Assembly: GCA_027490755.1 (NCBI GenBank)
Contig: JAIXXL010000009.1
Span: 124,001-188,000, forward strand
Length of the DNA stretch: 64,000 nucleotides
From: Betaproteobacteria bacterium
GTDB lineage: Bacteria; Pseudomonadota; Gammaproteobacteria; Burkholderiales; UBA3065
Reading direction: 5' to 3'
Shown here: positions 1 to 64,000 of the stretch, piece by piece
How the letters are laid out: each line of letters starts with the position of its first letter
Numbering within the stretch: the first letter of the stretch is position 1
Made by a program: the position numbers and the translations under genes
Notes under the pieces: generated by a model
Seen by the model: the letters and a program-made list of their open reading frames with translations, nothing else
The model's database searches: none
Told to the model about the DNA's origin: nothing

Positions 1-364
1 GCAGGGTGACCGACTGGTGCTTGTTGCGCGGCTCATCGGCGCTCTTGAGCACCACCGTGCCGCGCTTCATCGAGTCCTCGACCGAGCGCACGATCAGACG
101 CTCGCCCAGCTCGGCGGCGCGCTTGTCGCGGAAATCGACCACCTCGCGGTAGTTGTGGCCGGTGTCGATGTGCATCAGCGGGAACGGGAAGCGCGCCGGG
201 CGGAACGCTTTCTCGGCCAGGCGCAGCAGGCAGATCGAGTCCTTGCCGCCAGAGAACAGCAGCACCGGGCGCTCGCACTGGCCGGCGACCTCGCGCAGGA
301 TGTGGATGGCTTCGGCCTCGAGCCAGTCGAGGTGGGAGAGGGTCTGGCGGGTAAGTGTGCTCAT
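1..364 (-). CDS. cysD: Sulfate adenylyltransferase subunit 2 (5' part only)
   Basis: This is the small, catalytic subunit of ATP sulfurylase, which makes APS from sulfate and ATP together with CysN. Only about the first 121 residues are present because the window edge cuts the gene. The N-terminal nucleotide-binding loop SGGKDS (residues 38-43) is visible, followed by the family-typical stretch with [16 protein letters not shown]. The ATG overlaps the cysH stop codon in an ATGA, so it is the downstream gene of the cys operon and probably translationally coupled. CysN would be expected just outside the window. Confidence 0.95.
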
Positions 365-1119
365 GATGTCTTGACGTGCAGGCCGCACTCCTTGAGCGAG
401 GCGTCCTCCCACCACCAGCGTCCGGCGCGGATGTCCTCGCCCACCGCGATGGCGCGGGTGCAGGGCGCGCAACCGATACTCGGGTAGAACTGGTCGTGGA
501 GTGCGTTGTAGGGCACGTTGTGGATGCGGATGTAGGCCCAGACCTCGGCCTCGGACCATTCGGCCAGCGGGTTGAATTTGTCGATGCCGAAGGCGGCGTC
601 GTGCTCGCGCAGGGCAAGCGCGGTGCGGGTGGCCGACTGCGCGGCACGCAGGCCGGTGATCCAGGCCTGGCGGCCGGCCAGCGCACGGCGCAGCGGCTCG
701 ACCTTGCGCACCCGGCAGCAGGCCTTGCGCAGGTCCACCGAGCCGTAGAAGGCGTTGACGCCATGCTCGCGAACGTAGGCCTCGACCTCAGCCGAGTCGG
801 GGAAGAACACCGCCAGACGCGTCGAGTAGCGGGCCTCGACGTCGGCCATCAGGGTGTAGGTCTCAGGCGGCAGGCGGCCGGTGTCGAGCGAGAACATGTC
901 GATGCCCAGCCCGTGGGCCAGGATCAGGTCGGTGAGGACCATGTCCTCGGCGCCGAAGCTGTTGGCGAAGGCCACCGACGGGAACTCGGCCTTGGCGGCA
1001 CGCAGGGTCTGCAGCGCGGCGTCGATGTGATGGCGCACGGCGGCCTCGAGCTGCGGCGTCAGTTCAGGCCGGGTCGCGGGGTTGCCGGCGCCGGGCCGGA
1101 GCATGGAGACCGCCGACAT
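361..1119 (-). CDS. cysH: Assimilatory APS reductase (Fe-S type)
   Basis: Reduces activated sulfate to sulfite. The 252-residue protein carries the double-cysteine signature CC (134-135) and a later CxxC (217-220), which in this family bind a [4Fe-4S] cluster and mark adenylyl-sulfate (APS) reductases rather than PAPS-specific enterobacterial enzymes. The catalytic cysteine is in the C-terminal ECGLH (C245). The reading frame is open further upstream, but the ATG at 1119 is chosen because it lies one base after the stop of the preceding gene. It sits between the DUF934 gene and cysD in the sulfate assimilation operon. Confidence 0.93.
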
Positions 1120-1120
1120 G

Positions 1121-1735
1121 TCAGCCGCGCGCGTGCCGCCGCCAGACCGGCTGCGGCTCGTCGACCGCGCCCTGGTAGGGCTCGGTGAAGTCGCGCAGGC
1201 CCGCCAGGGCGACCTCGATGTCACGGTCGGCGCGTACGTCGAAGGCGTTGAAGCCGCAGCGCTTCATCAGGAACAGCTGGTCGCGCAGCACGTCGCCGAC
1301 GGCGCGCAGTTGGCCGCGGAAGCCGTACCTTGTCCGCAACAGCGTGGCGATGGAGTAGCCGCGACCATCGGCGAAGCGCTCGAAGCGCACGGCGATGACC
1401 GGGAAGGCGTTGATGTCGGCACAGCTTTCGACCAGGTCCTCGACCATCTCGTGCGTGTCGACGCAGATGCCGATCTCGCCGGCGGCCACACGCGCGGCCA
1501 GTGCGTCCTTCTGCAGCCGCCACACCGCCAGCGGCACCAGCACGCGGCCAGCCGGGACCTGCAGCGCCGCCAGCTGCTCCGGCGTGTGGGTCTGCTCGCC
1601 GGTCAGGCGGAACAGCACCACCTTGCCGGCCTGCTTGCGTACGGCTTCCTCGACCTGCGGCAGCGCCATCAGGGTCCAGCCGTCGGCGACGATGGCGCCG
1701 TCGGCGATGATGCGGTGCGTGCTCGCCTCAGACAC
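1121..1735 (-). CDS. DUF934 family protein of the sulfate assimilation operon
   Basis: A 204-residue soluble protein of the DUF934 family, which in proteobacteria is regularly found between cysI and cysH. Its biochemical role is not established; an accessory function in sulfite reduction is suggested by this fixed neighbourhood. No membrane segments or metal-binding cysteine clusters are evident. The start overlaps the end of cysI by 8 bp and the stop is one base from the cysH start, so it belongs to the same transcript. Confidence 0.85.
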   Translation of the reverse strand: MSEASTHRIIADGAIVADGWTLMALPQVEEAVRKQAGKVVLFRLTGEQTHTPEQLAALQVPAGRVLVPLAVWRLQKDALAARVAAGEIGICVDTHEMVEDLVESCADINAFPVIAVRFERFADGRGYSIATLLRTRYGFRGQLRAVGDVLRDQLFLMKRCGFNAFDVRADRDIEVALAGLRDFTEPYQGAVDEPQPVWRRHARG

Positions 1736-3407
1736 CGGCGGCCTCCTTGTCGGCGCGCTTGCCGTAGACGTGCTCCTTGAACGGCGCCACGCCCAAGCGG
1801 CGCACCGTGTCGATGAAGCGCTCGTCGGCGTGGCGGTCGCGCACGTAGACCTCGATCAGGCGGGTGATGACGCCGGGCACCTCGTCAGCGGCGAAGGAGG
1901 GGCCGATGACGGTGCCGAGGCTGGCGTCCGAGCCCTGCTTGCCGCCGATGGTGATCTGGTACCACTCGGAACCGTCCTTGTCGACGCCGAGGATGCCGAT
2001 GTGGCCGACGTGGTGGTGGCCGCAAGCGTTCATGCAGCCGGAGATGTTCAGCTCCAGTTCGCCGATGTCGTGCAGGTAGTCGAGGTCGTCGAAGGTCTGC
2101 TGGATGGCCTGCGCGATCGGGATGCTCTTGGCGTTGGCCAGCGAGCAGAAGTCGCCCCCGGGGCAGCAGATGATGTCGGTCAGCAGGCCGATGTTGGGCG
2201 TGGCCAGACCGTGCTCGCGCGCGGCCTGCCACAGCGCATGCAGCTGGCCCAGCTCGACGTCGGCGAGGATCAGGTTTTGCTCGTGCGAGACGCGGATCTC
2301 GCCAAAACTGTAGCGCTCGGACAGCTCGGCCACGGCGTCCATCTGCGCGTCGGTGGCGTCGCCCGGCGCGATGTCATTGGACTTGAGCGACAGCGTGACG
2401 GCGCGGTAGCCCGGCTGGCGGTGCCCGTGGACGCAGCGGCGGACCCAGGCGGCGAAGCCCGGGTCGCTGGCCAGCGCGGTGTCGAAGCCGGCGTCGTGCG
2501 CTGGCAGCGTGCGGTAGGCCGGCGGCTCGAAGAACGCCGCGACGCGGTCGAACTCGGCCTGGGTGATGGTGTTGGGGTTGTCCTTCAGGTGCACCCACTC
2601 GGCCTCGACCTGGCGGCTGAACTCCTCGGCGCCGAGCGCCTTGAGCAGGATCTTGATGCGCGCCTTGTAGGCGTTGTCGCGGCGGCCGTGGCGGTTGTAG
2701 ACGCGCAGGATGGCCTCGCAGTAGGTCAGCAGGTGCTGCCACTCCAGGTGCTCGCGGATCATCGTGCCGAGGATCGGCGTGCGGCCCAATCCGCCACCGG
2801 CCCAGACGCGGGCGGCGATGCGGCCGGCGTCGTCGCGGAAGAACTCCAGCCCGATGTCGTGCATCTGCACCACCGCACGGTCCTGCAGGCTGCCGCTCAC
2901 CGCGATCTTGAACTTGCGCGGCAGCAGGGCGAACTCGGGGTGGAAGGTGCTCCACTGGCGGATGATCTCGGCCAGCGGGCGCGGGTCGATCACCTCGTCG
3001 GGCGCCACACCTGCGAATTGATCGGTGGTGATGTTGCGGATGCAGTTGCCCGAGGTCTGGATGGCGTGCATCTCGACCGTCGCCAGGTCGGCGAGGATGT
3101 CGGGAATCGACTCCAGCGTCGGCCAGTTGTACTGGATGTTCTGGCGCGTGCTGAAGTGCCCGTAGCCGCGGTCGTACTTGCGGGCCACGTGGGCGAGCAT
3201 CCGCATCTGCGGCGCAGAAAGGTGGCCGTAGGGGATGGCCACACGCAGCATCGGTGCGTGACGCTGGATGTAGAGGCCGTTCTGCAGGCGCAAGGGACGG
3301 AACTCGTCCTCGGAGAGTTCTCCGGCGAGATAGCGCTGCGTCTGGTCACGGAACTGGGCGACGCGTTCGTCAACCAGGCGCTGGTCATAACTGTCGTAGC
3401 GATACAT
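1728..3407 (-). CDS. cysI: Nitrite/sulfite reductase, sirohaem hemoprotein
   Basis: Sirohaem- and [4Fe-4S]-dependent reductase that converts sulfite to sulfide, the last reduction before cysteine synthesis. The 559-residue protein has the duplicated ferredoxin-like and sirohaem-binding halves of the family. The cluster/sirohaem ligands are seen in CCPGGDFC (about 414-421) and CMNACGHHH (about 458-466). It is the first gene of the minus-strand operon cysI-DUF934-cysH-cysD. No flavoprotein partner (cysJ) lies nearby, so the electron donor is probably ferredoxin or an unlinked protein; that is inference. Related proteins act on nitrite, so specificity rests on the operon. Confidence 0.9.
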   Translation of the reverse strand: MYRYDSYDQRLVDERVAQFRDQTQRYLAGELSEDEFRPLRLQNGLYIQRHAPMLRVAIPYGHLSAPQMRMLAHVARKYDRGYGHFSTRQNIQYNWPTLESIPDILADLATVEMHAIQTSGNCIRNITTDQFAGVAPDEVIDPRPLAEIIRQWSTFHPEFALLPRKFKIAVSGSLQDRAVVQMHDIGLEFFRDDAGRIAARVWAGGGLGRTPILGTMIREHLEWQHLLTYCEAILRVYNRHGRRDNAYKARIKILLKALGAEEFSRQVEAEWVHLKDNPNTITQAEFDRVAAFFEPPAYRTLPAHDAGFDTALASDPGFAAWVRRCVHGHRQPGYRAVTLSLKSNDIAPGDATDAQMDAVAELSERYSFGEIRVSHEQNLILADVELGQLHALWQAAREHGLATPNIGLLTDIICCPGGDFCSLANAKSIPIAQAIQQTFDDLDYLHDIGELELNISGCMNACGHHHVGHIGILGVDKDGSEWYQITIGGKQGSDASLGTVIGPSFAADEVPGVITRLIEVYVRDRHADERFIDTVRRLGVAPFKEHVYGKRADKEAAGV

Positions 3408-3492
3408 GGACGGCTGTCTGCAGAAAAGCCTTCGATTGTAACCGCCCGGGGCGTGCCGCGGCGGCCGGTGGCGCGCCGCGGGGCGGCGCCGT

Positions 3493-3993
3493 TTACTTCA
3501 GTGCGGCAAGCGCGGCGCTGTAGTCAGGCTCGTCGGCGATCTCGCCCACCAGCTGGCTGTGCAGCACGCTGTCGTTCTCGTCCAGCACCAGCACGGCGCG
3601 GGCGGTCAGGCCACGCAGCGGGCCGTCAGCGATCTGCACGCCGTAGTCGGTGTGGAACGCGTGGTTGCGGAAGGTCGACAGGGTGTGGACGTTGTTCAGG
3701 CCCTCGGCGCCACAGAAGCGGCTCATGGCGAACGGCAGGTCGGCGGCGATCACCAGCACCACGGTGTTGTCCAGGCCCGAGGCCTTCTCATTGAAAACCC
3801 GGGTCGACTTCTGGCAGGTCGGCGTGTCCAGGCTCGGGACGATGTTGAGCACCTTGCGCTTGCCGGCGAAGTCCTTCAGCGAGACGTCGTTGAGCGACTT
3901 GTCGGTGAGGCTGAATGCCGGCGCCTTGCTGCCGGCTGCGGGCACGTTGCCGGTGAGTTGCAGCGGATTGCCCTGGAGGGTGACGGTGGCCAT
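3493..3993 (-). CDS. tpx: Thiol peroxidase (atypical 2-Cys peroxiredoxin)
   Basis: Reduces hydrogen peroxide and alkyl hydroperoxides using thioredoxin. The 166-residue length is normal. The peroxidatic cysteine is C60 in PSLDTPTC and the resolving cysteine is C94 in RFC, the same positions as in E. coli Tpx. It is separated from cysI by about 85 bp and follows the aminotransferase gene by about 36 bp on the same strand, so it may be co-transcribed with the latter. Confidence 0.95.
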
Positions 3994-4029
3994 GGTGGTT
4001 TCCTTAGTCGATGACGCGTTGGGGGTGGC

Positions 4030-5232
4030 TCAGAGCACCGCGGCGATGGCGTACGCCACCGCGTCGATGTTCTTGCTGTTGAGGGCGGCCAGGCAGATGC
4101 GGCCGGTGCCCACGGCGTAGATGGCGAATTCCTCGCGCAGCCGGTCGACCTGGGCGGCGCTCAGACCGGTATAGCTGAACATGCCGCGCTGCGCGGTGAT
4201 GAAGCCGAAGTCCTGCTTGACGCCGGCGTCAGCCAGCTTGTGCACCAGCGCCTCGCGCATGCTGCGGATGCGGGCACGCATCTCGCCCAGCTCGGCCTCC
4301 CAGGAGGCGCGCAGTGCCGGCGTGGCGAGCACGCTGGCCACCACCGCGCCGCCGTGGGTGGGCGGGTTGGAGTAGTTGGTGCGGATCACCCGCTTGAGCT
4401 GCGACAGCACGCGCGAGGTCTCGTCGGCGTCGGCGGTGACGATGGTCAGCGCGCCGACGCGCTCGCCGTAGAGCGAGAAGCTCTTGCTGAACGAACTCGA
4501 GATGAAGAACTGCATGCCCGAGGCGGCAAAGGCCCGCACCGCGACGGCGTCGGCGTCGATGCCCTCGGCGAAGCCCTGATAGGCCATGTCGAGGAAGGGC
4601 ACCAGGCCGCCGGACTTGCACAGCTGCACCACCTCGTTCCATTGCGCGCTGTCGAGGTCGGCGCCGGTGGGGTTGTGGCAGCAGGCGTGCAGCACCACGA
4701 CGCTGCCGGGCGAGAGGCGGTCGAGCGTGTTGCGCATGGCGGCAAAATCCACGCCACGCGTCTCGCCATCGAAGTAGGGGTAGGTGGCGACGCCAAAGCC
4801 TGCCGCCTCGAACAGGGCGCGGTGGTTCTCCCAGCTCGGGTCGGAGATGTAGACAGTGGCGTGCGGGTTGAGACGGTGCAGCAGGTCGGCGCCGATCTTC
4901 AGCGCGCCGGTGCCGCCGAGGGCCTGCGCGGTGACCAGACGCTTGTCGGTGGCCAGCTTGGAATCCTTGCCGAACAGCAGGTCCTGGACCGCATTGCTGT
5001 AGGCCGTCGCGCCCTCGATGGGCTGGTAGCCACGCGGCGGCTGGGCCGCCAGTCGCGCCGCCTCGGCGTCGCGCACCGCGGCCAGCAGCGGGATCTTGCC
5101 GTTGTCGTCGTAGTAGACCCCGACGCCCAGGTTGACCTTGTTCGCGCGGGTGTCGGCGTTGAAGGCTTCGTTGAGGCCCAGGATCGGGTCGCGCGGCGCC
5201 AGTTCGACGTCGGCAAAGATCGATGCGGTCAT
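4030..5232 (-). CDS. Aromatic / aspartate aminotransferase (class I, PLP)
   Basis: Pyridoxal-phosphate enzyme that transfers amino groups between aspartate or aromatic amino acids and 2-oxoglutarate. The 400 residues include the family motifs HNPTG (N187), FLDMAYQGF (D215) and the PLP-binding lysine in [16 protein letters not shown] (K250). It resembles AspC/TyrB proteins; which amino acids are preferred cannot be read from the sequence. It is divergent from uvrB with about 210 bp between the starts. Confidence 0.9.
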
Positions 5233-5440
5233 GCGTGCTCCAGAAGTTCAGCGGTCGTTGGGGACAACACCGCGAGCCGGACGGGCTGTCCCGCGTACAC
5301 TGTCCGGTTACCCGCAAGGGGCTTTTTGTGCGGCGCGGAATTGTATCAGCAGGGCCGGGTCACAACCCAGTGGCGCGACCGCTGCGTTCGCCCAGGAACC
5401 CGACCCTCGCCGAGGCGGCACCGCACCCGACACCACTGCC

Positions 5441-7525
5441 ATGAACTCGCCCGAAAACCCGATCCCCGCCAGCCAGACACCGGACGGCCAGACCGCCGCC
5501 AGCCAGGTCGTGACCTTCGACGGCAGCAACTTCCGCCTGCACCAGCCGTTCCCGCCGGCCGGCGACCAGCCCGCCGCGATCCAGAAGCTGGCCGAGGGCA
5601 TCAGCGACGGGTTGGCATTCCAGACGCTGCTGGGCGTGACCGGATCGGGCAAGACCTACACCATGGCCAACGTCATCGCCCGGCTGGGGCGGCCGGCCAT
5701 CGTCATGGCGCCGAACAAGACCCTGGCCGCGCAGCTGTACTCGGAGTTCCGCGAGTTCTTCCCGGAGAACGCGGTCGAGTACTTCGTCAGCTACTACGAC
5801 TACTACCAGCCCGAGGCCTACGTCCCGAGCAAGGACCTGTTCATCGAGAAGGACAGCGCGGTCAACGAGCACATCGAGCAGATGCGGCTGTCGGCGACCA
5901 AGAGCCTGATGGAGCGGCGCGACGTGGTGATCGTGGCCACGGTGAGCGCGATCTACGGCATCGGCGACCCGACCGACTACCACGACATGATCCTGCACCT
6001 GAAAGAGGGGCAGAAGCTGGACCAGCGCGAGGTGCTGCGACGGTTGGCGACCATGCAGTACAAGCGCGCCGACATCGACTTCCGGCGCGGGCATTTCCGC
6101 GTGCGCGGCGAGGTGATCGACATCTTCCCGGCGGAGAACAGCGAGAACGCGCTGCGGCTGACGCTGTTCGACGACGAGGTCGAGAGCCTGACCCTGTTCG
6201 ACCCGCTCACCGGCGCCATCGAGCAGCGGCTGGGCCGCTTCACCGTCTACCCCAGCAGCCACTACGTGACGCCGCGCAGCACGACGCTGCGCGCCATCGA
6301 GACGATCAAGGAGGAGATGCGCGAACGCATCAGTTTCTTCAACCGCGAGGGCAAGCTGGTCGAGGCGCAGCGTATCGAGCAACGCACGCGCTTCGACCTG
6401 GAGATGCTCAACGAGCTGGGCTTCTGCAAGGGCATCGAGAACTACTCGCGGCACCTGTCCGGGCACGCGCCGGGCGACCCGCCGCCGACGCTGATCGACT
6501 ACCTGCCGCGCGACACGCTGATGATCTTCGACGAGAGCCACGTCACCATCCCGCAGATCGGCGGCATGTACAAGGGCGACCGCTCGCGCAAGGAGAACCT
6601 AGTCGACTACGGCTTCCGGCTGCCCAGCGCGATGGACAACCGGCCGCTGAAGTGGGAAGAGTTCGAGGGCAAGATGCGGCAGTCGGTGTTCGTCTCGGCC
6701 ACGCCCGCCAACTACGAGCAGACACGCGCCGCGCAGACGGTCGAGCAGCTGGTGCGGCCGACCGGCCTGGTCGACCCGGTGGTCATCGTGCGGCCGGCGG
6801 CCAGCCAGGTCGACGACCTGCTCGGCGAGCTCAAGCTGCGCATCGCCACCGGCGAGCGCTGCCTGGTGACGGTGCTGACCAAGCGCATGGCCGAGGACCT
6901 GACCGAATATCTCGCCGAGGCCGGGCTCAAGGTGCGTTACCTGCACTCCGACATCGACACCGTGGAGCGGGTCGAGATCATCCGCGACCTGCGCCTGGGC
7001 CTGTTCGACGTGCTCATCGGCATCAACCTGCTGCGCGAGGGCCTGGACATCCCCGAGGTGTCGCTGGTGGCCATCCTGGATGCCGACAAGGAGGGCTTTT
7101 TGCGCAGCGAGCGCAGCCTGATCCAGACCATCGGCCGCGCCGCGCGCCACATCAACGGCACGGCGATCCTCTACGCCGACCGGATGACCGATTCGCTCAA
7201 GCGCGCCATCGGCGAGACTGAGCGTCGTCGCCAGCGTCAGCTCGATTTCAATGTGGAACACAACATCACCGCGCGCGGCGTGGCCAAGCCGATCAAGGAC
7301 ATCATCGACGGCGTCTACGGCGAGGACAACAACCCGCGCAAGGGCATCAAGGCTGGCCGCAAGGGCAGCAGCAGCGACGCCGACCTGCACGGCGCGGCGC
7401 TGGAGAAGGAGATCAAGCGCGTCGAGAAGGACATGCACGCCGCCGCCCGCAACCTCGAGTTCGAGACCGCGGCGCAGTTGCGCGACCGCCTGCGCCTGCT
7501 CAAGGAGCGTCTACTGGCCGAGTAG
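5441..7525 (+). CDS. uvrB: Excinuclease ABC subunit B
   Basis: Damage-verifying helicase-like subunit of nucleotide excision repair, working with UvrA and UvrC. At 694 residues it matches the family. It has the Walker A GVTGSGKT (65-72), the [10 protein letters not shown] beta-hairpin region, the DESH Walker B box, and a C-terminal UVR domain (about 650-690) that contacts UvrC. The frame is open far upstream, but the ATG at 5441 gives the usual N-terminus. uvrC lies 15 kb away in this window. I saw no convincing LexA box upstream. Confidence 0.96.
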
Positions 7526-7531
7526 GCCGGC

Positions 7532-7954
7532 ATGAGCCTGACCCATCGCTGGACGGTTCATCGCTCACGTGGGCCAGAACTGCTGGCCGGCGCCATGGTG
7601 GCGGCCAGCGGCGCGGCAGGCATGGCGGTGGGCGAGGGCTGGTTGTGGTGGGCTGGCGCTGCCTGCATCGGCCTGGGCGCGCTGGGGCTGCTGCTGGCAG
7701 CCCGCCGCAGCCGCGAGCTCCTGCACATCCGTCTCGATGAACGTATCCGGCTGGAGTCGGCCGACGGCGGCCTGGTGGCCGAGGGCCTGCTCGACGGCGC
7801 CAGCGTGGTCACGCCCTGGCTGATGGCGCTGCGCATCCGCGGCGATGACGGACGCCGCGCGGCGGACCTGGTGCTGGACGCCGGGTCGGCGCCGGCCGAC
7901 GAGCTGCGCCGCCTGCGCGTGCGCCTGCTCACCGACGAGGCGATCAGGGCGTGA
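7532..7954 (+). CDS. YgfX-like small membrane protein
   Basis: A 140-residue protein with two hydrophobic segments (about 19-36 and 39-58) followed by a soluble domain, the layout of the YgfX (CptA) family. In other proteobacteria YgfX genes lie next to nadB and sdhE and have been linked to cell-division or envelope effects. Here it starts 6 bp after uvrB and runs into the 3' end of nadB, overlapping it by 11 bp. No sdhE-like gene accompanies it. The assignment rests on topology and neighbourhood more than on motifs. Confidence 0.6.
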   Translation: MSLTHRWTVHRSRGPELLAGAMVAASGAAGMAVGEGWLWWAGAACIGLGALGLLLAARRSRELLHIRLDERIRLESADGGLVAEGLLDGASVVTPWLMALRIRGDDGRRAADLVLDAGSAPADELRRLRVRLLTDEAIRA

Positions 7955-9530
7955 GGACGGTGTCGACGGCCTCGGCGGCGGTCTCGGGGACGTCGCGGTT
8001 GTAGTGCAGGCCGCGGCTCTCGCGGCGCTGCAGCGCGCCGCGGACGATCAGCCGCGCCACCTCGGCGACGTTGCGCAGCTCCAGCAGGTCGTTGTCGATG
8101 CGGTAGCGCGCGTAGAAGTCGGCCACCTCGGCGTGCAGCGCGTCGAGGCGGCGCGCCGCCAGCGCCAGACGCTCGTCGGAGCGGACGATGCCGACCAGGT
8201 CCCACATCAGGCGGCGGATGGCGTCCCAGTTGTGGGCCACCAGCACCGACTCGCGGGCCGGCGTGACCCGGCTGTGGTCCCAGTCGGGCAGGGCGGGGGG
8301 CACCACCGGCGCAGCGGCCAGGATATCGGCGGCGGCGGCCTCGCCCATCACCAGGCACTCCAGCAGCGAGTTGCTGGCCAGACGGTTGGCGCCGTGCAGG
8401 CCGGTGCTGGCGACCTCGCCGACGGCGTACAGGCCGGCAACGTCGGTGCGCGCCGCCGCATCGGTGACCACGCCGCCGCAGCTGTAGTGCGCCGCCGGCA
8501 CCACCGGGATGGGCCGCGTCGACATGTCGATGCCGAGCTCGAGGCAGCGCGCGAAGATGGTGGGGAAGTGCGCCTGCAGGAAGCTGCGCGGGTGGTGCGT
8601 CATGTCCAGCCAGACGCAATCCAGGCCACGCGTCTTCATCTCGAAATCGATGGCGCGGGCGACGATGTCGCGCGGCGCCAGCTCGGCGCGCGCATCGTGC
8701 GCCGGCATGAAGCGGGTGCCGTCGGGCAGGACCAGGCGGCCGCCCTCGCCACGCAGCGCCTCGCTGATCAAAAATGACTTTGCATCAGGGTGATAAAGGC
8801 ATGTTGGGTGAAACTGGATGAACTCGAGGTCGGCCACGCTGCAGCCGGCGCGCCAGGCGATGGCGACGCCGTCGCCGGTCGAGACGTCGGGGTTGGTGGT
8901 GTACAGGTAGACCTTGCCGAGCCCGCCGGTGGCAAGGATCACCGCGGATCCGCCCAGCGTCTGCACCTCGCCGCTGTCGCGGTCGAGCACGTAGACACCC
9001 TGCACGCGACGGCCGGGCTCGCCGGGGGCGCCACTGGTGACCAGATCGACGGCGTGGCGCCGCTCGAGCACGGTGATGTTGGGGTGACGCAGCACGCGCT
9101 GCTCGAGCGTCTCCTGCACGGCGCGGCCGGTGCTATCGGCGACATGCACGATGCGCCGCGCGCTGTGCCCGCCCTCGCGGCCGAGGTGCAGCGGGCTGCC
9201 GTCGCCGCCCTCGGCGGTGAACACCACGCCCTGCGACTCCAGCCAGCGGATCACCACCGGCGCGCGGGCGGCGATGCGGCGGACCACGTCGGCACGACAC
9301 AGCCCGGCGCCGGCCACCAGCGTGTCCTCGACGTGCGAGTCGATCGAGTCCTCGCGCGCCATCGCCGCGGCGATGCCGCCCTGCGCCCAGGCGCTGGAAC
9401 CCTCGAGCAGGGAGCCCTTGGTGACGATGGTGACGCGCCGGTGGTCGGCCAGGTGCAGGGCGCAGACCAGGCCGGCGAGGCCGCTGCCGAGGATCAGGAC
9501 GTCGGAGGAGGAGGAGGGTGCTGGCGTCAT
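7944..9530 (-). CDS. nadB: L-aspartate oxidase
   Basis: FAD enzyme that oxidises aspartate to iminoaspartate, the first step of NAD synthesis. The N-terminal dinucleotide fold is visible (DVLILGSGLAGLVCAL), as are the SSAWAQGGIAAA region and the substrate-domain motifs CGGVVTDAAART and GLHGANRLASNSLLE. I chose the ATG at 9530 (528 residues), which places the FAD-binding beta strand near the N-terminus; an upstream start at 9587 would add 19 residues without recognisable features. nadA and nadC are not in the window. It is divergent from rpoE. Confidence 0.92.
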   Translation of the reverse strand: MTPAPSSSSDVLILGSGLAGLVCALHLADHRRVTIVTKGSLLEGSSAWAQGGIAAAMAREDSIDSHVEDTLVAGAGLCRADVVRRIAARAPVVIRWLESQGVVFTAEGGDGSPLHLGREGGHSARRIVHVADSTGRAVQETLEQRVLRHPNITVLERRHAVDLVTSGAPGEPGRRVQGVYVLDRDSGEVQTLGGSAVILATGGLGKVYLYTTNPDVSTGDGVAIAWRAGCSVADLEFIQFHPTCLYHPDAKSFLISEALRGEGGRLVLPDGTRFMPAHDARAELAPRDIVARAIDFEMKTRGLDCVWLDMTHHPRSFLQAHFPTIFARCLELGIDMSTRPIPVVPAAHYSCGGVVTDAAARTDVAGLYAVGEVASTGLHGANRLASNSLLECLVMGEAAAADILAAAPVVPPALPDWDHSRVTPARESVLVAHNWDAIRRLMWDLVGIVRSDERLALAARRLDALHAEVADFYARYRIDNDLLELRNVAEVARLIVRGALQRRESRGLHYNRDVPETAAEAVDTVLTP

Positions 9531-9684
9531 CTTGGCGGAAAAGGGGGCGTGATCACTGCATGGACCTGAGACAACAGCCATTGGCATTTGTCGGCCGCGT
9601 GCGGAGGGCGGCCGTTATACTGGCACAGCGGCCGTCCAGCAGCCGCCACGACATCAACAAGAACGGCAGGGACACTTTTCGACG

Positions 9685-10284
9685 ATGAGCGACCGCGAGA
9701 TCGACCAGCAACTGGTCGAGCGTGCCCAGCGCGGCGACAAGCGGGCTTTCGACCTGCTTGTCACCAAGTATCAGCGCAAGCTCGGCCGCCTGCTCTCGCG
9801 TTTCATCCGCGACCCCGCCGAGGTCGAGGATGTGGCGCAGGAAGCCTTTATCAAGGCCTACCGCGCGTTGCCCAATTTCCGCGGCGAAAGTGCCTTCTAC
9901 ACGTGGCTCTACCGGATCGGCATCAACACCGCCAAGAACTACCTGGTGGCGATGGGCCGGCGGGCGCCGACCTCGACCGATTTCGACTCCGAGGAGGCCG
10001 AGAACTTCGAGTCGGCAGAGGGCCTGCGTGACATGAACACGCCCGAATCACTGCTCGCGACACAACAGATCGGCGAAACAGTGAACGAAGCGATGGAAGC
10101 GTTGCCAGAAGACCTGAGGACCGCGATCGTGCTGCGTGAGATCGAGGGCCTGAGTTACGAGGAGATCGCCAACGTGATGGATTGCCCGATCGGAACCGTG
10201 CGTTCGCGCATCTTCCGGGCACGTGAAGCGATCGCCGAGCGGCTTCGACCGCTGCTCGGTACCAGCAAGGATCAGAGGTGGTGA
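9685..10284 (+). CDS. rpoE: RNA polymerase sigma-E factor (AlgU/RpoE)
   Basis: Extracytoplasmic-function sigma factor that directs the envelope-stress response. The 199-residue protein has region 2 (about 10-90, with the RDPAEVEDVAQEAFIKAYRAL stretch) and region 4 helix-turn-helix (about 135-185, GLSYEEIANVMDCPIGTVRSRIFRARE). It is followed without a gap by its anti-sigma gene (TGATG stop/start), then rseB and mucD. This is the classic algU-mucA-mucB-mucD arrangement, in which proteolysis of RseA releases the sigma factor. Confidence 0.96.
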   Translation: MSDREIDQQLVERAQRGDKRAFDLLVTKYQRKLGRLLSRFIRDPAEVEDVAQEAFIKAYRALPNFRGESAFYTWLYRIGINTAKNYLVAMGRRAPTSTDFDSEEAENFESAEGLRDMNTPESLLATQQIGETVNEAMEALPEDLRTAIVLREIEGLSYEEIANVMDCPIGTVRSRIFRAREAIAERLRPLLGTSKDQRW

Positions 10285-10739
10285 TGAAAAAAGAACGAAT
10301 CTCCGAATTGATGGATGGCGAACTCGACGGCCTGCAGGCCGAACTGGTGATGCGCCGTCTGAACGATGCCGATGCCCAAGCCACTTGGGCGGCGTACCAC
10401 ATGATCGGCGACGTGCTGCGCGGCGACGCTGGCTGCAACGTTGCGGCACGCGTCTCCCAGCGCCTCGCCGCCGAGCCGACGGTGCTGGCACCGCGTCCGA
10501 TCTCCAGCGTGCAGGCCCGCGGCCTGGGCATGTCGATCGCCGCATCGGTGGCGGCGGTGTGCGTGGTCGGCTACGTCGCGCTGACCACCAGCGTCGATAG
10601 CGCGCGCTATGACACGCTGCAGCAGGCTCAGCTGGCGCCGGCAGGCCAGTCGCCGATGGACGACTACCTGGCCATGCACCAGGGCGAAGTTCGCAACGTT
10701 GGGTACGAGCCGGCCTACCGCGTGGAGTCGTCACGCTGA
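10284..10739 (+). CDS. rseA: Anti-sigma-E factor RseA (MucA)
   Basis: Inner-membrane protein that holds sigma-E inactive. Residues about 1-60 form the cytoplasmic sigma-binding domain (MKKERISELMDGELDG...). One membrane helix lies around 77-95 (MSIAASVAAVCVVGYVAL), followed by a short periplasmic tail. The ATG at 10284 shares one base with the rpoE stop codon; a GTG two codons upstream is a less likely start. The stop shares one base with the rseB start, so the three genes are translationally coupled. Confidence 0.92.
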   Translation: MKKERISELMDGELDGLQAELVMRRLNDADAQATWAAYHMIGDVLRGDAGCNVAARVSQRLAAEPTVLAPRPISSVQARGLGMSIAASVAAVCVVGYVALTTSVDSARYDTLQQAQLAPAGQSPMDDYLAMHQGEVRNVGYEPAYRVESSR

Positions 10740-11704
10740 TGCGTCGTCTGGTCTGGCTGCTCGCACTGCTGAGCGGCGTGGCGCATGCGGAAGCGCCGGC
10801 AGTCGATGGTGTCGAGTTGCTGCAGCGGGTCGCCGTGGCGGCCCGCGAGCTGAGCTACTCGGGCACCTACAGCTACACCCGCGGCGACTTCAGCGAGACC
10901 ACGCGCGTCGCCCACCATGGCGACCCCAACGGCGGGGTGGGGCACTTCGAGACCCTCAGCGGCAAGCCGCGCGAGATCCTGCGGGTCGGCTCCGACGTCA
11001 CCTGGTACCTGCACGACAGCCGCACGGTGCGTGTCGAGCGTCAATCGTTCCGGCGTTTCTTCCCCGAGCTGATGCCGCCGGAGCGGGTCAAGACCATCTC
11101 GCAGTTCTACGAGATCAGCCGCGCCGGCACCGACCGCGTCGCCGGCATGGATTGCATCAACCTGTTGCTCACACCAAAAGATGCGTTCCGCTACCGGCAG
11201 AGCATCTGCGTCGAACCCAAGACCTTCCTGCCGCTGCGTGCCACCACGGTGAACGAGCGTCAGGACCGGCTGGAGATCTTCGCCTTCAGCCAGATCCAGG
11301 TGCCGGCCAAGGTCGAGGCCACCGAACTGCGCGCCAAGGCGGGCGATGTGTCGGAGTGGAACCAGGAGACCTCGGCGCAGAGCATCGACGCGGCCAGCAG
11401 CGCGTGGTTCTTCCGCGAGCTACCGGCGGGCTTCTCGGTGGTCAGCGAGACCCAGCGGAGCATGCCCGGGCGCCCGGCGCCGATCCTCCACAAGGTGCTC
11501 AGCGACGGCATGGTCTGGGTGTCGGTGTTCATAGAGCCACTCAGCAACAGCCCGGCGATGGGCCGTGGCTTGGCGCAGCAGGGCGGCGCAAGCGCGTACT
11601 CGCGTCCGGTCGGCAACCACCACGTCACCGTCGTTGGTCTGGTGCCGGTGCCCACGCTGGTGCTGATCGGCGGAGCGCTGACGCCGCGCAACGCCCAGCC
11701 CTGA
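10739..11704 (+). CDS. rseB: Periplasmic sigma-E regulatory protein RseB (MucB)
   Basis: Periplasmic protein that binds the RseA periplasmic tail and shields it from cleavage; in characterised bacteria it also senses mislocalised lipid or LPS. The N-terminus is a cleavable signal peptide ending near AHAEAP. The following 300 residues have the MucB/RseB lipoprotein-like fold pattern (SYSGTYSYTRGDFSETTRVAHH and the later GMDCINLLLTPKDAFRYR). The start overlaps the rseA stop by one base. Confidence 0.92.
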   Translation: MRRLVWLLALLSGVAHAEAPAVDGVELLQRVAVAARELSYSGTYSYTRGDFSETTRVAHHGDPNGGVGHFETLSGKPREILRVGSDVTWYLHDSRTVRVERQSFRRFFPELMPPERVKTISQFYEISRAGTDRVAGMDCINLLLTPKDAFRYRQSICVEPKTFLPLRATTVNERQDRLEIFAFSQIQVPAKVEATELRAKAGDVSEWNQETSAQSIDAASSAWFFRELPAGFSVVSETQRSMPGRPAPILHKVLSDGMVWVSVFIEPLSNSPAMGRGLAQQGGASAYSRPVGNHHVTVVGLVPVPTLVLIGGALTPRNAQP

Positions 11705-11753
11705 GCCACCCGGGCCACGAGCCTTTCACCTGTTACACCAACCTCCAAGAACC

Positions 11754-13208
11754 ATGACGACCGCACACCGAATCATCGTCGCAGCCGCGCTGGCACTGGC
11801 GCCGGCATTCGCACCCGCCGCACCCGGCAACCTGCCGGACTTCGCCGACCTCGCCGAGAAGCAGGGCCCGAGCGTGGTCAACATCAGCACGACGACGACC
11901 GTCCGCCAGGAGGCGCGTTCGCCGCAGATGCCGAACATCCCCGAGGACGATCCCGCCTTCGAGCTGTTCCGCCGCTTCTTTCCGCCCGGCCCCGGCGGCC
12001 CCAACGGCGGCATGCCCGGCCAACCGCCGCGCGAGCAGGAATCGCACAGCCTGGGTTCTGGTTTCATCATCAGCGGCGACGGCTACATCCTGACCAACGC
12101 GCACGTGGTGGACGGCGCCGACGAGGTCACGGTCAAGTTCTCCGACAAGCGCGAGTTCAAGGCGCGCGTGATCGGTGCCGACAAGCGCACCGACGTCGCC
12201 CTGATCAAGATCGAGGGCCGCAACCTGGCGTCGGTGCAGATGGGCGACCCGGGCAAGCTGCGCGTCGGCGAGTGGGTGGTGGCGATCGGCTCGCCGTTCG
12301 GCTTCGAGAGCTCGGTCACCGCTGGCATCGTCAGCGCCAAGGGCCGCTCGCTGCCGCAGGAGAACTTTGTCCCGTTCATCCAGACCGACGTCGCCATCAA
12401 CCCGGGCAACTCCGGTGGGCCGCTGTTCAACCTGCGCGGCGAGGTGGTCGGCATCAATTCGCAGATCTACAGCCGCACGGGTGGCTTCATGGGCCTGTCG
12501 TTCGCCATCCCGATCGACGTTGCCATGGACATCGCCGAGCAGCTGAAGGCCGGCGGCAAGGTGACGCGTGGCCGCATCGGCGTGGTGATCCAGGAAGTGA
12601 CCAAGGAACTGGCCGAGACCTTCGGCCTGGCCAAGCCTGCTGGCGCGCTGGTCTCGGCGATCGACCCCGAGGGTCCGGCTGCCAAGGCTGGCATCGAGGC
12701 CGGTGACATCATCCTCAAGTTCAACGGCAAGCCGATCACCACCAGCGGCGATCTGCCGCGCACGGTGGCCAGCGTCAAGCCGGGCACGCGCAGCACGCTG
12801 CAGGTGTGGCGCAAGGGCGCGGCACGCGAGCTGGGCATCACCGTCGCCGAACTGGCCGACGATGAGGGCGCGCCGCAACGCGGCCCGCAGCGCAAGCGCA
12901 ACGAGAAGACGCCGCCGAACGTCGGCAAGCTGGGCCTTGGCCTGAGCGAGCTGGGTGGCAGCCAGCGCCGCCAGTTCGACGTCAAGAGCGGTGTGGTGGT
13001 CGAAGAGGTGCTGCAAGGCGGCCTGGCGGCCAAGGCCGGTCTGCGCCGCGGCGACGTGATCCTGCAGGTGAACGAGGAAGAGGTGAAATCGATCGACCAG
13101 TTCAACCAGCTGCTCAGCCAGTACGAGAAGCGCAAGCGCGTCGCGCTGCGTGTGAAGCGCGGTGACGGCACGCTGTTCGTGCCGCTGCAGCTGGATGGCA
13201 GCAACTAG
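11754..13208 (+). CDS. mucD: Do-family periplasmic serine protease (MucD/DegP-like)
   Basis: Periplasmic protease/chaperone for misfolded envelope proteins. A signal peptide (about 1-24) is followed by a trypsin-like domain with the catalytic triad H117 (TNAHVV), D147 (TDVALIK) and S220 (GNSGGPLF). Two PDZ domains follow (about 270-360 and 390-480). The 484-residue length suits MucD. It is the last gene of the sigma-E operon, 49 bp after rseB, and is followed by a strong intrinsic terminator. Confidence 0.95.
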   Translation: MTTAHRIIVAAALALAPAFAPAAPGNLPDFADLAEKQGPSVVNISTTTTVRQEARSPQMPNIPEDDPAFELFRRFFPPGPGGPNGGMPGQPPREQESHSLGSGFIISGDGYILTNAHVVDGADEVTVKFSDKREFKARVIGADKRTDVALIKIEGRNLASVQMGDPGKLRVGEWVVAIGSPFGFESSVTAGIVSAKGRSLPQENFVPFIQTDVAINPGNSGGPLFNLRGEVVGINSQIYSRTGGFMGLSFAIPIDVAMDIAEQLKAGGKVTRGRIGVVIQEVTKELAETFGLAKPAGALVSAIDPEGPAAKAGIEAGDIILKFNGKPITTSGDLPRTVASVKPGTRSTLQVWRKGAARELGITVAELADDEGAPQRGPQRKRNEKTPPNVGKLGLGLSELGGSQRRQFDVKSGVVVEEVLQGGLAAKAGLRRGDVILQVNEEEVKSIDQFNQLLSQYEKRKRVALRVKRGDGTLFVPLQLDGSN

Positions 13209-13234
13209 CCCGCAGGTGTGGCTGCAAGCCAGCG

Positions 13235-13258
13235 GGGGCGCCGTTTGGCGCCCCTTTT
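13235..13258 (+). terminator. Rho-independent terminator after mucD
   Basis: Perfect 8-bp stem GGGGCGCC/GGCGCCCC with loop GTTT, followed directly by TTTT. It lies 26 bp past the mucD stop and closes the sigma-E operon. Confidence 0.9.
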
Positions 13259-13329
13259 CACCCCATCCAAAGCGCGCATAATGTTTATTATGTCAACTGC
13301 CATGCAGACCCACCCTCGGGAAGACCAAC

Positions 13330-13785
13330 ATGCAGAACCCTGACGAACACGTCGACCACCCGGGGCCGGTGCTGCATACCCTGGTCTACTGCAGCCGCGC
13401 TGCGGATGGCCTGGATGCCGAGGCGATCGACCAGATCGTCGCCACAGCCAAACACCACAACCCCAGCTTCGGTATCACCGGGCTATTGGTCTTTGGCAGC
13501 GGCATCTTCTTTCAGTGGCTCGAGGGCCCCCGGGAAAATGTAATCGGCCTGATGCGGATCATTACCGCCGACCCCCGCCACTCCAATGTCGTCCTGCTCA
13601 GCGAGGAAGACGACGTCACCGACCGGATGTTTCCGAACTGGGACATGGAGCTGGTGGAGGCATCGGACATACGGGAGGTTCTGGTGGATGCCGAGCAACA
13701 CGCCACCGACCCGAAGCAGAAACAAACGCTGGCGCAGTTGCTCGAGGAACTGGATACCGGGTCGCTGGGCGCGCTGGTCAACTGA
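13330..13785 (+). CDS. Short BLUF blue-light photoreceptor
   Basis: FAD-binding blue-light sensor made of essentially only a BLUF domain (151 residues). The flavin-network residues are all present: Y20 (LVYCSRA), N44 (HHNPSFGITG), Q62 (FFQWLEG), plus W104 and M106 in FPNWDMEL, the positions that switch in well-studied BLUF domains. DPRH (about 81-84) is also typical. No output domain is fused, so it should act through a partner protein that is not obvious here. It lies alone downstream of the mucD terminator at the edge of an accessory block. A second BLUF protein is at 44.2 kb. Confidence 0.92.
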   Translation: MQNPDEHVDHPGPVLHTLVYCSRAADGLDAEAIDQIVATAKHHNPSFGITGLLVFGSGIFFQWLEGPRENVIGLMRIITADPRHSNVVLLSEEDDVTDRMFPNWDMELVEASDIREVLVDAEQHATDPKQKQTLAQLLEELDTGSLGALVN

Positions 13786-13796
13786 GACGCCGCACT

Positions 13797-14105
13797 CTAG
13801 CCGTCGCAGGGTTCGTGCCGTGCCGTGTCGTGCTGGATGCGCGGAATCGTCCCGCGTGCCTGCGCGTTGAGGCGTGACGTCCAGAGGTCGCGCTGATTCT
13901 GGAGCGCCAGCCAGTGCCCTGGGTTGGTGCCGAGGGCCTCGGACAAGCGCAGGTCCATGTCGGCACTTACTGCTGAATGGCCATTCAGAACTTTGGAGAG
14001 CATCACGCGGCTGATGCCGATGTGCGCAGCAAAGGCAGTGCGTGTAATGCCGAGGTCGTCAAGCCACGCTGCCAGCATTTGCCCCGGAGGTGCGGGATCA
14101 TGCAT
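13797..14105 (-). CDS. Orphan HigA-type antitoxin
   Basis: A 102-residue XRE-family DNA-binding protein of the HigA/VapI type: PGQMLAAWLDDLGITRTAFAAHIGISR...LNGHSAVSADMDLRLSEALGTNPGHWLALQNQRDLW matches the HigA pattern. Such proteins normally follow a HigB toxin gene. Here the toxin is gone and only its first codons remain directly in front (see the next entries). The ATG at 14105 begins right after that stump. It may still repress its own promoter or protect against related HigB toxins, for example the intact one at 16873. That is inference. Confidence 0.85.
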   Translation of the reverse strand: MHDPAPPGQMLAAWLDDLGITRTAFAAHIGISRVMLSKVLNGHSAVSADMDLRLSEALGTNPGHWLALQNQRDLWTSRLNAQARGTIPRIQHDTARHEPCDG

Positions 14106-14152
14106 GTGCGAAAGAACGACTCGAGGCCCTTGTGGGCGAATGAGCGGATTAT
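14105..14152 (-). pseudogene. Remnant of a HigB toxin N-terminus
   Basis: Read on the minus strand, these 16 codons give IIRSFAHKGLESFFRT, which matches the conserved start of HigB toxins (M-I-x-S-F-x-x-K-G-L-x-x-F-F). The expected start codon position is ATA rather than ATG. The reading then runs directly into the higA start region, so about 80 codons of toxin body are missing. This looks like a deletion that removed the toxin and kept promoter and antitoxin. Confidence 0.7.
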
Positions 14153-14176
14153 AGAATGTAAATCGTAGCTTTACAA
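14148..14176 (-). promoter_or_regulatory. Promoter and operator of the orphan higA
   Basis: On the minus strand there is a -35 TTGTAA (14176-14171), a 17-bp spacer and a perfect -10 TATAAT (14153-14148). Within it lies a palindrome TGTAAA-N7-TTTACA (14157-14175), the kind of operator HigA dimers bind for autorepression. The -10 overlaps the degraded toxin start codon. Confidence 0.7.
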
Positions 14177-14233
14177 CGGAGTGCTTGAGAGGAACCTGCG
14201 GGCAACCCGAGTGTTCCCGTTTCGGGTCATGTT

Positions 14234-14325
14234 CCGCATCCGCCAACCCACCTACCCGGCACCACACCCGTTGCGCACACCGCCCTGCCAGGCTCACCTG
14301 GTGAGCCTCGGCACCTGGATACTGG
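14234..14325 (+). promoter_or_regulatory. Shared upstream element, copy C
   Basis: Contains CCGCATCCGCCA (14234-14245), then a near-perfect palindrome AGGCTCACC-T-GGTGAGCCT (14290-14308) and GGATACTGG (14317-14325). The same ordered pieces occur on the minus strand at 18332-18395 and, in reduced form, at 16759-16799, each time upstream of a gene of this block. Probably a promoter with a regulator binding site. The gene it precedes starts at 14366. Confidence 0.6.
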
Positions 14326-14365
14326 CCCATGGTCATATCGGCTACACAGACACAAGGAGACGACC

Positions 14366-14695
14366 ATGCCCCCTACCCTCACCCGCCTGGCGACTGCCGC
14401 GCTGGCCATTGCCGCTGCCGCTGCAACGCCGGCGCTGGCCGATAGCGCCCTGGACTACAACGCCAGCCCGCTGAACTACCAGAACAGCGAGATGAACTAC
14501 GACAACTCATCGCTGAACTACCGCAACAGCCCCTACAACTACGAGAACAGCCCGTACAACTACGGCTCGCACAACGGCGTGTTCGACAACAGCGGCCGGC
14601 GTATTGGTTATGAGGTGCAGGCGCCGTCGGGGGTGGTCAACATCTTCGACAACGAGGGAAAGCGGATCGGGTATCAGCCGGCGAAGCGGCGTTGA
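14366..14695 (+). CDS. Exported Tyr/Asn-rich repeat protein, unrecognised
   Basis: A 109-residue protein. Residues 1-25 form a clear signal peptide ending ALADS. Residues about 28-68 consist of six imperfect 7-residue units of the pattern x-N-Y-x-N-S-x (LNYQNSE, MNYDNSS, LNYRNSP, YNYENSP). The C-terminal part contains two copies of F-D-N-x-G-x-R/K-I-G-Y (about 74-83 and 95-104). Such Tyr/Asn periodicity suggests a small beta-solenoid-like or surface-adhesive structure, but no family was recognised. It is preceded by the shared palindromic element, with an AAGGAG-type ribosome site nine bases before the ATG. Confidence 0.8.
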   Translation: MPPTLTRLATAALAIAAAAATPALADSALDYNASPLNYQNSEMNYDNSSLNYRNSPYNYENSPYNYGSHNGVFDNSGRRIGYEVQAPSGVVNIFDNEGKRIGYQPAKRR

Positions 14696-14720
14696 TGAAA
14701 GGCCCAATCAGCGATATGAT
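14692..14720 (+). promoter_or_regulatory. Sigma-70 promoter for the small RNA
   Basis: TTGATG (14692-14697), 17-bp spacer, TATGAT (14715-14720). It starts at the stop codon of the repeat protein. Transcription would begin near 14727, just before the structured stretch that ends in a terminator. A perfect inverted repeat CAATCA/TGATTG (14705-14722) sits inside the spacer and could be an operator. Confidence 0.55.
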
Positions 14721-14726
14721 TGGAGC

Positions 14727-14812
14727 GCGCTGATTTACCACTTGCGGGCGCTTTACAAGTTCAGCTAAACGGTCGCCATGAAGGCCCGCCAGCTGACGCT
14801 TGCGGGTTTTTT
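14727..14812 (+). ncRNA. Candidate small RNA with intrinsic terminator
   Basis: A predicted transcript of about 86 nt with no good reading frame. Its 5' part folds as a nested stem: GCTGA (14729-14733) with TCAGC (14761-14765), and inside it ACTTG (14740-14744) with CAAGT (14756-14760). The 3' end is an intrinsic terminator, CCCGC/GCGGG (14785-14806) followed by six T (14807-14812). With the matching promoter upstream this is a self-contained RNA gene. The alternative is an attenuated leader of the ATPase gene that starts 110 bp further on. I do not recognise the family. Confidence 0.55.
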
Positions 14813-14922
14813 GTTGCCCGCATCAGTGGCAGAGCAACACGGAATGGTCCACCTCACGGACCGGGGGATTTCACCGAATTGCGGCCCCGGCATCTCGCCA
14901 AACCGCTAAAGAGGAGAACGCA

Positions 14923-15645
14923 ATGAGCGCTTCTGAAGTTGCGGCCACCGACACGGCCGACCTTTTCACCCGACTCGGCCTCTACGGCCTCTCATCCATC
15001 CAGGTTCCGGTTCTGGCGTCGCTGGCGAGCGAGACGCCTTTGCTGCTCACCGGCTCGCACGGCTGCGGCAAGAGCCTGCTGCTCGAGCGCATCGCCAACG
15101 CCTTAAGGCTGGAGTGGCGACACTACAACGCCAGCCTGCTCAACTTCGACGACCTGGTCGGCTACCCCCTGCCCGACGAACACGGCCAGCTGCGCTACGT
15201 GCAGACGCCTGCGTCGGTATGGGGTGCCGAGGCGGTCTTTGTCGACGAGATCTCGCGGGCGCGGGTCGACATCCAGAACAGGCTGTTCCCGATCATCCAC
15301 GAGAAGCGGGTGCAGGGCATCGCGCTGGAGCGGCTGCGCTTCCGCTGGGCGGCACTCAACCCTCCCCCGGCCGACGGCGAAGGGGATTACGCCGGCTCCG
15401 AGCCACTCGACGTGGCGCTGGCGGATCGTTTTGCCTTCCATGTCGCGGTACCGGAGTGGCTCTCCTTCCCCGAAACGGTGCGCGAGCAGGTGGTGCGCGC
15501 CGGAGGGGTCGCACCTGACCCCGATGCCGGCGCAGAGCTGCAACGCGTCCTCCTGGAGACGCGCCTGCGGCAGCCGCTGGTCGAGGCGCGCTGGGGCACT
15601 GCCCTCGCCCGCTACGTGCGCATCGCTGCCGGCAACCGAGCTTAA
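14923..15645 (+). CDS. MoxR-type AAA+ ATPase (short)
   Basis: A 240-residue ATPase with Walker A GSHGCGKS (44-51), Walker B AVFVDE (104-109), sensor-1 Asn in AALNPP (N146) and the ADRFAFHV arginine motif (about 168-173). The pattern, with FDDLVGYPLP and RARVDIQNRLFPIIHEKRV, is that of MoxR/CobS-like chaperone ATPases, which remodel partner proteins and usually pair with a VWA-domain protein. It is shorter than typical MoxR proteins and has a reduced lid. No VWA gene is adjacent; instead it converges with an unrecognised gene, overlapping it by 4 bp. The start has a GAGGAG ribosome site. Confidence 0.85.
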   Translation: MSASEVAATDTADLFTRLGLYGLSSIQVPVLASLASETPLLLTGSHGCGKSLLLERIANALRLEWRHYNASLLNFDDLVGYPLPDEHGQLRYVQTPASVWGAEAVFVDEISRARVDIQNRLFPIIHEKRVQGIALERLRFRWAALNPPPADGEGDYAGSEPLDVALADRFAFHVAVPEWLSFPETVREQVVRAGGVAPDPDAGAELQRVLLETRLRQPLVEARWGTALARYVRIAAGNRA

Positions 15646-16511
15646 TTGCCCAAGTGGCCCAGACTGACTTGCTGCCTGCGATGTTCCAGCCACGCCCTCG
15701 CATCCCGCCCCGGCCTGTCCTTCCGCTCGCGGTTGAGCCACACCCATTCGCGCCACACGCGGCAGAGCTCATCCACCACCGTCTGGTCGATCTCCCAGCC
15801 CCACTCGCTGTAGCAAACCGCACCATGGAAGATGCCGAGTGCCTGCTCATCGAACCGCCGCAGCGCATTGAGCGCGCGCGCCAGCTCGCTCCACATCTCG
15901 TGGCACTCGCCCATGTAGGTCTTGATCACGATCCCGGCATCGCCGGCATCACAGGCCAGGAACACACCGCGCTCGGCCGGCAACAGCAGCGACTGGCGGG
16001 CCGGGTCGTCCGGCGCCAATGTGCGCGCAGCGTACATGGCCGGGATCAGCCACACCGGCAGCGAGTTGAACTCGGCGTAGAGCGGGTCCAGCGCCCGTGC
16101 GTCGAACGGGGGCCGGATCAGCCCCGAGCGCTGGATCATCCTTTGCAACGCGTGCAGCGTCACAGTGACACGTGTCCCCAAGGTCCCCGCCCGCCCCGTC
16201 GATGTGACCTCGTGCATCTGCACCGAGAGCGAATCGCGGTCCTCATGCCCACTGCGCGTGAGCCGCGCATCGCACCACACCGCCTTCTTGCCGCTGCGCG
16301 CACTCCACTCGCAGATGCGGTAGCGCTCCGGCGTCCACGTACGCATGTGCTGCACCGCGGTGTGGAAGCTCTTGAGGTTATCAGGGCGGGGCAGCTGGGC
16401 GCGGCCGCGGTACCTCTGCCGCCTTGCCGTCCGGACGCGGTCGGTCGCTGCCACGTGGTCCAGAAAGGCGTGCGCCATGCCACGCGCCAGGCTGTCGTCG
16501 ATACGGTTCAC
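15642..16511 (-). CDS. Unrecognised soluble protein (289 aa)
   Basis: No family recognised. The frame is open further upstream, but a GTG at 16511 overlaps the stop of the preceding gene in a GTGA, which fixes the likely start (VNRIDDSLARGMAHAFLDHV...). The protein is rich in Trp and Arg, has no signal peptide or membrane segment, contains LHALQRMIQRSG around the middle, and ends with a Trp-rich helical region (WREWVWLNRERK). No VWA metal-binding DxSxS motif is present. It overlaps the 3' end of the ATPase gene by 4 bp on the opposite strand and is the second gene of a two-gene unit under shared element A. Confidence 0.7.
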   Translation of the reverse strand: MNRIDDSLARGMAHAFLDHVAATDRVRTARRQRYRGRAQLPRPDNLKSFHTAVQHMRTWTPERYRICEWSARSGKKAVWCDARLTRSGHEDRDSLSVQMHEVTSTGRAGTLGTRVTVTLHALQRMIQRSGLIRPPFDARALDPLYAEFNSLPVWLIPAMYAARTLAPDDPARQSLLLPAERGVFLACDAGDAGIVIKTYMGECHEMWSELARALNALRRFDEQALGIFHGAVCYSEWGWEIDQTVVDELCRVWREWVWLNRERKDRPGRDARAWLEHRRQQVSLGHLGN

Positions 16512-16711
16512 GGCAGCCCCGCCACGGCGCGGTCGGCCGCGCAGCTGATAGGCGCCTGCCCTCGCCCACGTCGAGCCAGATTCTTCACCGTTGTCACCGC
16601 CCGCGCGTAGGTGTCGGCCGCACAGGCCAGCTGCGCCGGCTTGCGGCGCGCGGCCATGGACACCGCCAGCACCAGTGACAGTGCCAGCACGATCAGCCAG
16701 GGTCGGGTCAT
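16508..16711 (-). CDS. Small single-pass membrane protein
   Basis: 67 residues: MTRPWLIVLALSLVLAVSMA is a membrane helix or uncleaved signal anchor, followed by a basic tail with two cysteines (LACAAD and ISCAAD). A GGAG ribosome site precedes the ATG at 16711. It is translationally coupled to the 289-residue protein through a GTGA overlap and lies downstream of shared element A. Function unknown. Confidence 0.65.
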   Translation of the reverse strand: MTRPWLIVLALSLVLAVSMAARRKPAQLACAADTYARAVTTVKNLARRGRGQAPISCAADRAVAGLP

Positions 16712-16758
16712 GGTCGGGGCCTCCGCAGCTTGCATGGGCGCAGTTTGCGGGGGCTGGT

Positions 16759-16799
16759 GGCTCACCACGCGAGCCTGGTAAGTCAGGTGGCGGATGCGG
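16759..16799 (-). promoter_or_regulatory. Shared upstream element, copy A
   Basis: Plus-strand view: GGCTC-N7-GAGCC (16759-16775), then TCAGGTGGCGGATGCGG (16783-16799). The last 17 bases are identical to 18379-18395. On the minus strand it lies 47-88 bp upstream of the small membrane protein gene. The palindrome arms are shorter than in copies B and C. Confidence 0.6.
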
Positions 16800-16844
16800 G
16801 GGCTCTGCAGAACGCGCATCCTTTCTGCAACCTTGGCCTTGCGA

Positions 16845-16863
16845 TATTACGCCGCGCGTAATA
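16845..16863 (+). promoter_or_regulatory. Operator of the higBA module
   Basis: Perfect palindrome TATTACGC-CGC-GCGTAATA, ending 9 bp before the higB start. Position and form fit the binding site for autorepression by HigA/HigBA. A TAATAC sequence at its right edge could be the -10. Confidence 0.7.
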
Positions 16864-16872
16864 CTCTGACTC

Positions 16873-17151
16873 TTGATCGTATCTTTCCGCTGCAAAAGCA
16901 CCCAAGCGGTCTTTGAGGGCGATTGCCCGCCAAGATTCGCCAGTGTCCGGGCGGTACTGGAACGCAAGCTCGCGCAGTTGGAAGCCGCTCAAACGCTTGA
17001 TTTCCTCCGGGCGCCGCCAGGCAACCGCCTTGAAGCCTTGCGTGGGGACCGTGCCGGCCGACACAGCATCCGCGTCAACGATCAGTACCGACTCTGCTTC
17101 ATCTGGACGGCCAGCGGCCCTGCGGAAGTTGAGATGGTGGATTACCACTGA
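16873..17151 (+). CDS. higB: HigB-type toxin (RelE-like mRNA interferase)
   Basis: A 92-residue toxin of the HigB branch of the RelE superfamily, which cleaves mRNA on the ribosome. It begins with TTG (MIVSFRCKSTQAVFEG) and has the family-typical core (RKLAQLEAAQTLDFLRAPPGNRLEALRGDRAGRHSIRVNDQYRLCF) ending in VEMVDYH. It is followed 3 bp later by its antitoxin. A perfect palindromic operator precedes it. Confidence 0.93.
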   Translation: MIVSFRCKSTQAVFEGDCPPRFASVRAVLERKLAQLEAAQTLDFLRAPPGNRLEALRGDRAGRHSIRVNDQYRLCFIWTASGPAEVEMVDYH

Positions 17152-17154
17152 GGC

Positions 17155-17475
17155 ATGGAGATGATTCGACGCCAACAGATGCGCGCAGTACATCCGGGCG
17201 AGGTGCTCCTCGAGGACTATCTTCGTCCGCTTGCCATGAGCGTCAACCGATTGGCTCTGGAACTGGATGTGCCGGCAACTCGGATCCACGAGATCGTCAA
17301 ACTGCGCCGCGCCGTGACTGCGGATACCGCCCTTCGCTTGGCGCGCTACTTTGGCGGCGATGCCGCGTCTTGGCTCGCCCTGCAAGCCGACTACGACATC
17401 AAGACGCTCGCCACGAGCCGCGATATCGCTCTCAAGGTAAAGCCACGCGGGCCGAGCGACCCGATCGCTGGCTGA
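17155..17475 (+). CDS. higA: HigA antitoxin
   Basis: A 106-residue XRE-family antitoxin: HPGEVLLEDYLRPLAMSVNRLALELDVPATRIHEIVKLRRAVTADTALRLARYFGG is the HigA/VapI helix-turn-helix pattern. It neutralises HigB and with it represses the operon through the upstream palindrome. It ends exactly where the convergent metalloprotease gene ends: the stop codons 17473-17475 and 17476-17478 are back to back. Confidence 0.93.
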   Translation: MEMIRRQQMRAVHPGEVLLEDYLRPLAMSVNRLALELDVPATRIHEIVKLRRAVTADTALRLARYFGGDAASWLALQADYDIKTLATSRDIALKVKPRGPSDPIAG

Positions 17476-18063
17476 TCACCACCCCTCCCAATCCCCACTC
17501 GCCTCCATCGGCACCTGGTGCGCCGGGCACATCGGCGGGCCCATGTGCAGAAACTTCTTGGGGATGGCCAGCCGGTAGTCACACTGCGGGCACTGCGCAC
17601 GCGGCGGGTTGGCGGGCCTGAATCGCGGCGCGCGGCGCGTCAACGCCCCGTGCGGGAACGGGCCCAATTCGGCGGCAATGGCCGTCAGCCGCGCCTTCAG
17701 CCGCTCCCCCGCACTGGCGCTGCGCATCCGCGGCCCCTGCAGGCCCACGCTCAGCGCGATCGCCTTGAATTCCTTGCCGTGGCCGTGCTGGCAGTCGTCC
17801 ACCGCGTGCACCAACTCGTGGGTGAGGACGTCCAGCACCTGCACCGCATCGTCCAGGCTCGGCACAATAAAGATCTGGTTGACGCCATCGGCGGCGCGGC
17901 TGGTGGGCCAGCACTCGCCAATGTGCGTGCTGCGCTGCCCCGAGCCCGACCAGCCGATCGACACGCGCACCGGCGGCACCACGTGCCCCTGCGCGGCAAA
18001 GATCGGCGCGATGCGCTGCACACCGGCCATCAGCCACGATTCGCGAGTCAGATGAGTGTCCAT
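17476..18063 (-). CDS. SprT-like zinc metalloprotease
   Basis: A 195-residue protein with HELVH (82-86) and a third histidine H95 in HGKEF, the HExxH-x8-H-G-x-x-F arrangement of SprT/Spartan-type metallopeptidases. A C-terminal zinc ribbon (CPQC, then CPAH, about residues 150-185) follows, as in SprT proteins that act on DNA-protein crosslinks. The start at 18063 lies 7 bp after the upstream 77-residue gene, so the pair shares a transcript under shared element B. The substrate is unknown. Confidence 0.8.
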   Translation of the reverse strand: MDTHLTRESWLMAGVQRIAPIFAAQGHVVPPVRVSIGWSGSGQRSTHIGECWPTSRAADGVNQIFIVPSLDDAVQVLDVLTHELVHAVDDCQHGHGKEFKAIALSVGLQGPRMRSASAGERLKARLTAIAAELGPFPHGALTRRAPRFRPANPPRAQCPQCDYRLAIPKKFLHMGPPMCPAHQVPMEASGDWEGW

Positions 18064-18070
18064 GGTGGCC

Positions 18071-18304
18071 CTACACCATGAACTCGCGGTGCACCCCGCG
18101 CAGCTGGTCGTGGACGGCGTGGATAAAGCGCCGCACCGCGTGCCCAAAGTTGCGCGCGGTGATGCCGCCGCTCACCAAGATGTCGCCCTCGTCGACGATC
18201 TCGTCGAGCCAGCGCGTGTCGTGCCGCTTCTTCTGATCTTCCCCCTCGAACCCGGCTGCGTCGCTCATGCGGACGAGCGCCGTGTCTCTGCAGATATCGT
18301 TCAT
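18071..18304 (-). CDS. Unrecognised small acidic/basic protein (77 aa)
   Basis: No family recognised. The ATG at 18304 is preceded by GGAGG at good spacing; a start 12 bp upstream is possible. The sequence is mixed-charge and likely globular (FEGEDQKKRHDTRWLDEIVDEGDILVSGG, then a helical HAVRRFIHAVHDQL). It is the first gene of the unit that continues into the SprT-like protease and lies 27 bp downstream of shared element B. It might be a protease partner or inhibitor, from position only. Confidence 0.65.
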   Translation of the reverse strand: MNDICRDTALVRMSDAAGFEGEDQKKRHDTRWLDEIVDEGDILVSGGITARNFGHAVRRFIHAVHDQLRGVHREFMV

Positions 18305-18331
18305 GGTGGCCTCCATGGCTTGACAGGAGGA

Positions 18332-18395
18332 CCAGTATCGAGGGGCGCAGGCTCACCAGCTGAGCCTGTGGCGATAGGTCAGGTGGCGGATGCGG
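18332..18395 (-). promoter_or_regulatory. Shared upstream element, copy B
   Basis: Plus-strand view: CCAGTATC (18332-18339), palindrome CAGGCTCA-N5-TGAGCCTG (18348-18368), TCAGGTGGCGGATGCGG (18379-18395). On the minus strand the order is CCGCATCCGCCA, palindrome, GATACTGG, the same order as in copy C on the plus strand. It precedes the 77-residue gene and the SprT-like protease. Confidence 0.6.
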
Positions 18396-18497
18396 TTGCA
18401 AGGCGCGTCCGTCACGATGCGCCTACATGCCCATCTGAGCGCAACGTCAGGGTCAAAAGGTCGAGTCCATGTAATGCATAAGCGCTACACTCTTCCC

Positions 18498-18770
18498 ATG
18501 AAAACAGCCACCATCCCTGCAGTCCGGGTCGAATCCGCGTTGCGTGCCGAACTGGAGAGCCTGTTGCGCGAGGGCGAGACGCTCTCGCAGTTTGTAGAGC
18601 AATCGGTACGCACGGCGGTGCTGCAGCGCCGGGACCAGGAAGAGTTCGTTGCCCGAGGGCTGTCCGCACTCGCCGCAGCCCGCGAGAGTGGCGATTACGT
18701 CGATGCCGACATCGCCATAGCGGGTCTGCAGCGCCGGCTGGATGCCGCCAGGGTCAAGGCGCGCGCGTGA
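18498..18770 (+). CDS. Putative antitoxin of a ParE/RelE module
   Basis: A 90-residue protein with an N-terminal ribbon-helix-helix-like segment (IPAVRVESALRAELESLLREGETLSQFVEQSVRTAV) followed by a helical tail, the layout of ParD/YlcJ-like antitoxins. The ATG at 18498 is used because upstream codons give no sensible N-terminus. Its stop overlaps the toxin GTG start in a GTGA. Confidence 0.8.
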   Translation: MKTATIPAVRVESALRAELESLLREGETLSQFVEQSVRTAVLQRRDQEEFVARGLSALAAARESGDYVDADIAIAGLQRRLDAARVKARA

Positions 18771-19084
18771 CCTATCGCGTGCGGCTGACGCCGCAGGCGC
18801 AGATGGACCTTGAGCGCTTGTTCGTCTTCCTCATAGAGCGCGAACTCGGGCGCGCTGCCGGCGATCTAGACGTCGCGGAGCGGGCAATTGCTGCGATTCG
18901 TGCCGGCATGCAGACCCTAAGCACCTCGCCCTTTACCTGTCGCAAGGCCGGCGACAGCCCCTTTCTGCGTGAACTGCTGCTCCCCTTTGGCGCGGGCGGC
19001 TACGTCGCGCTTTTCGAGATCGCCAGCGAGCAGGAGGTGATCGTTGCTGCTGTCCGACACCAGCGCGAGCAGGACTACCGCTGA
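18767..19084 (+). CDS. ParE/RelE-family toxin
   Basis: A 105-residue protein starting with GTG: MTYRVRLTPQAQMDLERLFVF begins the typical beta strand and helix. ELLLPFGAGGYVALFEI and VIVAAVRHQREQDYR are the conserved core and C-terminus of ParE/RelE proteins. ParE members poison DNA gyrase, RelE members cut mRNA; the sequence alone does not decide. It is coupled to its antitoxin by a 4-bp overlap. Confidence 0.85.
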   Translation: MTYRVRLTPQAQMDLERLFVFLIERELGRAAGDLDVAERAIAAIRAGMQTLSTSPFTCRKAGDSPFLRELLLPFGAGGYVALFEIASEQEVIVAAVRHQREQDYR

Positions 19085-19099
19085 GCAGAGCATCAGCCC

Positions 19100-19291
19100 T
19101 TGCCCGAGACTACCGGCATACAAGCGCTGAGATTCCTGATGGAGCAGCACGGCCTGAAGCAATCCGATCTGGCAGAGATCGGCAGTCAAGGCGTTGTTTC
19201 GGAGATCCTGGCTGGCAAGCGCGAGCTGAACGTTGGTCAGGTCAGGGCGCTGGGCGAGCGCTTCGGAGTCTCGTCCGCGACCTTCTTGTAA
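19100..19291 (+). CDS. Small XRE-type HTH protein, possibly the C-terminal half of an antitoxin
   Basis: 63 residues from a TTG start: GIQALRFLMEQHGLKQSDLAEIGSQGVVSEILAGKRELNVGQVRALGERFGVS matches the C-terminal helix-turn-helix half of the larger HigA (COG5499-like) antitoxins. The usual N-terminal half is missing. It lies in the same frame as the ParE gene, five codons after its stop. It may be a truncated antitoxin or a complete mini-regulator. Confidence 0.6.
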   Translation: MPETTGIQALRFLMEQHGLKQSDLAEIGSQGVVSEILAGKRELNVGQVRALGERFGVSSATFL

Positions 19292-19338
19292 CCGAACGTC
19301 AACCGAAGCACACCCAAGGCAGCAGCGCTTGTTTTGAT

Positions 19339-19425
19339 TGGTGCCAGGGACCGGACTCGAACCGGCAAGGCCTTGCGGCCGGCGGATTTTAAGTCCGCTG
19401 TGGCTACCAATTTCACCACCCTGGC
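19339..19425 (-). tRNA. tRNA-Leu (TAA)
   Basis: 87 nt including an encoded CCA. The acceptor stem GCCAGGG/CCCTGGC, a long variable arm (class II) and the anticodon loop CTTAAAA with TAA anticodon are visible on the minus strand. It marks the end of the accessory block at 13.3-19.3 kb. I found no copy of its 3' end elsewhere in that block. Confidence 0.95.
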
Positions 19426-19464
19426 GTGCCGGTCATTCTACCGGCGCCAGGCGCCCGCCCCGAC

Positions 19465-21198
19465 TCAGGCCGCCCAGGGTCCCAACAGCTCGCCGCTCTC
19501 TAGGATCTGTGTCAGTTCCGCTGCCGCGATCGGCCGCGAATACAGGTAGCCCTGCACGTAGTCGCAGCCCAGGCGCATCAGCGTGTCGTGCTGCACACGC
19601 GTCTCGACGCCCTCCGCCACCACCTCGATGCCGAGTTTCTTGGCCATGGCGATCACCGTCTCGGCGATCTCGGTGCCGGAATCGTTGGCGCCGATGGTGT
19701 CGATGAACGACTTGTCGATCTTCAGGCAGTCGATGTCGTGCCGGCGCAGGTAGGCCAGCGACGAGTAGCCGGTGCCGAAATCGTCGATCGCCACATGCAG
19801 CCCCTCCAGCGCCACCTTGGAGAGCGCCTCGGTAACGCGGGTGCCGGCCTCCAGCAGCAGGCCCTCGGTGATCTCCAGGACGATGCTGCTGCCGGGCAGC
19901 TCCAGCTGGTCCAGCCGCGCGCGCCACGGGCTGGGCGCGTCGGTGCGCGGCAGCGACGAGAACGCCAGCGGCGAGCAGTTGATCGACAGCACCATGTCGG
20001 GCCGCACATGCTGCCGCCACATACGCAGCTGCTCTGTGGCCTCGTGGAACACCCACTCGTCGATCCGGCCGATCAGGCCGTTGCGTTCGGCCACCGGGAT
20101 GAACTCCGCCGGCGAGATGGGCCCGCGTTCCGAGTGGTTCCAGCGGATCAGCGCCTCGGCGCGGGCCACCTTCCCGGTCGCCAGCTCGATGACCGGCTGG
20201 TAGACCAGCGTGAACTGGTTCTCGCTGAGCGCCTGGCGCAGGTCGCGGGCGATCTGCACGCGGTTCAGCGCCCGCTCCTCCAGCTCTGGCTGGAAGCGCA
20301 CCGAGCGGTTGCGCCCTGCCCCCTTGGCGGCGTACATGGCCTGGTCGGCGTGACGCAGCAGTTCGGCGGGGTTCTCGCCGTCCTCGGGGTAGCAGGCGAT
20401 GCCGATACTGGCCGAGACGTAGCTGGGCAGCGAGGACAGGTTGAAGGGCTGCGCGATGGCTTCCAGAATCTTGCGGGCGATGGCGTCCACCACCGACAAC
20501 TCCTTGACCTGGCTGAGCAGCACGATGAACTCATCGCCCCCCAGCCTGGCGACCAGGTCGGTCTTGCGCACGCAAGACTGCAGACGCTGCGCCGCCTCCT
20601 TCAGCAGCTGGTCGCCCTGCGCGTGGCCGATGGTGTCGTTGATGTCCTTGAACTCGTCGAGGTCGATGAACATCAGCGCAAAGGTGGCGCCATTGCGGCC
20701 GCTGGAGAACACCTCCTGCTCCAGTCGGTACTGGAACATCTGCCGGTTGGGCAGACGCGTCAGGGTGTCGAAGTTGGCCTGCTGCCAGACCATGCGCTCG
20801 GCTTGCAGGCTGCGACGCAGCAGCTGGTACTGCAGACGCTCGTCCAGGCTGATGCAGACCAGCGCCGCGTCCTCTTTGGTGCTGGGCACCAACAGCAGAC
20901 CACGACACGGGAAGTCGATGCCGGCGCCATCCAGGCCGCTCAGCTGCAGTCGTGCGGGCAGCCAATCGGGGCTGCACGAGAACAAAAAGATCTGGTCGAG
21001 GACCGAATCGCGCGGCAACGCCACCAGGTCGAGAAAGGACCTGCCGGCCATCTCCTCGTGCTCGCGACCGATGTGCTGGGCAAAAGCCGGGTCGGCGTAC
21101 TCGATGGTGCCGTCCAGACGCACCAGCACATGCGGCGAGCTGATCAGGCGGCGCAGCTGCCGGACCGGAGCACTCAACCTGCTGTCGGTATCTGCCAT
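19465..21198 (-). CDS. PAS-GGDEF-EAL cyclic-di-GMP protein
   Basis: A 577-residue cytoplasmic protein with a PAS-like N-terminus (about 15-120), a GGDEF domain (about 140-300) with intact GGDEF at 220-224 and an inhibitory I-site RKTD (211-214), and an EAL domain (about 315-565) with EAL at 348-350 and DDFGTGYSS. Both synthesis and breakdown of c-di-GMP therefore look possible. The ATG at 21198 gives a sensible N-terminus. It follows the methanogen-output-domain gene by 19 bp, so the pair is an operon, placed between tRNA-Cys and tRNA-Leu. Confidence 0.92.
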   Translation of the reverse strand: MADTDSRLSAPVRQLRRLISSPHVLVRLDGTIEYADPAFAQHIGREHEEMAGRSFLDLVALPRDSVLDQIFLFSCSPDWLPARLQLSGLDGAGIDFPCRGLLLVPSTKEDAALVCISLDERLQYQLLRRSLQAERMVWQQANFDTLTRLPNRQMFQYRLEQEVFSSGRNGATFALMFIDLDEFKDINDTIGHAQGDQLLKEAAQRLQSCVRKTDLVARLGGDEFIVLLSQVKELSVVDAIARKILEAIAQPFNLSSLPSYVSASIGIACYPEDGENPAELLRHADQAMYAAKGAGRNRSVRFQPELEERALNRVQIARDLRQALSENQFTLVYQPVIELATGKVARAEALIRWNHSERGPISPAEFIPVAERNGLIGRIDEWVFHEATEQLRMWRQHVRPDMVLSINCSPLAFSSLPRTDAPSPWRARLDQLELPGSSIVLEITEGLLLEAGTRVTEALSKVALEGLHVAIDDFGTGYSSLAYLRRHDIDCLKIDKSFIDTIGANDSGTEIAETVIAMAKKLGIEVVAEGVETRVQHDTLMRLGCDYVQGYLYSRPIAAAELTQILESGELLGPWAA

Positions 21199-21217
21199 GG
21201 ACGCTAAGGGCCGCCGG

Positions 21218-21751
21218 TCAGCTGGCCAGGTATTCCCGACCCTGCGCCGCCACGGCTTCGGGCGAGGGTTTAAGGTAGACCACCACACGACAGCCGTCGT
21301 CGCCGCCGGCGATGGTCTGCTGCAGCTCGACCTTGCCGTAGCCCAGGTTGCTGGCGGTGATCACGCCGAACACGTTGCTGGTCATCATGCACATCGACTG
21401 CCGGCCGATGACCTTGTCGGCGAACGGGCACGAGCGGTTGCCGAACACCATCCGGTCCTCGGTGAGTTCGAGCAGGAAGAAGTCTCCCTTGATACGCTGC
21501 TTGAGGTCGACCAGCACGCTGGCGACCTGCTCCACATCAAGCTGCACCACGCCCAGCTCGGCCTTGTACATGCGGTCGATCTGGCGGCCGATGGCCTGCC
21601 CCACCATCGAGATGAAGCTGGAGGCCTCGGCATCGCCGACCATGCGGTCGAGGACGTTCGCCAGTTCGCGCACCAGAGTGCGCAGGAACAGGTCGCGCTC
21701 GAGCGGCACGGCGGCCTGCTGAACGGGAAGGATGGGGATGGTGGCGGACAT
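21218..21751 (-). CDS. Methanogen-output-domain-1-like sensor protein
   Basis: A 177-residue soluble protein with a conserved cysteine pattern NRSCPF (about 107), SMCMMTSN (about 120) and DDGCRVVVYL (about 155), which matches my recollection of the MetOD1 family of signalling proteins. The N-terminal helix bundle would dimerise. It is transcribed ahead of the GGDEF-EAL gene and may sense a ligand or redox state for it. The family name is given with moderate certainty. Confidence 0.65.
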   Translation of the reverse strand: MSATIPILPVQQAAVPLERDLFLRTLVRELANVLDRMVGDAEASSFISMVGQAIGRQIDRMYKAELGVVQLDVEQVASVLVDLKQRIKGDFFLLELTEDRMVFGNRSCPFADKVIGRQSMCMMTSNVFGVITASNLGYGKVELQQTIAGGDDGCRVVVYLKPSPEAVAAQGREYLAS

Positions 21752-21809
21752 GGGATCCAGTTGGAGAGACTGCTACCGCTGCAGGGGCGGCCGGCCGCCC
21801 ACAACAGCT

Positions 21810-21853
21810 AATACAGATGGTAGCCGAAATGGCTTTCGTTTGATTTCTGTATT
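21810..21853. repeat. Inverted repeat upstream of the c-di-GMP pair
   Basis: AATACAGA (21810-21817) and TCTGTATT (21846-21853) form a perfect 8-bp inverted repeat, with an inner AGCC/GGCT pair. It lies between tRNA-Cys and the start at 21751. It could be a terminator-like fold for the tRNA or an operator for the operon. Confidence 0.4.
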
Positions 21854-21861
21854 GATTTTGT

Positions 21862-21935
21862 TGGAGGCGCGAGGCGGAGTCGAACCGCCCTGGACGGATT
21901 TGCAATCCGCTGCATAACCGCTTTGCTATCGCGCC
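21862..21935 (-). tRNA. tRNA-Cys (GCA)
   Basis: 74 nt with encoded CCA. Acceptor stem GGCGCGA/TCGCGCC, anticodon loop TTGCAAA with GCA, and T-loop GTTCGACTC on the minus strand. Confidence 0.95.
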
Positions 21936-22000
21936 ATGTCTTTCGCGACGGGCAATTCCCGACGCGACACCCGCAGGGCCGGCATTGCACCAGCGCCTGC

Positions 22001-22024
22001 AAAAAAGGGAAGCCTTGGCTTCCC
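22001..22024 (-). terminator. Rho-independent terminator after tRNA-Gly
   Basis: On the minus strand GGGAAGCC-AA-GGCTTCCC is followed by six T (22006-22001). It lies 12 bp past the tRNA-Gly 3' end, so tRNA-Cys downstream would need its own promoter or read-through. Confidence 0.8.
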
Positions 22025-22036
22025 CAGAGTGATCTT

Positions 22037-22112
22037 TGGAGCGGGAAACGAGGTTCGAACTCGCGACCTCAACCTTGGCAAGGTTGCGCTCTACCAGCTG
22101 AGCTATTCCCGC
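22037..22112 (-). tRNA. tRNA-Gly (GCC)
   Basis: 76 nt with encoded CCA. Acceptor stem GCGGGAA/TTCCCGC, anticodon loop TTGCCAA with GCC, on the minus strand downstream of pgsA. The order pgsA, tRNA-Gly, tRNA-Cys, tRNA-Leu is common in proteobacteria. Confidence 0.95.
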
Positions 22113-22236
22113 GTCGAGCAAGACCGCAATAATAATCACTGCTCATCTGAACGTCAAATGACTGCGCAATCGGGCACCGCCTGCTGCAGTGGCTACCCAG
22201 CATGACGCCTTCCACGCGCCATGCCAACACCCGCGC

Positions 22237-22809
22237 TCAGTCTGGGGCGGACTGATCCGCCGGGGCCACACGCAGCGCGGCGCGCAGGTACAGAAACATG
22301 GAGACGATGGTGAGCACCGCCGCGATCCGCGCCAGCACGCCACCGATGCCAGGCAGGTCGATGCCCGCAAACGGCACGTGGTACAGCAGCAGCAGGATGG
22401 CGATCATCTGCGCCGCGGTCTTGGCCTTGCCCAGCGCGTTCACCGCGACGTGGCGCCGCTGGCCCAGCGTCGCCATCCACTCGCGCAGCGCCGAGACGGC
22501 GATCTCGCGGCCGATGATGACCACCGCGATCCAGGTCGGGATGCGCTGCAGCGCCACCAGCTCGACCAGAGCCGCGGCGACCACCAGCTTGTCCGCCACC
22601 GGGTCCAGAAACGCACCGAACGCCGAGGTCTGACCCAGGCGCCGGGCCAGCCAGCCGTCCAGCCAGTCGCTCAGCGCCGCCAGCAGGAACAGCCCCGCCG
22701 CCACGCGATCGATCTGCATGGGCCGCAGGCCCAGGTCGACGTGAAACAGGCCGATGAACAGCGGGATGATGGCCACACGCACCCAGGTGATGGCGGTCGG
22801 CAGATTCAT
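22237..22809 (-). CDS. pgsA: CDP-diacylglycerol-glycerol-3-phosphate 3-phosphatidyltransferase
   Basis: Inner-membrane enzyme that makes phosphatidylglycerol-phosphate from CDP-diacylglycerol and glycerol-3-phosphate. The 190-residue protein has several membrane helices and the CDP-alcohol signature D-G-x2-A-R-x8-G-x3-D-x3-D (DGWLARRLGQTSAFGAFLDPVAD). The ATG at 22809 is used; the frame stays open upstream through uvrC without meaning. It lies 8 bp after uvrC in the same direction. Confidence 0.95.
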   Translation of the reverse strand: MNLPTAITWVRVAIIPLFIGLFHVDLGLRPMQIDRVAAGLFLLAALSDWLDGWLARRLGQTSAFGAFLDPVADKLVVAAALVELVALQRIPTWIAVVIIGREIAVSALREWMATLGQRRHVAVNALGKAKTAAQMIAILLLLYHVPFAGIDLPGIGGVLARIAAVLTIVSMFLYLRAALRVAPADQSAPD

Positions 22810-22817
22810 GGCCACGG

Positions 22818-24803
22818 TCAGTGGAGTTCCCGGTAGATACGCTCGGCCAGGGTGCGGCTGATGCCTTCGACCCGGGCGATGTCGTCGATGCTGGCCGATT
22901 GTACGCCGCGCAATCCACCGAAATGGGCCAGCAGCTGACGCCGCCGCGCCGGCCCCACACCCTCGATGTCCTCCAGGCTGCTGCTGCGCCGCGCCTTGCC
23001 GCGCCTCGCGCGGTGGCCGGTGATGGCAAAGCGGTGCGCCTCGTCGCGCACCTGCTGGATCAGGTGCAGCGCCGGGTGGTCGGCCGGCAGGCGGCGCGGC
23101 GTCTCCTCGTCGGGGAACACCAGCTGCTCCATGCCGGCCTTGCGCTCCACGCCCTTGGCCACGCCGATCACCGCCAGGTCCGACAACGCGTGCTCGTTCA
23201 GCACCTCGCAGGCGACATTCAGCTGCCCGCGGCCGCCGTCGATCAGCAGCAGGTCGGGCAGCACCGCCTCCACCTCGCCCGCCTTCTTCAGCCGCCGGCC
23301 CAGCGCCTCGCGCATGGCGCCGTAGTCGTCGCCGGCCGCCGCACCGGTGATGTTGTAGCGCCGGTACTGGTCGGGCCGCATCGCGCCGTCCTCGTAGACG
23401 ACGCAGCTGGCCACCGTCGCCTCGCCCATGGTGTGGCTGATGTCGAAGCACTCGATACGACGCGGCGGCGTCTCCAGCTGCAGGAACTCGGCCAGTTCCG
23501 CAAGACGGCGGTTCTGGTTGGCGCGGTCGCCCAGGCGCAGCAGCAGCTCGCGGTGCGCGGCCTCCTCTGCCATCTTCAGCCACACCCGTCGGTCGCCGCG
23601 CGGGTGTGCGCCTATACGCACCGGCTTGCCGGACTGCGTCTGCAGCCAGTCCAGCTCGCCCGGCTCGGGCTCGGCGTTGACCACCAGCTCGGGCGGCATG
23701 CCGCCGTCGCCATAACGCTGCCCGGCGAACGCCACCAGCACCTCGGCCGGGGTGGCGCCCTGGCCGTGCTGCGGCACGTAGACGCGGTCGCCCAGGTGTT
23801 GGCCGTTGCGCACCATGGCCAGGCACACCGCGCTCATGCCGCCGGCCTGCACCACGGCGATCACGTCGACATCGCCCACCGCCCCGCCCTCGCGGCTCAT
23901 GGCCTGCTGCGCCCGCACCTTGGCCAGCGCCGAGAGCTGGTCGCGGAACACCGCCGCCTGCTCATACTCCATGGCCTCGGCGGCGGCGGTCATGCGCGCC
24001 TCGATCGCCTCGGTCACCTCATCGGCCTTGCCCTCGAGGAACATCGCCGCGGCGTTGACGTCGGCGTCGTAGTCCTCCGGCGTGATGAAGTCGACGCAGG
24101 GGCCACTGCAACGCTTGATCTGGTACAGCAGACACGGCCGCGAACGGTGCGCCATGACGTTGTCGGTGCAGGTGCGCAGGCGGAACACGCGCTGCAGCAG
24201 CTGCAGGCTCTGCCGCACCGCCCCGGCGCTGGCGAACGGCCCGAAGAAACGCTGGCGGCGGTCGGGAGTGCCACGGAAACGCCCCAGCCGTGGGAAACGG
24301 TGCTGGCTAAGGACGATATACGGATAAGATTTATCGTCCCGGAACAATATGTTGTACTTTGGACTTAAACCTTTTATGAGGTTGTTTTCGAGCAGCAGCG
24401 CCTCGTTCTCCGAGCGCGTCACCGTGATCTCCACGGCGTGGATCTGCTCGACCATGCGCGCGATGCGTGGCCCGTGGCCGGACTTCTGGAAGTAGGTCGA
24501 GACGCGCTTCTTCAGATCGCGCGCCTTGCCCACGTACAGCACCGCACCGTCAGCGGCGATCATGCGGTACACGCCCGGCTCGTTGGGCAGCGTGCCAAGG
24601 CCGGTGGCCGGGTCGATGCGCGCCTGCGCCTGCAGCGCGGCGGCGCTGTCGTGCACCACCCACGGCGCAGCGGCGGGCTCGCCCTGCCCCGTCGGGTCAG
24701 CCTCGCCGCTGGACTGTGCCTCGGCCGGCGGGTCGTCGGGGCGCGGTAAGCGCGTGTAGCTGCGCTTGGCGGTGGCCGGGTCGCGCGGGCGGGTACGCGC
24801 CAT
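22818..24803 (-). CDS. uvrC: Excinuclease ABC subunit C
   Basis: The nuclease of nucleotide excision repair that cuts on both sides of the lesion. It has an N-terminal GIY-YIG domain (EPGVYRMI...VLYVGKARDLKKRVSTYF, about 80-160), a UVR motif (about 275-310), the RNase-H-like nuclease domain (IECFDISHTMGE, LLIDGGRGQL), and C-terminal helix-hairpin-helices (about 605-655). At 661 residues it is longer than usual because of about 70 extra N-terminal residues rich in Pro, Ala and charged residues; a shorter start is possible. It overlaps the uracil-DNA glycosylase stop by ATGA. Confidence 0.95.
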   Translation of the reverse strand: MARTRPRDPATAKRSYTRLPRPDDPPAEAQSSGEADPTGQGEPAAAPWVVHDSAAALQAQARIDPATGLGTLPNEPGVYRMIAADGAVLYVGKARDLKKRVSTYFQKSGHGPRIARMVEQIHAVEITVTRSENEALLLENNLIKGLSPKYNILFRDDKSYPYIVLSQHRFPRLGRFRGTPDRRQRFFGPFASAGAVRQSLQLLQRVFRLRTCTDNVMAHRSRPCLLYQIKRCSGPCVDFITPEDYDADVNAAAMFLEGKADEVTEAIEARMTAAAEAMEYEQAAVFRDQLSALAKVRAQQAMSREGGAVGDVDVIAVVQAGGMSAVCLAMVRNGQHLGDRVYVPQHGQGATPAEVLVAFAGQRYGDGGMPPELVVNAEPEPGELDWLQTQSGKPVRIGAHPRGDRRVWLKMAEEAAHRELLLRLGDRANQNRRLAELAEFLQLETPPRRIECFDISHTMGEATVASCVVYEDGAMRPDQYRRYNITGAAAGDDYGAMREALGRRLKKAGEVEAVLPDLLLIDGGRGQLNVACEVLNEHALSDLAVIGVAKGVERKAGMEQLVFPDEETPRRLPADHPALHLIQQVRDEAHRFAITGHRARRGKARRSSSLEDIEGVGPARRRQLLAHFGGLRGVQSASIDDIARVEGISRTLAERIYRELH

Positions 24804-25525
24804 CAGGCGGCCCCTGCGTCGCGGCGCGCGTCCAGCGCCGCGCGGGCGGCCGCGAACACCGCCGCGAACATCTCCGGCGTCAGGCGCCGGGTCGAGGTGT
24901 TGTAGCGGCTGCAGTGGTAGCTGTCGATCAGCAGCCGGCCGTCGGGCAGCGCATGCCGGGCGCCGTGGCCGAAGCTGTACGCCGCACGCCGCAGCCCCAA
25001 CGCGTCCAGCACCGCCTGGTGGGCGATGGTGCCCAGCGCGATGACCACGCCGTCGGCCGGATGCGCCGCCAGGTCATGCGCCAGGAACGCGTTGCAGCGT
25101 CGCACCTCGGCCGGCTCCGGCTTGTTCTCGGGCGGCACGCAGCGCACCGCGTTGCTGATGCGCGCGCCGATCAGGCGCAGCGTGTCGGCGGCGTGCTCCG
25201 ACACCGGCGCGCTGGCAAAGCCGTGATCGAACAGCGTCTGGTACAGCAGGACGCCGGCGTGGTCGCCGGTGAACGGACGGCCGGTGCGGTTGGCGCCGTG
25301 CAGGCCGGGCGCCAGCCCGACCACCAGCAGGCGGGCATCGACCGCGCCAAACGCCGGCACCGGCGCGTTGTAGTAAGCCGGCAGCGCGCTGCGTTGCTGT
25401 GCCAGGAAACCCGCCAGACGCGGGCAGGCTGCGCAGCTGGCGTCGAACGGCAGCCCCCGCGCCTGGGCCGGGTTGTCGGCGTGACCGGCGGCTGTGACGG
25501 GGTCTGACACGCTGGCGACGGTCAT
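24803..25525 (-). CDS. Uracil-DNA glycosylase, family 5-like (UdgB type)
   Basis: Removes uracil and related bases from DNA. The 240-residue protein has the Fe-S-associated CAACPRL near the N-terminus, motif A GLAPGLHGANRTGRPFTGD and motif B SYHCSRYNTSTRRLT. Absence of a polar catalytic residue in motif A is typical of family 5 (UdgB). Translated with uvrC (ATGA overlap), so the two repair enzymes share a transcript. Confidence 0.88.
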   Translation of the reverse strand: MTVASVSDPVTAAGHADNPAQARGLPFDASCAACPRLAGFLAQQRSALPAYYNAPVPAFGAVDARLLVVGLAPGLHGANRTGRPFTGDHAGVLLYQTLFDHGFASAPVSEHAADTLRLIGARISNAVRCVPPENKPEPAEVRRCNAFLAHDLAAHPADGVVIALGTIAHQAVLDALGLRRAAYSFGHGARHALPDGRLLIDSYHCSRYNTSTRRLTPEMFAAVFAAARAALDARRDAGAA

Positions 25526-25547
25526 GGTGAAGAGGCCGCGGCGCGCC

Positions 25548-26633
25548 TCAGGGCGCCTCGCCGACTGCCGGCCCGCTGGCGAACTGGGACGCCGCCGCGC
25601 CCAGCCGCTGCAGGCTCTCCAGCGCCATCTGGTACTGCAGGTCGCTGGCCAGCGCAGCGGCGTCGGGCGCCGGGCCGCGCGCCACCATGGCAACGATGCG
25701 CCGCGTCGATTCGGCGCGCAGCGCCGGCTGCCAGCCGTCCAGCACCTGATCGACGCTGTCGGGGTCGTTGCACACCAGCACCATGTCGCAGCCGGCGCCA
25801 TAGGCGGCGTCGGCGCGCTCGACGATGTCGCCGACACCGTGCGCGCCCTTCATCGACAGGTCGTCGCTGAACACCGCGCCGTCGAAACCCAGACGCTCGC
25901 GCAGCACGGTTTGCAGCCAGAACGGCGAGAAGCCGGCCGGCAGAGGGTCCACCGCGGTGTAGAGCAGGTGTGCCGGCATCACCGAGGCCAGACCCTGGTC
26001 GGCCAGTCGCGCGAACGGCGCCATGTCCTGCGCGGCAAGTTCTTCGTAGCTGCGCGGGTCCTCCGGCAGCGCGTGGTGGCTGTCGGCCACCGCCCAGCCG
26101 TGGCCGGGGAAATGCTTGCCGCAGCTGGCCATGCCGCGCGCCGCCAGGCCGCGGATCAGCGCGCCGGCCACCGCGGTGACGCAGGCCGGGTCGCGGCCGA
26201 AGCTGCGGTCGCCGATGATCTCCGAATGGCCCCAGTCCAGGTCCAGCACCGGCGTGAAGCTGAGGTCGACGCCGACCGCACGCAGCTCGGCGGCCAGCAC
26301 CACGCCGGTGTCGAAGGCCAGCGCAGTGGCGGCGGCCGGGTCATGCTGCCACTGCAGGCCGAGCGTGCGCATGGGCGGGATGTGGGTAAAACCCTCGCGG
26401 AAGCGCTGCACGCGGCCGCCCTCGTGGTCGACGGCGATCAGCAGCTCCGGCTCGCGCAGCGCGCGGATGGCCGCCACCAGCGCCGCCACCTGCCGCGGCG
26501 TCTCGTAGTTGCGGCGGAACAGGATCACGCCCCCCACCAGCGGGTGGCACAGGCGCTCGGCCTCGGCCACCGTCAGGTGCAGCCCGGCGACGTCGGCCAT
26601 CAGCGGGCCCAGGGGCTGCTGCAGACGGCTCAT
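25548..26633 (-). CDS. nagZ: Beta-N-acetylhexosaminidase
   Basis: Cytoplasmic family 3 glycoside hydrolase that removes GlcNAc from recycled muropeptides. The 361-residue protein shows the NagZ signature KHFPGHGWAVADSHHALP (catalytic His-Asp pair) and the nucleophile region FSDDLSMKGA. The start at 26633 overlaps the acpS stop by 4 bp. Its activity influences beta-lactamase induction in other bacteria. Confidence 0.95.
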   Translation of the reverse strand: MSRLQQPLGPLMADVAGLHLTVAEAERLCHPLVGGVILFRRNYETPRQVAALVAAIRALREPELLIAVDHEGGRVQRFREGFTHIPPMRTLGLQWQHDPAAATALAFDTGVVLAAELRAVGVDLSFTPVLDLDWGHSEIIGDRSFGRDPACVTAVAGALIRGLAARGMASCGKHFPGHGWAVADSHHALPEDPRSYEELAAQDMAPFARLADQGLASVMPAHLLYTAVDPLPAGFSPFWLQTVLRERLGFDGAVFSDDLSMKGAHGVGDIVERADAAYGAGCDMVLVCNDPDSVDQVLDGWQPALRAESTRRIVAMVARGPAPDAAALASDLQYQMALESLQRLGAAASQFASGPAVGEAP

Positions 26634-27013
26634 GGCGCCCTCTGCAGCACGCACACCGACACCGCCATGCTGCGCTCGTCGCTGATGCTGAGGTGGTGCG
26701 AGGTCACGCCGCGGCCAGCGACGAACGACTCGAGCTCGGGCGCCAGCCGCAGCGAGGGCCGGCCGAACTCGTCGTGGTCGATGGCGATGTTGCCCAGCGT
26801 TGCCGGCGGCCGGATACCGGTGCCCAGCGCCTTGGCGAAGGCCTCCTTGGCGGCGAAGCGCTTGGCCAGAAAGCGCGGCGGCTGCGCGGCGGCCTCGAAC
26901 TCGGCCCACTCGGATGTCGCCAGCACGCGGCGCGCAAAACGCGCGCCGAAGCGCTGCCAGGCGCGCTCCATGCGCTCGATCTCGACCACGTCCTGACCGA
27001 TGCCGTAGATCAC
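26630..27013 (-). CDS. acpS: Holo-[acyl-carrier-protein] synthase
   Basis: Transfers phosphopantetheine from CoA to acyl carrier protein. The 127-residue protein has the family start GIGQDVVEIERME (metal-binding Asp) and FLAKRFAAKEAFAKALGTG. It follows pdxJ by 22 bp, as in many proteobacteria. Confidence 0.95.
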   Translation of the reverse strand: MIYGIGQDVVEIERMERAWQRFGARFARRVLATSEWAEFEAAAQPPRFLAKRFAAKEAFAKALGTGIRPPATLGNIAIDHDEFGRPSLRLAPELESFVAGRGVTSHHLSISDERSMAVSVCVLQRAP

Positions 27014-27035
27014 GCCATGTGCTCCGATGCGGCCA

Positions 27036-27776
27036 TCAGGACGCGCGCGCGGCCTGCATCGCCGCCTTCATCTGCCGCACCGCAGTGTCCAGCCCGACGA
27101 ACACCGCGTCGCCGATCAGCGCGTGGCCGATGTTGAGTTCTTCCATCTGCGGGATGGCGGCCATCGGCCCGACATTGATGAGGTTGAGGCCGTGGCCGGC
27201 GTTCACCGCCAGCCCCAGCGCGGCGGCGTACTCGGCGGCGTGAACGATGCGCGCCAGCTCGTTCGCCTGCGCCACGCCCTGGGTGTCAGCGTAGTGGCCG
27301 GTGTGGATCTCGATCACCGGCGCGCCGACCTCGGCCGCGGCCTCGATCTGCGCCTTGTCCGGCGCGATGAACAGCGAGACGCGGATGCCGGCGGCAGACA
27401 GGCGGCGCACCGCGTCGGCGACGCGCTCACGCTGTCCGGCGACCTCGAGGCCGCCCTCGGTGGTGCGCTCCTCGCGCCGCTCGGGGACGATGCAGACGTC
27501 CTGCGGCAGCACGTCCAGCGCGATGCCGATCATCTCCTCGGTCAGCGCCATCTCCAGGTTCATGCGCGTCTGCAGCAGCGGCCGCAGGGCGTAGACGTCG
27601 TGGTCCTGGATGTGCCGGCGGTCCTCGCGCAGGTGCAGCGTGATGAGGTCGGCGCCGGCCTGCTCGCACAGCAGCGCGGCCTCGACCGGGCTGGGGTAGA
27701 CGGTGCCGCGCGCCTGGCGCAGCGTGGCGACGTGGTCGATGTTGACGCCGAGGCGGATCGGGTGAAGGGTGTTCAT
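27036..27776 (-). CDS. pdxJ: Pyridoxine 5'-phosphate synthase
   Basis: Condenses 1-deoxyxylulose-5-phosphate with aminoacetone phosphate to form pyridoxine phosphate. The 246-residue TIM barrel starts [17 protein letters not shown] and contains [13 protein letters not shown] and [10 protein letters not shown]. The ATG at 27776 is taken since upstream codons belong to the recO region in another frame. PLP made here would serve, for example, the aminotransferase at 4 kb. Confidence 0.96.
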
Positions 27777-27802
27777 GGTGGTAGGTAGATGCGCGGGCGT
27801 GG

Positions 27803-28585
27803 TCAATCCTGGAACGGCGTCAGCATATCGCGCGACAGCAGCGGCCTGTCGCCCAGATAGTGGCCAAGCGCAGTGCGCAGCATGCGCAGCGCCTCGCGGC
27901 GGGTGGTGGCGTCGGCGTAGTCGCCGGCCTGCATGGCCAGCAGGGTGGCGCCGCTGACCAGCGCGCCGGGCACAGCAACCGCGTCTGCGCCATAGCCCGC
28001 CTCGTCGGTATCGCGTGCGGCGCGGCGCCCTGCCCCGGCGGCCTCGGCCAGACGTACCAGACCACGCTCGGGCAGGTAGCGGTAGCGGCCGGCCGCCTCT
28101 ACCGCCGCACCGCCACCCGCCTCCCTCGCCAGGTCGATGGCGTAACCGAGGTCGGTCAGCAGCGCCAACTCGAACGGGCGCAGCACCGCGTCGATGCGCT
28201 CGGCGCCCGGCAGCGCAGCCAGCGCACGCTCGTAGGCGGCAAAGATGCCGGGGTGCGGGTCCTCGCGCGGCAGCAGGCGCACCAGCAGCTCGTTCAGATA
28301 GAAGCCGCAGATCAGCGCGCGGCCGCCCAGGCCCGGCGTCATCGACAGCCACTCGGCGCTGTGCAGGGTCTTCACCTCGCCCTTGCCGAACCACGACAGG
28401 CTCACCTTCTGGAACGGCAGCAGCACCCCGCGCAGGGCCGATGCCGGCCGCCGCGCGCCGCGCGCCGCCAGGCTGACCCGCCCGTGCCGGGCGCTGAAGG
28501 CATCTACCAGCAGGCTGGTCTCGCGAAAAGGCAGGGTGTGGAGGACGTAGGCCTCGACCTGGTCGATGCGGTTGGCGCCCGCCAC
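27803..28585 (-). CDS. recO: DNA repair protein RecO
   Basis: Recombination mediator that loads RecA with RecR. The 260-residue protein has the N-terminal OB fold ([35 protein letters not shown]) and a helical C-terminal domain ([16 protein letters not shown]). The start is GTG at 28585, 4 bp after the era stop. Confidence 0.93.
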
Positions 28586-28589
28586 CGGA

Positions 28590-29471
28590 CTACTCGAACC
28601 CGAGCTGCCGCAGCGCGCCGGCGTCGTCCGCCCAGCCGCTGCGCACCTTGACCCAGACCTCGAGGAACACCTTGCAGCCGAGCAGCTTCTCCATGTCGGC
28701 GCGGGCCACCGAGGCGATCTGCTTGAGGTGCTCGCCGCCGCGGCCGATCAGCATGCCCTTGTGCGCCTGCTTGTCGACCAGGATGGCGGCGTGTACGCGC
28801 ACCAGGTTGTCCGCCTCCTCGTACTTCTCGATGACCACCGTGGTGCCGTAGGGCACCTCGTCGCCGGTCATGCGGAACACCTTCTCGCGCAGCAGTTCGG
28901 CCACCAGGAAGCGCGACGTGCGGTCGGTCAGGTCGTCGGGGCCGAACATCGGCTCCGACTCCGGCAGGTGCGGCGCCAGCACGTCGAGCAGGGTGTCGGT
29001 CTGCGTGCCCTGCTGCGCCGACACCGGCACGATGTCGGCAAACGTGAAGCGCCCCGCCATCGCCTGTGCGAACGGCAGCAGCTTGGCCTTGTCCGGCGTG
29101 CGGTCGACCTTGTTGATGGCCAGCACCACCGGCCGGTCGGCCGGCAGCAGGCGCATCACCTGCTCGTCCTCGGGGCCGAAGCGGCCGGCCTCGACCACGA
29201 ACACCACCGCGTCGACCTCGGCCAGCGTGGTCTTGACGGTGCGGTTGAGGCTGGCGTTGAGCGCGCCGCCGTGGCGCGTCTGGAAGCCCGGCGTGTCGAC
29301 GAACACGAACTGCGCATCGGGCCGGGTCTGCACGCCGGTGATGCGGTGGCGCGTGGTCTGCGGCTTGCGCGAGGTGATCGACACCTTCTGCCCGATGAGC
29401 CGGTTCATCAGCGTCGACTTGCCGACATTCGGCCGGCCGACGATGGCGACAAAACCGCAACGTGTACTCAT
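28590..29471 (-). CDS. era: GTPase Era
   Basis: Ribosome-assembly GTPase that binds 16S rRNA. The 293-residue protein has G1 [10 protein letters not shown]3 DTPGFQ, G4 NKVD and a C-terminal KH domain (about 205-285, with [10 protein letters not shown]). The start overlaps the rnc stop by ATGA. Confidence 0.96.
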
Positions 29472-30154
29472 TCCCAGCCCGTCTTTTCGCGAAGTTCGAC
29501 CATCGCCACGCCGGCCGCGGCCTGCTCGGCGGCGCGGCGGCTGGGGCCACTGCCCATGCCCGCCAGCTCGTGCGCCGGCACCCGGCACATCACGGTGAAG
29601 AGCGGCTGCTGCGGCGTGCCGGCCTCGCTGACGACGGCGTACTCGGGCGGCGGCTGGCGGTGACGCTGCAGCAGCTCCTGCAGCGCGGTCTTGGCGTCCT
29701 TCTGCTGCTTGCCCAGCGCCGGCGAGGCCAGCTGCGTGGCGAACAGGCGCTCGATCACACCCGCAGCGGCGTTGAAGCCGCCATCCAGATGCACCGCGCC
29801 GATCAGAGCCTCGAAGGCATCCGCCAGCAGCGAGGCCTGATCGCGGCCACCGGCACGTTCAAGGCCGGTTCCCAGGTGCAGCAGCGGCGGCATGCCCAAC
29901 GCCAGAGCCTGCTCGTGCAGCGATGCCTGGCAGACCAGGTCGGCGCGGGCGCGGTGCAGGTCGCCCTCGGACGCCTCCGGCAGACGCGCCATCAGCAGCG
30001 GCGAGAGCACGCAGTCGAGCACCGCGTCGCCGAGGAATTCCAGACGCTCGTTGTGATCGGTGGAGAAGCTGCGGTGGGTGAGCGCCTGGCGTAGCAGTGC
30101 CGGGTCGGCAAAGGTATGGCCAAGGCGCTCCTGCAGTGCGCGGATGTCGCTCAT
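29468..30154 (-). CDS. rnc: Ribonuclease III
   Basis: Double-stranded RNA endonuclease for rRNA and mRNA processing. The 228-residue protein has the signature [17 protein letters not shown] (about 35-51), the catalytic [15 protein letters not shown] (about 112-126), and a C-terminal double-stranded RNA-binding domain. It starts 27 bp after lepB; the small gene often found between lepB and rnc is absent. Confidence 0.95.
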
Positions 30155-30181
30155 GCGCTGCGGCTCACGGGCGCACGGCGC

Positions 30182-30985
30182 TCAATCCACTGCCTGGCCG
30201 ATGCGGTCGAAGCGGCCGAAGTTCCACCAGATCATGAAGGCCTTGCCGACGATGTTCTGGTCCGGGACGAAGCCCCAGTAGCGGCTGTCGCTGGACGCGT
30301 CGCGGTTGTCGCCCATCATGAAGTAGTGGTCGGCCGGCACCTTGCACTCGAAGCCATCGTGGCGGTACTTGCACTGGCCGACGAACTCGAACTGCCGCAC
30401 CTGACTGAGCAGGATGGTGGGTTGCTGCGGCCGCACCAGCACGTCGTGGGTGTGCTCGCCGGTCTGCGAACCGAAGCGCTGCGAAGCCACGAAGTCCGAG
30501 CCGGCGTCGATGTCGATGTACTCACCCTTCTCCACCATGGGCACGTCTTTGCCGTTGATGCTCAGGCGCTTGTCGCGGTAGGTCACAGTATCGCCGGGCA
30601 CGCCGACCACACGCTTGATGTAGTCGATGCGGGTGTCCTCCGGGTAGCGGAACACCATCACGTCGCCGCGCTGCGGGTCGTCGATCTGGATGATCTTGCG
30701 GTTGATCACCGGCAGGCGGATGCCGTAGGCGAACTTGTTGACGAGGATGAAATCGCCCACCAGCAGGCTCGGGATCATCGAACCCGACGGGATGCGGAAC
30801 GGCTCGAACAGGAAGCTGCGCAGCACGAACACGGCGAGGATGACCGGCAGGAAGCTCTTCGGGTACTCGATCCACCACGGCTCGGCCTGACCCTCCTGAC
30901 GCATGTGCCGGAAGAACAGCTTGTCGAGCGCCCAGACCGTCGCGCAGATGACCAGCAGAACAAACAGAAGCAACGCGAAGTTCAT
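30182..30985 (-). CDS. lepB: Signal peptidase I
   Basis: Inner-membrane peptidase that removes signal peptides. The 267-residue protein has two N-terminal membrane segments (about 2-20 and 44-62), the catalytic serine S69 in SGSM and the general-base lysine K124 in [11 protein letters not shown], followed by [14 protein letters not shown]. The start overlaps the lepA stop by ATGA. Confidence 0.96.
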
Positions 30986-32778
30986 TTGCCATCCACTTGT
31001 AATATCGCAAGAAATGCCTCTTGCGGAATCTCGACATTGCCGACCTGCTTCATGCGCTTCTTGCCGGCCTTCTGCTTCTCCAGCAGCTTGCGCTTGCGCG
31101 AGACGTCGCCGCCGTAACACTTGGCCAGCACGTTCTTGCGCAGCGCCTTGATCGTCTCACGGGCGATGATGTGGCTGCCGATGGCGGCCTGCACCGCGAT
31201 GTCGAACATCTGGCGCGGGATCAGCTCGCGCATCTTGGACGCCAGCTCGCGGCCGCGGTACTGGCTGCTGGCGCGGTGGACGATGAGCGAGAGCGCGTCG
31301 ACCTTCTCGCTGTTGACGAGGATGTCGAGCTTGATCAGGTCGGCCGGGCGGAACTCCTTGAACTCGTAGTCGAGCGAGGCATAGCCGCGCGAGGTCGACT
31401 TGAGCTTGTCGAAGAAGTCCATCACCACCTCGTTCAGCGGCAGGTCGTACTTCACCATGACCTGGCGGCCGAGGTACTTCATGTCGATCTGCGAGCCGCG
31501 CTTCAGGTTGCACAGCGTGATGACGTTGCCCAGGTACTCGTCCGGCACCAGGATGGTGGCGGTGATGATCGGCTCGCGGATCTCCACCACCTTGGTCGTT
31601 TCGGGCAGCTTGGAGGGGTTCTCGACGATGACGATCGAGCCGTCCTTCATCACCACCTCGTACTCCACGGTGGGGGCGGTGGTGATGAGGTCCTGGTCGA
31701 ACTCGCGCTCGAGTCGCTCCTGGATGATGTCGAGGTGGAGCAGGCCGAGGAAGCCGCAGCGGAAGCCGAAGCCCAGCGCCTGCGAGGTCTCCGGCTCGTA
31801 ACGCAGGCTGGCGTCGTTCAGCTTGAGCTTTTCCAGCGCGTCACGCAGCGAGTCGTAGTCGTGCGACTCCACCGGGTAGAGGCCGGCGAACACCTGCGGC
31901 TGGATCTCCTTGAAGCCCTCCAGCGGCTCGGCGGCGGGGTTGGCGGCCAGCGTGATGGTGTCGCCGACCTTGGCGTGCTTGAGGTCCTTGATACCGGCGA
32001 TGACAAAGCCGACCTCGCCCGCCGACAGGCTCTCGCGCGGCAGGCTCTTGGGCGTGAACACGCCGACCTGCTCGCAGCCGTAATCGGCGCCGGCCGCCAT
32101 CAGTCGGATGCGGTCCTTGGGGCGCAGCGTGCCGTCGAACACGCGCACCAGCATGACCACGCCGACGTAGGCGTCGAACCACGAATCGATGACCAGCGCC
32201 TTCAGCGGCGCGCTGGCGTCGCCCTTGGGCGGCGGCACGTTCTTGACCACCGCCTCCAGCACGTCCTCGACGCCGAGGCCGGTCTTGGCCGAGCAGCGCA
32301 CGGCGTCGGTGGCCGGGATGCCGATGATGTCCTCGACCTCGGCGATGACGCGGTCCGGCTCGGCCGAGGGCAGGTCGATCTTGTTGAGCACGGTGAGCAC
32401 TTCGACGCCCTGCTCGATCGCCGTGTAGCAGTTGGCCACCGTCTGCGCCTCGACGCCCTGGCTGGCGTCGACCACCAGCAGCGCGCCCTCGCAGGCGGCC
32501 AGCGAGCGGCTGACCTCGTAGGAGAAGTCGACGTGTCCCGGCGTGTCGATCAGGTTGAGGCGGTAGGTCTTGCCGTCGCGCGCCTTGTAGGTCAGCGCAG
32601 CGGTCTGCGCCTTGATGGTGATGCCGCGCTCGCGCTCGAGGTCCATCGAGTCGAGCACCTGCGCCTCCATCTCGCGGTCGGCCAAGCCCCCGCACTCCTG
32701 AATGAAGCGGTCGGCCAGCGTGCTCTTGCCGTGGTCGATGTGGGCGATGATGGAGAAGTTGCGGATCAGCTCTTGCAT
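30982..32778 (-). CDS. lepA: Elongation factor 4 (back-translocase)
   Basis: Ribosome-bound GTPase that acts on stalled or mispositioned ribosomes. G-domain motifs are [17 protein letters not shown] and NKIDLP; the LepA-specific C-terminal domain ends with [20 protein letters not shown] and a basic tail. Starting at the ATG 32778 gives 598 residues and the usual [18 protein letters not shown]-terminus. A TTG eight codons upstream is less likely. A terminator lies just upstream, so read-through or attenuation may set its expression. Confidence 0.95.
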
Positions 32779-32817
32779 CTGGGTGTGGCCGTGGGCCGCC
32801 AAAAAGGGCCGGCCACC

Positions 32818-32841
32818 AATAAAAAAGGCGCTCTCGCGCCT
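32818..32841 (-). terminator. Rho-independent terminator between DUF3429 gene and lepA
   Basis: On the minus strand AGGCGC-GAGA-GCGCCT followed by TTTTTATT. It lies 40 bp beyond the DUF3429 stop and ends only about 40 bp before the lepA start, leaving little room for a separate lepA promoter. Confidence 0.8.
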
Positions 32842-32881
32842 GAGGGATCAAGCCTGCGTGTTCAACCCTGCATTGTATCGG

Positions 32882-33331
32882 TCAAGCCGAAAGCTGGGCG
32901 ATATATAGGGCGATGATGACCAACACGCTGATGATGGTGCGCAGCGGCACGAACCACACCGGCAGGCCGTGACCGGTGAGCCAGCGCTGGTCGGCGATCA
33001 TGGCGCCGATAAAGGCCAGGCTGAGCAGCATGAGCGCGTCGCGGTACGGCAGCAGCAACGCCACCCAGGCCACCAGCGCCGGCACCACCGACCAGCCGTA
33101 GCTGCGCCAGGCCGGCAGCGGCGCCGAGGTGTTGTCGCGGGCGGCGGCCAGGCCCCAGTGCAGCGCGCCGACAAAGCTCAGGATGACCGCGGCGTAGCCG
33201 ATCAGCGCCTGCTGCAGCTGCGGCGGGTTGATGCCAAAACGCGGCGCCAGCGCCAGCGCCCAGAACGGAATCAGCCCACCCAGCGCAAGGATGCGGGCGG
33301 CGGCGGGCGCCTGGTTGAAGGCTGCGATCAT
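32882..33331 (-). CDS. DUF3429 membrane protein
   Basis: A 149-residue protein with four or five hydrophobic helices (ILALGGLIPFWALAL, ALIGYAAVILSFVGALHWGLAA, VVPALVAWVALLLPY, LMLLSLAFIGAMIADQ, IISVLVIIALYIA), matching the DUF3429 family. Function unknown. The start overlaps the haemoglobin gene stop by ATGA, suggesting joint expression. Confidence 0.8.
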   Translation of the reverse strand: MIAAFNQAPAAARILALGGLIPFWALALAPRFGINPPQLQQALIGYAAVILSFVGALHWGLAAARDNTSAPLPAWRSYGWSVVPALVAWVALLLPYRDALMLLSLAFIGAMIADQRWLTGHGLPVWFVPLRTIISVLVIIALYIAQLSA

Positions 33332-33789
33332 GGGTTCTCCTGCTCGGCGGCGCCGGGACGGCCCGCCATCATGCCAAAACCGGGGTCGGGCACGCCGGGC
33401 TCTTCGCGGTTGCGCATGAAGTCGGCGGTGTTGAAGAACGCGGCCACCAGGCGCTCGCGCAGGTCCGGCGCCAGCGGGCTGTCCTGCAGGGCGCGCGTCA
33501 TGCACTGCATCCACTGGTCGCGTTCGATCGACCCGATCGGGAATGGCATGTGGCGGCGGCGCAGCATGGGGTGGCCGTACTTCTCGACATACAGCGGCGG
33601 GCCGCCCATCCAGCCGGACAGGAACAGGTAGAGCTTCTCCTTGCTGTGGGCAAGGTCGGCCGGGTGCAGGTGGCGGATGCGCTCGAAGGCCGGGTCTACG
33701 TCCATCACCCGGTAGAAGCGCTCGACCAGCGCGTGCACGCCGGCGTCGCCACCCATCAGGTCGTACAAGGTTTCGGCGGTCTCAGACAT
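33328..33789 (-). CDS. Group II truncated haemoglobin
   Basis: A 153-residue haem protein, likely for oxygen, NO or peroxide chemistry. The WMGGPPLYVEKYGHPMLRRRHMPFPIG stretch contains the proximal His (H80) and the distal-side Trp of the TrHbO group (DQWMQCM). The C-terminal tail is Gly/Pro-rich. It is co-transcribed with the DUF3429 gene and starts 9 bp from the ybbP-like gene stop. Confidence 0.9.
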   Translation of the reverse strand: MSETAETLYDLMGGDAGVHALVERFYRVMDVDPAFERIRHLHPADLAHSKEKLYLFLSGWMGGPPLYVEKYGHPMLRRRHMPFPIGSIERDQWMQCMTRALQDSPLAPDLRERLVAAFFNTADFMRNREEPGVPDPGFGMMAGRPGAAEQENP

Positions 33790-33798
33790 GGACGGAAT

Positions 33799-36261
33799 CT
33801 AACGCAATGCGGCCATCGGTGGACGGCCGAGTACGCTGCGCAGCAGCCACGCCGCCCCCGCCAGCGACAGGCCGATGCCCAGCAGCAGCGCCCACGGCAG
33901 CGGGTCGGCCGAGAGGCCCGCCGGCAAGTCGAGCACCCTGGCCGCGACCAGCCAGCCGGCACCGATGGCGCCCGCCGCCGCGACCAGCCCGGCGATGGCG
34001 CCGACCAGCGCGAACTCGCACAGCAGCGCGCCACGCAACTGCGCCCGGGTGGCGCCGAGCGCGCGCAGGATGGCCGCCTCGCGCTGGCGCTCCTGCTGCG
34101 ACAGCAGCAAGGACGCCGCCACCACCAGCACGCCAGCGAGCAGCGTGAGCGAGACCAGCAGGCTGACCGCAGACGCCAGCCGCTCGATCAGCGTGCGGAT
34201 GCGGTCGAGCAGCTCACCGACGTTGACCACGGTGGCGTTGGGCAGCGCGCGCACCAGCGCCGTCTCCAGTTGCGGCTGGTCGGGCGGGATGAAGAAGCTC
34301 GACACCCAGGTGGCGGGCTCGTCGGCCAGCACGCCGGGGGTGGCGACGACAAAGAAGTTCACGCCGAACGAGTCCCAGCGCACGCTGCGGATCGACTGCA
34401 CGGTGACGTCAGCCTCGCGGCCACCCAGCCCCCAGCGCAGACGGTCGCCGACGCGGATGCCGAGCTTGCTGGCGATGCCCTGCTCCACCGAGACCAGCGG
34501 CTGCTGCAGCTCATCGCTGCGCCACCAGCGGCCGCTGACGATCTGGTTGTCGCGCTGGTCAAGGTCGCGCTCGAAGCTCAGGTTGAACTCGCGCTCGAGC
34601 AGGCGGCGCGTGTTCTCGTCGGCCCAGGCGTTGGGGTCGACCGGCGTGTCGTTGATGGCGAGCAGGCGGCCGCGCACCATCGGGTAGGCGGCGGGCGCGG
34701 CGCGGCCGTGGTCGCGGAACACGCGCTGCAGCTGCGGCACCTGCTCGGGCGTGAGGTTGATGACGAAGCGGTTGGGCGCGTTGGCCGGGATGGTGGCCTG
34801 CCACGCGCCGAGCAGGTCGTCGCGGACCACAGTAAGCAGCAGCAGCGCCATGATGCCGGTGGCCAGCACCATGACCTGCAGCAGGGTCTCGCGCCAGCGG
34901 CGGGTGATCGCGGCCAGGCCCAGGCGCCAGCCGCTGCCGGCGCGCGAGGGGGTCGCGGCGCGCGCCAGTCGCGCCAGCGGCAGCAGCGCCGCGCCGGCGG
35001 CGCCGGCCACCAGCAGCGTCACCGCAAAACCAGCCAGCGCCATCAGGCCGAGGCGCCACTCGCCAGCCTGCCAGACCAGCAGCCCGCCGGTGGCCAGCAG
35101 CGTGAGCGAGGCGGTGGCCCAGCCGCTGAGGCCGAGCGCCGGCAGGTCGTCGCGCAGGACCCGCAGCGGCGAGACGCCACGCAGGCGCAGCAGGGGTGGC
35201 GCGGCGGTGGCGAACAACAGCACCAGCCCGCAAGCGAAGGCGACCAGCGCCGGCCCGGCCGCAGGCGGCGGCAGGCTCTCGCCGACAAAGCTGGCGAGGC
35301 GGCCGGCGAGCAGCTGCTGCAGGCCAAAGCCCAGCAGCGCGCCGGCGAGGCTGGCGAGCACGCCGACCATCAGCAGTTGCGCAGCATGCAGCGCGAGTAC
35401 GCGGCCGGAGGACAGGCCCCAGCTGCGCATCAGCGCGGTCTCCTCGACACGGCGACGCACGTACTGGCGGCCGGCCAGCACCAGCGCCACCGCCGCCAGC
35501 ACCACGCTGGCCATGGCGGTGAGGGCGAGGAACTGGCGCGCGCGCTGCAGCGTGTTGCGGATCTCCGGGCGCGCGTCCTGCAGGCCCTGGATGCGCTGGC
35601 CACGCTGCAGCTGCGGCTCCAGCGCGGTGCGAATGCTCTGCACGGCGGCCGGCGCCCCGGCCAGCAGCAGCCGGTAGCCGACCCGGCTGCCCGGCGCGAT
35701 AAGGCCGGTGGCAGGCAGGTCGGCACGGTTCATGACCAGGCGCGGCGCGACGCTGAACACCTCGAACGCGGAGTCACCGCGTGCAGCGAGCACGCGCGCC
35801 ACGCGCAGCTGGCTGTAGCCCAGGCCCAACGCGTCGCCCACCTGCAGCTCGAGCCGGCGCGCCAGGCTGGCGTCGATCCAGACCTCGCCGCGGCCGGGGA
35901 AGTCGCCGCCGGCCTGCTCGCCACGCAGCGGGAACGGGCCGTCGACCGCGCGCACGTCGGCCAGCTGGCTCTGCTCACCGACCGTGGCCATGCTCGGGAA
36001 GGCGCTGACGCCGGTCACCTGCAGGCCAGCCGCGCGAGCCTGCGGCGCCCAAGCGTCTGGCAGGGGGCGGTCGCCGCTCACCACCAGGTCGGCACCGAGC
36101 AGCTGCCCGGCGTTCTGCCGCAGGTTGTCGTCGACGCGCTGCGCGACCACGCCGATGGCGGTCATGGCGGCGACGGCCAGGAACAGCGCAAGCGCGATCA
36201 GCAGCAGCTCGCCGCTGCGCCATTGCCGGCGCAGGCCGCGCCAGGCGAGGGCGACGATCAT
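33799..36261 (-). CDS. ABC transporter permease, YbbP-like (FtsX family)
   Basis: An 820-residue inner-membrane protein with an N-terminal helix, a large periplasmic MacB-like domain, then two clusters of membrane helices (about 250-430 and 690-810). This ten-helix layout is typical of YbbP-type FtsX permeases. The start overlaps the ybbA stop by 4 bp. With the ATPase and the divergent tesA it reproduces the conserved tesA/ybbA/ybbP locus. The transported or extracted substrate is not established, perhaps a lipid or lipoprotein. Confidence 0.88.
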   Translation of the reverse strand: MIVALAWRGLRRQWRSGELLLIALALFLAVAAMTAIGVVAQRVDDNLRQNAGQLLGADLVVSGDRPLPDAWAPQARAAGLQVTGVSAFPSMATVGEQSQLADVRAVDGPFPLRGEQAGGDFPGRGEVWIDASLARRLELQVGDALGLGYSQLRVARVLAARGDSAFEVFSVAPRLVMNRADLPATGLIAPGSRVGYRLLLAGAPAAVQSIRTALEPQLQRGQRIQGLQDARPEIRNTLQRARQFLALTAMASVVLAAVALVLAGRQYVRRRVEETALMRSWGLSSGRVLALHAAQLLMVGVLASLAGALLGFGLQQLLAGRLASFVGESLPPPAAGPALVAFACGLVLLFATAAPPLLRLRGVSPLRVLRDDLPALGLSGWATASLTLLATGGLLVWQAGEWRLGLMALAGFAVTLLVAGAAGAALLPLARLARAATPSRAGSGWRLGLAAITRRWRETLLQVMVLATGIMALLLLTVVRDDLLGAWQATIPANAPNRFVINLTPEQVPQLQRVFRDHGRAAPAAYPMVRGRLLAINDTPVDPNAWADENTRRLLEREFNLSFERDLDQRDNQIVSGRWWRSDELQQPLVSVEQGIASKLGIRVGDRLRWGLGGREADVTVQSIRSVRWDSFGVNFFVVATPGVLADEPATWVSSFFIPPDQPQLETALVRALPNATVVNVGELLDRIRTLIERLASAVSLLVSLTLLAGVLVVAASLLLSQQERQREAAILRALGATRAQLRGALLCEFALVGAIAGLVAAAGAIGAGWLVAARVLDLPAGLSADPLPWALLLGIGLSLAGAAWLLRSVLGRPPMAALR

Positions 36262-36938
36262 TGTGGTGAGCCGGCAGGCGCGACCAGAGTGCCTTCGGCG
36301 AGCTCGATCTGGCGGCCGCAGCGCGCGGCCAGAATCGCGTCGTGCGTCACCAGCACCAGCGTGGTGCCGGCCTGTCGGTTGAGCTCGAACAGCAGGTCGA
36401 TGACCTGCGCGCCGGTGCGCGCGTCGAGGTTGCCGGTGGGCTCGTCGGCAAACAGGACACGCGGGTCACCGGCGAAGGCGCGCGCCAACGCGACGCGCTG
36501 CTGCTCGCCGCCGGACAGCTGAGCCGGGTAGTGGCGCCGCCGCGCCTCCAGCCCGACCAGACCGAGCCAGTGCGTGGCGCGGTCCATGGCATCGCCGCGG
36601 CCCGCCAGCTCGAGCGGCAGCGCGACGTTCTCAAGCGCGGTAAGACCCGGCAGCAGCTGGAAGTTCTGGAACACGAACCCCACCGCCCTTGCCCGCAGCG
36701 CGGCCCTGCCCTCCTCGTCCAGTTCGAAGATGGAGTGGCCGTCGAGCCAGACCTGGCCGGTGCTCGGCACGTCGAGACCGGCGAGCAGGCCGAGCAGGGT
36801 CGACTTGCCGCTGCCCGAGGGGCCGATGATGGCCACCGATTCGCCGGCATTGATTGCCAGGTTGATGTCGTCAAGAATGACCAGCGGCTGCTCGCCCATG
36901 GGAACCTGGCGGCCGAGCCCGACTGTGCGGAGGATCAT
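36258..36938 (-). CDS. ABC transporter ATP-binding protein, YbbA-like
   Basis: A 226-residue LolD/MacB-type ATPase with Walker A GPSGSGKST, Q-loop FVFQNFQLLPGLTALENV, signature LSGGEQQRVALARA and Walker B VLFADEPTGNLD. It partners the downstream permease. Its ATG (36938-36936) shares two bases with the divergent tesA ATG (36937-36939), so there is no intergenic space at all. Confidence 0.93.
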   Translation of the reverse strand: MILRTVGLGRQVPMGEQPLVILDDINLAINAGESVAIIGPSGSGKSTLLGLLAGLDVPSTGQVWLDGHSIFELDEEGRAALRARAVGFVFQNFQLLPGLTALENVALPLELAGRGDAMDRATHWLGLVGLEARRRHYPAQLSGGEQQRVALARAFAGDPRVLFADEPTGNLDARTGAQVIDLLFELNRQAGTTLVLVTHDAILAARCGRQIELAEGTLVAPAGSPQ

Positions 36939-37617
36939 GAAGCGTCTGTCGCCTGATTGGCTGTTGTGGATGTGCTGCGTGTGGGTTGGACTGCTGGCAA
37001 GCGGAAGCGTTGCGGTGGCCGGCAAGGATACCGGCAGCGCAATGAACAATTCGCCCGTGGTCAATTCACCCGTGGTCCTGGTGATGGGCGACAGCCTGTC
37101 GGCGGCCTTTGGCATCCCGCTGCAACAGGGCTGGGTGAACCTGCTGTCGCAGCGCCTGCAGAAGGAAGGCTCGCGCACGCGGGTGGTCAACGCCAGCATC
37201 AGCGGCGAGACCACACAGGGCGGCGTGACGCGCCTCCCGGCTGAACTGGCGCGGTCCAGGCCCTCTGTCGTGATCATCGAGCTCGGCGCGAACGATGGCC
37301 TGCGCGGTCAGTCGCTCGACGCCATGCGCGACAACCTGCGGCGCATGATCCGCATGAGCAAGGACGCCGGCGCCAAGGTCCTGGTGCTGGGCATGCGCAT
37401 ACCGCCCAACTACGGCCCGCAGTACGGCGAGAGCTTCCACCACGCCTTCGATCAGGTGGCCGGCGAGGCCCGGGTGCCGGTGGTGCGCTTCTTTCTGGAG
37501 AAGGTCGCGCTGCGGCCGGAGCTGATCCAGGCCGACGGCCTGCACCCCACGGCGGAGGCGCAGCCGCTGCTGGAGGAGACGGTGTGGCCGGCGTTGAGGC
37601 CGCTGTTGCCAAGGTGA
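36937..37617 (+). CDS. tesA: Periplasmic arylesterase / lysophospholipase (TesA)
   Basis: A 226-residue SGNH hydrolase: signal peptide (about 1-29), block [10 protein letters not shown] (S53), block III GAND, block [10 protein letters not shown] (Asp and His). It acts on esters, thioesters or lysophospholipids in the periplasm. Start choice: the ATG at 36937 gives the signal peptide. It is divergent from ybbA with overlapping start codons. Confidence 0.93.
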
Positions 37618-37669
37618 CGGGCTAGAATCGCGGCCCGCCCTCCCGCGACGCACCCGGCACCCCCAGACC

Positions 37670-39055
37670 ATGACCAAGACCCGCTTCGCCCCCTCGCCCA
37701 CCGGCTACCTGCACATCGGCGGCGCCCGCACCGCGCTGTTCTCGTGGGCCTACGCCCGGCAGCAGGGCGGCCAGTTCGTCCTGCGCATCGAGGACACCGA
37801 CCGCGAGCGCAGCACGCAGGCCTCGGTCGACGCCATCCTTGACGGCATGAACTGGCTCGGTCTGGACTGGGACGAGGGCCCGGTGTTCCAGATGGACCGC
37901 CTGGCGCGCTACAAGGAGGTCGCCGATGACCTGATCGCCCGTGGCCTGGCCTACCCCTGCTACGCCAGCAAGGACGAGCTGGACGCCATGCGCGAGGCGC
38001 AGCGTGCGGCTGGCCAGAAGCCCCGCTATGACGGCCGCTGGCGCCCGGAGAACGCGGCAGGCAAAACGCCGCCCGCCGGCGTCGAGCCGGTGATCCGCTT
38101 CCGCAACCCGGACCACGGCGATGTGTCGTGGAACGACCTGGTCAAGGGCGTGATCACGGTCTCAAACGAAGAACTGGACGATCTGGTGATCCTGCGCGCC
38201 GACGGCGTGCCCACCTACAACTTCGGCGTCGTCATTGACGACTGGGACATGGGCATCACGCAGGTGATCCGTGGCGACGACCACGTCAACAACACGCCGC
38301 GGCAGATCAACCTGCTGCGCGCCATGAACGCACCGGTGCCCGATTACGCCCACGTGCCGATGATCCTCGGCCACGACGGCGAGCGACTGTCCAAGCGCCA
38401 CGGCGCGGTCAGCGTGCTGCAGTACGACGAGGACGGCTACCTGCCGGAGGCGCTGCTGAATTACCTGGCGCGGCTGGGCTGGAGCCACGGCGACGACGAG
38501 GTGTTCGACCTGAAGCAGATGGTCGAGTGGTTCGACCTGGGCCACATCAGCCGCTCGCCGGCGCGATTCGACCCCGAGAAGTTGAACTGGCTGAACCAGC
38601 AGTACCTGAAGATCTGCCCGGCGCCGCGGCTGGGCGAGTTGCTGCGCCCGCGGCTGGAGAAGGCCGGCCTGAACGTGGACGCCGGCCCCGACGTGGCCCA
38701 GGTGGCCGACCTGCTGCGCGAACGTGGCGTGACGCTGAACGAGATCGCCGACGCGGCACACTACTTCTACGCCACCCCCACCCCACCGGCGGACCTGCTG
38801 GCGCAGCACGTCAACGACGAGTCGCGTCCAGCTCTGGTGGCTCTGAAGAATGCGTTGCAAACCGCTGACTGGAATGCAGAAACCATCGGCCCGCTGATTA
38901 AGGACACGGCCACCGCGCACGGGCTGAAGATGCCCAAGGTGGCGATGCCGCTGCGGGTGCTGGTGTGCGGTACCACCAGCACGCCGTCGATCGACGCGGT
39001 GCTGGCGGTACTGGGCCGCGAGCGGGTGCTGGAAAGGTTGGCGGCGCTGGGCTAG
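37670..39055 (+). CDS. gltX: Glutamyl-tRNA synthetase
   Basis: Charges tRNA-Glu. The 461-residue class I enzyme has the HIGH-type motif in [15 protein letters not shown], the KMSKS-type motif in [12 protein letters not shown], and a C-terminal anticodon-binding helical domain. The C-terminal stop overlaps the convergent sthA stop by 4 bp. Confidence 0.96.
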
Positions 39056-40497
39056 TAAGACATCCGGTTCAGCCCATCCAGCGCCGCGGTCTTGTAGCAC
39101 TCGCCCAGGGTCGGGAAGTTGAAGACGGCATCCACAAAGTAATCGATGCTGCCACCCAGGGCCATCACCGCCTGGCCGATGTGGATCAGCTCGCTGGCCT
39201 GCTCGCCGATGATGTGCACGCCCAGCAGCTTCTTGTCCTCGGGGTTGAAGATCAGCTTGAGCAGCCCGGTGCGGTCGCCCAAGATCTGCCCACGCGCGAT
39301 CTCGCGGTAATACGCCTTGCCGATCTCGTAGGGCGTGCCGGCCTGGGTCAGCTCGTCCTCGTTCTTGCCGATGGTGGAGATCTCGGGGACGGTGTAGATG
39401 CCGTAGGGGAACAGGCGGATGCTGGCATCGGCGTCCTCCTTCAGCAGCCCGAAGGCGTGCCGCGCGGCCGCCCGGCCTTGCTCATACGAGGTCGAGGCCA
39501 GTGACGGGAAGCCGATCACATCGCCGACCGCGTAGATGTGCTCCACGTTGCTCTGGAAGTTGTGGTTGACCGGGACACGACAGCGGTCGTCCACCTCCAC
39601 ACCGGCGTTCTGCAGGTCGAGCCGCGCGGTGGCCCCCACCCGGCCGATGGAGTAGAGCGCAGCCTCGGCGTGCAGCACCTTGCCGCTCTTCAGGCGCACC
39701 TCGACCGGCTTGCTGGCATCCCGCAGCATCTCGATGTCGGCCACCTCCTCGCCCAGCCGCATGAGCACGTTGTGCTGCTGCGCGATGTAGGTCAGCGCGG
39801 TGGAGATCTCGTGGTCGAGGAAGGGCAGCAGCACGTTGCGCTTGTCGACGATGGTGACGCGCACGCCCAGCGCGGCGAACATGGTCGCGTACTCGATGCC
39901 GATCACGCCGGCGCCGACGACGATGATCGAGCGCGGCAGGAAGCGCAGCCCGAGGATGTCGTCGCTGGTGAAGATGCGCTGGCCGTCGAAGGGGATGTGG
40001 TTGTCCCGCGCGGCCTCGGTGCCGCAGGCGATCACGACGCGAGCCGCGCTGATCTGTCGGGTGCCGGAGCCACCGGCACTGGCCAGCTCGATGGTGTGCG
40101 GGTCGACGAAGCACGCCGAGCCCTCGAGCAACTCGACGCGGTTGCGCGTCATCTGGCTGCGGATCACATCGACCTCGGTCCCCACCACGTGGGTGACACG
40201 CTGCAGCAGGTCGTCGATGGAGATCTCGGATTTGACGCGGTAGGAGGCGCCGTAGATGCCGCGCTCACGGAACCCCGAAAGGTGCATCACCGCCTCGCGG
40301 AAGGTCTTCGACGGGATGGTGCCGGTGTGCACGCAGACGCCGCCGATGGCACGCGCGCGCTCGATGACCGCCACCCGCTTGCCGAGCTTGGCCGCCTGGA
40401 TCGCAGCACGCTGCCCGGAGGGCCCGGAGCCGATGACGATGAGGTCGTAGTCGAAGCTGTGCCCGGCGAACGCGTCGCCCTTCCCCTGCCTTGCCAT
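39052..40497 (-). CDS. sthA: Soluble pyridine nucleotide transhydrogenase
   Basis: FAD enzyme moving hydride between NADPH and NAD. The 481-residue protein has the N-terminal FAD motif [11 protein letters not shown] and a second nucleotide motif [10 protein letters not shown]. It resembles lipoamide dehydrogenases but the redox-active disulfide is incomplete: [13 protein letters not shown] has a single Cys, which is the SthA hallmark. A palindrome lies upstream. Confidence 0.93.
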
Positions 40498-40577
40498 GTC
40501 TTCCCCCTGCGCCGGAATCGTCGAATTGCGGCTGATGCAACCGGCATGCCTTAAGCCGCTTGACCTATTCTAGCGCC

Positions 40578-40593
40578 GAATCTGGACAGATTC
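40578..40593. promoter_or_regulatory. Palindrome between acyltransferase gene and sthA
   Basis: GAATCTG-GA-CAGATTC, a perfect 7-bp inverted repeat, 81 bp upstream of the sthA start and 14 bp past the acyltransferase stop. It may be an operator for sthA; no T-run follows, so a terminator is less likely. Confidence 0.4.
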
Positions 40594-40606
40594 TTTACAG
40601 GCAGCC

Positions 40607-41749
40607 TCAGCCCTGGCGACGCAGGGTCAGCCGCGCCAAGAGACGCAGTCCGCCGAGGATGCGGCGGGGGCTCGGGAACGGGGGCAGGTTCATGCGCAAC
40701 AGGCGCATGCACGGCAGCTCAACGGCAACGTGGAACACGGCGGCGGCGGCGATGCTGACGCCGAGGCCCGCCGCCAGCGGCAGCAGCGGCGGCATCGCGG
40801 TTATGGCGGGAACCTCGTCCAGCAGCGTGTTCAACAACAGGATGACCGGGAAGTGCACAAGGAAGAGTGCGTAGCTGCGCTCGCCCAGCCAACGCAGCGC
40901 CCCCTCACCCAGCCCCCACAACGTTGGGCGCAGCCCGACGCGCGACAAGGCCAGCGCCGTGACCAGAGCGACTGCCATTCGACCACGCCAATCGAGCGCG
41001 AGCACTGCGGCGGCGCCTGTGACCGCCAGCACCCGGAGCAGTCGTTGGCTCTGCAGACGGGCGCCGTCTGCCGACCAGGCAAGGATGCCGAGACCATAGG
41101 CGCCAAAGAAGTACGGCGCCCAGTTGTCCAGCGCAGGATCGCCGTGCCACCACAACCATGACGAGAGCGCCAGAAGTGCGATGGCGCCCGCGGGCAGCCC
41201 GCGCCCGGGCAGGCCGGACCTAAGCTTCAGCAGCAGCACCACGACGGCGAACAGCTGCAACTCAACCGCCACGTACCAGACGCCGGTCGACAGCGACTCG
41301 AATCCGAGAACGCCCTGCAGCAAGCCCAGATGGGCGAGGACCTGCGCCGTGCTCGGCGCCGCGGGGATGTAGTCCTCGGTGCTCCAGTGGCGCGCCAAGG
41401 CGGCGCAGAAGACGGCCAGCAGCAGAGCGATGGAGAGCGGCAACGCAAGGCGCAGATAGCGCCGCACGATCAGCCGGATGGCCGGCACCGTTGGCCGCGC
41501 AGACAGGTCGATGAACGCGCGCGCAGCCATGAAGCCTGCCACCACCAGGAACACATAGACGGCGAAGCGGCCGTAGTCGACCAGCCACTGGCTGACCTGC
41601 GGCAGGCGCTGCGCCAGACCGCGCGCCAGCGGGCCGTACAACGAGAAGTGGTGCAGGACGATGAGCAGCGCAGCCGAGGCGCGCAACGCGTCGATGACTG
41701 GCAGGCGCTCCGCGCACGCCGACGGCGCCGTCTGTGACGGCTGAAACAT
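40607..41749 (-). CDS. Acyltransferase 3 family membrane protein
   Basis: A 380-residue protein with about ten membrane helices and the family start RLPVIDALRASAALLIVLHHFSLYG, which carries the conserved Arg and His. Members O-acetylate exopolysaccharide, LPS or peptidoglycan sugars. WYVAVELQLF and ERSYALFLVHFPVI are the other typical stretches. The target is unknown; no polysaccharide cluster is adjacent. The start at 41749 is chosen because upstream codons lack family character. Confidence 0.88.
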   Translation of the reverse strand: MFQPSQTAPSACAERLPVIDALRASAALLIVLHHFSLYGPLARGLAQRLPQVSQWLVDYGRFAVYVFLVVAGFMAARAFIDLSARPTVPAIRLIVRRYLRLALPLSIALLLAVFCAALARHWSTEDYIPAAPSTAQVLAHLGLLQGVLGFESLSTGVWYVAVELQLFAVVVLLLKLRSGLPGRGLPAGAIALLALSSWLWWHGDPALDNWAPYFFGAYGLGILAWSADGARLQSQRLLRVLAVTGAAAVLALDWRGRMAVALVTALALSRVGLRPTLWGLGEGALRWLGERSYALFLVHFPVILLLNTLLDEVPAITAMPPLLPLAAGLGVSIAAAAVFHVAVELPCMRLLRMNLPPFPSPRRILGGLRLLARLTLRRQG

Positions 41750-41931
41750 GAGCACTCCCGCGGAAACCCGCGAACAACGCTCCTCCTGAAACCTTGACGC
41801 CGGGCCGATCGAGCGGCCTCTAATGTCTGTCGAAATTACACTGTGGCCAACGCCCCGATGCATCCCGTGACCATGGTTTAGACCAATGAGGACATTCGGG
41901 CAAGCAATCAACAACACACCGGACCCTGCAT

Positions 41932-42972
41932 ATGAGAGCCATCGGCTTCAAAAAGTGCCTGCCGATCGAGCACCCGGAGGCGCTGCTCGATATCGAACAC
42001 CCCGCCCCTGAACCCGGCGAGCGGGATCTGTTGGTCGAAGTGCGCGCGGTTTCGGTGAACCCGGTCGACACCAAGGTGCGTCGCAATCTGCCGCCGGCGC
42101 CCGGTCAGGTGTGCATCCCCGGCTGGGACGCGGCCGGTGTGGTGCGCGCCGTCGGGCCCGGCGTGAGCCGATTCCGCGCCGGCGACCGCGTCATGTACGC
42201 CGGCGCGCTGGACCGCCCCGGCAGCAACGCTGAACTGCAGCTGGTCGATGAGCGCATCACCGGGCCGATGCCAACGAGCCTGGGCTTTGCCGAAGCTGCC
42301 GCCCTGCCCCTGACCATGCTCACGGCGTGGGAGCTGCTGTTCGACCGGCTGCAGGTGGTGCAGGGCCAGCAGCCTGGCGGCACCCTGCTGGTCACCGGCG
42401 CCGCAGGCGGCGTGGGCTCAGCCCTGCTGCAGCTGGCGCGTGCACTCACCGGGCTCACGCTGGTGGGCACCGCGTCGCGCGCAGAGACCCGCGGCTGGGC
42501 GCTGCAGATGGGCGCGCACCACGTGGTCGATCACGCCGCCGGCGATGCTGGGGATGGAGACACCTCACTCGCGGCGCAGGTCCGCGCCTTGGGTGTCCCA
42601 CAGGTCGAATACGTCGCCAGCCTGACCCACACCGACACCCACTTCGCGCAGCTCGCCGATATCCTGGCGCCGCAGGGGCGGCTGGCGCTGGTCGACGACC
42701 CGGCGCCGCTGGACATCCGCCTGCTCAAGCGCAAGAGCATCTCGCTGCACTGGGAGTTCATGTTCACGCGGCCGCTGTTCGGCACCCCGGACCTGTCGCG
42801 GCAGGGCGAGATCCTGGCTGAGGTGGCGCGTCTGGTGGATACCGGCCGGCTGCGCTCGACGCTGACGGCGCACTTTGGTGCCATCAACGCGTCAAACCTG
42901 CGGGGCGCGCATGCGCTTCTGGAGAGCGGCCGCGGGCGCGGCAAGGTGGTGCTGGAGGGTTTTGGTGGCTGA
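41932..42972 (+). CDS. Zinc-free MDR oxidoreductase (quinone oxidoreductase-like)
   Basis: A 346-residue medium-chain dehydrogenase/reductase: GroES-like N-terminus (VRAVSVNPVDTKVRR, CIPGWDAAGVVRAVG) and NADPH-binding Rossmann fold with TGAAGGVGSALLQLA. Catalytic-zinc cysteines are absent, as in the quinone reductase/ZADH1 branch. It probably reduces quinones or enones with NADPH. It is monocistronic and converges on the MpaB-like gene. Confidence 0.88.
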   Translation: MRAIGFKKCLPIEHPEALLDIEHPAPEPGERDLLVEVRAVSVNPVDTKVRRNLPPAPGQVCIPGWDAAGVVRAVGPGVSRFRAGDRVMYAGALDRPGSNAELQLVDERITGPMPTSLGFAEAAALPLTMLTAWELLFDRLQVVQGQQPGGTLLVTGAAGGVGSALLQLARALTGLTLVGTASRAETRGWALQMGAHHVVDHAAGDAGDGDTSLAAQVRALGVPQVEYVASLTHTDTHFAQLADILAPQGRLALVDDPAPLDIRLLKRKSISLHWEFMFTRPLFGTPDLSRQGEILAEVARLVDTGRLRSTLTAHFGAINASNLRGAHALLESGRGRGKVVLEGFGG

Positions 42973-42989
42973 GGGGTTGTGCGCCCCGA

Positions 42990-43859
42990 TCACGCTGGCC
43001 GATTCGCCACGCGTCGCCGCGCGTGCGCGGCGACGCCGTCGTTGAGCGCCGAGCGGATCGGGATGGCGAGCAGGCTGACACTGGAGACGATGGCCTCGCG
43101 CCGCAAAAACCCCGGCGCCGGCCGGCCCATCAGTTCTCGCGCCCAATCCGGGAGCTCGACCTCGGCCGCGGCATGCAGCAGCCGCATCAGCGGCTTCTTC
43201 TCGCGCTCAACCGGCACATCACGCAGCAGCCCCATCACCGTGCGAGCACGGGCGCCGTAGATCAGCTGCGGCAGCAGATCGGACATGCGCTGCTCCACGC
43301 CGGCGCGGGTTGCTGGCAGTGCGGTGGCGCCAAGGCGCTGGCTCAGACTCGCCATCTCGGCAAAGTACTGGTCCTGGGTCTCCAGCGGCAGGTCGGGTCG
43401 GGCAAAACGCTGATACGACGTGAGGAAGCTCCAGGACTCGGTGAGGTGCACCCACTCCAGCAGCTCGGGCTCGTCGGCACGGTAAGGCCGCCCGGACTCG
43501 TCGAAGCCCTGCACCTCGGCGTGGATGGCCCGTACCCGCCTGATCGCGGCCTCTGCGATGGACTGGCTGCCGTAGGTGGTGGCGGCGATGAAGTAGGCGG
43601 TGCGCGAAAGGCGCCCCGACAGGTCACTGCGAAAGTCGGAGTGGTCCCAAACGCCGGCCAGTGCGCGCGGGTGCAGGGCCTGCAACATCAGTGCCCGCAT
43701 GCCGCCCACCATCATGGAGACGAAGTCGGCGTGGATCTGCCAGATCGCCGAATCCGGGCCGAACAGGCCGGGGTCGCCGGGTGGCTCCAGGAATGCCAGC
43801 GGTGGCCCGCGATGGCCGACGCTGCGCCGGATGAGGCTGCGCAGTGCTGCCTCCAACAC
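42990..43859 (-). CDS. MpaB-family oxygenase (DUF2236)
   Basis: A 289-residue helical protein: the stretches WQIHADFVSMMVGGMRALMLQALHPRALAGVWDHSDF and the later EWVHLTESWSFL match the DUF2236/MpaB family, whose best-known member is a haem b oxygenase that cleaves polyisoprenoid (rubber-like) chains. It is the last gene of a compact three-gene unit headed by a BLUF photoreceptor. The natural substrate here is unknown. Confidence 0.82.
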   Translation of the reverse strand: MLEAALRSLIRRSVGHRGPPLAFLEPPGDPGLFGPDSAIWQIHADFVSMMVGGMRALMLQALHPRALAGVWDHSDFRSDLSGRLSRTAYFIAATTYGSQSIAEAAIRRVRAIHAEVQGFDESGRPYRADEPELLEWVHLTESWSFLTSYQRFARPDLPLETQDQYFAEMASLSQRLGATALPATRAGVEQRMSDLLPQLIYGARARTVMGLLRDVPVEREKKPLMRLLHAAAEVELPDWARELMGRPAPGFLRREAIVSSVSLLAIPIRSALNDGVAAHARRRVANRPA

Positions 43860-43865
43860 GCCGGA

Positions 43866-44243
43866 TCAGCCCCGCAGGGCCTGCCAGATGGCCCAGCCCA
43901 GCGTGACCAGCGCGAAAAGATTGACGGCGACCACGGCGCGGTGCCCGAACGAGAAGGCGGCGTGCCGGCCCTCGTCGCGCGCGCGGTTGAGCGCCGGCGT
44001 GGCCAGCAGCGAGACGCCCATCATCACTGCCACCGATGCCGCGAGCAGGGCCACGTAGCCCTGCACGGCGAGAACCGCCGCCAGCACCGCCAGGACGCCG
44101 TTGACTGCGTAGTAGCGTGGCCAGAAGGCGCGCAACAGTGGGCCGGCAGCGTCTGGGCTGAGCTTGGCAAAGATGAGCGGGGCAAGGAGCGCGCTGGAGA
44201 ACAGCATGATGCCCAGCGCAGCGGCAAGCAGAATGGCGTCCAT
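43866..44243 (-). CDS. Four-helix membrane protein (DUF4149-like)
   Basis: A 125-residue protein with four membrane helices (about 3-25, 45-65, 67-85, 103-122) and the loop LATPALNRARDEGR. The pattern resembles DUF4149/TMEM205-like proteins. It is separated from its neighbours by only 4 and 6 bp, so it belongs to the BLUF operon. Function unknown. Confidence 0.65.
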   Translation of the reverse strand: MDAILLAAALGIMLFSSALLAPLIFAKLSPDAAGPLLRAFWPRYYAVNGVLAVLAAVLAVQGYVALLAASVAVMMGVSLLATPALNRARDEGRHAAFSFGHRAVVAVNLFALVTLGWAIWQALRG

Positions 44244-44247
44244 GGCT

Positions 44248-44898
44248 TCAGTGCAGGAGTTCGGAGCCGGAGAGGTCGGGGCCGAGCGGCGAGCGCAGCG
44301 AGGCGAGCACCGCGCGGCACAGTTCGACGTGAGCCTGGTCCAGGCTGCCGCCGGCTGCCGACTCGATCACCGACTCGATCAGCAGCCCAGCCATCTCGTT
44401 ACGCTGACGCGCACCCGCCAGAGCATTGCGCAACTCGATGATGAAGTTGTCTCTGGCGTCGAGTTCCCGCAGCAGCGGGTCCCAGTGCTGCGAGCGGTGG
44501 CCCTGCAACAGGCTCTCGACGGCTGCCGGGTTCTCGCTAAGGAATTCCGGGTTGAAATCGTCGAGCACGAAGTTGTCCAGTTCGGGGACGTCCTTCAGCA
44601 TCTCTTCGCTGAGCCTCTGAAAGCCCATGCTCCAGCCGCCGTAGAAGCGCCGGTGGATGGCTTCGCGGCGCAGAATGCGGAAGTTCTTGTGACGCGGGTC
44701 GCGGCCGATCTTGGCAACCAGCGTGTCGACCGCATCCTCGTCGCCCTCGATGGTCTGCAGAAAAGAACCGTTGCCATGAATCAGCAGCCCGGTCAGGCCC
44801 AGCTCGGGGTTGTTGAGATGACACTGACGCAACAGGTCCAGCAACATCTTGGGCGTCCAGGGCGTGCTTTCCTGGCTGAGATAGGTGATGCGGATCAT
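44248..44898 (-). CDS. BLUF photoreceptor with helical C-terminal domain
   Basis: Blue-light sensor of 216 residues. The BLUF domain (about 1-95) has Y6, N30, Q48, W89 and M91 in place (ITYLSQ, LNNPELGLTG, SFLQTIEG, GGWSMGF). The remaining about 120 residues are helical and unrecognised, unlike the short BLUF protein at 13.3 kb, so this one may have its own output. The ATG at 44898 puts the first beta strand at the N-terminus. It is first in the unit BLUF, DUF4149-like, MpaB-like. Confidence 0.9.
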   Translation of the reverse strand: MIRITYLSQESTPWTPKMLLDLLRQCHLNNPELGLTGLLIHGNGSFLQTIEGDEDAVDTLVAKIGRDPRHKNFRILRREAIHRRFYGGWSMGFQRLSEEMLKDVPELDNFVLDDFNPEFLSENPAAVESLLQGHRSQHWDPLLRELDARDNFIIELRNALAGARQRNEMAGLLIESVIESAAGGSLDQAHVELCRAVLASLRSPLGPDLSGSELLH

Positions 44899-45022
44899 GA
44901 ACACCTCGCTGTGCGAATGCGGCTTCTGTAACATCAACCGGGACGCCCGAACCGTGGATCTCCCGGTCATACGGCAACCGCAATCGCATCAGGTTCCACG
45001 ACTTCCAACCGAGGGCTATGCA

Positions 45023-45379
45023 ATGCGCTTCATCGCGATCGTCTCTTTTTTCATCTTTGCTGGTTCCGCCGCTGCGGCAGACACTCTGCCAACCGCCACC
45101 GGCGCGCAACTGAAGCAGGCTGTGTCTGGTAACACGGTGGAAGGCTCGATGGACGCATCCGGCCGCTACACCGAGTTCTACGCCGCCGACGGCACCGTCC
45201 GCGCCAAGGACTACAAGGCCAGGTGGAGCATCGAGGGCGACAGCATGTGCTGGGTGTACGAGGGCCAGCCAAAGGACTGCTGGCAGGCAAACATCAAAGG
45301 GGCCAGCGTGAGGTGGCTCAAGGGCGGCAAGGCCCAGGGCAGCGGCACCGTCGTCAAGGGCAACCCGAACCGCTTGTGA
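45023..45379 (+). CDS. Small exported protein, unrecognised
   Basis: 118 residues with a signal peptide (about 1-19, ending GSAAAA) and a compact beta-rich domain: GNTVEGSMDASGRYTEFYA, ARWSIEGDSMCWVY and DCWQ. The two cysteines could form a disulfide. The pattern G-x-Y-x-E-F-Y-x-x-D-G-x-x-R recalls DUF995-like periplasmic proteins, but this is tentative. It stands alone, divergent from the BLUF operon. Confidence 0.75.
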   Translation: MRFIAIVSFFIFAGSAAAADTLPTATGAQLKQAVSGNTVEGSMDASGRYTEFYAADGTVRAKDYKARWSIEGDSMCWVYEGQPKDCWQANIKGASVRWLKGGKAQGSGTVVKGNPNRL

Positions 45380-45449
45380 TGCGGCCGGCGGGCCTCGCCC
45401 GCGAAATTGACCCTGGAGCGGGTCGCACATAGAATGCGCGCTCTCTTCC

Positions 45450-45524
45450 GGGCGGTTAGCTCAGCGGTAGAGCACTGCCTTCACACGGCAGGGGTCACTG
45501 GTTCGATCCCAGTACCGCCCACCA
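45450..45524 (+). tRNA. tRNA-Val (CAC)
   Basis: 75 nt with encoded CCA: acceptor GGGCGGT/ACCGCCC, anticodon loop TTCACAC with CAC, T-loop GTTCGATCC. Its 3' end is repeated at 50781, which marks it as an integration site. Confidence 0.95.
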
Positions 45525-45525
45525 A
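45510..45525 (+). repeat. Left attachment repeat (in tRNA-Val)
   Basis: CAGTACCGCCCACCAA, the last 15 bases of tRNA-Val plus one. The identical 16-mer is at 50781-50796, and the next seven bases also agree at five positions. This is the expected core site of a tRNA-targeting integrase. Confidence 0.75.
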
Positions 45526-45558
45526 TAGAATCAATGATTTAAGAGATCACCTCGGCGT

Positions 45559-45587
45559 AAGTGCCTCAAAAGTGCCTCAATTGAGGC
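45559..45587. repeat. Tandem 11-bp repeats next to the attachment site
   Basis: AAGTGCCTCAA occurs twice back to back (45559-45569 and 45570-45580) and the second runs into a perfect palindrome GCCTCAATTGAGGC (45574-45587). Repeats like this beside a tRNA core site resemble integrase arm-binding sites. Confidence 0.5.
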
Positions 45588-45679
45588 TCAAGAGCTCCCA
45601 AAACGGGGAGGCAGGGTGAATCGCCCCGGGTTCTGTAGACACTTCCTGGCCTCACAATCAGAGGCAGACAGGAGGTGGC

Positions 45680-45958
45680 ATGGGTACGCCGAGGTATACG
45701 GAGGAGTTCAAGGTCGAGGCGGTGCGGCAGGTGCTGGACCGTGGGCATCGGGTGTCGGAGGTGGCGCAGCGCTTGGGTGTCAGTCCGTACAGCCTGTATC
45801 AGTGGATCAAGCGTTGGCGGCTGCCCCAGGCGCAGCGCGAGGTTCAGGTGTCGCAGGCTGACGAGTTGCGTCGGCTGAAGGCCGAGCTCAAGCGAGTGAC
45901 CGGGGAGCGCGACATCCTAAAAAAGGCCGCCGCGTACTTTGCCAAGCAGTCCGGGTGA
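45680..45958 (+). CDS. IS3 transposase OrfA
   Basis: 92 residues: an N-terminal helix-turn-helix (MGTPRYTEEFKVEAVRQVL...RVSEVAQRLGVSPYSLYQWIKRW) that binds the IS ends, and a leucine-zipper-like helix (DELRRLKAELKRVTGERDILKKA). A slippery A-AAA-AAG (45919-45925) near the end lets a -1 frameshift produce the OrfAB fusion transposase. Confidence 0.93.
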   Translation: MGTPRYTEEFKVEAVRQVLDRGHRVSEVAQRLGVSPYSLYQWIKRWRLPQAQREVQVSQADELRRLKAELKRVTGERDILKKAAAYFAKQSG

Positions 45959-46830
45959 AGTACGCGTTTATCGAGCAGGAGTCTGGGCAACACCCGGTGC
46001 GCCGGCTGTGTTCGGTGCTGGGTTTGCACCCGAGTGGTTTCTACGCTTGGCGTATCCAGCCCAAGAGCATCCGTTCACGCGACGACGCGCGTCTGGTGGG
46101 TCTGCTCAAGCAGGCTTGGTTGGAGAGCGGCTGCGTCTACGGCTATCGCAAGCTGATGCTGGACATGCGCGACCTCGGCGAGACCTGTGGCAAGCATCGG
46201 GTTCGCAGGCTGCTCAAGGTCGAAGGCCTGCGCTCGCAGGTCGGCTATGGTCGCCGGCGCGCGAAGTATGGCGGCAAGCCGGCTGTCGTAGCACCGAACC
46301 ACCTGCAGCGACAGTTCACAGCCGATGCGCCCAACCAGTCGTGGGTGACCGACATCACGTACATCCGGACGCACGAGGGCTGGCTGTATCTGGCGGTCGT
46401 CATCGACCTCTGGTCACGTCTGGTGGTCGGCTGGTCTATGGGCCAGCGGATCGATACCCGCCTGGTGCTCGATGCGTTGCTGATGGCGCTTTGGCGGCGC
46501 CGTCCTGACGCGCAAGTGCTACTGCACTCCGGTCAGGGCTGCCAGTACACCGGCCATGAGTGGCAGGCATTCCTGCGAGACCACAACCTGCTCTGCAGCA
46601 TGAGCCGCCGCGGCAACTGTCACGACAACGCCGTCGGCGAGAGCTTCTTCCAGTTGCTCAAGCGCGAGCGCATCCGCCGCCAAATCTACGCCACCCGAGC
46701 AGATGCCCGTGCCGACGTCTTCAACTACATCGAGATGTTCTACAACCCGAAACGGCGCCACTCAACCACGTCCGGCCTGTCGCCGGTACAGTTCGAAGAA
46801 CGTCATTCCCCGAGGTCAGCAGGTGTCTAG
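45955..46830 (+). CDS. IS3 transposase OrfB with substituted catalytic Asp
   Basis: 291 residues with HTH_21 and rve integrase domains. The first Asp (WVTDITYI) and the Glu (CHDNAVGESFF) of the DDE triad are present, but the second is in LHSGQGCQY, where family members have HSDxGSQY. The codon is GGT where GAT is expected. The element is therefore probably unable to transpose itself. GTG start at 45955; normally expressed as OrfAB by -1 frameshifting. Confidence 0.92.
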   Translation: MKYAFIEQESGQHPVRRLCSVLGLHPSGFYAWRIQPKSIRSRDDARLVGLLKQAWLESGCVYGYRKLMLDMRDLGETCGKHRVRRLLKVEGLRSQVGYGRRRAKYGGKPAVVAPNHLQRQFTADAPNQSWVTDITYIRTHEGWLYLAVVIDLWSRLVVGWSMGQRIDTRLVLDALLMALWRRRPDAQVLLHSGQGCQYTGHEWQAFLRDHNLLCSMSRRGNCHDNAVGESFFQLLKRERIRRQIYATRADARADVFNYIEMFYNPKRRHSTTSGLSPVQFEERHSPRSAGV

Positions 46831-46904
46831 AAAACCCGGGGCGATTCAGCCCCTCGGGACTAACGCTGGCGCAGTTAGTTCTAATTAACCATTATAGATA
46901 ACCC

Positions 46905-47855
46905 GTGATTTACTATTTCAGTTACGAAAACAAAAGGCCGACTGGTGGTAACAAAAAGGCCTACCACCACGTTGATATACTTAACAAGCACGGTTTTTCC
47001 GCAAAGGTCCTTCATAGCAGCCCCGGTTTTAGATATCGCGAATTTGATAACCAGACTCAAATAGCTTACACCCCCGGATTAAGCTTGACCGACAAGGATT
47101 TCCTTGTCTTACCTGAAGATTTTCACCAGCCTTTTGAAAATGTTGCCCCGGGAATCAGGAAGGTTATTTTTAACCAGAATAGCTACTATATTTTTCGAAG
47201 AGACGAGCCACCCAAATCAAGCGGGCAAAATGTTCTCAAATTCAATAGTGAAGATATCGTTGCCGCTATATGTGTCTCGGAAAATAATTTACAGTATTTC
47301 CGCTACTGCTTCCCTACGATTCCCTGCTACAGAGTCAGGATCTCCGTAGATTCAATAAAATTCAGGGCGGGTGTGAAATCGAAAGCGATTGCTTTCGCGA
47401 CTCGGAAGCACCCTGACGAGATTTCTCAGGTACTCAGAATCCTGTCCTGTAGGTCTGCGCTTGAAGGTTACGAATTAAGGGTAATCGAGGGAATGACAGA
47501 GGCGGAAGTTGCCATGCAGCTCGGCGGAGCCGCTTTTTATCTGGCGTTTGGTTATCCGGAGGGTTGTCCTCTATCAATCATGGAGGCGATGTCCAGTGGA
47601 TGTATCGTTATTGGATACTCTGGCTTTGGGGGTGATGAACTGTTTCAGAACAAGTACGCCTTCCAAATCCCCGATGCGGACGTCATGGCTTTTGCAAGGG
47701 GCGCAGAGAGTCTCTTGAATGAATACCGAATTGATCCCGAAAAGTACGCTGCATGGCACGCCGGGGCATCAGATTTTATCCGGCTTAAGTATTCTCGCGA
47801 GGTCGAGGAAGATGACGTCATCAGGTGTTGGTCCGACATCGGGGGAATTACCTAA
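46905..47855 (+). CDS. GT4-like glycosyltransferase, AT-rich
   Basis: A 316-residue protein from a GTG start. The C-terminal half has the glycosyltransferase family 4 look (FYLAFGYPEGCPLSIMEAMSSGCIVIGYSGFGGDEL), the nucleotide-sugar binding E-x7-E region of a Rossmann fold; the N-terminal half is divergent. Its codon use is clearly more AT-rich than the rest of the window, a sign of recent transfer. It lies between the IS3 copy and the sulfotransferase fusion and likely served surface-polysaccharide or glycoprotein synthesis in a donor. Confidence 0.75.
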   Translation: MIYYFSYENKRPTGGNKKAYHHVDILNKHGFSAKVLHSSPGFRYREFDNQTQIAYTPGLSLTDKDFLVLPEDFHQPFENVAPGIRKVIFNQNSYYIFRRDEPPKSSGQNVLKFNSEDIVAAICVSENNLQYFRYCFPTIPCYRVRISVDSIKFRAGVKSKAIAFATRKHPDEISQVLRILSCRSALEGYELRVIEGMTEAEVAMQLGGAAFYLAFGYPEGCPLSIMEAMSSGCIVIGYSGFGGDELFQNKYAFQIPDADVMAFARGAESLLNEYRIDPEKYAAWHAGASDFIRLKYSREVEEDDVIRCWSDIGGIT

Positions 47856-47958
47856 GCCCAAGCCGGGAAGGCGTAAAGTTCCGATCCTGCTTAGTGCGTA
47901 GAAAAGGCCTCTGGCGAGTGTTCAACCGGATACTGTTCAACGAAAGATCCCGACAGGT

Positions 47959-50301
47959 ATGTGCCCAGACAGTCGCCCGAACCCGCCACTGATCGTCGCG
48001 GGGATGCACCGCTCGGGGACGTCTCTGACTGCAGGCTGGCTCGCTCAGAGCGGCTTGTCAATGGGCGAAGCCTTGGTTCCGGCCGATCAGGCCAACGTCG
48101 AGGGTTATTTCGAGGACTGCGCGTTCCTGGACCTCAACCGACGCATGCTTGCGGCAAGCGTACCGCTAGACCGAGGCGGCCACCCCGACTGGGGGTGGAC
48201 AGAGGACGGACTAGCCGACACCTGCTCGCTGCGTCCCTTCTTGCAAGAGGCCCAGACCCTCTTGGCTCGGCGGCGCTCGAGCCCGGGACCTTGGGGATGG
48301 AAAGACCCTCGCAACACTGCGCTGCTGGATTTCTGGCAAGCGGCTGCTCCGGATGCCCGCTACCTGCTTGTCTATCGCTACCCGTGGGACGTGTCCGACT
48401 CGATTCACCGCTTGGGTGTTGGCCCAGGCTCGGCAGACCCTCGATATCCAGACCGAATCTGGGCCGCCTACAACAGGCGCTTGCTGGACTTCTTCAGCCG
48501 GAATGCCGAACGCTGCTTGTTGGTAAGTGTCAACCGGTTCGTTCAGAAACCCTCAAGCCTCCTGGAACTACTGCAACGGCGATTCGGCTTGCCACTAGCC
48601 GACCGTCGCGGAGCAAGCTTCCGGAAGACACTGTTCAGGAACACGGGGCAAGGCGACCCGTTGCCGATGCTGCACTCACTCGCCTGGCCGTCATCCTGGC
48701 AAATCTTGAGGTCCTTGGAAGCGGCGGCGGACCTTCCGTCCGGTATCGATCTGTCTATCGAATCGTTCAGCCCTCGCCTGCTGCACAAACCCGAATCTGC
48801 CCCAAGATTCAGCATCGTGACACCCGTGCATGATGACGGCGTCTATCTGCCAGAAGCGATCGCCAGCGCCGAGAGAGGCGCCACAAAGGACACAGAGTTG
48901 ATTATTGTCGACGATGGGTCGAGCGAGGCGCTGACGATGGCATTGCTCGATCGACTGCGCACGGTTGGCTATCGGGTGATGCGCCGGCCACCAAAGGGTC
49001 TTTCTGCCGCGCGCAACGCGGCGATCGCGGAGTCGAGGGCCCCCTACATCCTCCCCCTCGACGCCGACAACCGGATAGAGCCTGACTACTTGTCGGCCGC
49101 GGGCGAAGTACTGGATCGCCAACCCCTGATCGGGGTGGTCTACGGTCATCGCCGCGAGTTCGGCCTTCGAAACGGCATCGTCCAGGTCCCCGAGCACGAC
49201 GTGAGTGCCATGATCAGAGTCAACACTATCGACGCTTGCGCCGTATTCCGAAAGACTGTCTGGACCGACGCGGGAGGCTATGACGAATCGCTCTTTGGAT
49301 TCGAAGACTGGGACTTGTGGCTGTCGGCCGCCAGGGCCGGTTGGCAGTTTCATCACCTCGGGCGGCCCATGTTCGACTACCGAGTCCGACCGAACAGCCT
49401 CGCGCAGAATATCATCGCATCGGGCAAGGGCGAGCGCCTGTCGCGGCGCATCCAAGTCAAGCAGAGCACGCTACCAAGAGTAAGGCGGGAGGTCCCGGGC
49501 GATTCAACGAGCAGCAGCGGGAGAGCCCCTCCAGGAGTTCCGCACTTCCTGATCATCGGGGCCATGAAGGGGGGCACTACCTCACTCATGGATGCCCTGG
49601 TCTCGCACCCCCGGGCTGTCGCGCCAGCCCGCAAGGAAATCCACTACTTCGACAACAACTACGACCTCGGCGTCCAGTGGTACCTTGGACAATTGGGCTT
49701 CAAACCAGACTTGGCAGGCATTTACGGCGAGGCCTCGCCGTACTATCTCTTTCACCCTGGCGTCCCAGGAAGGGTTGCCCAGACCTGCCCCCGAGTCCGG
49801 GTGATCGTCCTCTTGAGGGACCCAGTAGCCCGCGCGATCTCGCACTACCATCACGCTTGCCGGCTGGGGGTAGAGCATCTCGGGCTCGGGCAGGCTTTGG
49901 TCGCAGAAACGGCCAGACTCAACGGCAGTTTCGAGGAGTTGTATCGCGGACTCGCGCGCGCGAATGAACATCACCAGGCACACAGCTACATCAACCGCGG
50001 AAATTATCTGCAGCAGATCAAAATGTGGCTCAAGCATGTCCCCGCCAACCAACTCTTGGTTATCCAGAGCGAAAAGTTGTTCCGCCAACCAGTTATCGAA
50101 TTGGCCAGGGTGATGAGTTTCCTCGAACTTGACGGGCAGCCGCCTACATCATTTGTGCGTCTCAACGCCGGGAGTTACCCTGAAGCCCCGAACGGTATCG
50201 TCAAGACGCTGAAGGCGCTCTTTAAGGAGCCCAACCTCGCGCTCGCGGAGTATCTCAAGAATCAGTTTGGCGAATCGCTCGATCTGTCGCTATGGTCTTG
50301 A
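47959..50301 (+). CDS. Sulfotransferase-glycosyltransferase-sulfotransferase fusion
   Basis: A 780-residue protein with three catalytic units in one chain. Residues about 1-270 are a sulfotransferase-like domain with a PAPS 5'-phosphosulfate loop GMHRSGTSL and a 3'-phosphate region VYRYPWDVSDS. Residues about 280-500 are a family 2 glycosyltransferase (SIVTPVHDDG, VDDGSS, LPLDADNRI, FGFEDWDLWL with the catalytic Asp region). Residues about 515-780 are a second sulfotransferase with GAMKGGTTSL (about 534-543) and LLRDPVARAISHYHH (about 617-631). It should build and sulfate a glycan, using PAPS or a related donor. ATG at 47959; GC content is closer to the chromosome than its neighbour. Confidence 0.85.
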   Translation: MCPDSRPNPPLIVAGMHRSGTSLTAGWLAQSGLSMGEALVPADQANVEGYFEDCAFLDLNRRMLAASVPLDRGGHPDWGWTEDGLADTCSLRPFLQEAQTLLARRRSSPGPWGWKDPRNTALLDFWQAAAPDARYLLVYRYPWDVSDSIHRLGVGPGSADPRYPDRIWAAYNRRLLDFFSRNAERCLLVSVNRFVQKPSSLLELLQRRFGLPLADRRGASFRKTLFRNTGQGDPLPMLHSLAWPSSWQILRSLEAAADLPSGIDLSIESFSPRLLHKPESAPRFSIVTPVHDDGVYLPEAIASAERGATKDTELIIVDDGSSEALTMALLDRLRTVGYRVMRRPPKGLSAARNAAIAESRAPYILPLDADNRIEPDYLSAAGEVLDRQPLIGVVYGHRREFGLRNGIVQVPEHDVSAMIRVNTIDACAVFRKTVWTDAGGYDESLFGFEDWDLWLSAARAGWQFHHLGRPMFDYRVRPNSLAQNIIASGKGERLSRRIQVKQSTLPRVRREVPGDSTSSSGRAPPGVPHFLIIGAMKGGTTSLMDALVSHPRAVAPARKEIHYFDNNYDLGVQWYLGQLGFKPDLAGIYGEASPYYLFHPGVPGRVAQTCPRVRVIVLLRDPVARAISHYHHACRLGVEHLGLGQALVAETARLNGSFEELYRGLARANEHHQAHSYINRGNYLQQIKMWLKHVPANQLLVIQSEKLFRQPVIELARVMSFLELDGQPPTSFVRLNAGSYPEAPNGIVKTLKALFKEPNLALAEYLKNQFGESLDLSLWS

Positions 50302-50329
50302 AAAGAGAGTGCCAAAAGATGCGCGTCGC

Positions 50330-50416
50330 CTACGCTAACGTCCTTCTGCCCTGAATGGTCTCCGGCACCGACGCCGACTTCCTCCGAGCCATCCAGCGCT
50401 TGATCTCTTCGCCCAT
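50330..50416 (-). pseudogene. Remnant of an insertion-sequence ORF N-terminus
   Basis: Read on the minus strand these codons give MGEEIKRWMARRKSASVPETIQG and then stop at a TAG. The pattern EEIKRW-x-ARRKSA-x-V-x-E-x-IQG is the start of short helix-turn-helix proteins carried by some insertion sequences, from memory. Only about 26 codons survive. It adds to the evidence that this segment is a decayed mobile region. Confidence 0.45.
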
Positions 50417-50780
50417 CCACTGACTACGCCGTACGCTGTCCTTCCGAAGGGCAACTCAGCGTCGTCCTGTTATCGGACGACCCGCGTTTCCCGCTCAACA
50501 AAAGCAAACGGCCCGCACACTGGCGAGGTAGAGGGCGCGGACAGCCCGAGTCGCCTAGCGTGGGATAAGGTCCATAACTCAGCATCATCGTTCACTCCGA
50601 ACACGCGAACCCGTTTGCCGGGCTATTTGCGCGCTCGAGGTAAAGATGCGGGGTTCCAGAACCCCGGTGGCATCTACCGCTGGTCCATGCAGGCGATATC
50701 AAGCAAAAGCTGGGGTAACTTTCAGGGTGGCTGCGCGGCATGCACTACCGAAACAAAGGCAACACCGAGCGATTGCGGGG
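50417..50780. other. Non-coding remnant region
   Basis: Between the IS remnant and the right attachment repeat I see no gene with family character or a good ribosome site. A 77-codon open frame starting at 50615 on the plus strand has no recognisable content and crosses the att repeat. The stretch is probably degraded mobile DNA. Confidence 0.5.
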
Positions 50781-50796
50781 CAGTACCGCCCACCAA
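50781..50796 (+). repeat. Right attachment repeat
   Basis: CAGTACCGCCCACCAA, identical to the 3' end of tRNA-Val at 45510-45525. It is an orphan tRNA fragment with no tRNA body, as left behind when an element integrates at a tRNA 3' end. Confidence 0.75.
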
Positions 50797-50855
50797 CAGG
50801 ATCCACCTGCCAGCCCGCACGCTCGCCGACCTTCGGCCAGCATCCTGACAGCGCT

Positions 50856-51086
50856 CTAGGTCAGTGCGGCGCAAGCCCTTGCGACGACCGCCTGCTCTGC
50901 GTCGTCCAGCACGGTGGCGCCATCAAGCCACTCCCAGCCCAGACCCGGATCCCCGGCGATGGTAAGGACCTCACCGTCGGGACGGATGGCGACCAGTTGG
51001 AAGACATCGCCCTCGCCATCGCGCTCGACCAGCAGCCGCACGGGCAAGCCACGCCAGGTCCCAAGAGGTAGGTGCAGTAGGTTCAT
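50856..51086 (-). CDS. Small unrecognised protein (76 aa)
   Basis: A plausible compact protein: LPVRLLVERDGEGDVFQLVAIRPDGEVLTIAGDPGLGWEWLDGA reads like a beta-rich fold with normal composition and high third-position GC. No strong ribosome site precedes the ATG, and no neighbour suggests a role. It lies just outside the right attachment repeat. Confidence 0.5.
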   Translation of the reverse strand: MNLLHLPLGTWRGLPVRLLVERDGEGDVFQLVAIRPDGEVLTIAGDPGLGWEWLDGATVLDDAEQAVVARACAALT

Positions 51087-51224
51087 GGCGGCACAATAGA
51101 CCAGATCGCCATAAACACTCGGTTATTGGAACCGCTCTCAAGGTTGGTCAAAGCACGCAAGGGCTTTGTGACCCCCACCGGCACGTTGGACCGGATCGGC
51201 CGAATCGCGAAAACATATGCACAA

Positions 51225-51248
51225 GACCGCAACAATTTAGTTGCGGTC
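51225..51248 (+). repeat. Strong hairpin
   Basis: GACCGCAAC-AATTTA-GTTGCGGTC, a perfect 9-bp stem with a 6-base loop. It is followed by TAATCGTT and not a T-run, so it may be a weak or bidirectional terminator or an operator. The following 80 bases are AT-rich. Confidence 0.5.
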
Positions 51249-51334
51249 TAATCGTTCATTCGCTAGCCTTAGCAAAAAATTAAATAAAAAATTAAGTAGT
51301 CTTGGTGAGTGAGTAGACAAAAAGCGATTGAGTC

Positions 51335-51583
51335 ATGGCCAATTCAGACTTGGTATCCATTCCAGCGGACCTCGCATTCGAGGTCTTGCAGGCGCTGAAC
51401 GCGGTCGCGGTGCCGCCTTACGGTGCACCGACCGCGCACGCGGCTACGGCGTTGGCGCACGCGTTGGCCAAATACAACCCATCAGTGGACAGCGCGTTTG
51501 GCCCGATGGGCCATGCCCTGTTCTCTGCCAATGACCCCACCGCGTGGCAGAACGGCGCGGCGGAGAGTCAGGGCGACCTGTAA
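51335..51583 (+). CDS. Small unrecognised protein (82 aa)
   Basis: Begins MANSDLVSIPADLAFEVLQALNAVAVPPYG and is rich in Ala and His. The reading frame has coding-like composition, and an AT-rich stretch (51249-51334) that could hold a promoter lies upstream. No family recognised and the ribosome site is weak. Confidence 0.45.
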   Translation: MANSDLVSIPADLAFEVLQALNAVAVPPYGAPTAHAATALAHALAKYNPSVDSAFGPMGHALFSANDPTAWQNGAAESQGDL

Positions 51584-51598
51584 CGCAGCTGGCGAGGC

Positions 51599-51793
51599 TT
51601 AAGAGCCCTCAGCCTCGCGCGTGGCGTCGGCGGGCGTCGACGTCTCGATGTGCCGCTCCAACTCCAGCGTCATCGACAGGATGGCGCGGGCCAGCACCTG
51701 TCCCTCAAGGTCTGCCTTGTCGCGAGCGACCAGATTGACCAGGCTCGCGCGGTCATGCAGTTCGTTGACGAGGGCTAGTAGGGTGCGGCTCAT
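51599..51793 (-). CDS. Small helical protein (64 aa), unrecognised
   Basis: MSRTLLALVNELHDRASLVNLVARDKADLEGQVLARAILSMTLELERHIE is predominantly amphipathic helix, ending in an acidic, Thr-rich tail. It lies 17 bp downstream of tRNA-Arg on the same strand. The composition looks coding; function unknown. Confidence 0.5.
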   Translation of the reverse strand: MSRTLLALVNELHDRASLVNLVARDKADLEGQVLARAILSMTLELERHIETSTPADATREAEGS

Positions 51794-51810
51794 GCAAAGG
51801 CTCCTGAAAG

Positions 51811-51887
51811 TGGCGCGCCCGAGACGATTCGAACGTCCGACCCCTGCCTTCGGAGGGCAGTACTCTATCCAGCTGAGCTACGGGCGC
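51811..51887 (-). tRNA. tRNA-Arg (CCG)
   Basis: 77 nt with encoded CCA: acceptor GCGCCCG/CGGGCGC, anticodon loop CTCCGAA with CCG, T-loop GTTCGAATC on the minus strand. It marks the far edge of the accessory region that starts at tRNA-Val. Confidence 0.95.
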
Positions 51888-51959
51888 GTGGCCGCGATTC
51901 TAACCCAGCCGCTGCCCGGCTTCGGCCGGCAATCATGACGGCCGGGAAAAGACTCGGGA

Positions 51960-52850
51960 TCACGTCCCGACCGCCTCTTGAAGGTGCTGCTCGAAGGCAT
52001 CGGCCAGCGGTGAGTGGCGCTTGCCACGCGGCCGCACGATGTGCCACTGCGAGTCGATGGGGAAGCCCTCCGCTTTCAGCTCGCACAGCCCCGCCTCGGG
52101 CAGGTGGCCGTCGAGCGAGTGCGCCGACACCACGCCCAGCCCCAGACCGCCTGCCACCGCCTGCTTGACCGCCTCGTTGCTGCCCAGCTCGAGCCGGATG
52201 CGCGGCCGGATACCGAGCTTGCGGAAGTGCCGGTCGCACGACATGCGCGTGCCCGAGCCGCGCTCGCGCAACACGAAGCTCTCTGCGGCCAGATCGCGAG
52301 CGGTCACTGCGTCCGAACCGGCCAGCGGGTGCCGCAGGGGCGCGATCAGCACCAGCGGGTTGGGCATGAAGACGCGGTCCTCCAGTTCCATGTCTGCTGG
52401 TGGCTGCGACATCACGTAGAAATCGTCGAGGTTGCGCTGCAGCCGCTCGACCACGCCGTCGCGGTTGAGCACCACCAGAGAGGCGTCGATCTCGGGGTAG
52501 CGGCTGCAGAAGGTGCCGAGCATGCGCGGCACGAAATACTTGGCGGTGCTCACCACGGCGATGCTCAGGCGCCCGCGCGTGAGCCCCTTGAGCGCGTCGA
52601 TGCGCTGGCCGAAGCCGTCCCACTCGCCGGTGATGCGGCGCACCGTCTCGGCGAGGTCGCGTCCGACCTCGGTCAGGTGCACGCGCCGCGAGATGACCTC
52701 GTAGAGCGGCGTGCCCACCGACTCGGTGAGCTCGCGCAGCTGCATGGATGCAGTGGGCTGGGTCACGTGCGTGGCACGCGCCGCGCCGCTCACGCTGCCG
52801 GTGTCGGCCAAGGCCAGGAAAAGGCGCAGCTGCCTGAGTGTCGCGTGCAT
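51960..52850 (-). CDS. LysR-family regulator (CbbR/CmpR-like)
   Basis: A 296-residue transcription regulator. The N-terminal helix-turn-helix (LRQLRLFLALADTGSVSGAARATHVTQPTASMQLRELTESVGTPLYE) and the C-terminal periplasmic-binding-like sensor domain (about 90-290) are typical. It is divergent from the bicarbonate permease gene with 94 bp between, so it probably controls that gene in response to inorganic carbon or a metabolite. A palindromic LysR box overlaps its own start region. Confidence 0.88.
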   Translation of the reverse strand: MHATLRQLRLFLALADTGSVSGAARATHVTQPTASMQLRELTESVGTPLYEVISRRVHLTEVGRDLAETVRRITGEWDGFGQRIDALKGLTRGRLSIAVVSTAKYFVPRMLGTFCSRYPEIDASLVVLNRDGVVERLQRNLDDFYVMSQPPADMELEDRVFMPNPLVLIAPLRHPLAGSDAVTARDLAAESFVLRERGSGTRMSCDRHFRKLGIRPRIRLELGSNEAVKQAVAGGLGLGVVSAHSLDGHLPEAGLCELKAEGFPIDSQWHIVRPRGKRHSPLADAFEQHLQEAVGT

Positions 52851-52852
52851 GA

Positions 52853-52868
52853 ATAGATTTTAATCTAT
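52853..52868. promoter_or_regulatory. LysR-type regulator box
   Basis: ATAGATTTTAATCTAT, a perfect 16-bp palindrome of the T-N11-A type, 2 bp upstream of the LysR start codon and about 77 bp upstream of sbtA. It is the likely site for autoregulation and sbtA activation. Confidence 0.65.
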
Positions 52869-52944
52869 GTATACGTGCCTTACTATTGATTTTAAAACGC
52901 AGCACCGCCCACCTATCATCGCGCCGGCCTCAACGGAGACCGCG

Positions 52945-53937
52945 ATGCAAAACTTCCTCGACCCAGCCATCCTGTTCTTCGTCTTCGGCGTCCTCGCCGG
53001 TTTCGCCCGCTCCAATCTCGAGGTCCCGCAGCCGATCTCGCGCTTCCTTTCCCTGTACCTGCTGATGGCGCTCGGCCTGAAAGGCGGCTTTGCGCTCAAC
53101 AAGTCGGGCCTGACGCCAGAGGTCGCCATCAGCCTCGGCACCGCCATCCTGCTCGCGGTCATCGTTCCGCTGATCGGCTACAACCTGCTGCGCCGGGTGG
53201 TCAGTGGCTTCGATGCGGCAGCTGTGGCCGCCACCTACGGCTCGGTCAGCGCGGTGACCTTCATCACCGCCACGCAGTACCTGGAAAACAACGGTCACGC
53301 ATTTGGCGCGCATATGGCGGCGGCGATGGCGCTGATGGAGTCGCCAGCGATCATCATGGCTGTGCTATTCGCCAACTTGCTGCGGCAAGAGAAGGTGCGG
53401 GTGACGGGTGGTCCGGTGCAGCCCGGCGGCGGCGAGCACACGCCGCTCGGCAAGATCCTGCACGAGAGCTTCACCGACGGTGCGCAGTTGCTGCTGCTCG
53501 GCGCGATGGCGGTCGGCCTGATCACCGGCGACGCCGGCAAGACGGTGATGGCACCGTTCTCGGTCGACCTGTTCAAGGGCATGCTGGCCTTCTTCCTGCT
53601 CGACATGGGCCTGATGGCTGCGCGCAACATGCACGAGCTGCGCGGCAAGTCGCCGTGGCTGTTGGCCTACGGCATCGGCGGGCCGATCGCGCACGCGAGC
53701 CTCGCGCTGAGCCTGTGCTGGCTGTTCGGCATCGGGCCGGGCGACGGCGCGCTGCTGATGGTGTTGGCGGCCAGCGCCTCCTACATCGCGGTGCCCGCTG
53801 TGCTGCGGTTCGCCATCCCCGAGGCCAGCCCGGGCCTCTACTTCGGGCTCTCGCTGGGTCTGACCTTCCCGCTCAACATCCTGTTCGGTATCCCGATCTA
53901 CGTCGCGGTGGCGCAAGCGGTGCTTGGAGGCCCCTGA
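52945..53937 (+). CDS. sbtA: Sodium-dependent bicarbonate transporter (SbtA family)
   Basis: A 330-residue inner-membrane permease with about ten helices in two repeats: FLDPAILFFVFGVLAGFARSNLEVPQPISRFLSLYLLMALGLKGG and AMALMESPAIIMAVLFANL are the SbtA signatures. It takes up bicarbonate with sodium in cyanobacteria and likely does so here. The cyanobacterial PII-like partner SbtB is not adjacent. It is divergent from a LysR regulator and followed by a strong terminator. Confidence 0.88.
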   Translation: MQNFLDPAILFFVFGVLAGFARSNLEVPQPISRFLSLYLLMALGLKGGFALNKSGLTPEVAISLGTAILLAVIVPLIGYNLLRRVVSGFDAAAVAATYGSVSAVTFITATQYLENNGHAFGAHMAAAMALMESPAIIMAVLFANLLRQEKVRVTGGPVQPGGGEHTPLGKILHESFTDGAQLLLLGAMAVGLITGDAGKTVMAPFSVDLFKGMLAFFLLDMGLMAARNMHELRGKSPWLLAYGIGGPIAHASLALSLCWLFGIGPGDGALLMVLAASASYIAVPAVLRFAIPEASPGLYFGLSLGLTFPLNILFGIPIYVAVAQAVLGGP

Positions 53938-53990
53938 AGCCCCCCTCGCTGTCCGCACGGTCCGTGCCCTCACGCCGCGCAAGCGGCCCT

Positions 53991-54017
53991 CGCGCACCTT
54001 CGGGTGCGCTCTTTTTT
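53991..54017 (+). terminator. Rho-independent terminator after sbtA
   Basis: GCGCACC-TTCG-GGTGCGC (a stable tetraloop hairpin) followed by TCTTTTTT, 55 bp past the sbtA stop. Confidence 0.9.
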
Positions 54018-54028
54018 GCCGTATCGAG

Positions 54029-54529
54029 CTATCGGGAGGCCGTGCCCGTGGCGCCGCCAAAGAGAAAGCGCGACAGCCGCGATGCCAGGCCGTCCCCACC
54101 ACCGGCCACGCCATCCAGCGCCGCACCGGTGACCGCCCCCAGGGCGGCGTTACCGGCCACGTCGCCGGCGATCTCGCCGGTGGTCTTGCCCGGCCCCCCG
54201 CATGCCTCGGACAGTTTCGAGGCGTCGACCCGATCGGCGGCGTCCAGCGCGATGTTGCTGCCGACCAGCAAGGGGGCGGCGGCACCGGCGGTGAGCACCA
54301 GCAACACCGGAGTAGCGATGATGCGACCGGTGTGCAGGGTCTCGTGCACCTCGGTGGCGCGGATGGCCGACTGGCAGTCCTCGGTGGCGTAGGCCGGCTT
54401 GCTGTCGTCGAGCGCGACAGCGGTCGCGCGTGAGGTGCTAAGGCAGCCGGAAAGCCCCAGACACAACAATGCGGCCAGCGCGACGGCGCCAGCTACCCGG
54501 GGCATCTGCAGCTGCTCAGGGGGCCTCAT
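54029..54529 (-). CDS. Predicted lipoprotein with glycine-zipper-like tail
   Basis: 166 residues with a signal sequence and lipobox LSGC (about 26-29), then a soluble part with two further cysteines (ATEDCQSAIRATEVHETLHTGR). The C-terminal half is Gly/Ala-rich (IAGDVAGNAALGAVTGAALDGVAGGG), as in outer-membrane-associated lipoproteins. A start at 54505 is equally possible and would still contain the lipobox. Function unknown. Confidence 0.75.
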   Translation of the reverse strand: MRPPEQLQMPRVAGAVALAALLCLGLSGCLSTSRATAVALDDSKPAYATEDCQSAIRATEVHETLHTGRIIATPVLLVLTAGAAAPLLVGSNIALDAADRVDASKLSEACGGPGKTTGEIAGDVAGNAALGAVTGAALDGVAGGGDGLASRLSRFLFGGATGTASR

Positions 54530-54594
54530 GCCCCCTTTCTAGCGCAAACCACCGATCACGTGCGTGTTTTCGCGCAAAAGCCCGCGCGCGCCGA

Positions 54595-56280
54595 TCAGTC
54601 CTGCCAGAGGTCCAGCACCGCCCCACTGCTGGCGCTGCTGGCGTTCTTGGCGAACTTGGCCAGCACGCCGCGCGTGTAGCGCGGCGCCGGTGCCTTCCAT
54701 GCAGCGCGCCGCCTTGCGATCTCGGCCTCCGGCACGTTGAGTTCGAGCAGCAGCTTGTGCGCGTCGATGGTGATCGAGTCGCCCTCCTGCACCAGCGCGA
54801 TGGTGCCGCCCTCGTAAGCTTCCGGGGCCACGTGGCCGACCACCATGCCCCAGGTGCCGCCGCTGAAGCGCCCGTCGGTGATCAGGCCGACGCTCTCGCC
54901 CAGGCCCTGGCCGATCAGCGCGCCGGTGGGCGCCAGCATCTCCGGCATGCCGGGCCCGCCCTTGGGGCCCAGATAGCGCAGCACCATGACGTCGCCGGCC
55001 TTGATCTGCCCGGCCATGATGGCCGCCAACGCGCTCTGCTCGTCGTCAAACACGCGCGCCGGGCCGGTGATGACCGGGTTCTTCAGGCCGGTGATCTTGG
55101 CCACGCAGCCCTCGGGGCTCAGGTTTCCTTTCAGGATGGCGAGGTGCCCCTCGGCGTACATCGGGTCGCTGATCGGGCGGATGACGTCCTGATCGGCGCG
55201 CAGCGGCGGCACCTCGGCGAGGTTCTCGGCCACAGTCCTGCCGGTGATGGTCATGCAGTCGCCGTGCAGCAGGCCGGCCTCCAGCAGAACCTTCATCACC
55301 GCCGGGATACCACCTGCGCGGTGCAGGTCGATTGCCAGATACTTGCCACTGGGCTTTAGGTCGCAGATGACCGGCGTGCGGCGGCGTACGCGCTCGAAGT
55401 CGTCGATGGTCCACTCGACCTCGGCCGCATGGGCGATGGCGAGGAAGTGCAGCACCGCATTGGTCGAGCCGCCGGTGGCCATGATCACCGCCACCGCGTT
55501 CTCGATGGCTTTTTTGGTGACGATGTCGCGCGGCTTGAGGTCCTTCTTGACCGCCTCGACCAGGATCGCGGCCGCCTGCTTGACGTTCTCGACCACCTCC
55601 TCTTCCACATTGGCCATGGTCGACGAGTACGGCAGGCTCATGCCCAGCGCCTCGAACGAGGAGCTCATGGTGTTGGCGGTGTACATGCCACCGCACGAGC
55701 CGCTGCCGGGGATGGCGCGACGCTCGATCTGGCAGAAGTCCTCCTCGCTCATCTTGCCGGCGCTGAACTGCCCCACCGCCTCGAAGACGCTGACGATGTT
55801 GAGGTCCTGGCCCTTGTAGTGGCCGGGCAGGATGGTGCCGCCGTAGATGTAGAGGCTCGGCACGTTGGCGCGCAGCATGCCCATCATGCCGCCGGGCATG
55901 TTCTTGTCGCAGCCACCGATGACGATGACGCCGTCCATCCACTGGCCGCCCACGCAGGTCTCGACGCAGTCGGCGATCACCTCGCGGCTGACCAGGCTGT
56001 ACTTCATGCCCTCGGTGCCCATCGCCATGCCGTCGGAGATGGTCGGTGTGCCGAAGATCTGCGGATTGGCGCCGGCGATCCTCAAGCCCTCGACCGCCGC
56101 ATCGGCCAGGCGCTGCAGGCCAGCGTTGCACGGCGTGATGGTGCTGTGGCCGTTGGCGACGCCGATCATCGGCTTGCCGAAGTCGGTCTCCTTGTAGCCC
56201 ATGCCGTAGTACATGGAGCGGTTGGGGGCGCGGGCGACGCCTTCGGTGATGTTCTTGCTGCGGCGGTTGGCTGCGGACAT
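54595..56280 (-). CDS. ilvD: Dihydroxy-acid dehydratase
   Basis: Iron-sulfur enzyme that dehydrates dihydroxy acids in valine, isoleucine and leucine synthesis. At 561 residues it is of the [2Fe-2S] type; the three cluster cysteines are in [16 protein letters not shown] and [14 protein letters not shown]. The conserved [20 protein letters not shown] is near the C-terminus. It is monocistronic, with about 110 bp upstream before selO. Confidence 0.96.
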
Positions 56281-56393
56281 GGCGTTGGGATCCGTGACTC
56301 AGATGCGAGCGGTGTTGGAGGAAGGGCGAAACTATAGCGGAGGCGTCGGCTGGCTGACTCTCGTGTGCTTGCGTCTTACAGCGCTGGCGGCGG

Positions 56394-57920
56394 TCAGGTG
56401 CCGCAGAAAGTACGGTGGGGGGCGGTGTCGGTGGGTGCTGGCCGCGCCAGATCGGCCATGCCCGGCTGCTCGTCGTAGGGCGTGGCCAGAGCACGCTGCA
56501 GACGCTCGAACGGCGCCATATCACCCTGCGTGGCGCTGGCGATCATCGCCTCCACGGCATGGTTGCGCGGGATGTAGGCGGGGTTGACGCGGCGCATGGC
56601 GGTGGCGAGATGCGAGCCCTGCCCCAGCCGCGCCCGCCAGCGCGCCAGCCACGCCGACGGCGCCTCGCGGTCGACGAACTGGTCGCGCAGCGGCGCCTCG
56701 TCGCCCTCGGCGGCATGGCACAGCGCGCGGTGCGCGTTGGTCCAGTCGATGCGGTGCTGCTGCAGCAGCGCGAGCCAGTCGGCCATCAGCTGCGCGTCGG
56801 CCTCGTCGCAGGCGGTGGCGGGCGCTTTCGGCAGGCCCGCTGCGGCCGCAGCGCCCTCCTCCAGCACCGTCCAGAGGCCAAGCTTGGCGCCCAGCCGGTT
56901 CTGCCACTCCAGCCCGAACACACCCTGGAACTCGTTGACGACGCCGGTGGCGAGTTCGATGGCGCGCGGCTGCTCGGGGTCGATCAGCGGCAGCAGCGCC
57001 TCGGCCAGCCGGGCCAGGTTCCACTGCGCGATCGGCGGCTGATTGGCGTAGGCGTAGCGGCCCTGGCGGTCGATGCTGCTGAACACGGTGGCCGGGTCGT
57101 AGGCCTCCATGAAGGCGCAGGGCCCGTAGTCGATGGTCTCGCCGGCGATGCTGCAGTTGTCGGTGTTCATCACACCGTGCACAAAGCCCACCGCCATCCA
57201 CTGCGCCACCAGCGCGGCCTGCCGCGCCGCCACCGCCCGCAGCAGCGCCAGCGCCGCGCCGCCGGGCTCGGCTTCGGCCACCGCCAGGTGCGGGTAGTGG
57301 CGGGCCAGCGCGTGGTCCAGCAGGCGCCGCAGCGAGTCCACATCGTCTCGTGCGGCGAGGAACTCGAAGCTGCCGACGCGGATGTGGCTGCTCGCCACCC
57401 GCGTGATCACCGCACCCGGCAGCACCTCCTCGCGAAACACCGGCTCGCCAGTGAGCACCGCAGCCAGCGCCCGCGTGGTCGGTATGCCGAGCGCGTGCAT
57501 GGCCTCGGAGACCAGGTACTCGCGCAGCACCGGCCCCAGCGCCGCGCGGCCATCACCGCCGCGCGAGAACGGCGTGCGGCCCGCACCTTTGAGCTGGATG
57601 TCGCGGCGCTGGCCGTCGCTGCCGATGACCTCGCCGAGCAGCACGGCGCGCCCGTCGCCCAGCTGCGGCACGAAGTTGCCGAACTGGTGGCCGGCGTAGG
57701 CGGCCGCCACCGGCAGCGCGCCAGGGATGCTGCGGTTTCCGCTGAACCAATCTGCCGCCTGGGCGTGCACCGCGTCAGCATCGCCGCCGAGCAGCGCGCA
57801 GAGCTGGCGGTTGAAGGCGAGCAGCCGCGGCTCGCGCACCAGCGCCGGGTTGTGGCGGACCGCGAACGGCTCGCCGAGCGCCGCCCAGCTGTTGTCGAAG
57901 CGGAAGCCGGCCGCGCTCAA
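56394..57920 (-). CDS. selO: Protein adenylyltransferase SelO
   Basis: Pseudokinase-fold enzyme that AMPylates proteins, linked to redox homeostasis. The 508-residue protein has the GHQFGNFVPQLGDGRAVLLGE loop, the QLKGAGRTPFSRGGDGRAA nucleotide-binding region, the catalytic HGVMNTDNCSIAGETIDYGPC, and the redox C-terminus TFCGT. It starts with TTG, overlapping the stop of the PII-like gene by 4 bp, so it is translated as the last gene of the metal-efflux operon. Confidence 0.93.
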   Translation of the reverse strand: MSAAGFRFDNSWAALGEPFAVRHNPALVREPRLLAFNRQLCALLGGDADAVHAQAADWFSGNRSIPGALPVAAAYAGHQFGNFVPQLGDGRAVLLGEVIGSDGQRRDIQLKGAGRTPFSRGGDGRAALGPVLREYLVSEAMHALGIPTTRALAAVLTGEPVFREEVLPGAVITRVASSHIRVGSFEFLAARDDVDSLRRLLDHALARHYPHLAVAEAEPGGAALALLRAVAARQAALVAQWMAVGFVHGVMNTDNCSIAGETIDYGPCAFMEAYDPATVFSSIDRQGRYAYANQPPIAQWNLARLAEALLPLIDPEQPRAIELATGVVNEFQGVFGLEWQNRLGAKLGLWTVLEEGAAAAAGLPKAPATACDEADAQLMADWLALLQQHRIDWTNAHRALCHAAEGDEAPLRDQFVDREAPSAWLARWRARLGQGSHLATAMRRVNPAYIPRNHAVEAMIASATQGDMAPFERLQRALATPYDEQPGMADLARPAPTDTAPHRTFCGT

Positions 57921-58240
57921 CCGACCGTCTTGTTGACGAACACCGCGCGCGTGACCTCGGTCACCCAGACCAGGCCGTCCCCCGACTGCCCGGTGCGGGC
58001 ATGGCCGACGATGCAGTCGACGATGGGTTCGGCCATCTCGTCGGGCGCGATGATCTCGATACGCACCTTCTCGGTGAAATCATTGAGCGCCGCACGGATG
58101 CCGCCGGCAGAAGTGCCGTGCGAGCGGCCAAAGCCCTCGACACGACTCACGGTCATGCCAGGAAAACCGGTCATCGAGCGCAAAGCGTCCCTCAGCTTGG
58201 GCAGCTTGCTGGGACGGATGATGGCGCGGATCTCTTTCAT
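57917..58240 (-). CDS. PII-like protein with atypical T-loop
   Basis: A 107-residue protein of the PII fold: MKEIRAIIRPSKLPKLRDALRSM, VSRVEGFGRSHG, KVRIEIIAPDEMAEPIVDCIVGHARTGQSGDGLVWV. The T-loop lacks the Tyr and YRGxEY motif of GlnB/GlnK, so uridylylation is not possible. The C-terminal nucleotide-contact region is retained. Such PII-like genes are seen at RND heavy-metal efflux loci; here it follows cusA-like by 34 bp and precedes selO. Confidence 0.88.
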   Translation of the reverse strand: MKEIRAIIRPSKLPKLRDALRSMTGFPGMTVSRVEGFGRSHGTSAGGIRAALNDFTEKVRIEIIAPDEMAEPIVDCIVGHARTGQSGDGLVWVTEVTRAVFVNKTVG

Positions 58241-58274
58241 ATCGTTGTGCTCTTGCGGAGTCGTTTCAGCGGCG

Positions 58275-61200
58275 TCAGTTGGTGACCGGATCGGGTTCGT
58301 CGAACCAGCGGTAGATGGCCGGCACCACCACCAGGGTGAGCAGAGTCGAGGTGATCAGGCCGCCGATCACCACCACCGCCAGCGGCCGCTGCACCTCGGA
58401 GCCGGGACCGGTGGCGAACAGGAACGGCAGCAGACCCAGCAGCGCCACGGTGGCGGTCATCATCACCGGACGGAAGCGCATCTTGGCGCCCTGCAGCACC
58501 GCCTGCTCGACCGGCAGACCATCGTTGCGCAGGCTGCGGATGTAGCTCACCAGCACCACGCCGTTGAGCACAGCGATGCCCCACAGCGCGATGAAGCCGA
58601 CCGATGCCGGCACCGAGAGGTACTCACCCGAGACCGCCAGCCCGATCACGCCACCGATCGAGGCGAACGGCAGCACGGTGATGATGAGCGTGGCGTAGCG
58701 CACTGACCCGAACAGCAGGAACAGCAGGAAGAAGATGGCAGCGATGGTGACCGGCACGATCACGGCAAGGTGCCCCAGCGCACGCTCCATGTTCTGGAAC
58801 TGGCCACCCCACTCCAGGTAGTAGCCCTCGGGCAGCACGACCTGCGAGCCGACCTTCTGCTGCAGTTCGGCGACAAAGCCGCCAAGGTCGCGACCGGCCA
58901 CGTTCACGCCGACCACCACGCGGCGCTTGGCCATCTCGCGGCTGATCTGCGCCGCACCCTCGCGCACCTCGATGGTGGCCACCGAGCCAAGCGGCACCAG
59001 CGCCCCGCCCGGGGTGTTGATGAGGATGTCGCCGATGGCGTTGGGGTCGTCGCGGAACGCCTCCGGCACACGGACAGTGGCGTCGAAGCGGCGCTGGCCC
59101 TCGAACACCTGGGTGGCGATCTTGCCGCCCAGCGCGATCTCCACCATCTGGTTGATGTCGGCCACATTCAGGCCATAGCGGGCGATCGCGGCGCGGTCGA
59201 CCTCGATGTTGAGGTACTGCTGGCCGCTCACCTTCTCGACCCGCAGGTCGCGCGCGCCCTGCGTCGCAGACACCACGCGAGCGATCTGGTTGGCGGTGTC
59301 GAGCAGCACGTCCATGTCGTCGCCGAACACCTTGACGGCCACATCGCTGCGCACGCCGGTGACCAGTTCGGCCACCCGTTGCGCGATCGGCTGCGCCATG
59401 GCGATGGTCACACCCGGCAGGTCGGCAAGTTTGTCGCGGATGGCGTTGGCGATGGTGTCCTGATCCCAGCCCTCCGGCCACTCATCGCGCGGGATCAGGC
59501 TGACCACCGGCTGGCCCTCGTTCTGCGACTGCGGGTCGGCCGGGGACTCGCCGCGACCCACCGCCGAGACCACGCCCTTGACGCCCGGCACCTCGAGCAC
59601 GCGGCGCAGGATCTCGCGCTCCATCTTGATCGCCTCATCCAGCGAGATGTTCGGAACGCGCGCCACACCCGGCACGATCGAGCCTTCCTTCATCTCGGGG
59701 ATGAACGACGTGCCAAGGAAGGGCAGCGTGGCGATCGACAGGCCGAAAGCGGTGACCGCCATGAGGAAGGTCTTGCGGCTGTTGTGGACCGCCCAGTCCA
59801 GCATCGGCAGCCACGGCCGCTTGAGCGCGCGGATCAGGCGCGTGTCCTCCTCGCTGCCGCCCTTGAGCACATAGGTGCAGAGCACCGGCGTCAGGGTCAG
59901 CGAGAGCACCAGCGACACGGCCAGCGCGATGGCGATGGTGTAGGCCAGCGGGGCGAACATCTTGCCCTCCATGCCCTCGAGGGTCATGAGCGGCAGGAAC
60001 ACCAGGATGATGATGCCGACACCGAAGATGACCGGCACGGCGACTTCCTTCACCGCATCGAAGATGATGCGGATCTTGTTGTGCTCGCCGTCGCCGTGGC
60101 CATGCGAGAGCCGAGCGAAGGCGTTCTCGACCACCACCACCGAGCCGTCGACCATCAGGCCGATCGCGATCGCGAGCCCGCCGAGACTCATCAGGTTGGC
60201 CGAGATGCCGAGCTTGTTCATGACCATGAAGGTGAGCAGCGGCGTGAGCACCAGCGTGGCGATCACGATCAGGCTCGAGCGCACATCGCCGAGGAACAGG
60301 AACAGGACGACGATGACGAACAGCACGCCCTCGATCAGCACCTTTATGACGGTATCCAGCGCGGCATCGACCAACTCGGAGCGGTCGTAGTACGGGACGA
60401 TCTGCAGACCCTCCGGCAGCACACCCTTGCTGTTGATATCAGCAACGCGGTCCTTGATGCGGCCGACGATCTGCTTGGCGTTGCCGCCCGCCAGCATCAT
60501 CACCACCGCACCCACCGCCTCGGTCTGACCGTCCTTGATCAGACCACCGACGCGGACCTCGGCACCCTCCTCGATCTGCGCCAGGTCGCGCAGGTAGACC
60601 GGCGTGGCGCCCTCGTTCTTGACGACGATGTTGCCGAAGTCGTCGATGCTGCGCACCAGACCGATGCTGCGGATGAGGAACTGCTCGGCGTTCTGGTTGA
60701 GTACCCCACCGCCCGCATTGGCGTTGTTCGACGAAACCGAGTCGAACACCTGGTTCAGGCTCAGCCCGTAGTGGCGCAGACGGTCCGGATTGACGCGGAT
60801 GTGGTACTGCTTGACGAAGCCGCCCTGAGAGTTGATCTCGGCCACGCCCTGGATCGAGCGCAGCAGGGGCCGCACCACCCAGTCCTGGATGGTCCGGCGG
60901 CGCGTCAGCTCCTCGCGTGTCAGGTCACGGTCACCGTCGTCGGCCTTCTGCAGCGTGTACTGGAACACCTCGCCAAGACCGGTAGACACCGGTCCGAGCA
61001 CCGGCGCCACGCCCTCAGGCATGCGTCCGCGCACATCGGCCAGGCGCTCCATCACCAGTTGCCGGGCAAAGTAGACATTGGTCTGGTCGGTGAAGACCAG
61101 CGTGATAAGAGAGAGACCGGGCTTGTTCAGCGAGCGCATCTCGGTCATGGCCGGCAGGCCGGTCATGGCCAACTCTATCGGCACCGTGACCAGGCGCTCC

Positions 61201-61382
61201 ATCTCGTCCGGCGAGCGGCCGATCGCCTCGGTGGCGATCTGCACCTGGATGTTGGTCACATCGGGGAAGGCATCGACCGAGAGCTTACGCGCGGCATCCA
61301 GTCCGAAGACGAACAGGACGATGCTGAGGACGACGAGGACCAGACGCTGCTCTAGGGCGCCGCGGATGATGGCCGGGATCAT
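58275..61382 (-). CDS. RND heavy-metal efflux pump, inner-membrane subunit (CusA/CzcA family)
   Basis: A 1035-residue proton-driven transporter with 12 membrane helices and two large periplasmic domains. The helix 4 signature AIAIGLMVDGSVVVVENAFARL follows the CusA-like A-D-E pattern rather than the CzcA D-D-E one. The periplasmic metal-path region (EMKEGSIVPGVARVPNISL) lacks the CusA methionines. The transported metal is therefore uncertain. It forms a tripartite pump with the two upstream genes; it follows the adaptor gene by 21 bp. Confidence 0.92.
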   Translation of the reverse strand: MIPAIIRGALEQRLVLVVLSIVLFVFGLDAARKLSVDAFPDVTNIQVQIATEAIGRSPDEMERLVTVPIELAMTGLPAMTEMRSLNKPGLSLITLVFTDQTNVYFARQLVMERLADVRGRMPEGVAPVLGPVSTGLGEVFQYTLQKADDGDRDLTREELTRRRTIQDWVVRPLLRSIQGVAEINSQGGFVKQYHIRVNPDRLRHYGLSLNQVFDSVSSNNANAGGGVLNQNAEQFLIRSIGLVRSIDDFGNIVVKNEGATPVYLRDLAQIEEGAEVRVGGLIKDGQTEAVGAVVMMLAGGNAKQIVGRIKDRVADINSKGVLPEGLQIVPYYDRSELVDAALDTVIKVLIEGVLFVIVVLFLFLGDVRSSLIVIATLVLTPLLTFMVMNKLGISANLMSLGGLAIAIGLMVDGSVVVVENAFARLSHGHGDGEHNKIRIIFDAVKEVAVPVIFGVGIIILVFLPLMTLEGMEGKMFAPLAYTIAIALAVSLVLSLTLTPVLCTYVLKGGSEEDTRLIRALKRPWLPMLDWAVHNSRKTFLMAVTAFGLSIATLPFLGTSFIPEMKEGSIVPGVARVPNISLDEAIKMEREILRRVLEVPGVKGVVSAVGRGESPADPQSQNEGQPVVSLIPRDEWPEGWDQDTIANAIRDKLADLPGVTIAMAQPIAQRVAELVTGVRSDVAVKVFGDDMDVLLDTANQIARVVSATQGARDLRVEKVSGQQYLNIEVDRAAIARYGLNVADINQMVEIALGGKIATQVFEGQRRFDATVRVPEAFRDDPNAIGDILINTPGGALVPLGSVATIEVREGAAQISREMAKRRVVVGVNVAGRDLGGFVAELQQKVGSQVVLPEGYYLEWGGQFQNMERALGHLAVIVPVTIAAIFFLLFLLFGSVRYATLIITVLPFASIGGVIGLAVSGEYLSVPASVGFIALWGIAVLNGVVLVSYIRSLRNDGLPVEQAVLQGAKMRFRPVMMTATVALLGLLPFLFATGPGSEVQRPLAVVVIGGLITSTLLTLVVVPAIYRWFDEPDPVTN

Positions 61383-61403
61383 GGGGCGTGGTCTCCCGGA
61401 CGC

Positions 61404-62570
61404 TTACTGGTTGACGCTTTTGCGCTGACTGTTGAGGTGGAAGGCACCGTCGACCACCACCCGCTCGCCTTTGACGACGCCCTCAAGCACCGGGCGCACC
61501 TCAGCGCCATCCGGACCGCGGGCGATGTGCCCGAGCGAGACCGGACGCATGCGAAACTTGCCGGGAGAGACCTCGACGAAGACGTGGTCGGTGTTGTTCT
61601 CGCGGACGATGGCCGAGGGCAGCATATAGATGCGCTCGACCGGCGCACCGGCGATCTCCACCGTCGCCAGCATGGCCGGCTTGAGGCTGCGGTCGCGGTT
61701 GTCGAGGTCGGTACGGACGAGGATGGTGCGCGTGTCGGGGTTGACGGTGGGCGACACATAGTCAAGGCGAGCCTCGCGGCGCATGCCCAGCGCCGGCACG
61801 TCGATGCCGATCTGCTGGCCGGGTGCGATGCCGCGCGCTTCCTGCTCCGGCACATCAGCCACGACCCGCACCATCGACAGGTCGGCGACCACGAAAAGCA
61901 GGTCGGATGGCTGCACCACCTGGCCCAGCGCGACGTTGCGCTCGACCACGGTGCCGGACTGGGTCGACAGCACCGGCTTGACCGAGCTGATGGAGCCGGT
62001 GCGCTCGAGGTTCTCCAAGGTGCCATCGCGCAGGCCGAGCAGCTTGAGCTGGTCGGCGGCGCCACGTTTTTCGGCTTCGGCCACCTCGAGTTCGTTCTCG
62101 CGGCGCTGCAGTTCGGCGCTGCCGATCACGTCGGCGGCAAACAGCGCCTTGGCGCGCTCCACGCTGCGGCGCATCAGTTGCACGTATGAGTTGGCCTTGA
62201 TGTAGGCGAGCTGCGCGTCGCCGAGGTTGGCGCTGGTCAGTGTGGCGAGCGTGGCGCCCTTGCCCACGTTCTGGCCAAGGATCACCTTGAGTTCGGTGAT
62301 GCGCCCGGGGACCGTGGTGCTGATGCGCGAGATGCGTTGCTCATCAAAATCGATCCGCCCCGCGACCCGAAAGATCGGGCTAACCGGTGCCGGCTCTACC
62401 ACCTCGATCTTCAGGCTGGCGACCAGGCCCTCGCCGGCCTGAACCAGCATCGGGTCCGGGCGCGGTGCCTCGACGGGCTTCTCTTCGGGCTTGCTGCAGG
62501 CGGCAAGGGTGCTGGCGAGTGCCAGTCCGAGCAGGGTGCGGGCAAGGGCAGACGGGCGGGCGCTTGGCAT
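61404..62570 (-). CDS. RND efflux periplasmic adaptor (CusB/CzcB-like lipoprotein)
   Basis: 388 residues with a lipoprotein signal (LAAC at about 22-25), a lipoyl/beta-barrel hairpin (about 60-110 and 200-245) and a long coiled-coil helix pair (about 115-185, SYVQLMRRSVERAKALFAAD). It bridges pump and outer-membrane channel. The ATG at 62570 is used because it begins the signal sequence. No His/Met-rich metal-binding N-terminal tail is seen. Confidence 0.9.
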   Translation of the reverse strand: MPSARPSALARTLLGLALASTLAACSKPEEKPVEAPRPDPMLVQAGEGLVASLKIEVVEPAPVSPIFRVAGRIDFDEQRISRISTTVPGRITELKVILGQNVGKGATLATLTSANLGDAQLAYIKANSYVQLMRRSVERAKALFAADVIGSAELQRRENELEVAEAEKRGAADQLKLLGLRDGTLENLERTGSISSVKPVLSTQSGTVVERNVALGQVVQPSDLLFVVADLSMVRVVADVPEQEARGIAPGQQIGIDVPALGMRREARLDYVSPTVNPDTRTILVRTDLDNRDRSLKPAMLATVEIAGAPVERIYMLPSAIVRENNTDHVFVEVSPGKFRMRPVSLGHIARGPDGAEVRPVLEGVVKGERVVVDGAFHLNSQRKSVNQ

Positions 62571-62650
62571 CTCGGCGCGTTCCTGAAAGGTAGTGGTAAG
62601 GGTCAAAGACGGATACGGGGCGGCGCGCCCGGGGCCTGCAGCGGAGGGGG

Positions 62651-63886
62651 TCACTGCGCCTCCACGGCCTGCAGGCGGTCGATCTCGATGCGCGCGACCT
62701 CAAGGTCGTAGCGTGCGGCGATAAGGTCGTTGCGTGCGGCGCGGAAGACCCGGCGCGCATCCAGCAACTCGAGGATGCCGCGCTCACCGAAGCGGTAGGC
62801 GGCCTCGGCCACCTTCACCGCGGCCTCGGCCTCGCGCAGGATCGCGCCCTCGAGGATGTTGATCTGGTTGCGCGAGATGTCGTACTGGCCGTAAGCGGTC
62901 TCCAGCGACTGCGACAGCGTGAACTGGCTGTGCTCGAGCTGGTTGCGGACGCGCAGGCCCTGCGCGGTGGCCTCGGCGATCGGGCCGGCGCGGCGGTCCC
63001 AGATCGGGATGGTCAGCAGTACGCCGACACGGTTGTTCTCAAGGTCCGGATCCCGCTCCTGCACCGCGCGGATGGCCAGGTCGGGCATGCGCCGTGCCTT
63101 CTCCAGCTCCAGCTGGCGGTCGAAGCGCGACTGCTCGGCGCGCAGCACGGCGAGTTCGGGGTTGCTGCCAAGCACGCGCTCGCGCAGCTGCTCAAGCGGC
63201 GGCAAGGCGCGCGGCTCGGTCCAGTCGCCACGCACCTGGAACTCGGCGGGCAGGCGTTCGGCCACCAGGCCACGGATCGTCACCTTCGACTGGTTGACAC
63301 GCAACTCGGCGCTGCGCGCGGCGTTGCGCGCAGTCAGCCGCTCGGCCTCGGCACGGATCAGGTCGTAGCGCGGCGCCTCGCCCACGTCCACCCGCACCTT
63401 CACACGTTCGTAGATGGATTCGGCCAGCGCCAGGTCGTCGCGCGCCGCGGACACTTCCTCTTGGCGCCGCAACAGCTCGTAGAAGGCCACCTGCAGGCGC
63501 GACAGCAAACCGACACGCGTCTGGCGCAGGCCGGCCTCCGCGCCGCCGGCGAGGGCCTCGGCTGCACCGATGCGCGCGGCGCGCTGCCACGGATTGTCGA
63601 TGCGCTGCGAGATGGCGATGGCGTGCGCGTGACCCGAAGCGCCACCGATGCGGGGCGCGGCGTTGCCGGTGGTCAGCTCGGTCTCGGGGTTGGGGTAAGC
63701 CGACGCCGACGTGATGCCGGCTCGGGCGGCATCAACACCGTCCCGAGCAGCCACAAGGGAGAGGTTGGCGTCCAAAGACAGCTGTCGCAGCGACGCGAAG
63801 TCGAAGACCGGAAGGTCGGCAGCTGAAGCGATGCCCGTACCGAAAGCGAGCAAGAACAAACAAGACCTAGCGATTCTGCCGGACAT
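62651..63886 (-). CDS. TolC-family outer-membrane factor (CusC/CzcC-like)
   Basis: 411 residues with a signal peptide (about 1-22, ending IASA) and two OEP repeats of coiled-coil helices (about 30-215 and 230-405), giving the periplasmic tunnel of a tripartite pump. First gene of the efflux operon, with about 80 bp before the adaptor gene. A palindrome lies in its upstream region. Confidence 0.9.
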   Translation of the reverse strand: MSGRIARSCLFLLAFGTGIASAADLPVFDFASLRQLSLDANLSLVAARDGVDAARAGITSASAYPNPETELTTGNAAPRIGGASGHAHAIAISQRIDNPWQRAARIGAAEALAGGAEAGLRQTRVGLLSRLQVAFYELLRRQEEVSAARDDLALAESIYERVKVRVDVGEAPRYDLIRAEAERLTARNAARSAELRVNQSKVTIRGLVAERLPAEFQVRGDWTEPRALPPLEQLRERVLGSNPELAVLRAEQSRFDRQLELEKARRMPDLAIRAVQERDPDLENNRVGVLLTIPIWDRRAGPIAEATAQGLRVRNQLEHSQFTLSQSLETAYGQYDISRNQINILEGAILREAEAAVKVAEAAYRFGERGILELLDARRVFRAARNDLIAARYDLEVARIEIDRLQAVEAQ

Positions 63887-63943
63887 CCAATTCCCTTGAG
63901 TCGAATCCTGAGTATTTTGGTCAGGTAAATATGGAAAGGTTCC

Positions 63944-63958
63944 CGGGAGATTCTCCCG
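63944..63958. promoter_or_regulatory. Palindrome upstream of the efflux operon
   Basis: CGGGAGA-T-TCTCCCG, a perfect 7-bp inverted repeat, 58 bp upstream of the start of the outer-membrane factor gene. Position and symmetry suggest an operator for a metal-responsive regulator, though none is encoded inside the window. Confidence 0.5.
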
Positions 63959-64000
63959 ACCTTGATCTCACCCCTGACGGCTGCGCAGCGGCCTTTGCCG

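Follow-up and report, generated by a model that had tools for sequence, protein, structure and literature searches.

Can a single polypeptide both extend a glycan and sulfate it? The question is raised by a 64,000-nucleotide stretch of a Betaproteobacteria bacterium genome (hereafter the window), in which a sequence-only reading had recognized one continuous frame of 780 codons holding two sulfotransferase-type units on either side of a family 2 glycosyltransferase, and had proposed sugar addition and sulfation at two positions by one enzyme. Control of the sulfation pattern on bacterial polysaccharides is little known, and experimentally demonstrated sulfated polysaccharides of bacteria are few.

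Domain layout and catalytic residues

The encoded protein, P0001, is read from an ATG-to-TGA frame of 780 aa that contains no internal stop and occupies window positions 47959-50301 (+), exactly where the sequence-only reading had placed it. Domain search likewise confirms the two sulfotransferase units (STN and STC) flanking the glycosyltransferase (GT2), arranged as follows.

47959..50301 (+): fused protein STN-GT2-STC (P0001), 780 aa
47986..48603 (+): STN, N-terminal sulfotransferase (Sulfotransfer_3), residues 10-215, from Pfam and conservation
48001-48024 (+): STN 5'-PSB, GMHRSGTS
48373-48402 (+): STN 3'-PB region, YRYPWDVSDS
48811..49398 (+): GT2 glycosyltransferase domain, about residues 285-480, from Pfam, conservation and a GT-A fold match
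48907-48924, 49060-49068 and 49303-49308 (+): GT2 motifs VDDGSS, DAD and ED
49399..49536 (+): inter-domain linker, about residues 481-526, mostly with little homologue support, its end Ser/Gly/Pro-rich
49540..50133 (+): STC, C-terminal sulfotransferase (Sulfotransfer_1, HS 3-OST/NDST type), residues 528-725
49564-49584, 49633-49653 and 49810-49842 (+): STC motifs MKGGTTS, KEIHYFD and LLRDPVARAIS

All three Pfam domains exceed their curated cut-offs, far beyond chance. Sulfotransfer_3 (PF13469) reaches 78.9 bits against a cut-off of 27 (E 8.6e-22), a whole-protein score that takes in a second stretch elsewhere in P0001, with its best stretch at residues 10-215. Glycos_transf_2 matches residues 285-408 (E 3.2e-19) and Sulfotransfer_1 residues 528-725 (E 3.4e-16). 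The middle of the chain also resembles NCBIfam models of GT2 enzymes, none of which reaches its cut-off. By sequence search, the nearest solved structure to STC is heparan sulfate 3-O-sulfotransferase 1 (3uan, E 6.2e-23) and that to the GT2 part is chondroitin polymerase (E 1e-13). STN is more remote from solved structures: a profile built from ten homologues aligns with the CurM sulfotransferase (E 3.6e-6), and does so only across its positions 119-212.

The full-length structural model is good for GT2, fair to rough for STN and below 50 nearly throughout STC; an STC-only prediction from two sequences gave a mean pLDDT of 46. In a fold search, the predicted model matches GT-A enzymes, including 6p61, K4 chondroitin polymerase and SpsA, and the best 50 matches listed are glycosyltransferases. 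As guides to the donor sugar of GT2, the nearest PDB entries (chondroitin polymerase, 6p61, WrtF and SpsA) were considered and set aside, being too distant to name one.

Conservation was assessed on sets of distinct tblastn matches from the collected loci (E <= 1e-25, >=70% domain coverage), excluding anything below these limits as well as near-copies of P0001 (>90% identity); PAPS-fold features follow their description in excerpts of PMC11625862. In STN, the loop GMHRSGTS (residues 15-22), R140 and S148 are invariant in 19/19 homologues. GT2 carries VDDGSS (317-322), DAD (368-370) and ED (449-450), with D319, D368, D370, E449 and D450 invariant in 37/37 homologues; the ED motif supplies an acidic residue as general base. 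STC contains MKGGTTS (536-542), R620 and S628, and among its 28 homologues T540, R620 and S628 are invariant, K537 occurs in 27 and E560 in 26. The PAPS loops and 3'-phosphate motifs noticed earlier in both sulfotransferases, together with the VDDGSS and DxD motifs of the glycosyltransferase, are thus present and conserved. At three columns that are invariant in the homologues P0001 itself differs, namely N119 (T in 19/19), A121 (L in 19/19) and P345 (N in 37/37), and these substitutions may weaken a domain.

The match of STC to heparan sulfate 3-O-sulfotransferases (3uan, 1zrh, 1vkj) allows a residue-level comparison. In 3-OST-3, whose catalytic base is E184, mutants of K162, R166, E184, H186, D189 and K215 retain <1% activity (excerpts of PMC8341778). 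Alignments place K537, E560, H562 and D565 of STC opposite K162, E184, H186 and D189, so that the lysine, the catalytic glutamate, the histidine and the aspartate are kept, whereas R166 and K215 correspond to T541 and A592, leaving four of the six mapped residues. The two differing positions are T and A/I in 8/8 aligned bacterial STC rows, which argues that STC is a relative of 3-OST enzymes and not itself a 3-OST. By alignment, STC appears to retain the PAPS-loop lysine and the catalytic base without the 3-OST acceptor site, and the 3-OH of heparan glucosamine is an unlikely acceptor.

A tRNA-associated island carrying the gene

The frame was re-found in its own genome (G000), a 2.06 Mb draft of 49 contigs that is 79% complete, on a contig of 253,983 bases and distant from the contig ends. 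G+C at third codon positions (GC3) is 0.72 in STN, 0.73 in GT2, 0.72 in the linker and 0.72 in STC, and this level course along the chain makes a join of two molecules unlikely. By the same measure, five further frames of the window lie at 0.81-0.92 and the upstream GT4 gene at 0.51; because its GC3 differs from that of the host frames, P0001 appears to have been acquired. Its surroundings comprise the following elements.

45450..45524 (+): tRNA-Val (CAC), likely the insertion site of the island
45614..46851 (+): IS3-family element bounded by imperfect terminal inverted repeats of 40 bp; its transposase frame is 45955-46830
46905..47855 (+): low-G+C gene (GC3 0.51) for a GT4-type glycosyltransferase, upstream of P0001 and probably a separate acquisition
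50781..50803 (+): second copy, in direct orientation, of the 3' end of tRNA-Val and the bases after it (21/23), likely the other border of the island

As in a tRNA-borne island, a tRNA gene borders the segment on one side and a direct repeat of that gene's 3' end on the other side; between them lie the IS3 element, the low-G+C GT4 gene and P0001. The transposase identified on 45524-50803 is that of the IS3 element. In sister genome G003, this tRNA is represented by a 3' fragment of 46 bases and not by a whole gene, 386 bases before sequence homologous to the window from 51494 onward; this fragment and the downstream homology suggest that tRNA-Val is an insertion site in the genus. In G004 the tRNA is whole, and the sequence that follows is unlike the downstream side of the window except for a tRNA-like stretch. 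On the island no gene was recognized for an exporter, a polymerase or sugar nucleotides, nor, beside the sulfotransferases, any exporter gene of the kind found in xss-like Wzx/Wzy or ABC clusters. Wzt_C was not found in the 79%-complete genome. Just upstream of tRNA-Val, at 44248-44970 (-), lies a gene for a BLUF blue-light sensor.

Relatives and the cyanobacterial cassette

Exact peptide seeds, run against 84,980 species genomes, returned 44 stretches, 31 of which encode a relative; none of these 31 is a chain with all three domains. Five of the relatives, two from Acidobacteria and three from cyanobacteria, span most of residues 3-520 at 39-45%. Genome surveys, whose counts include the centre genomes themselves and whose genome sets partly overlap, gave matches in 46/60 relatives (E 1e-3), 19/369 genomes of the class (1e-22), 50/244 of the cyanobacterial phylum, 12/347 of the acidobacterial phylum and 2/398 of its own phylum (each 1e-30). 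The large surveys scored the best 2-4 candidates per genome, among which a three-domain chain should rank first, and no genome survey yielded a second three-domain chain besides P0001. STN-GT2 fusions recur among the relatives, and of the chains found P0001 alone has all three domains. Its parts belong to known families and to a recurrent cassette, and their fusion was not met elsewhere in the surveys. No single chain of sulfotransferase, glycosyltransferase and sulfotransferase was found described in the open-licence literature.

Phages and plasmids were considered as a source and rejected. Partial matches occur in 300 plasmid records, in none of which a single place spans 80% of the query, and in 2 phage records, again over parts only; a scan of viral contigs found no relative.

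The closest counterparts are fusions from Acidobacteria and gene clusters from cyanobacteria. Four acidobacterial loci (L008, from a Blastocatellia MAG; L009, from a gp4 MAG; L138; and L139) encode STN and GT2 fused in all four cases, comprising the same two N-terminal domains as P0001 in the same order and sharing 43-47% identity with it over about residues 3-507. Unlike P0001, none of these proteins was found to carry an STC domain, and the stretches around the four gave no STC match either; L138 has a GT4 further on, and L008 a tail without a Pfam match.

In cyanobacteria, 13 STN loci were compared (L088-L092, L119-L124, L011 and L012), with fused and adjacent genes told apart from the DNA and with L012, which runs off its contig end, judged from the seed-scan and match data. 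STN and GT2 are fused or adjacent in ten of them (all except L119, L123 and L124), and seven of the 13 (L088, L089, L090, L119, L120, L121 and L124) also have an STC homologue in their cluster, directly after STN in L119; the STN match of L124 is weaker (36%). Homologues of all three domains, at 40-48% identity, occur close together in G468, G480, Laspinema, Oscillatoria and Phormidium. G468 and G480 have STN, GT2 and STC adjacent in the order of P0001. The other three have two further genes between GT2 and STC, and in these a stop codon and 12 bases separate STN from GT2 in the same frame. In L120 and L121, the two loci with the fusion's order, the genes are permease, Wzt-type gene, STN, GT2 and STC with nothing between (Pfam domains from L120). 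Independent cases of the cassette are fewer than these counts, because the Laspinema, Oscillatoria and Phormidium loci are near-copies of one another, as are L120 and L121. An ABC-2 permease (Wzm) and a Wzt protein with Wzt_C are present in the L088 and L120 clusters (Pfam), the former also including methyltransferases, a double GT2 and a GT4. The cyanobacterial cassette thus consists of separate genes beside Wzm/Wzt, whereas P0001 is one chain without an adjoining exporter.

The GT2 tree groups P0001 with the four acidobacterial fusions (SH-aLRT 99), and the STN tree also places it with them (90/85, short of the tool's star mark); the STC tree gives no resolved origin for the C-terminal part. 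The simplest history would be the joining of an STC gene to an STN-GT2 fusion of the kind seen in Acidobacteria, in the order that some cyanobacteria have as separate genes.

Two cyanobacterial chains of 1345 and 1656 aa, L011:2165-6202 (+) and L122:4486-9456 (-), carry STN followed by three GT2 matches and are a different extension of the STN-GT2 module.

Proposed function, alternatives and donor supply

Homologues of the parts of P0001 cluster in cyanobacterial glycan-export loci, two of them in the fusion's order, and this ties the protein to sulfated-glycan synthesis. We consider P0001 to be probably a trifunctional, likely cytoplasmic enzyme of sulfated cell-surface glycan synthesis, island-borne and with two PAPS sulfotransferases flanking its glycosyltransferase, an assignment that draws on its domains and gene neighborhoods. 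The central GT2 would use a nucleotide sugar to extend a growing glycan, probably lipid-linked, by one sugar on the cytoplasmic side, and STN and STC, from two families, would each transfer sulfate from PAPS onto that glycan. Fusion would couple sugar addition and sulfation physically, raising the local substrate concentration and tying sulfation to elongation. The idea of both reactions in one enzyme thus stands in part: the single chain, the kept motifs and the link to glycan clusters favor it, while STC is without two residues critical to 3-OST activity. The two sulfates may, but need not, both go on the newly added sugar or at two positions of one sugar.

Comparable partnerships are known from separate genes. 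The synechan cluster xss of Synechocystis 6803 combines, like P0001, two sulfotransferase subfamilies with glycosyltransferases for one exported polysaccharide, which carries about two sulfates per repeat; unlike P0001, it comprises separate genes with Wzx/Wzy export, and XssA and XssE are likened to P0001 by description (excerpts of PMC8205485). Likewise by description, the wps-1 cluster of Actinoplanes missouriensis pairs a heparan-sulfate-type WpsH with WpsB of another family, annotated as a Gal/GlcNAc/GalNAc sulfotransferase, but again in separate genes and of Wzx/Wzy type (excerpts of PMC13390465). Excerpts of both papers call bacterial sulfated polysaccharides exclusive to cyanobacteria (PMC8205485, PMC13390465), a claim that marine Vibrio and Cobetia, with their sulfated capsules, contradict; alongside sulfotransferases, genes for PAPS synthesis occur in the capsule clusters of Vibrio sp. 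KMM 8419 and Cobetia marina (excerpts of PMC11641403 and PMC11766843). The fused chain and its split cyanobacterial counterparts suggest three enzymes acting on one acceptor. More tentatively, P0001 may represent a one-chain sulfoglycan unit outside cyanobacteria, whose two sulfotransferases of different families would act on the product before it is passed on, keeping sulfation in a stoichiometric ratio to elongation, and which would spread as a compact cassette on tRNA islands. Being one chain, it lends itself to a direct test, on one recombinant protein, of whether elongation and sulfation are coupled, and it could serve as a compact tool for defined sulfated glycans.

Other explanations bear on whether the gene is real, whether all of it works and what it acts on. 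An assembly error in the draft, linking an STN-GT2 gene to an STC gene that came from another molecule, would fit the 49-contig state of the source genome, the sparse homologue support of linker 481-526 and the failure of the surveys to find the full chain again. The reading frame, however, is maintained through the junction of a gene lying far from the ends of a 254 kb contig, GC3 is level from STN to STC, and the fusion's domain order is the gene order in two cyanobacteria. None of these features gives a sign of the frameshift or assembly join that the sequence-only reading had allowed for, and we rejected such an artefact as the main reading, regarding it as very improbable. It is also unlikely that only part of the chain is active, as in a drifting island gene with one sulfotransferase or the glycosyltransferase reduced to binding or scaffolding. 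The departures at N119, A121 and P345, the small island with an IS element and no full glycan operon, and the uniqueness of the three-domain chain in the surveys would fit such a gene, yet 780 codons have stayed open at level codon-position G+C, and the PAPS loop, 3'-phosphate site, DxD and ED residues and STC glutamate are all present.

The nature of the acceptor is a separate matter. A glycolipid, glycoprotein or small glycoside, comparable to the substrates of Nod-factor and mycobacterial sulfolipid enzymes, would account for the lack of an identified exporter on the island and of Wzt_C in G000, and rhizobia and mycobacteria are known to sulfate lipo-oligosaccharides (excerpts of PMC8205485). 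Against this, homologues of the parts lie in Wzm/Wzt clusters, that of L088 with several glycosyltransferases and methyltransferases, and contig C48 of G000 carries a cluster with several glycosyltransferase and sulfotransferase genes; an acceptor other than an exported polysaccharide therefore seems rather doubtful.

An enzyme of sulfated-glycan synthesis with two sulfotransferases would require PAPS. The sequence-only reading had brought the cys genes of the window into donor supply, a link that now appears weak, because P0001 lies on a separate tRNA island with a different codon composition. Its assignment of CysH (361-1224, -) agrees with the CC...GCxxC cysteine motifs present there, which we take to denote the APS-reductase type. 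The search for an APS kinase (cysC, PF01583) that it had proposed gave no match in G000 (79% complete); among the four sister genomes, it was found in none of G001, G002 and G003 and once in G004. G004 is also the only sister genome with sulfotransferase-domain matches to P0001, although four genomes are too small a sample to test this. With several sulfotransferase genes present and the assembly at 79% completeness, an APS kinase of G000 likely lies in the missing part.

The C48 cluster is a second sulfotransferase-rich cluster of G000, in which a 706-aa GT4 protein overlaps an STN-like match. It also encodes a 1876-aa chain, L007:4674-10304 (-), with Sulfotransfer_3 (25.8 bits, just under the cut-off of 27), WbsX, GT2 and GT4. 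Nearby are three further sulfotransferase-type genes, L006:9136-9867 (-), L006:9864-10664 (-) and L007:119-991 (+), whose Pfam families differ (Sulfotransfer_2, a weak Sulfotransfer_3 below cut-off and Stf0). Sister genome G004 has two adjacent sulfotransferase-glycosyltransferase fusions, L094:10109-11983 and 11993-14098 (+), one of Sulfotransfer_3 with a weak GT2 and the other of Sulfotransfer_3 with GT4. Joining of sulfotransferases and glycosyltransferases thus occurs elsewhere in the source genome and in its sister.
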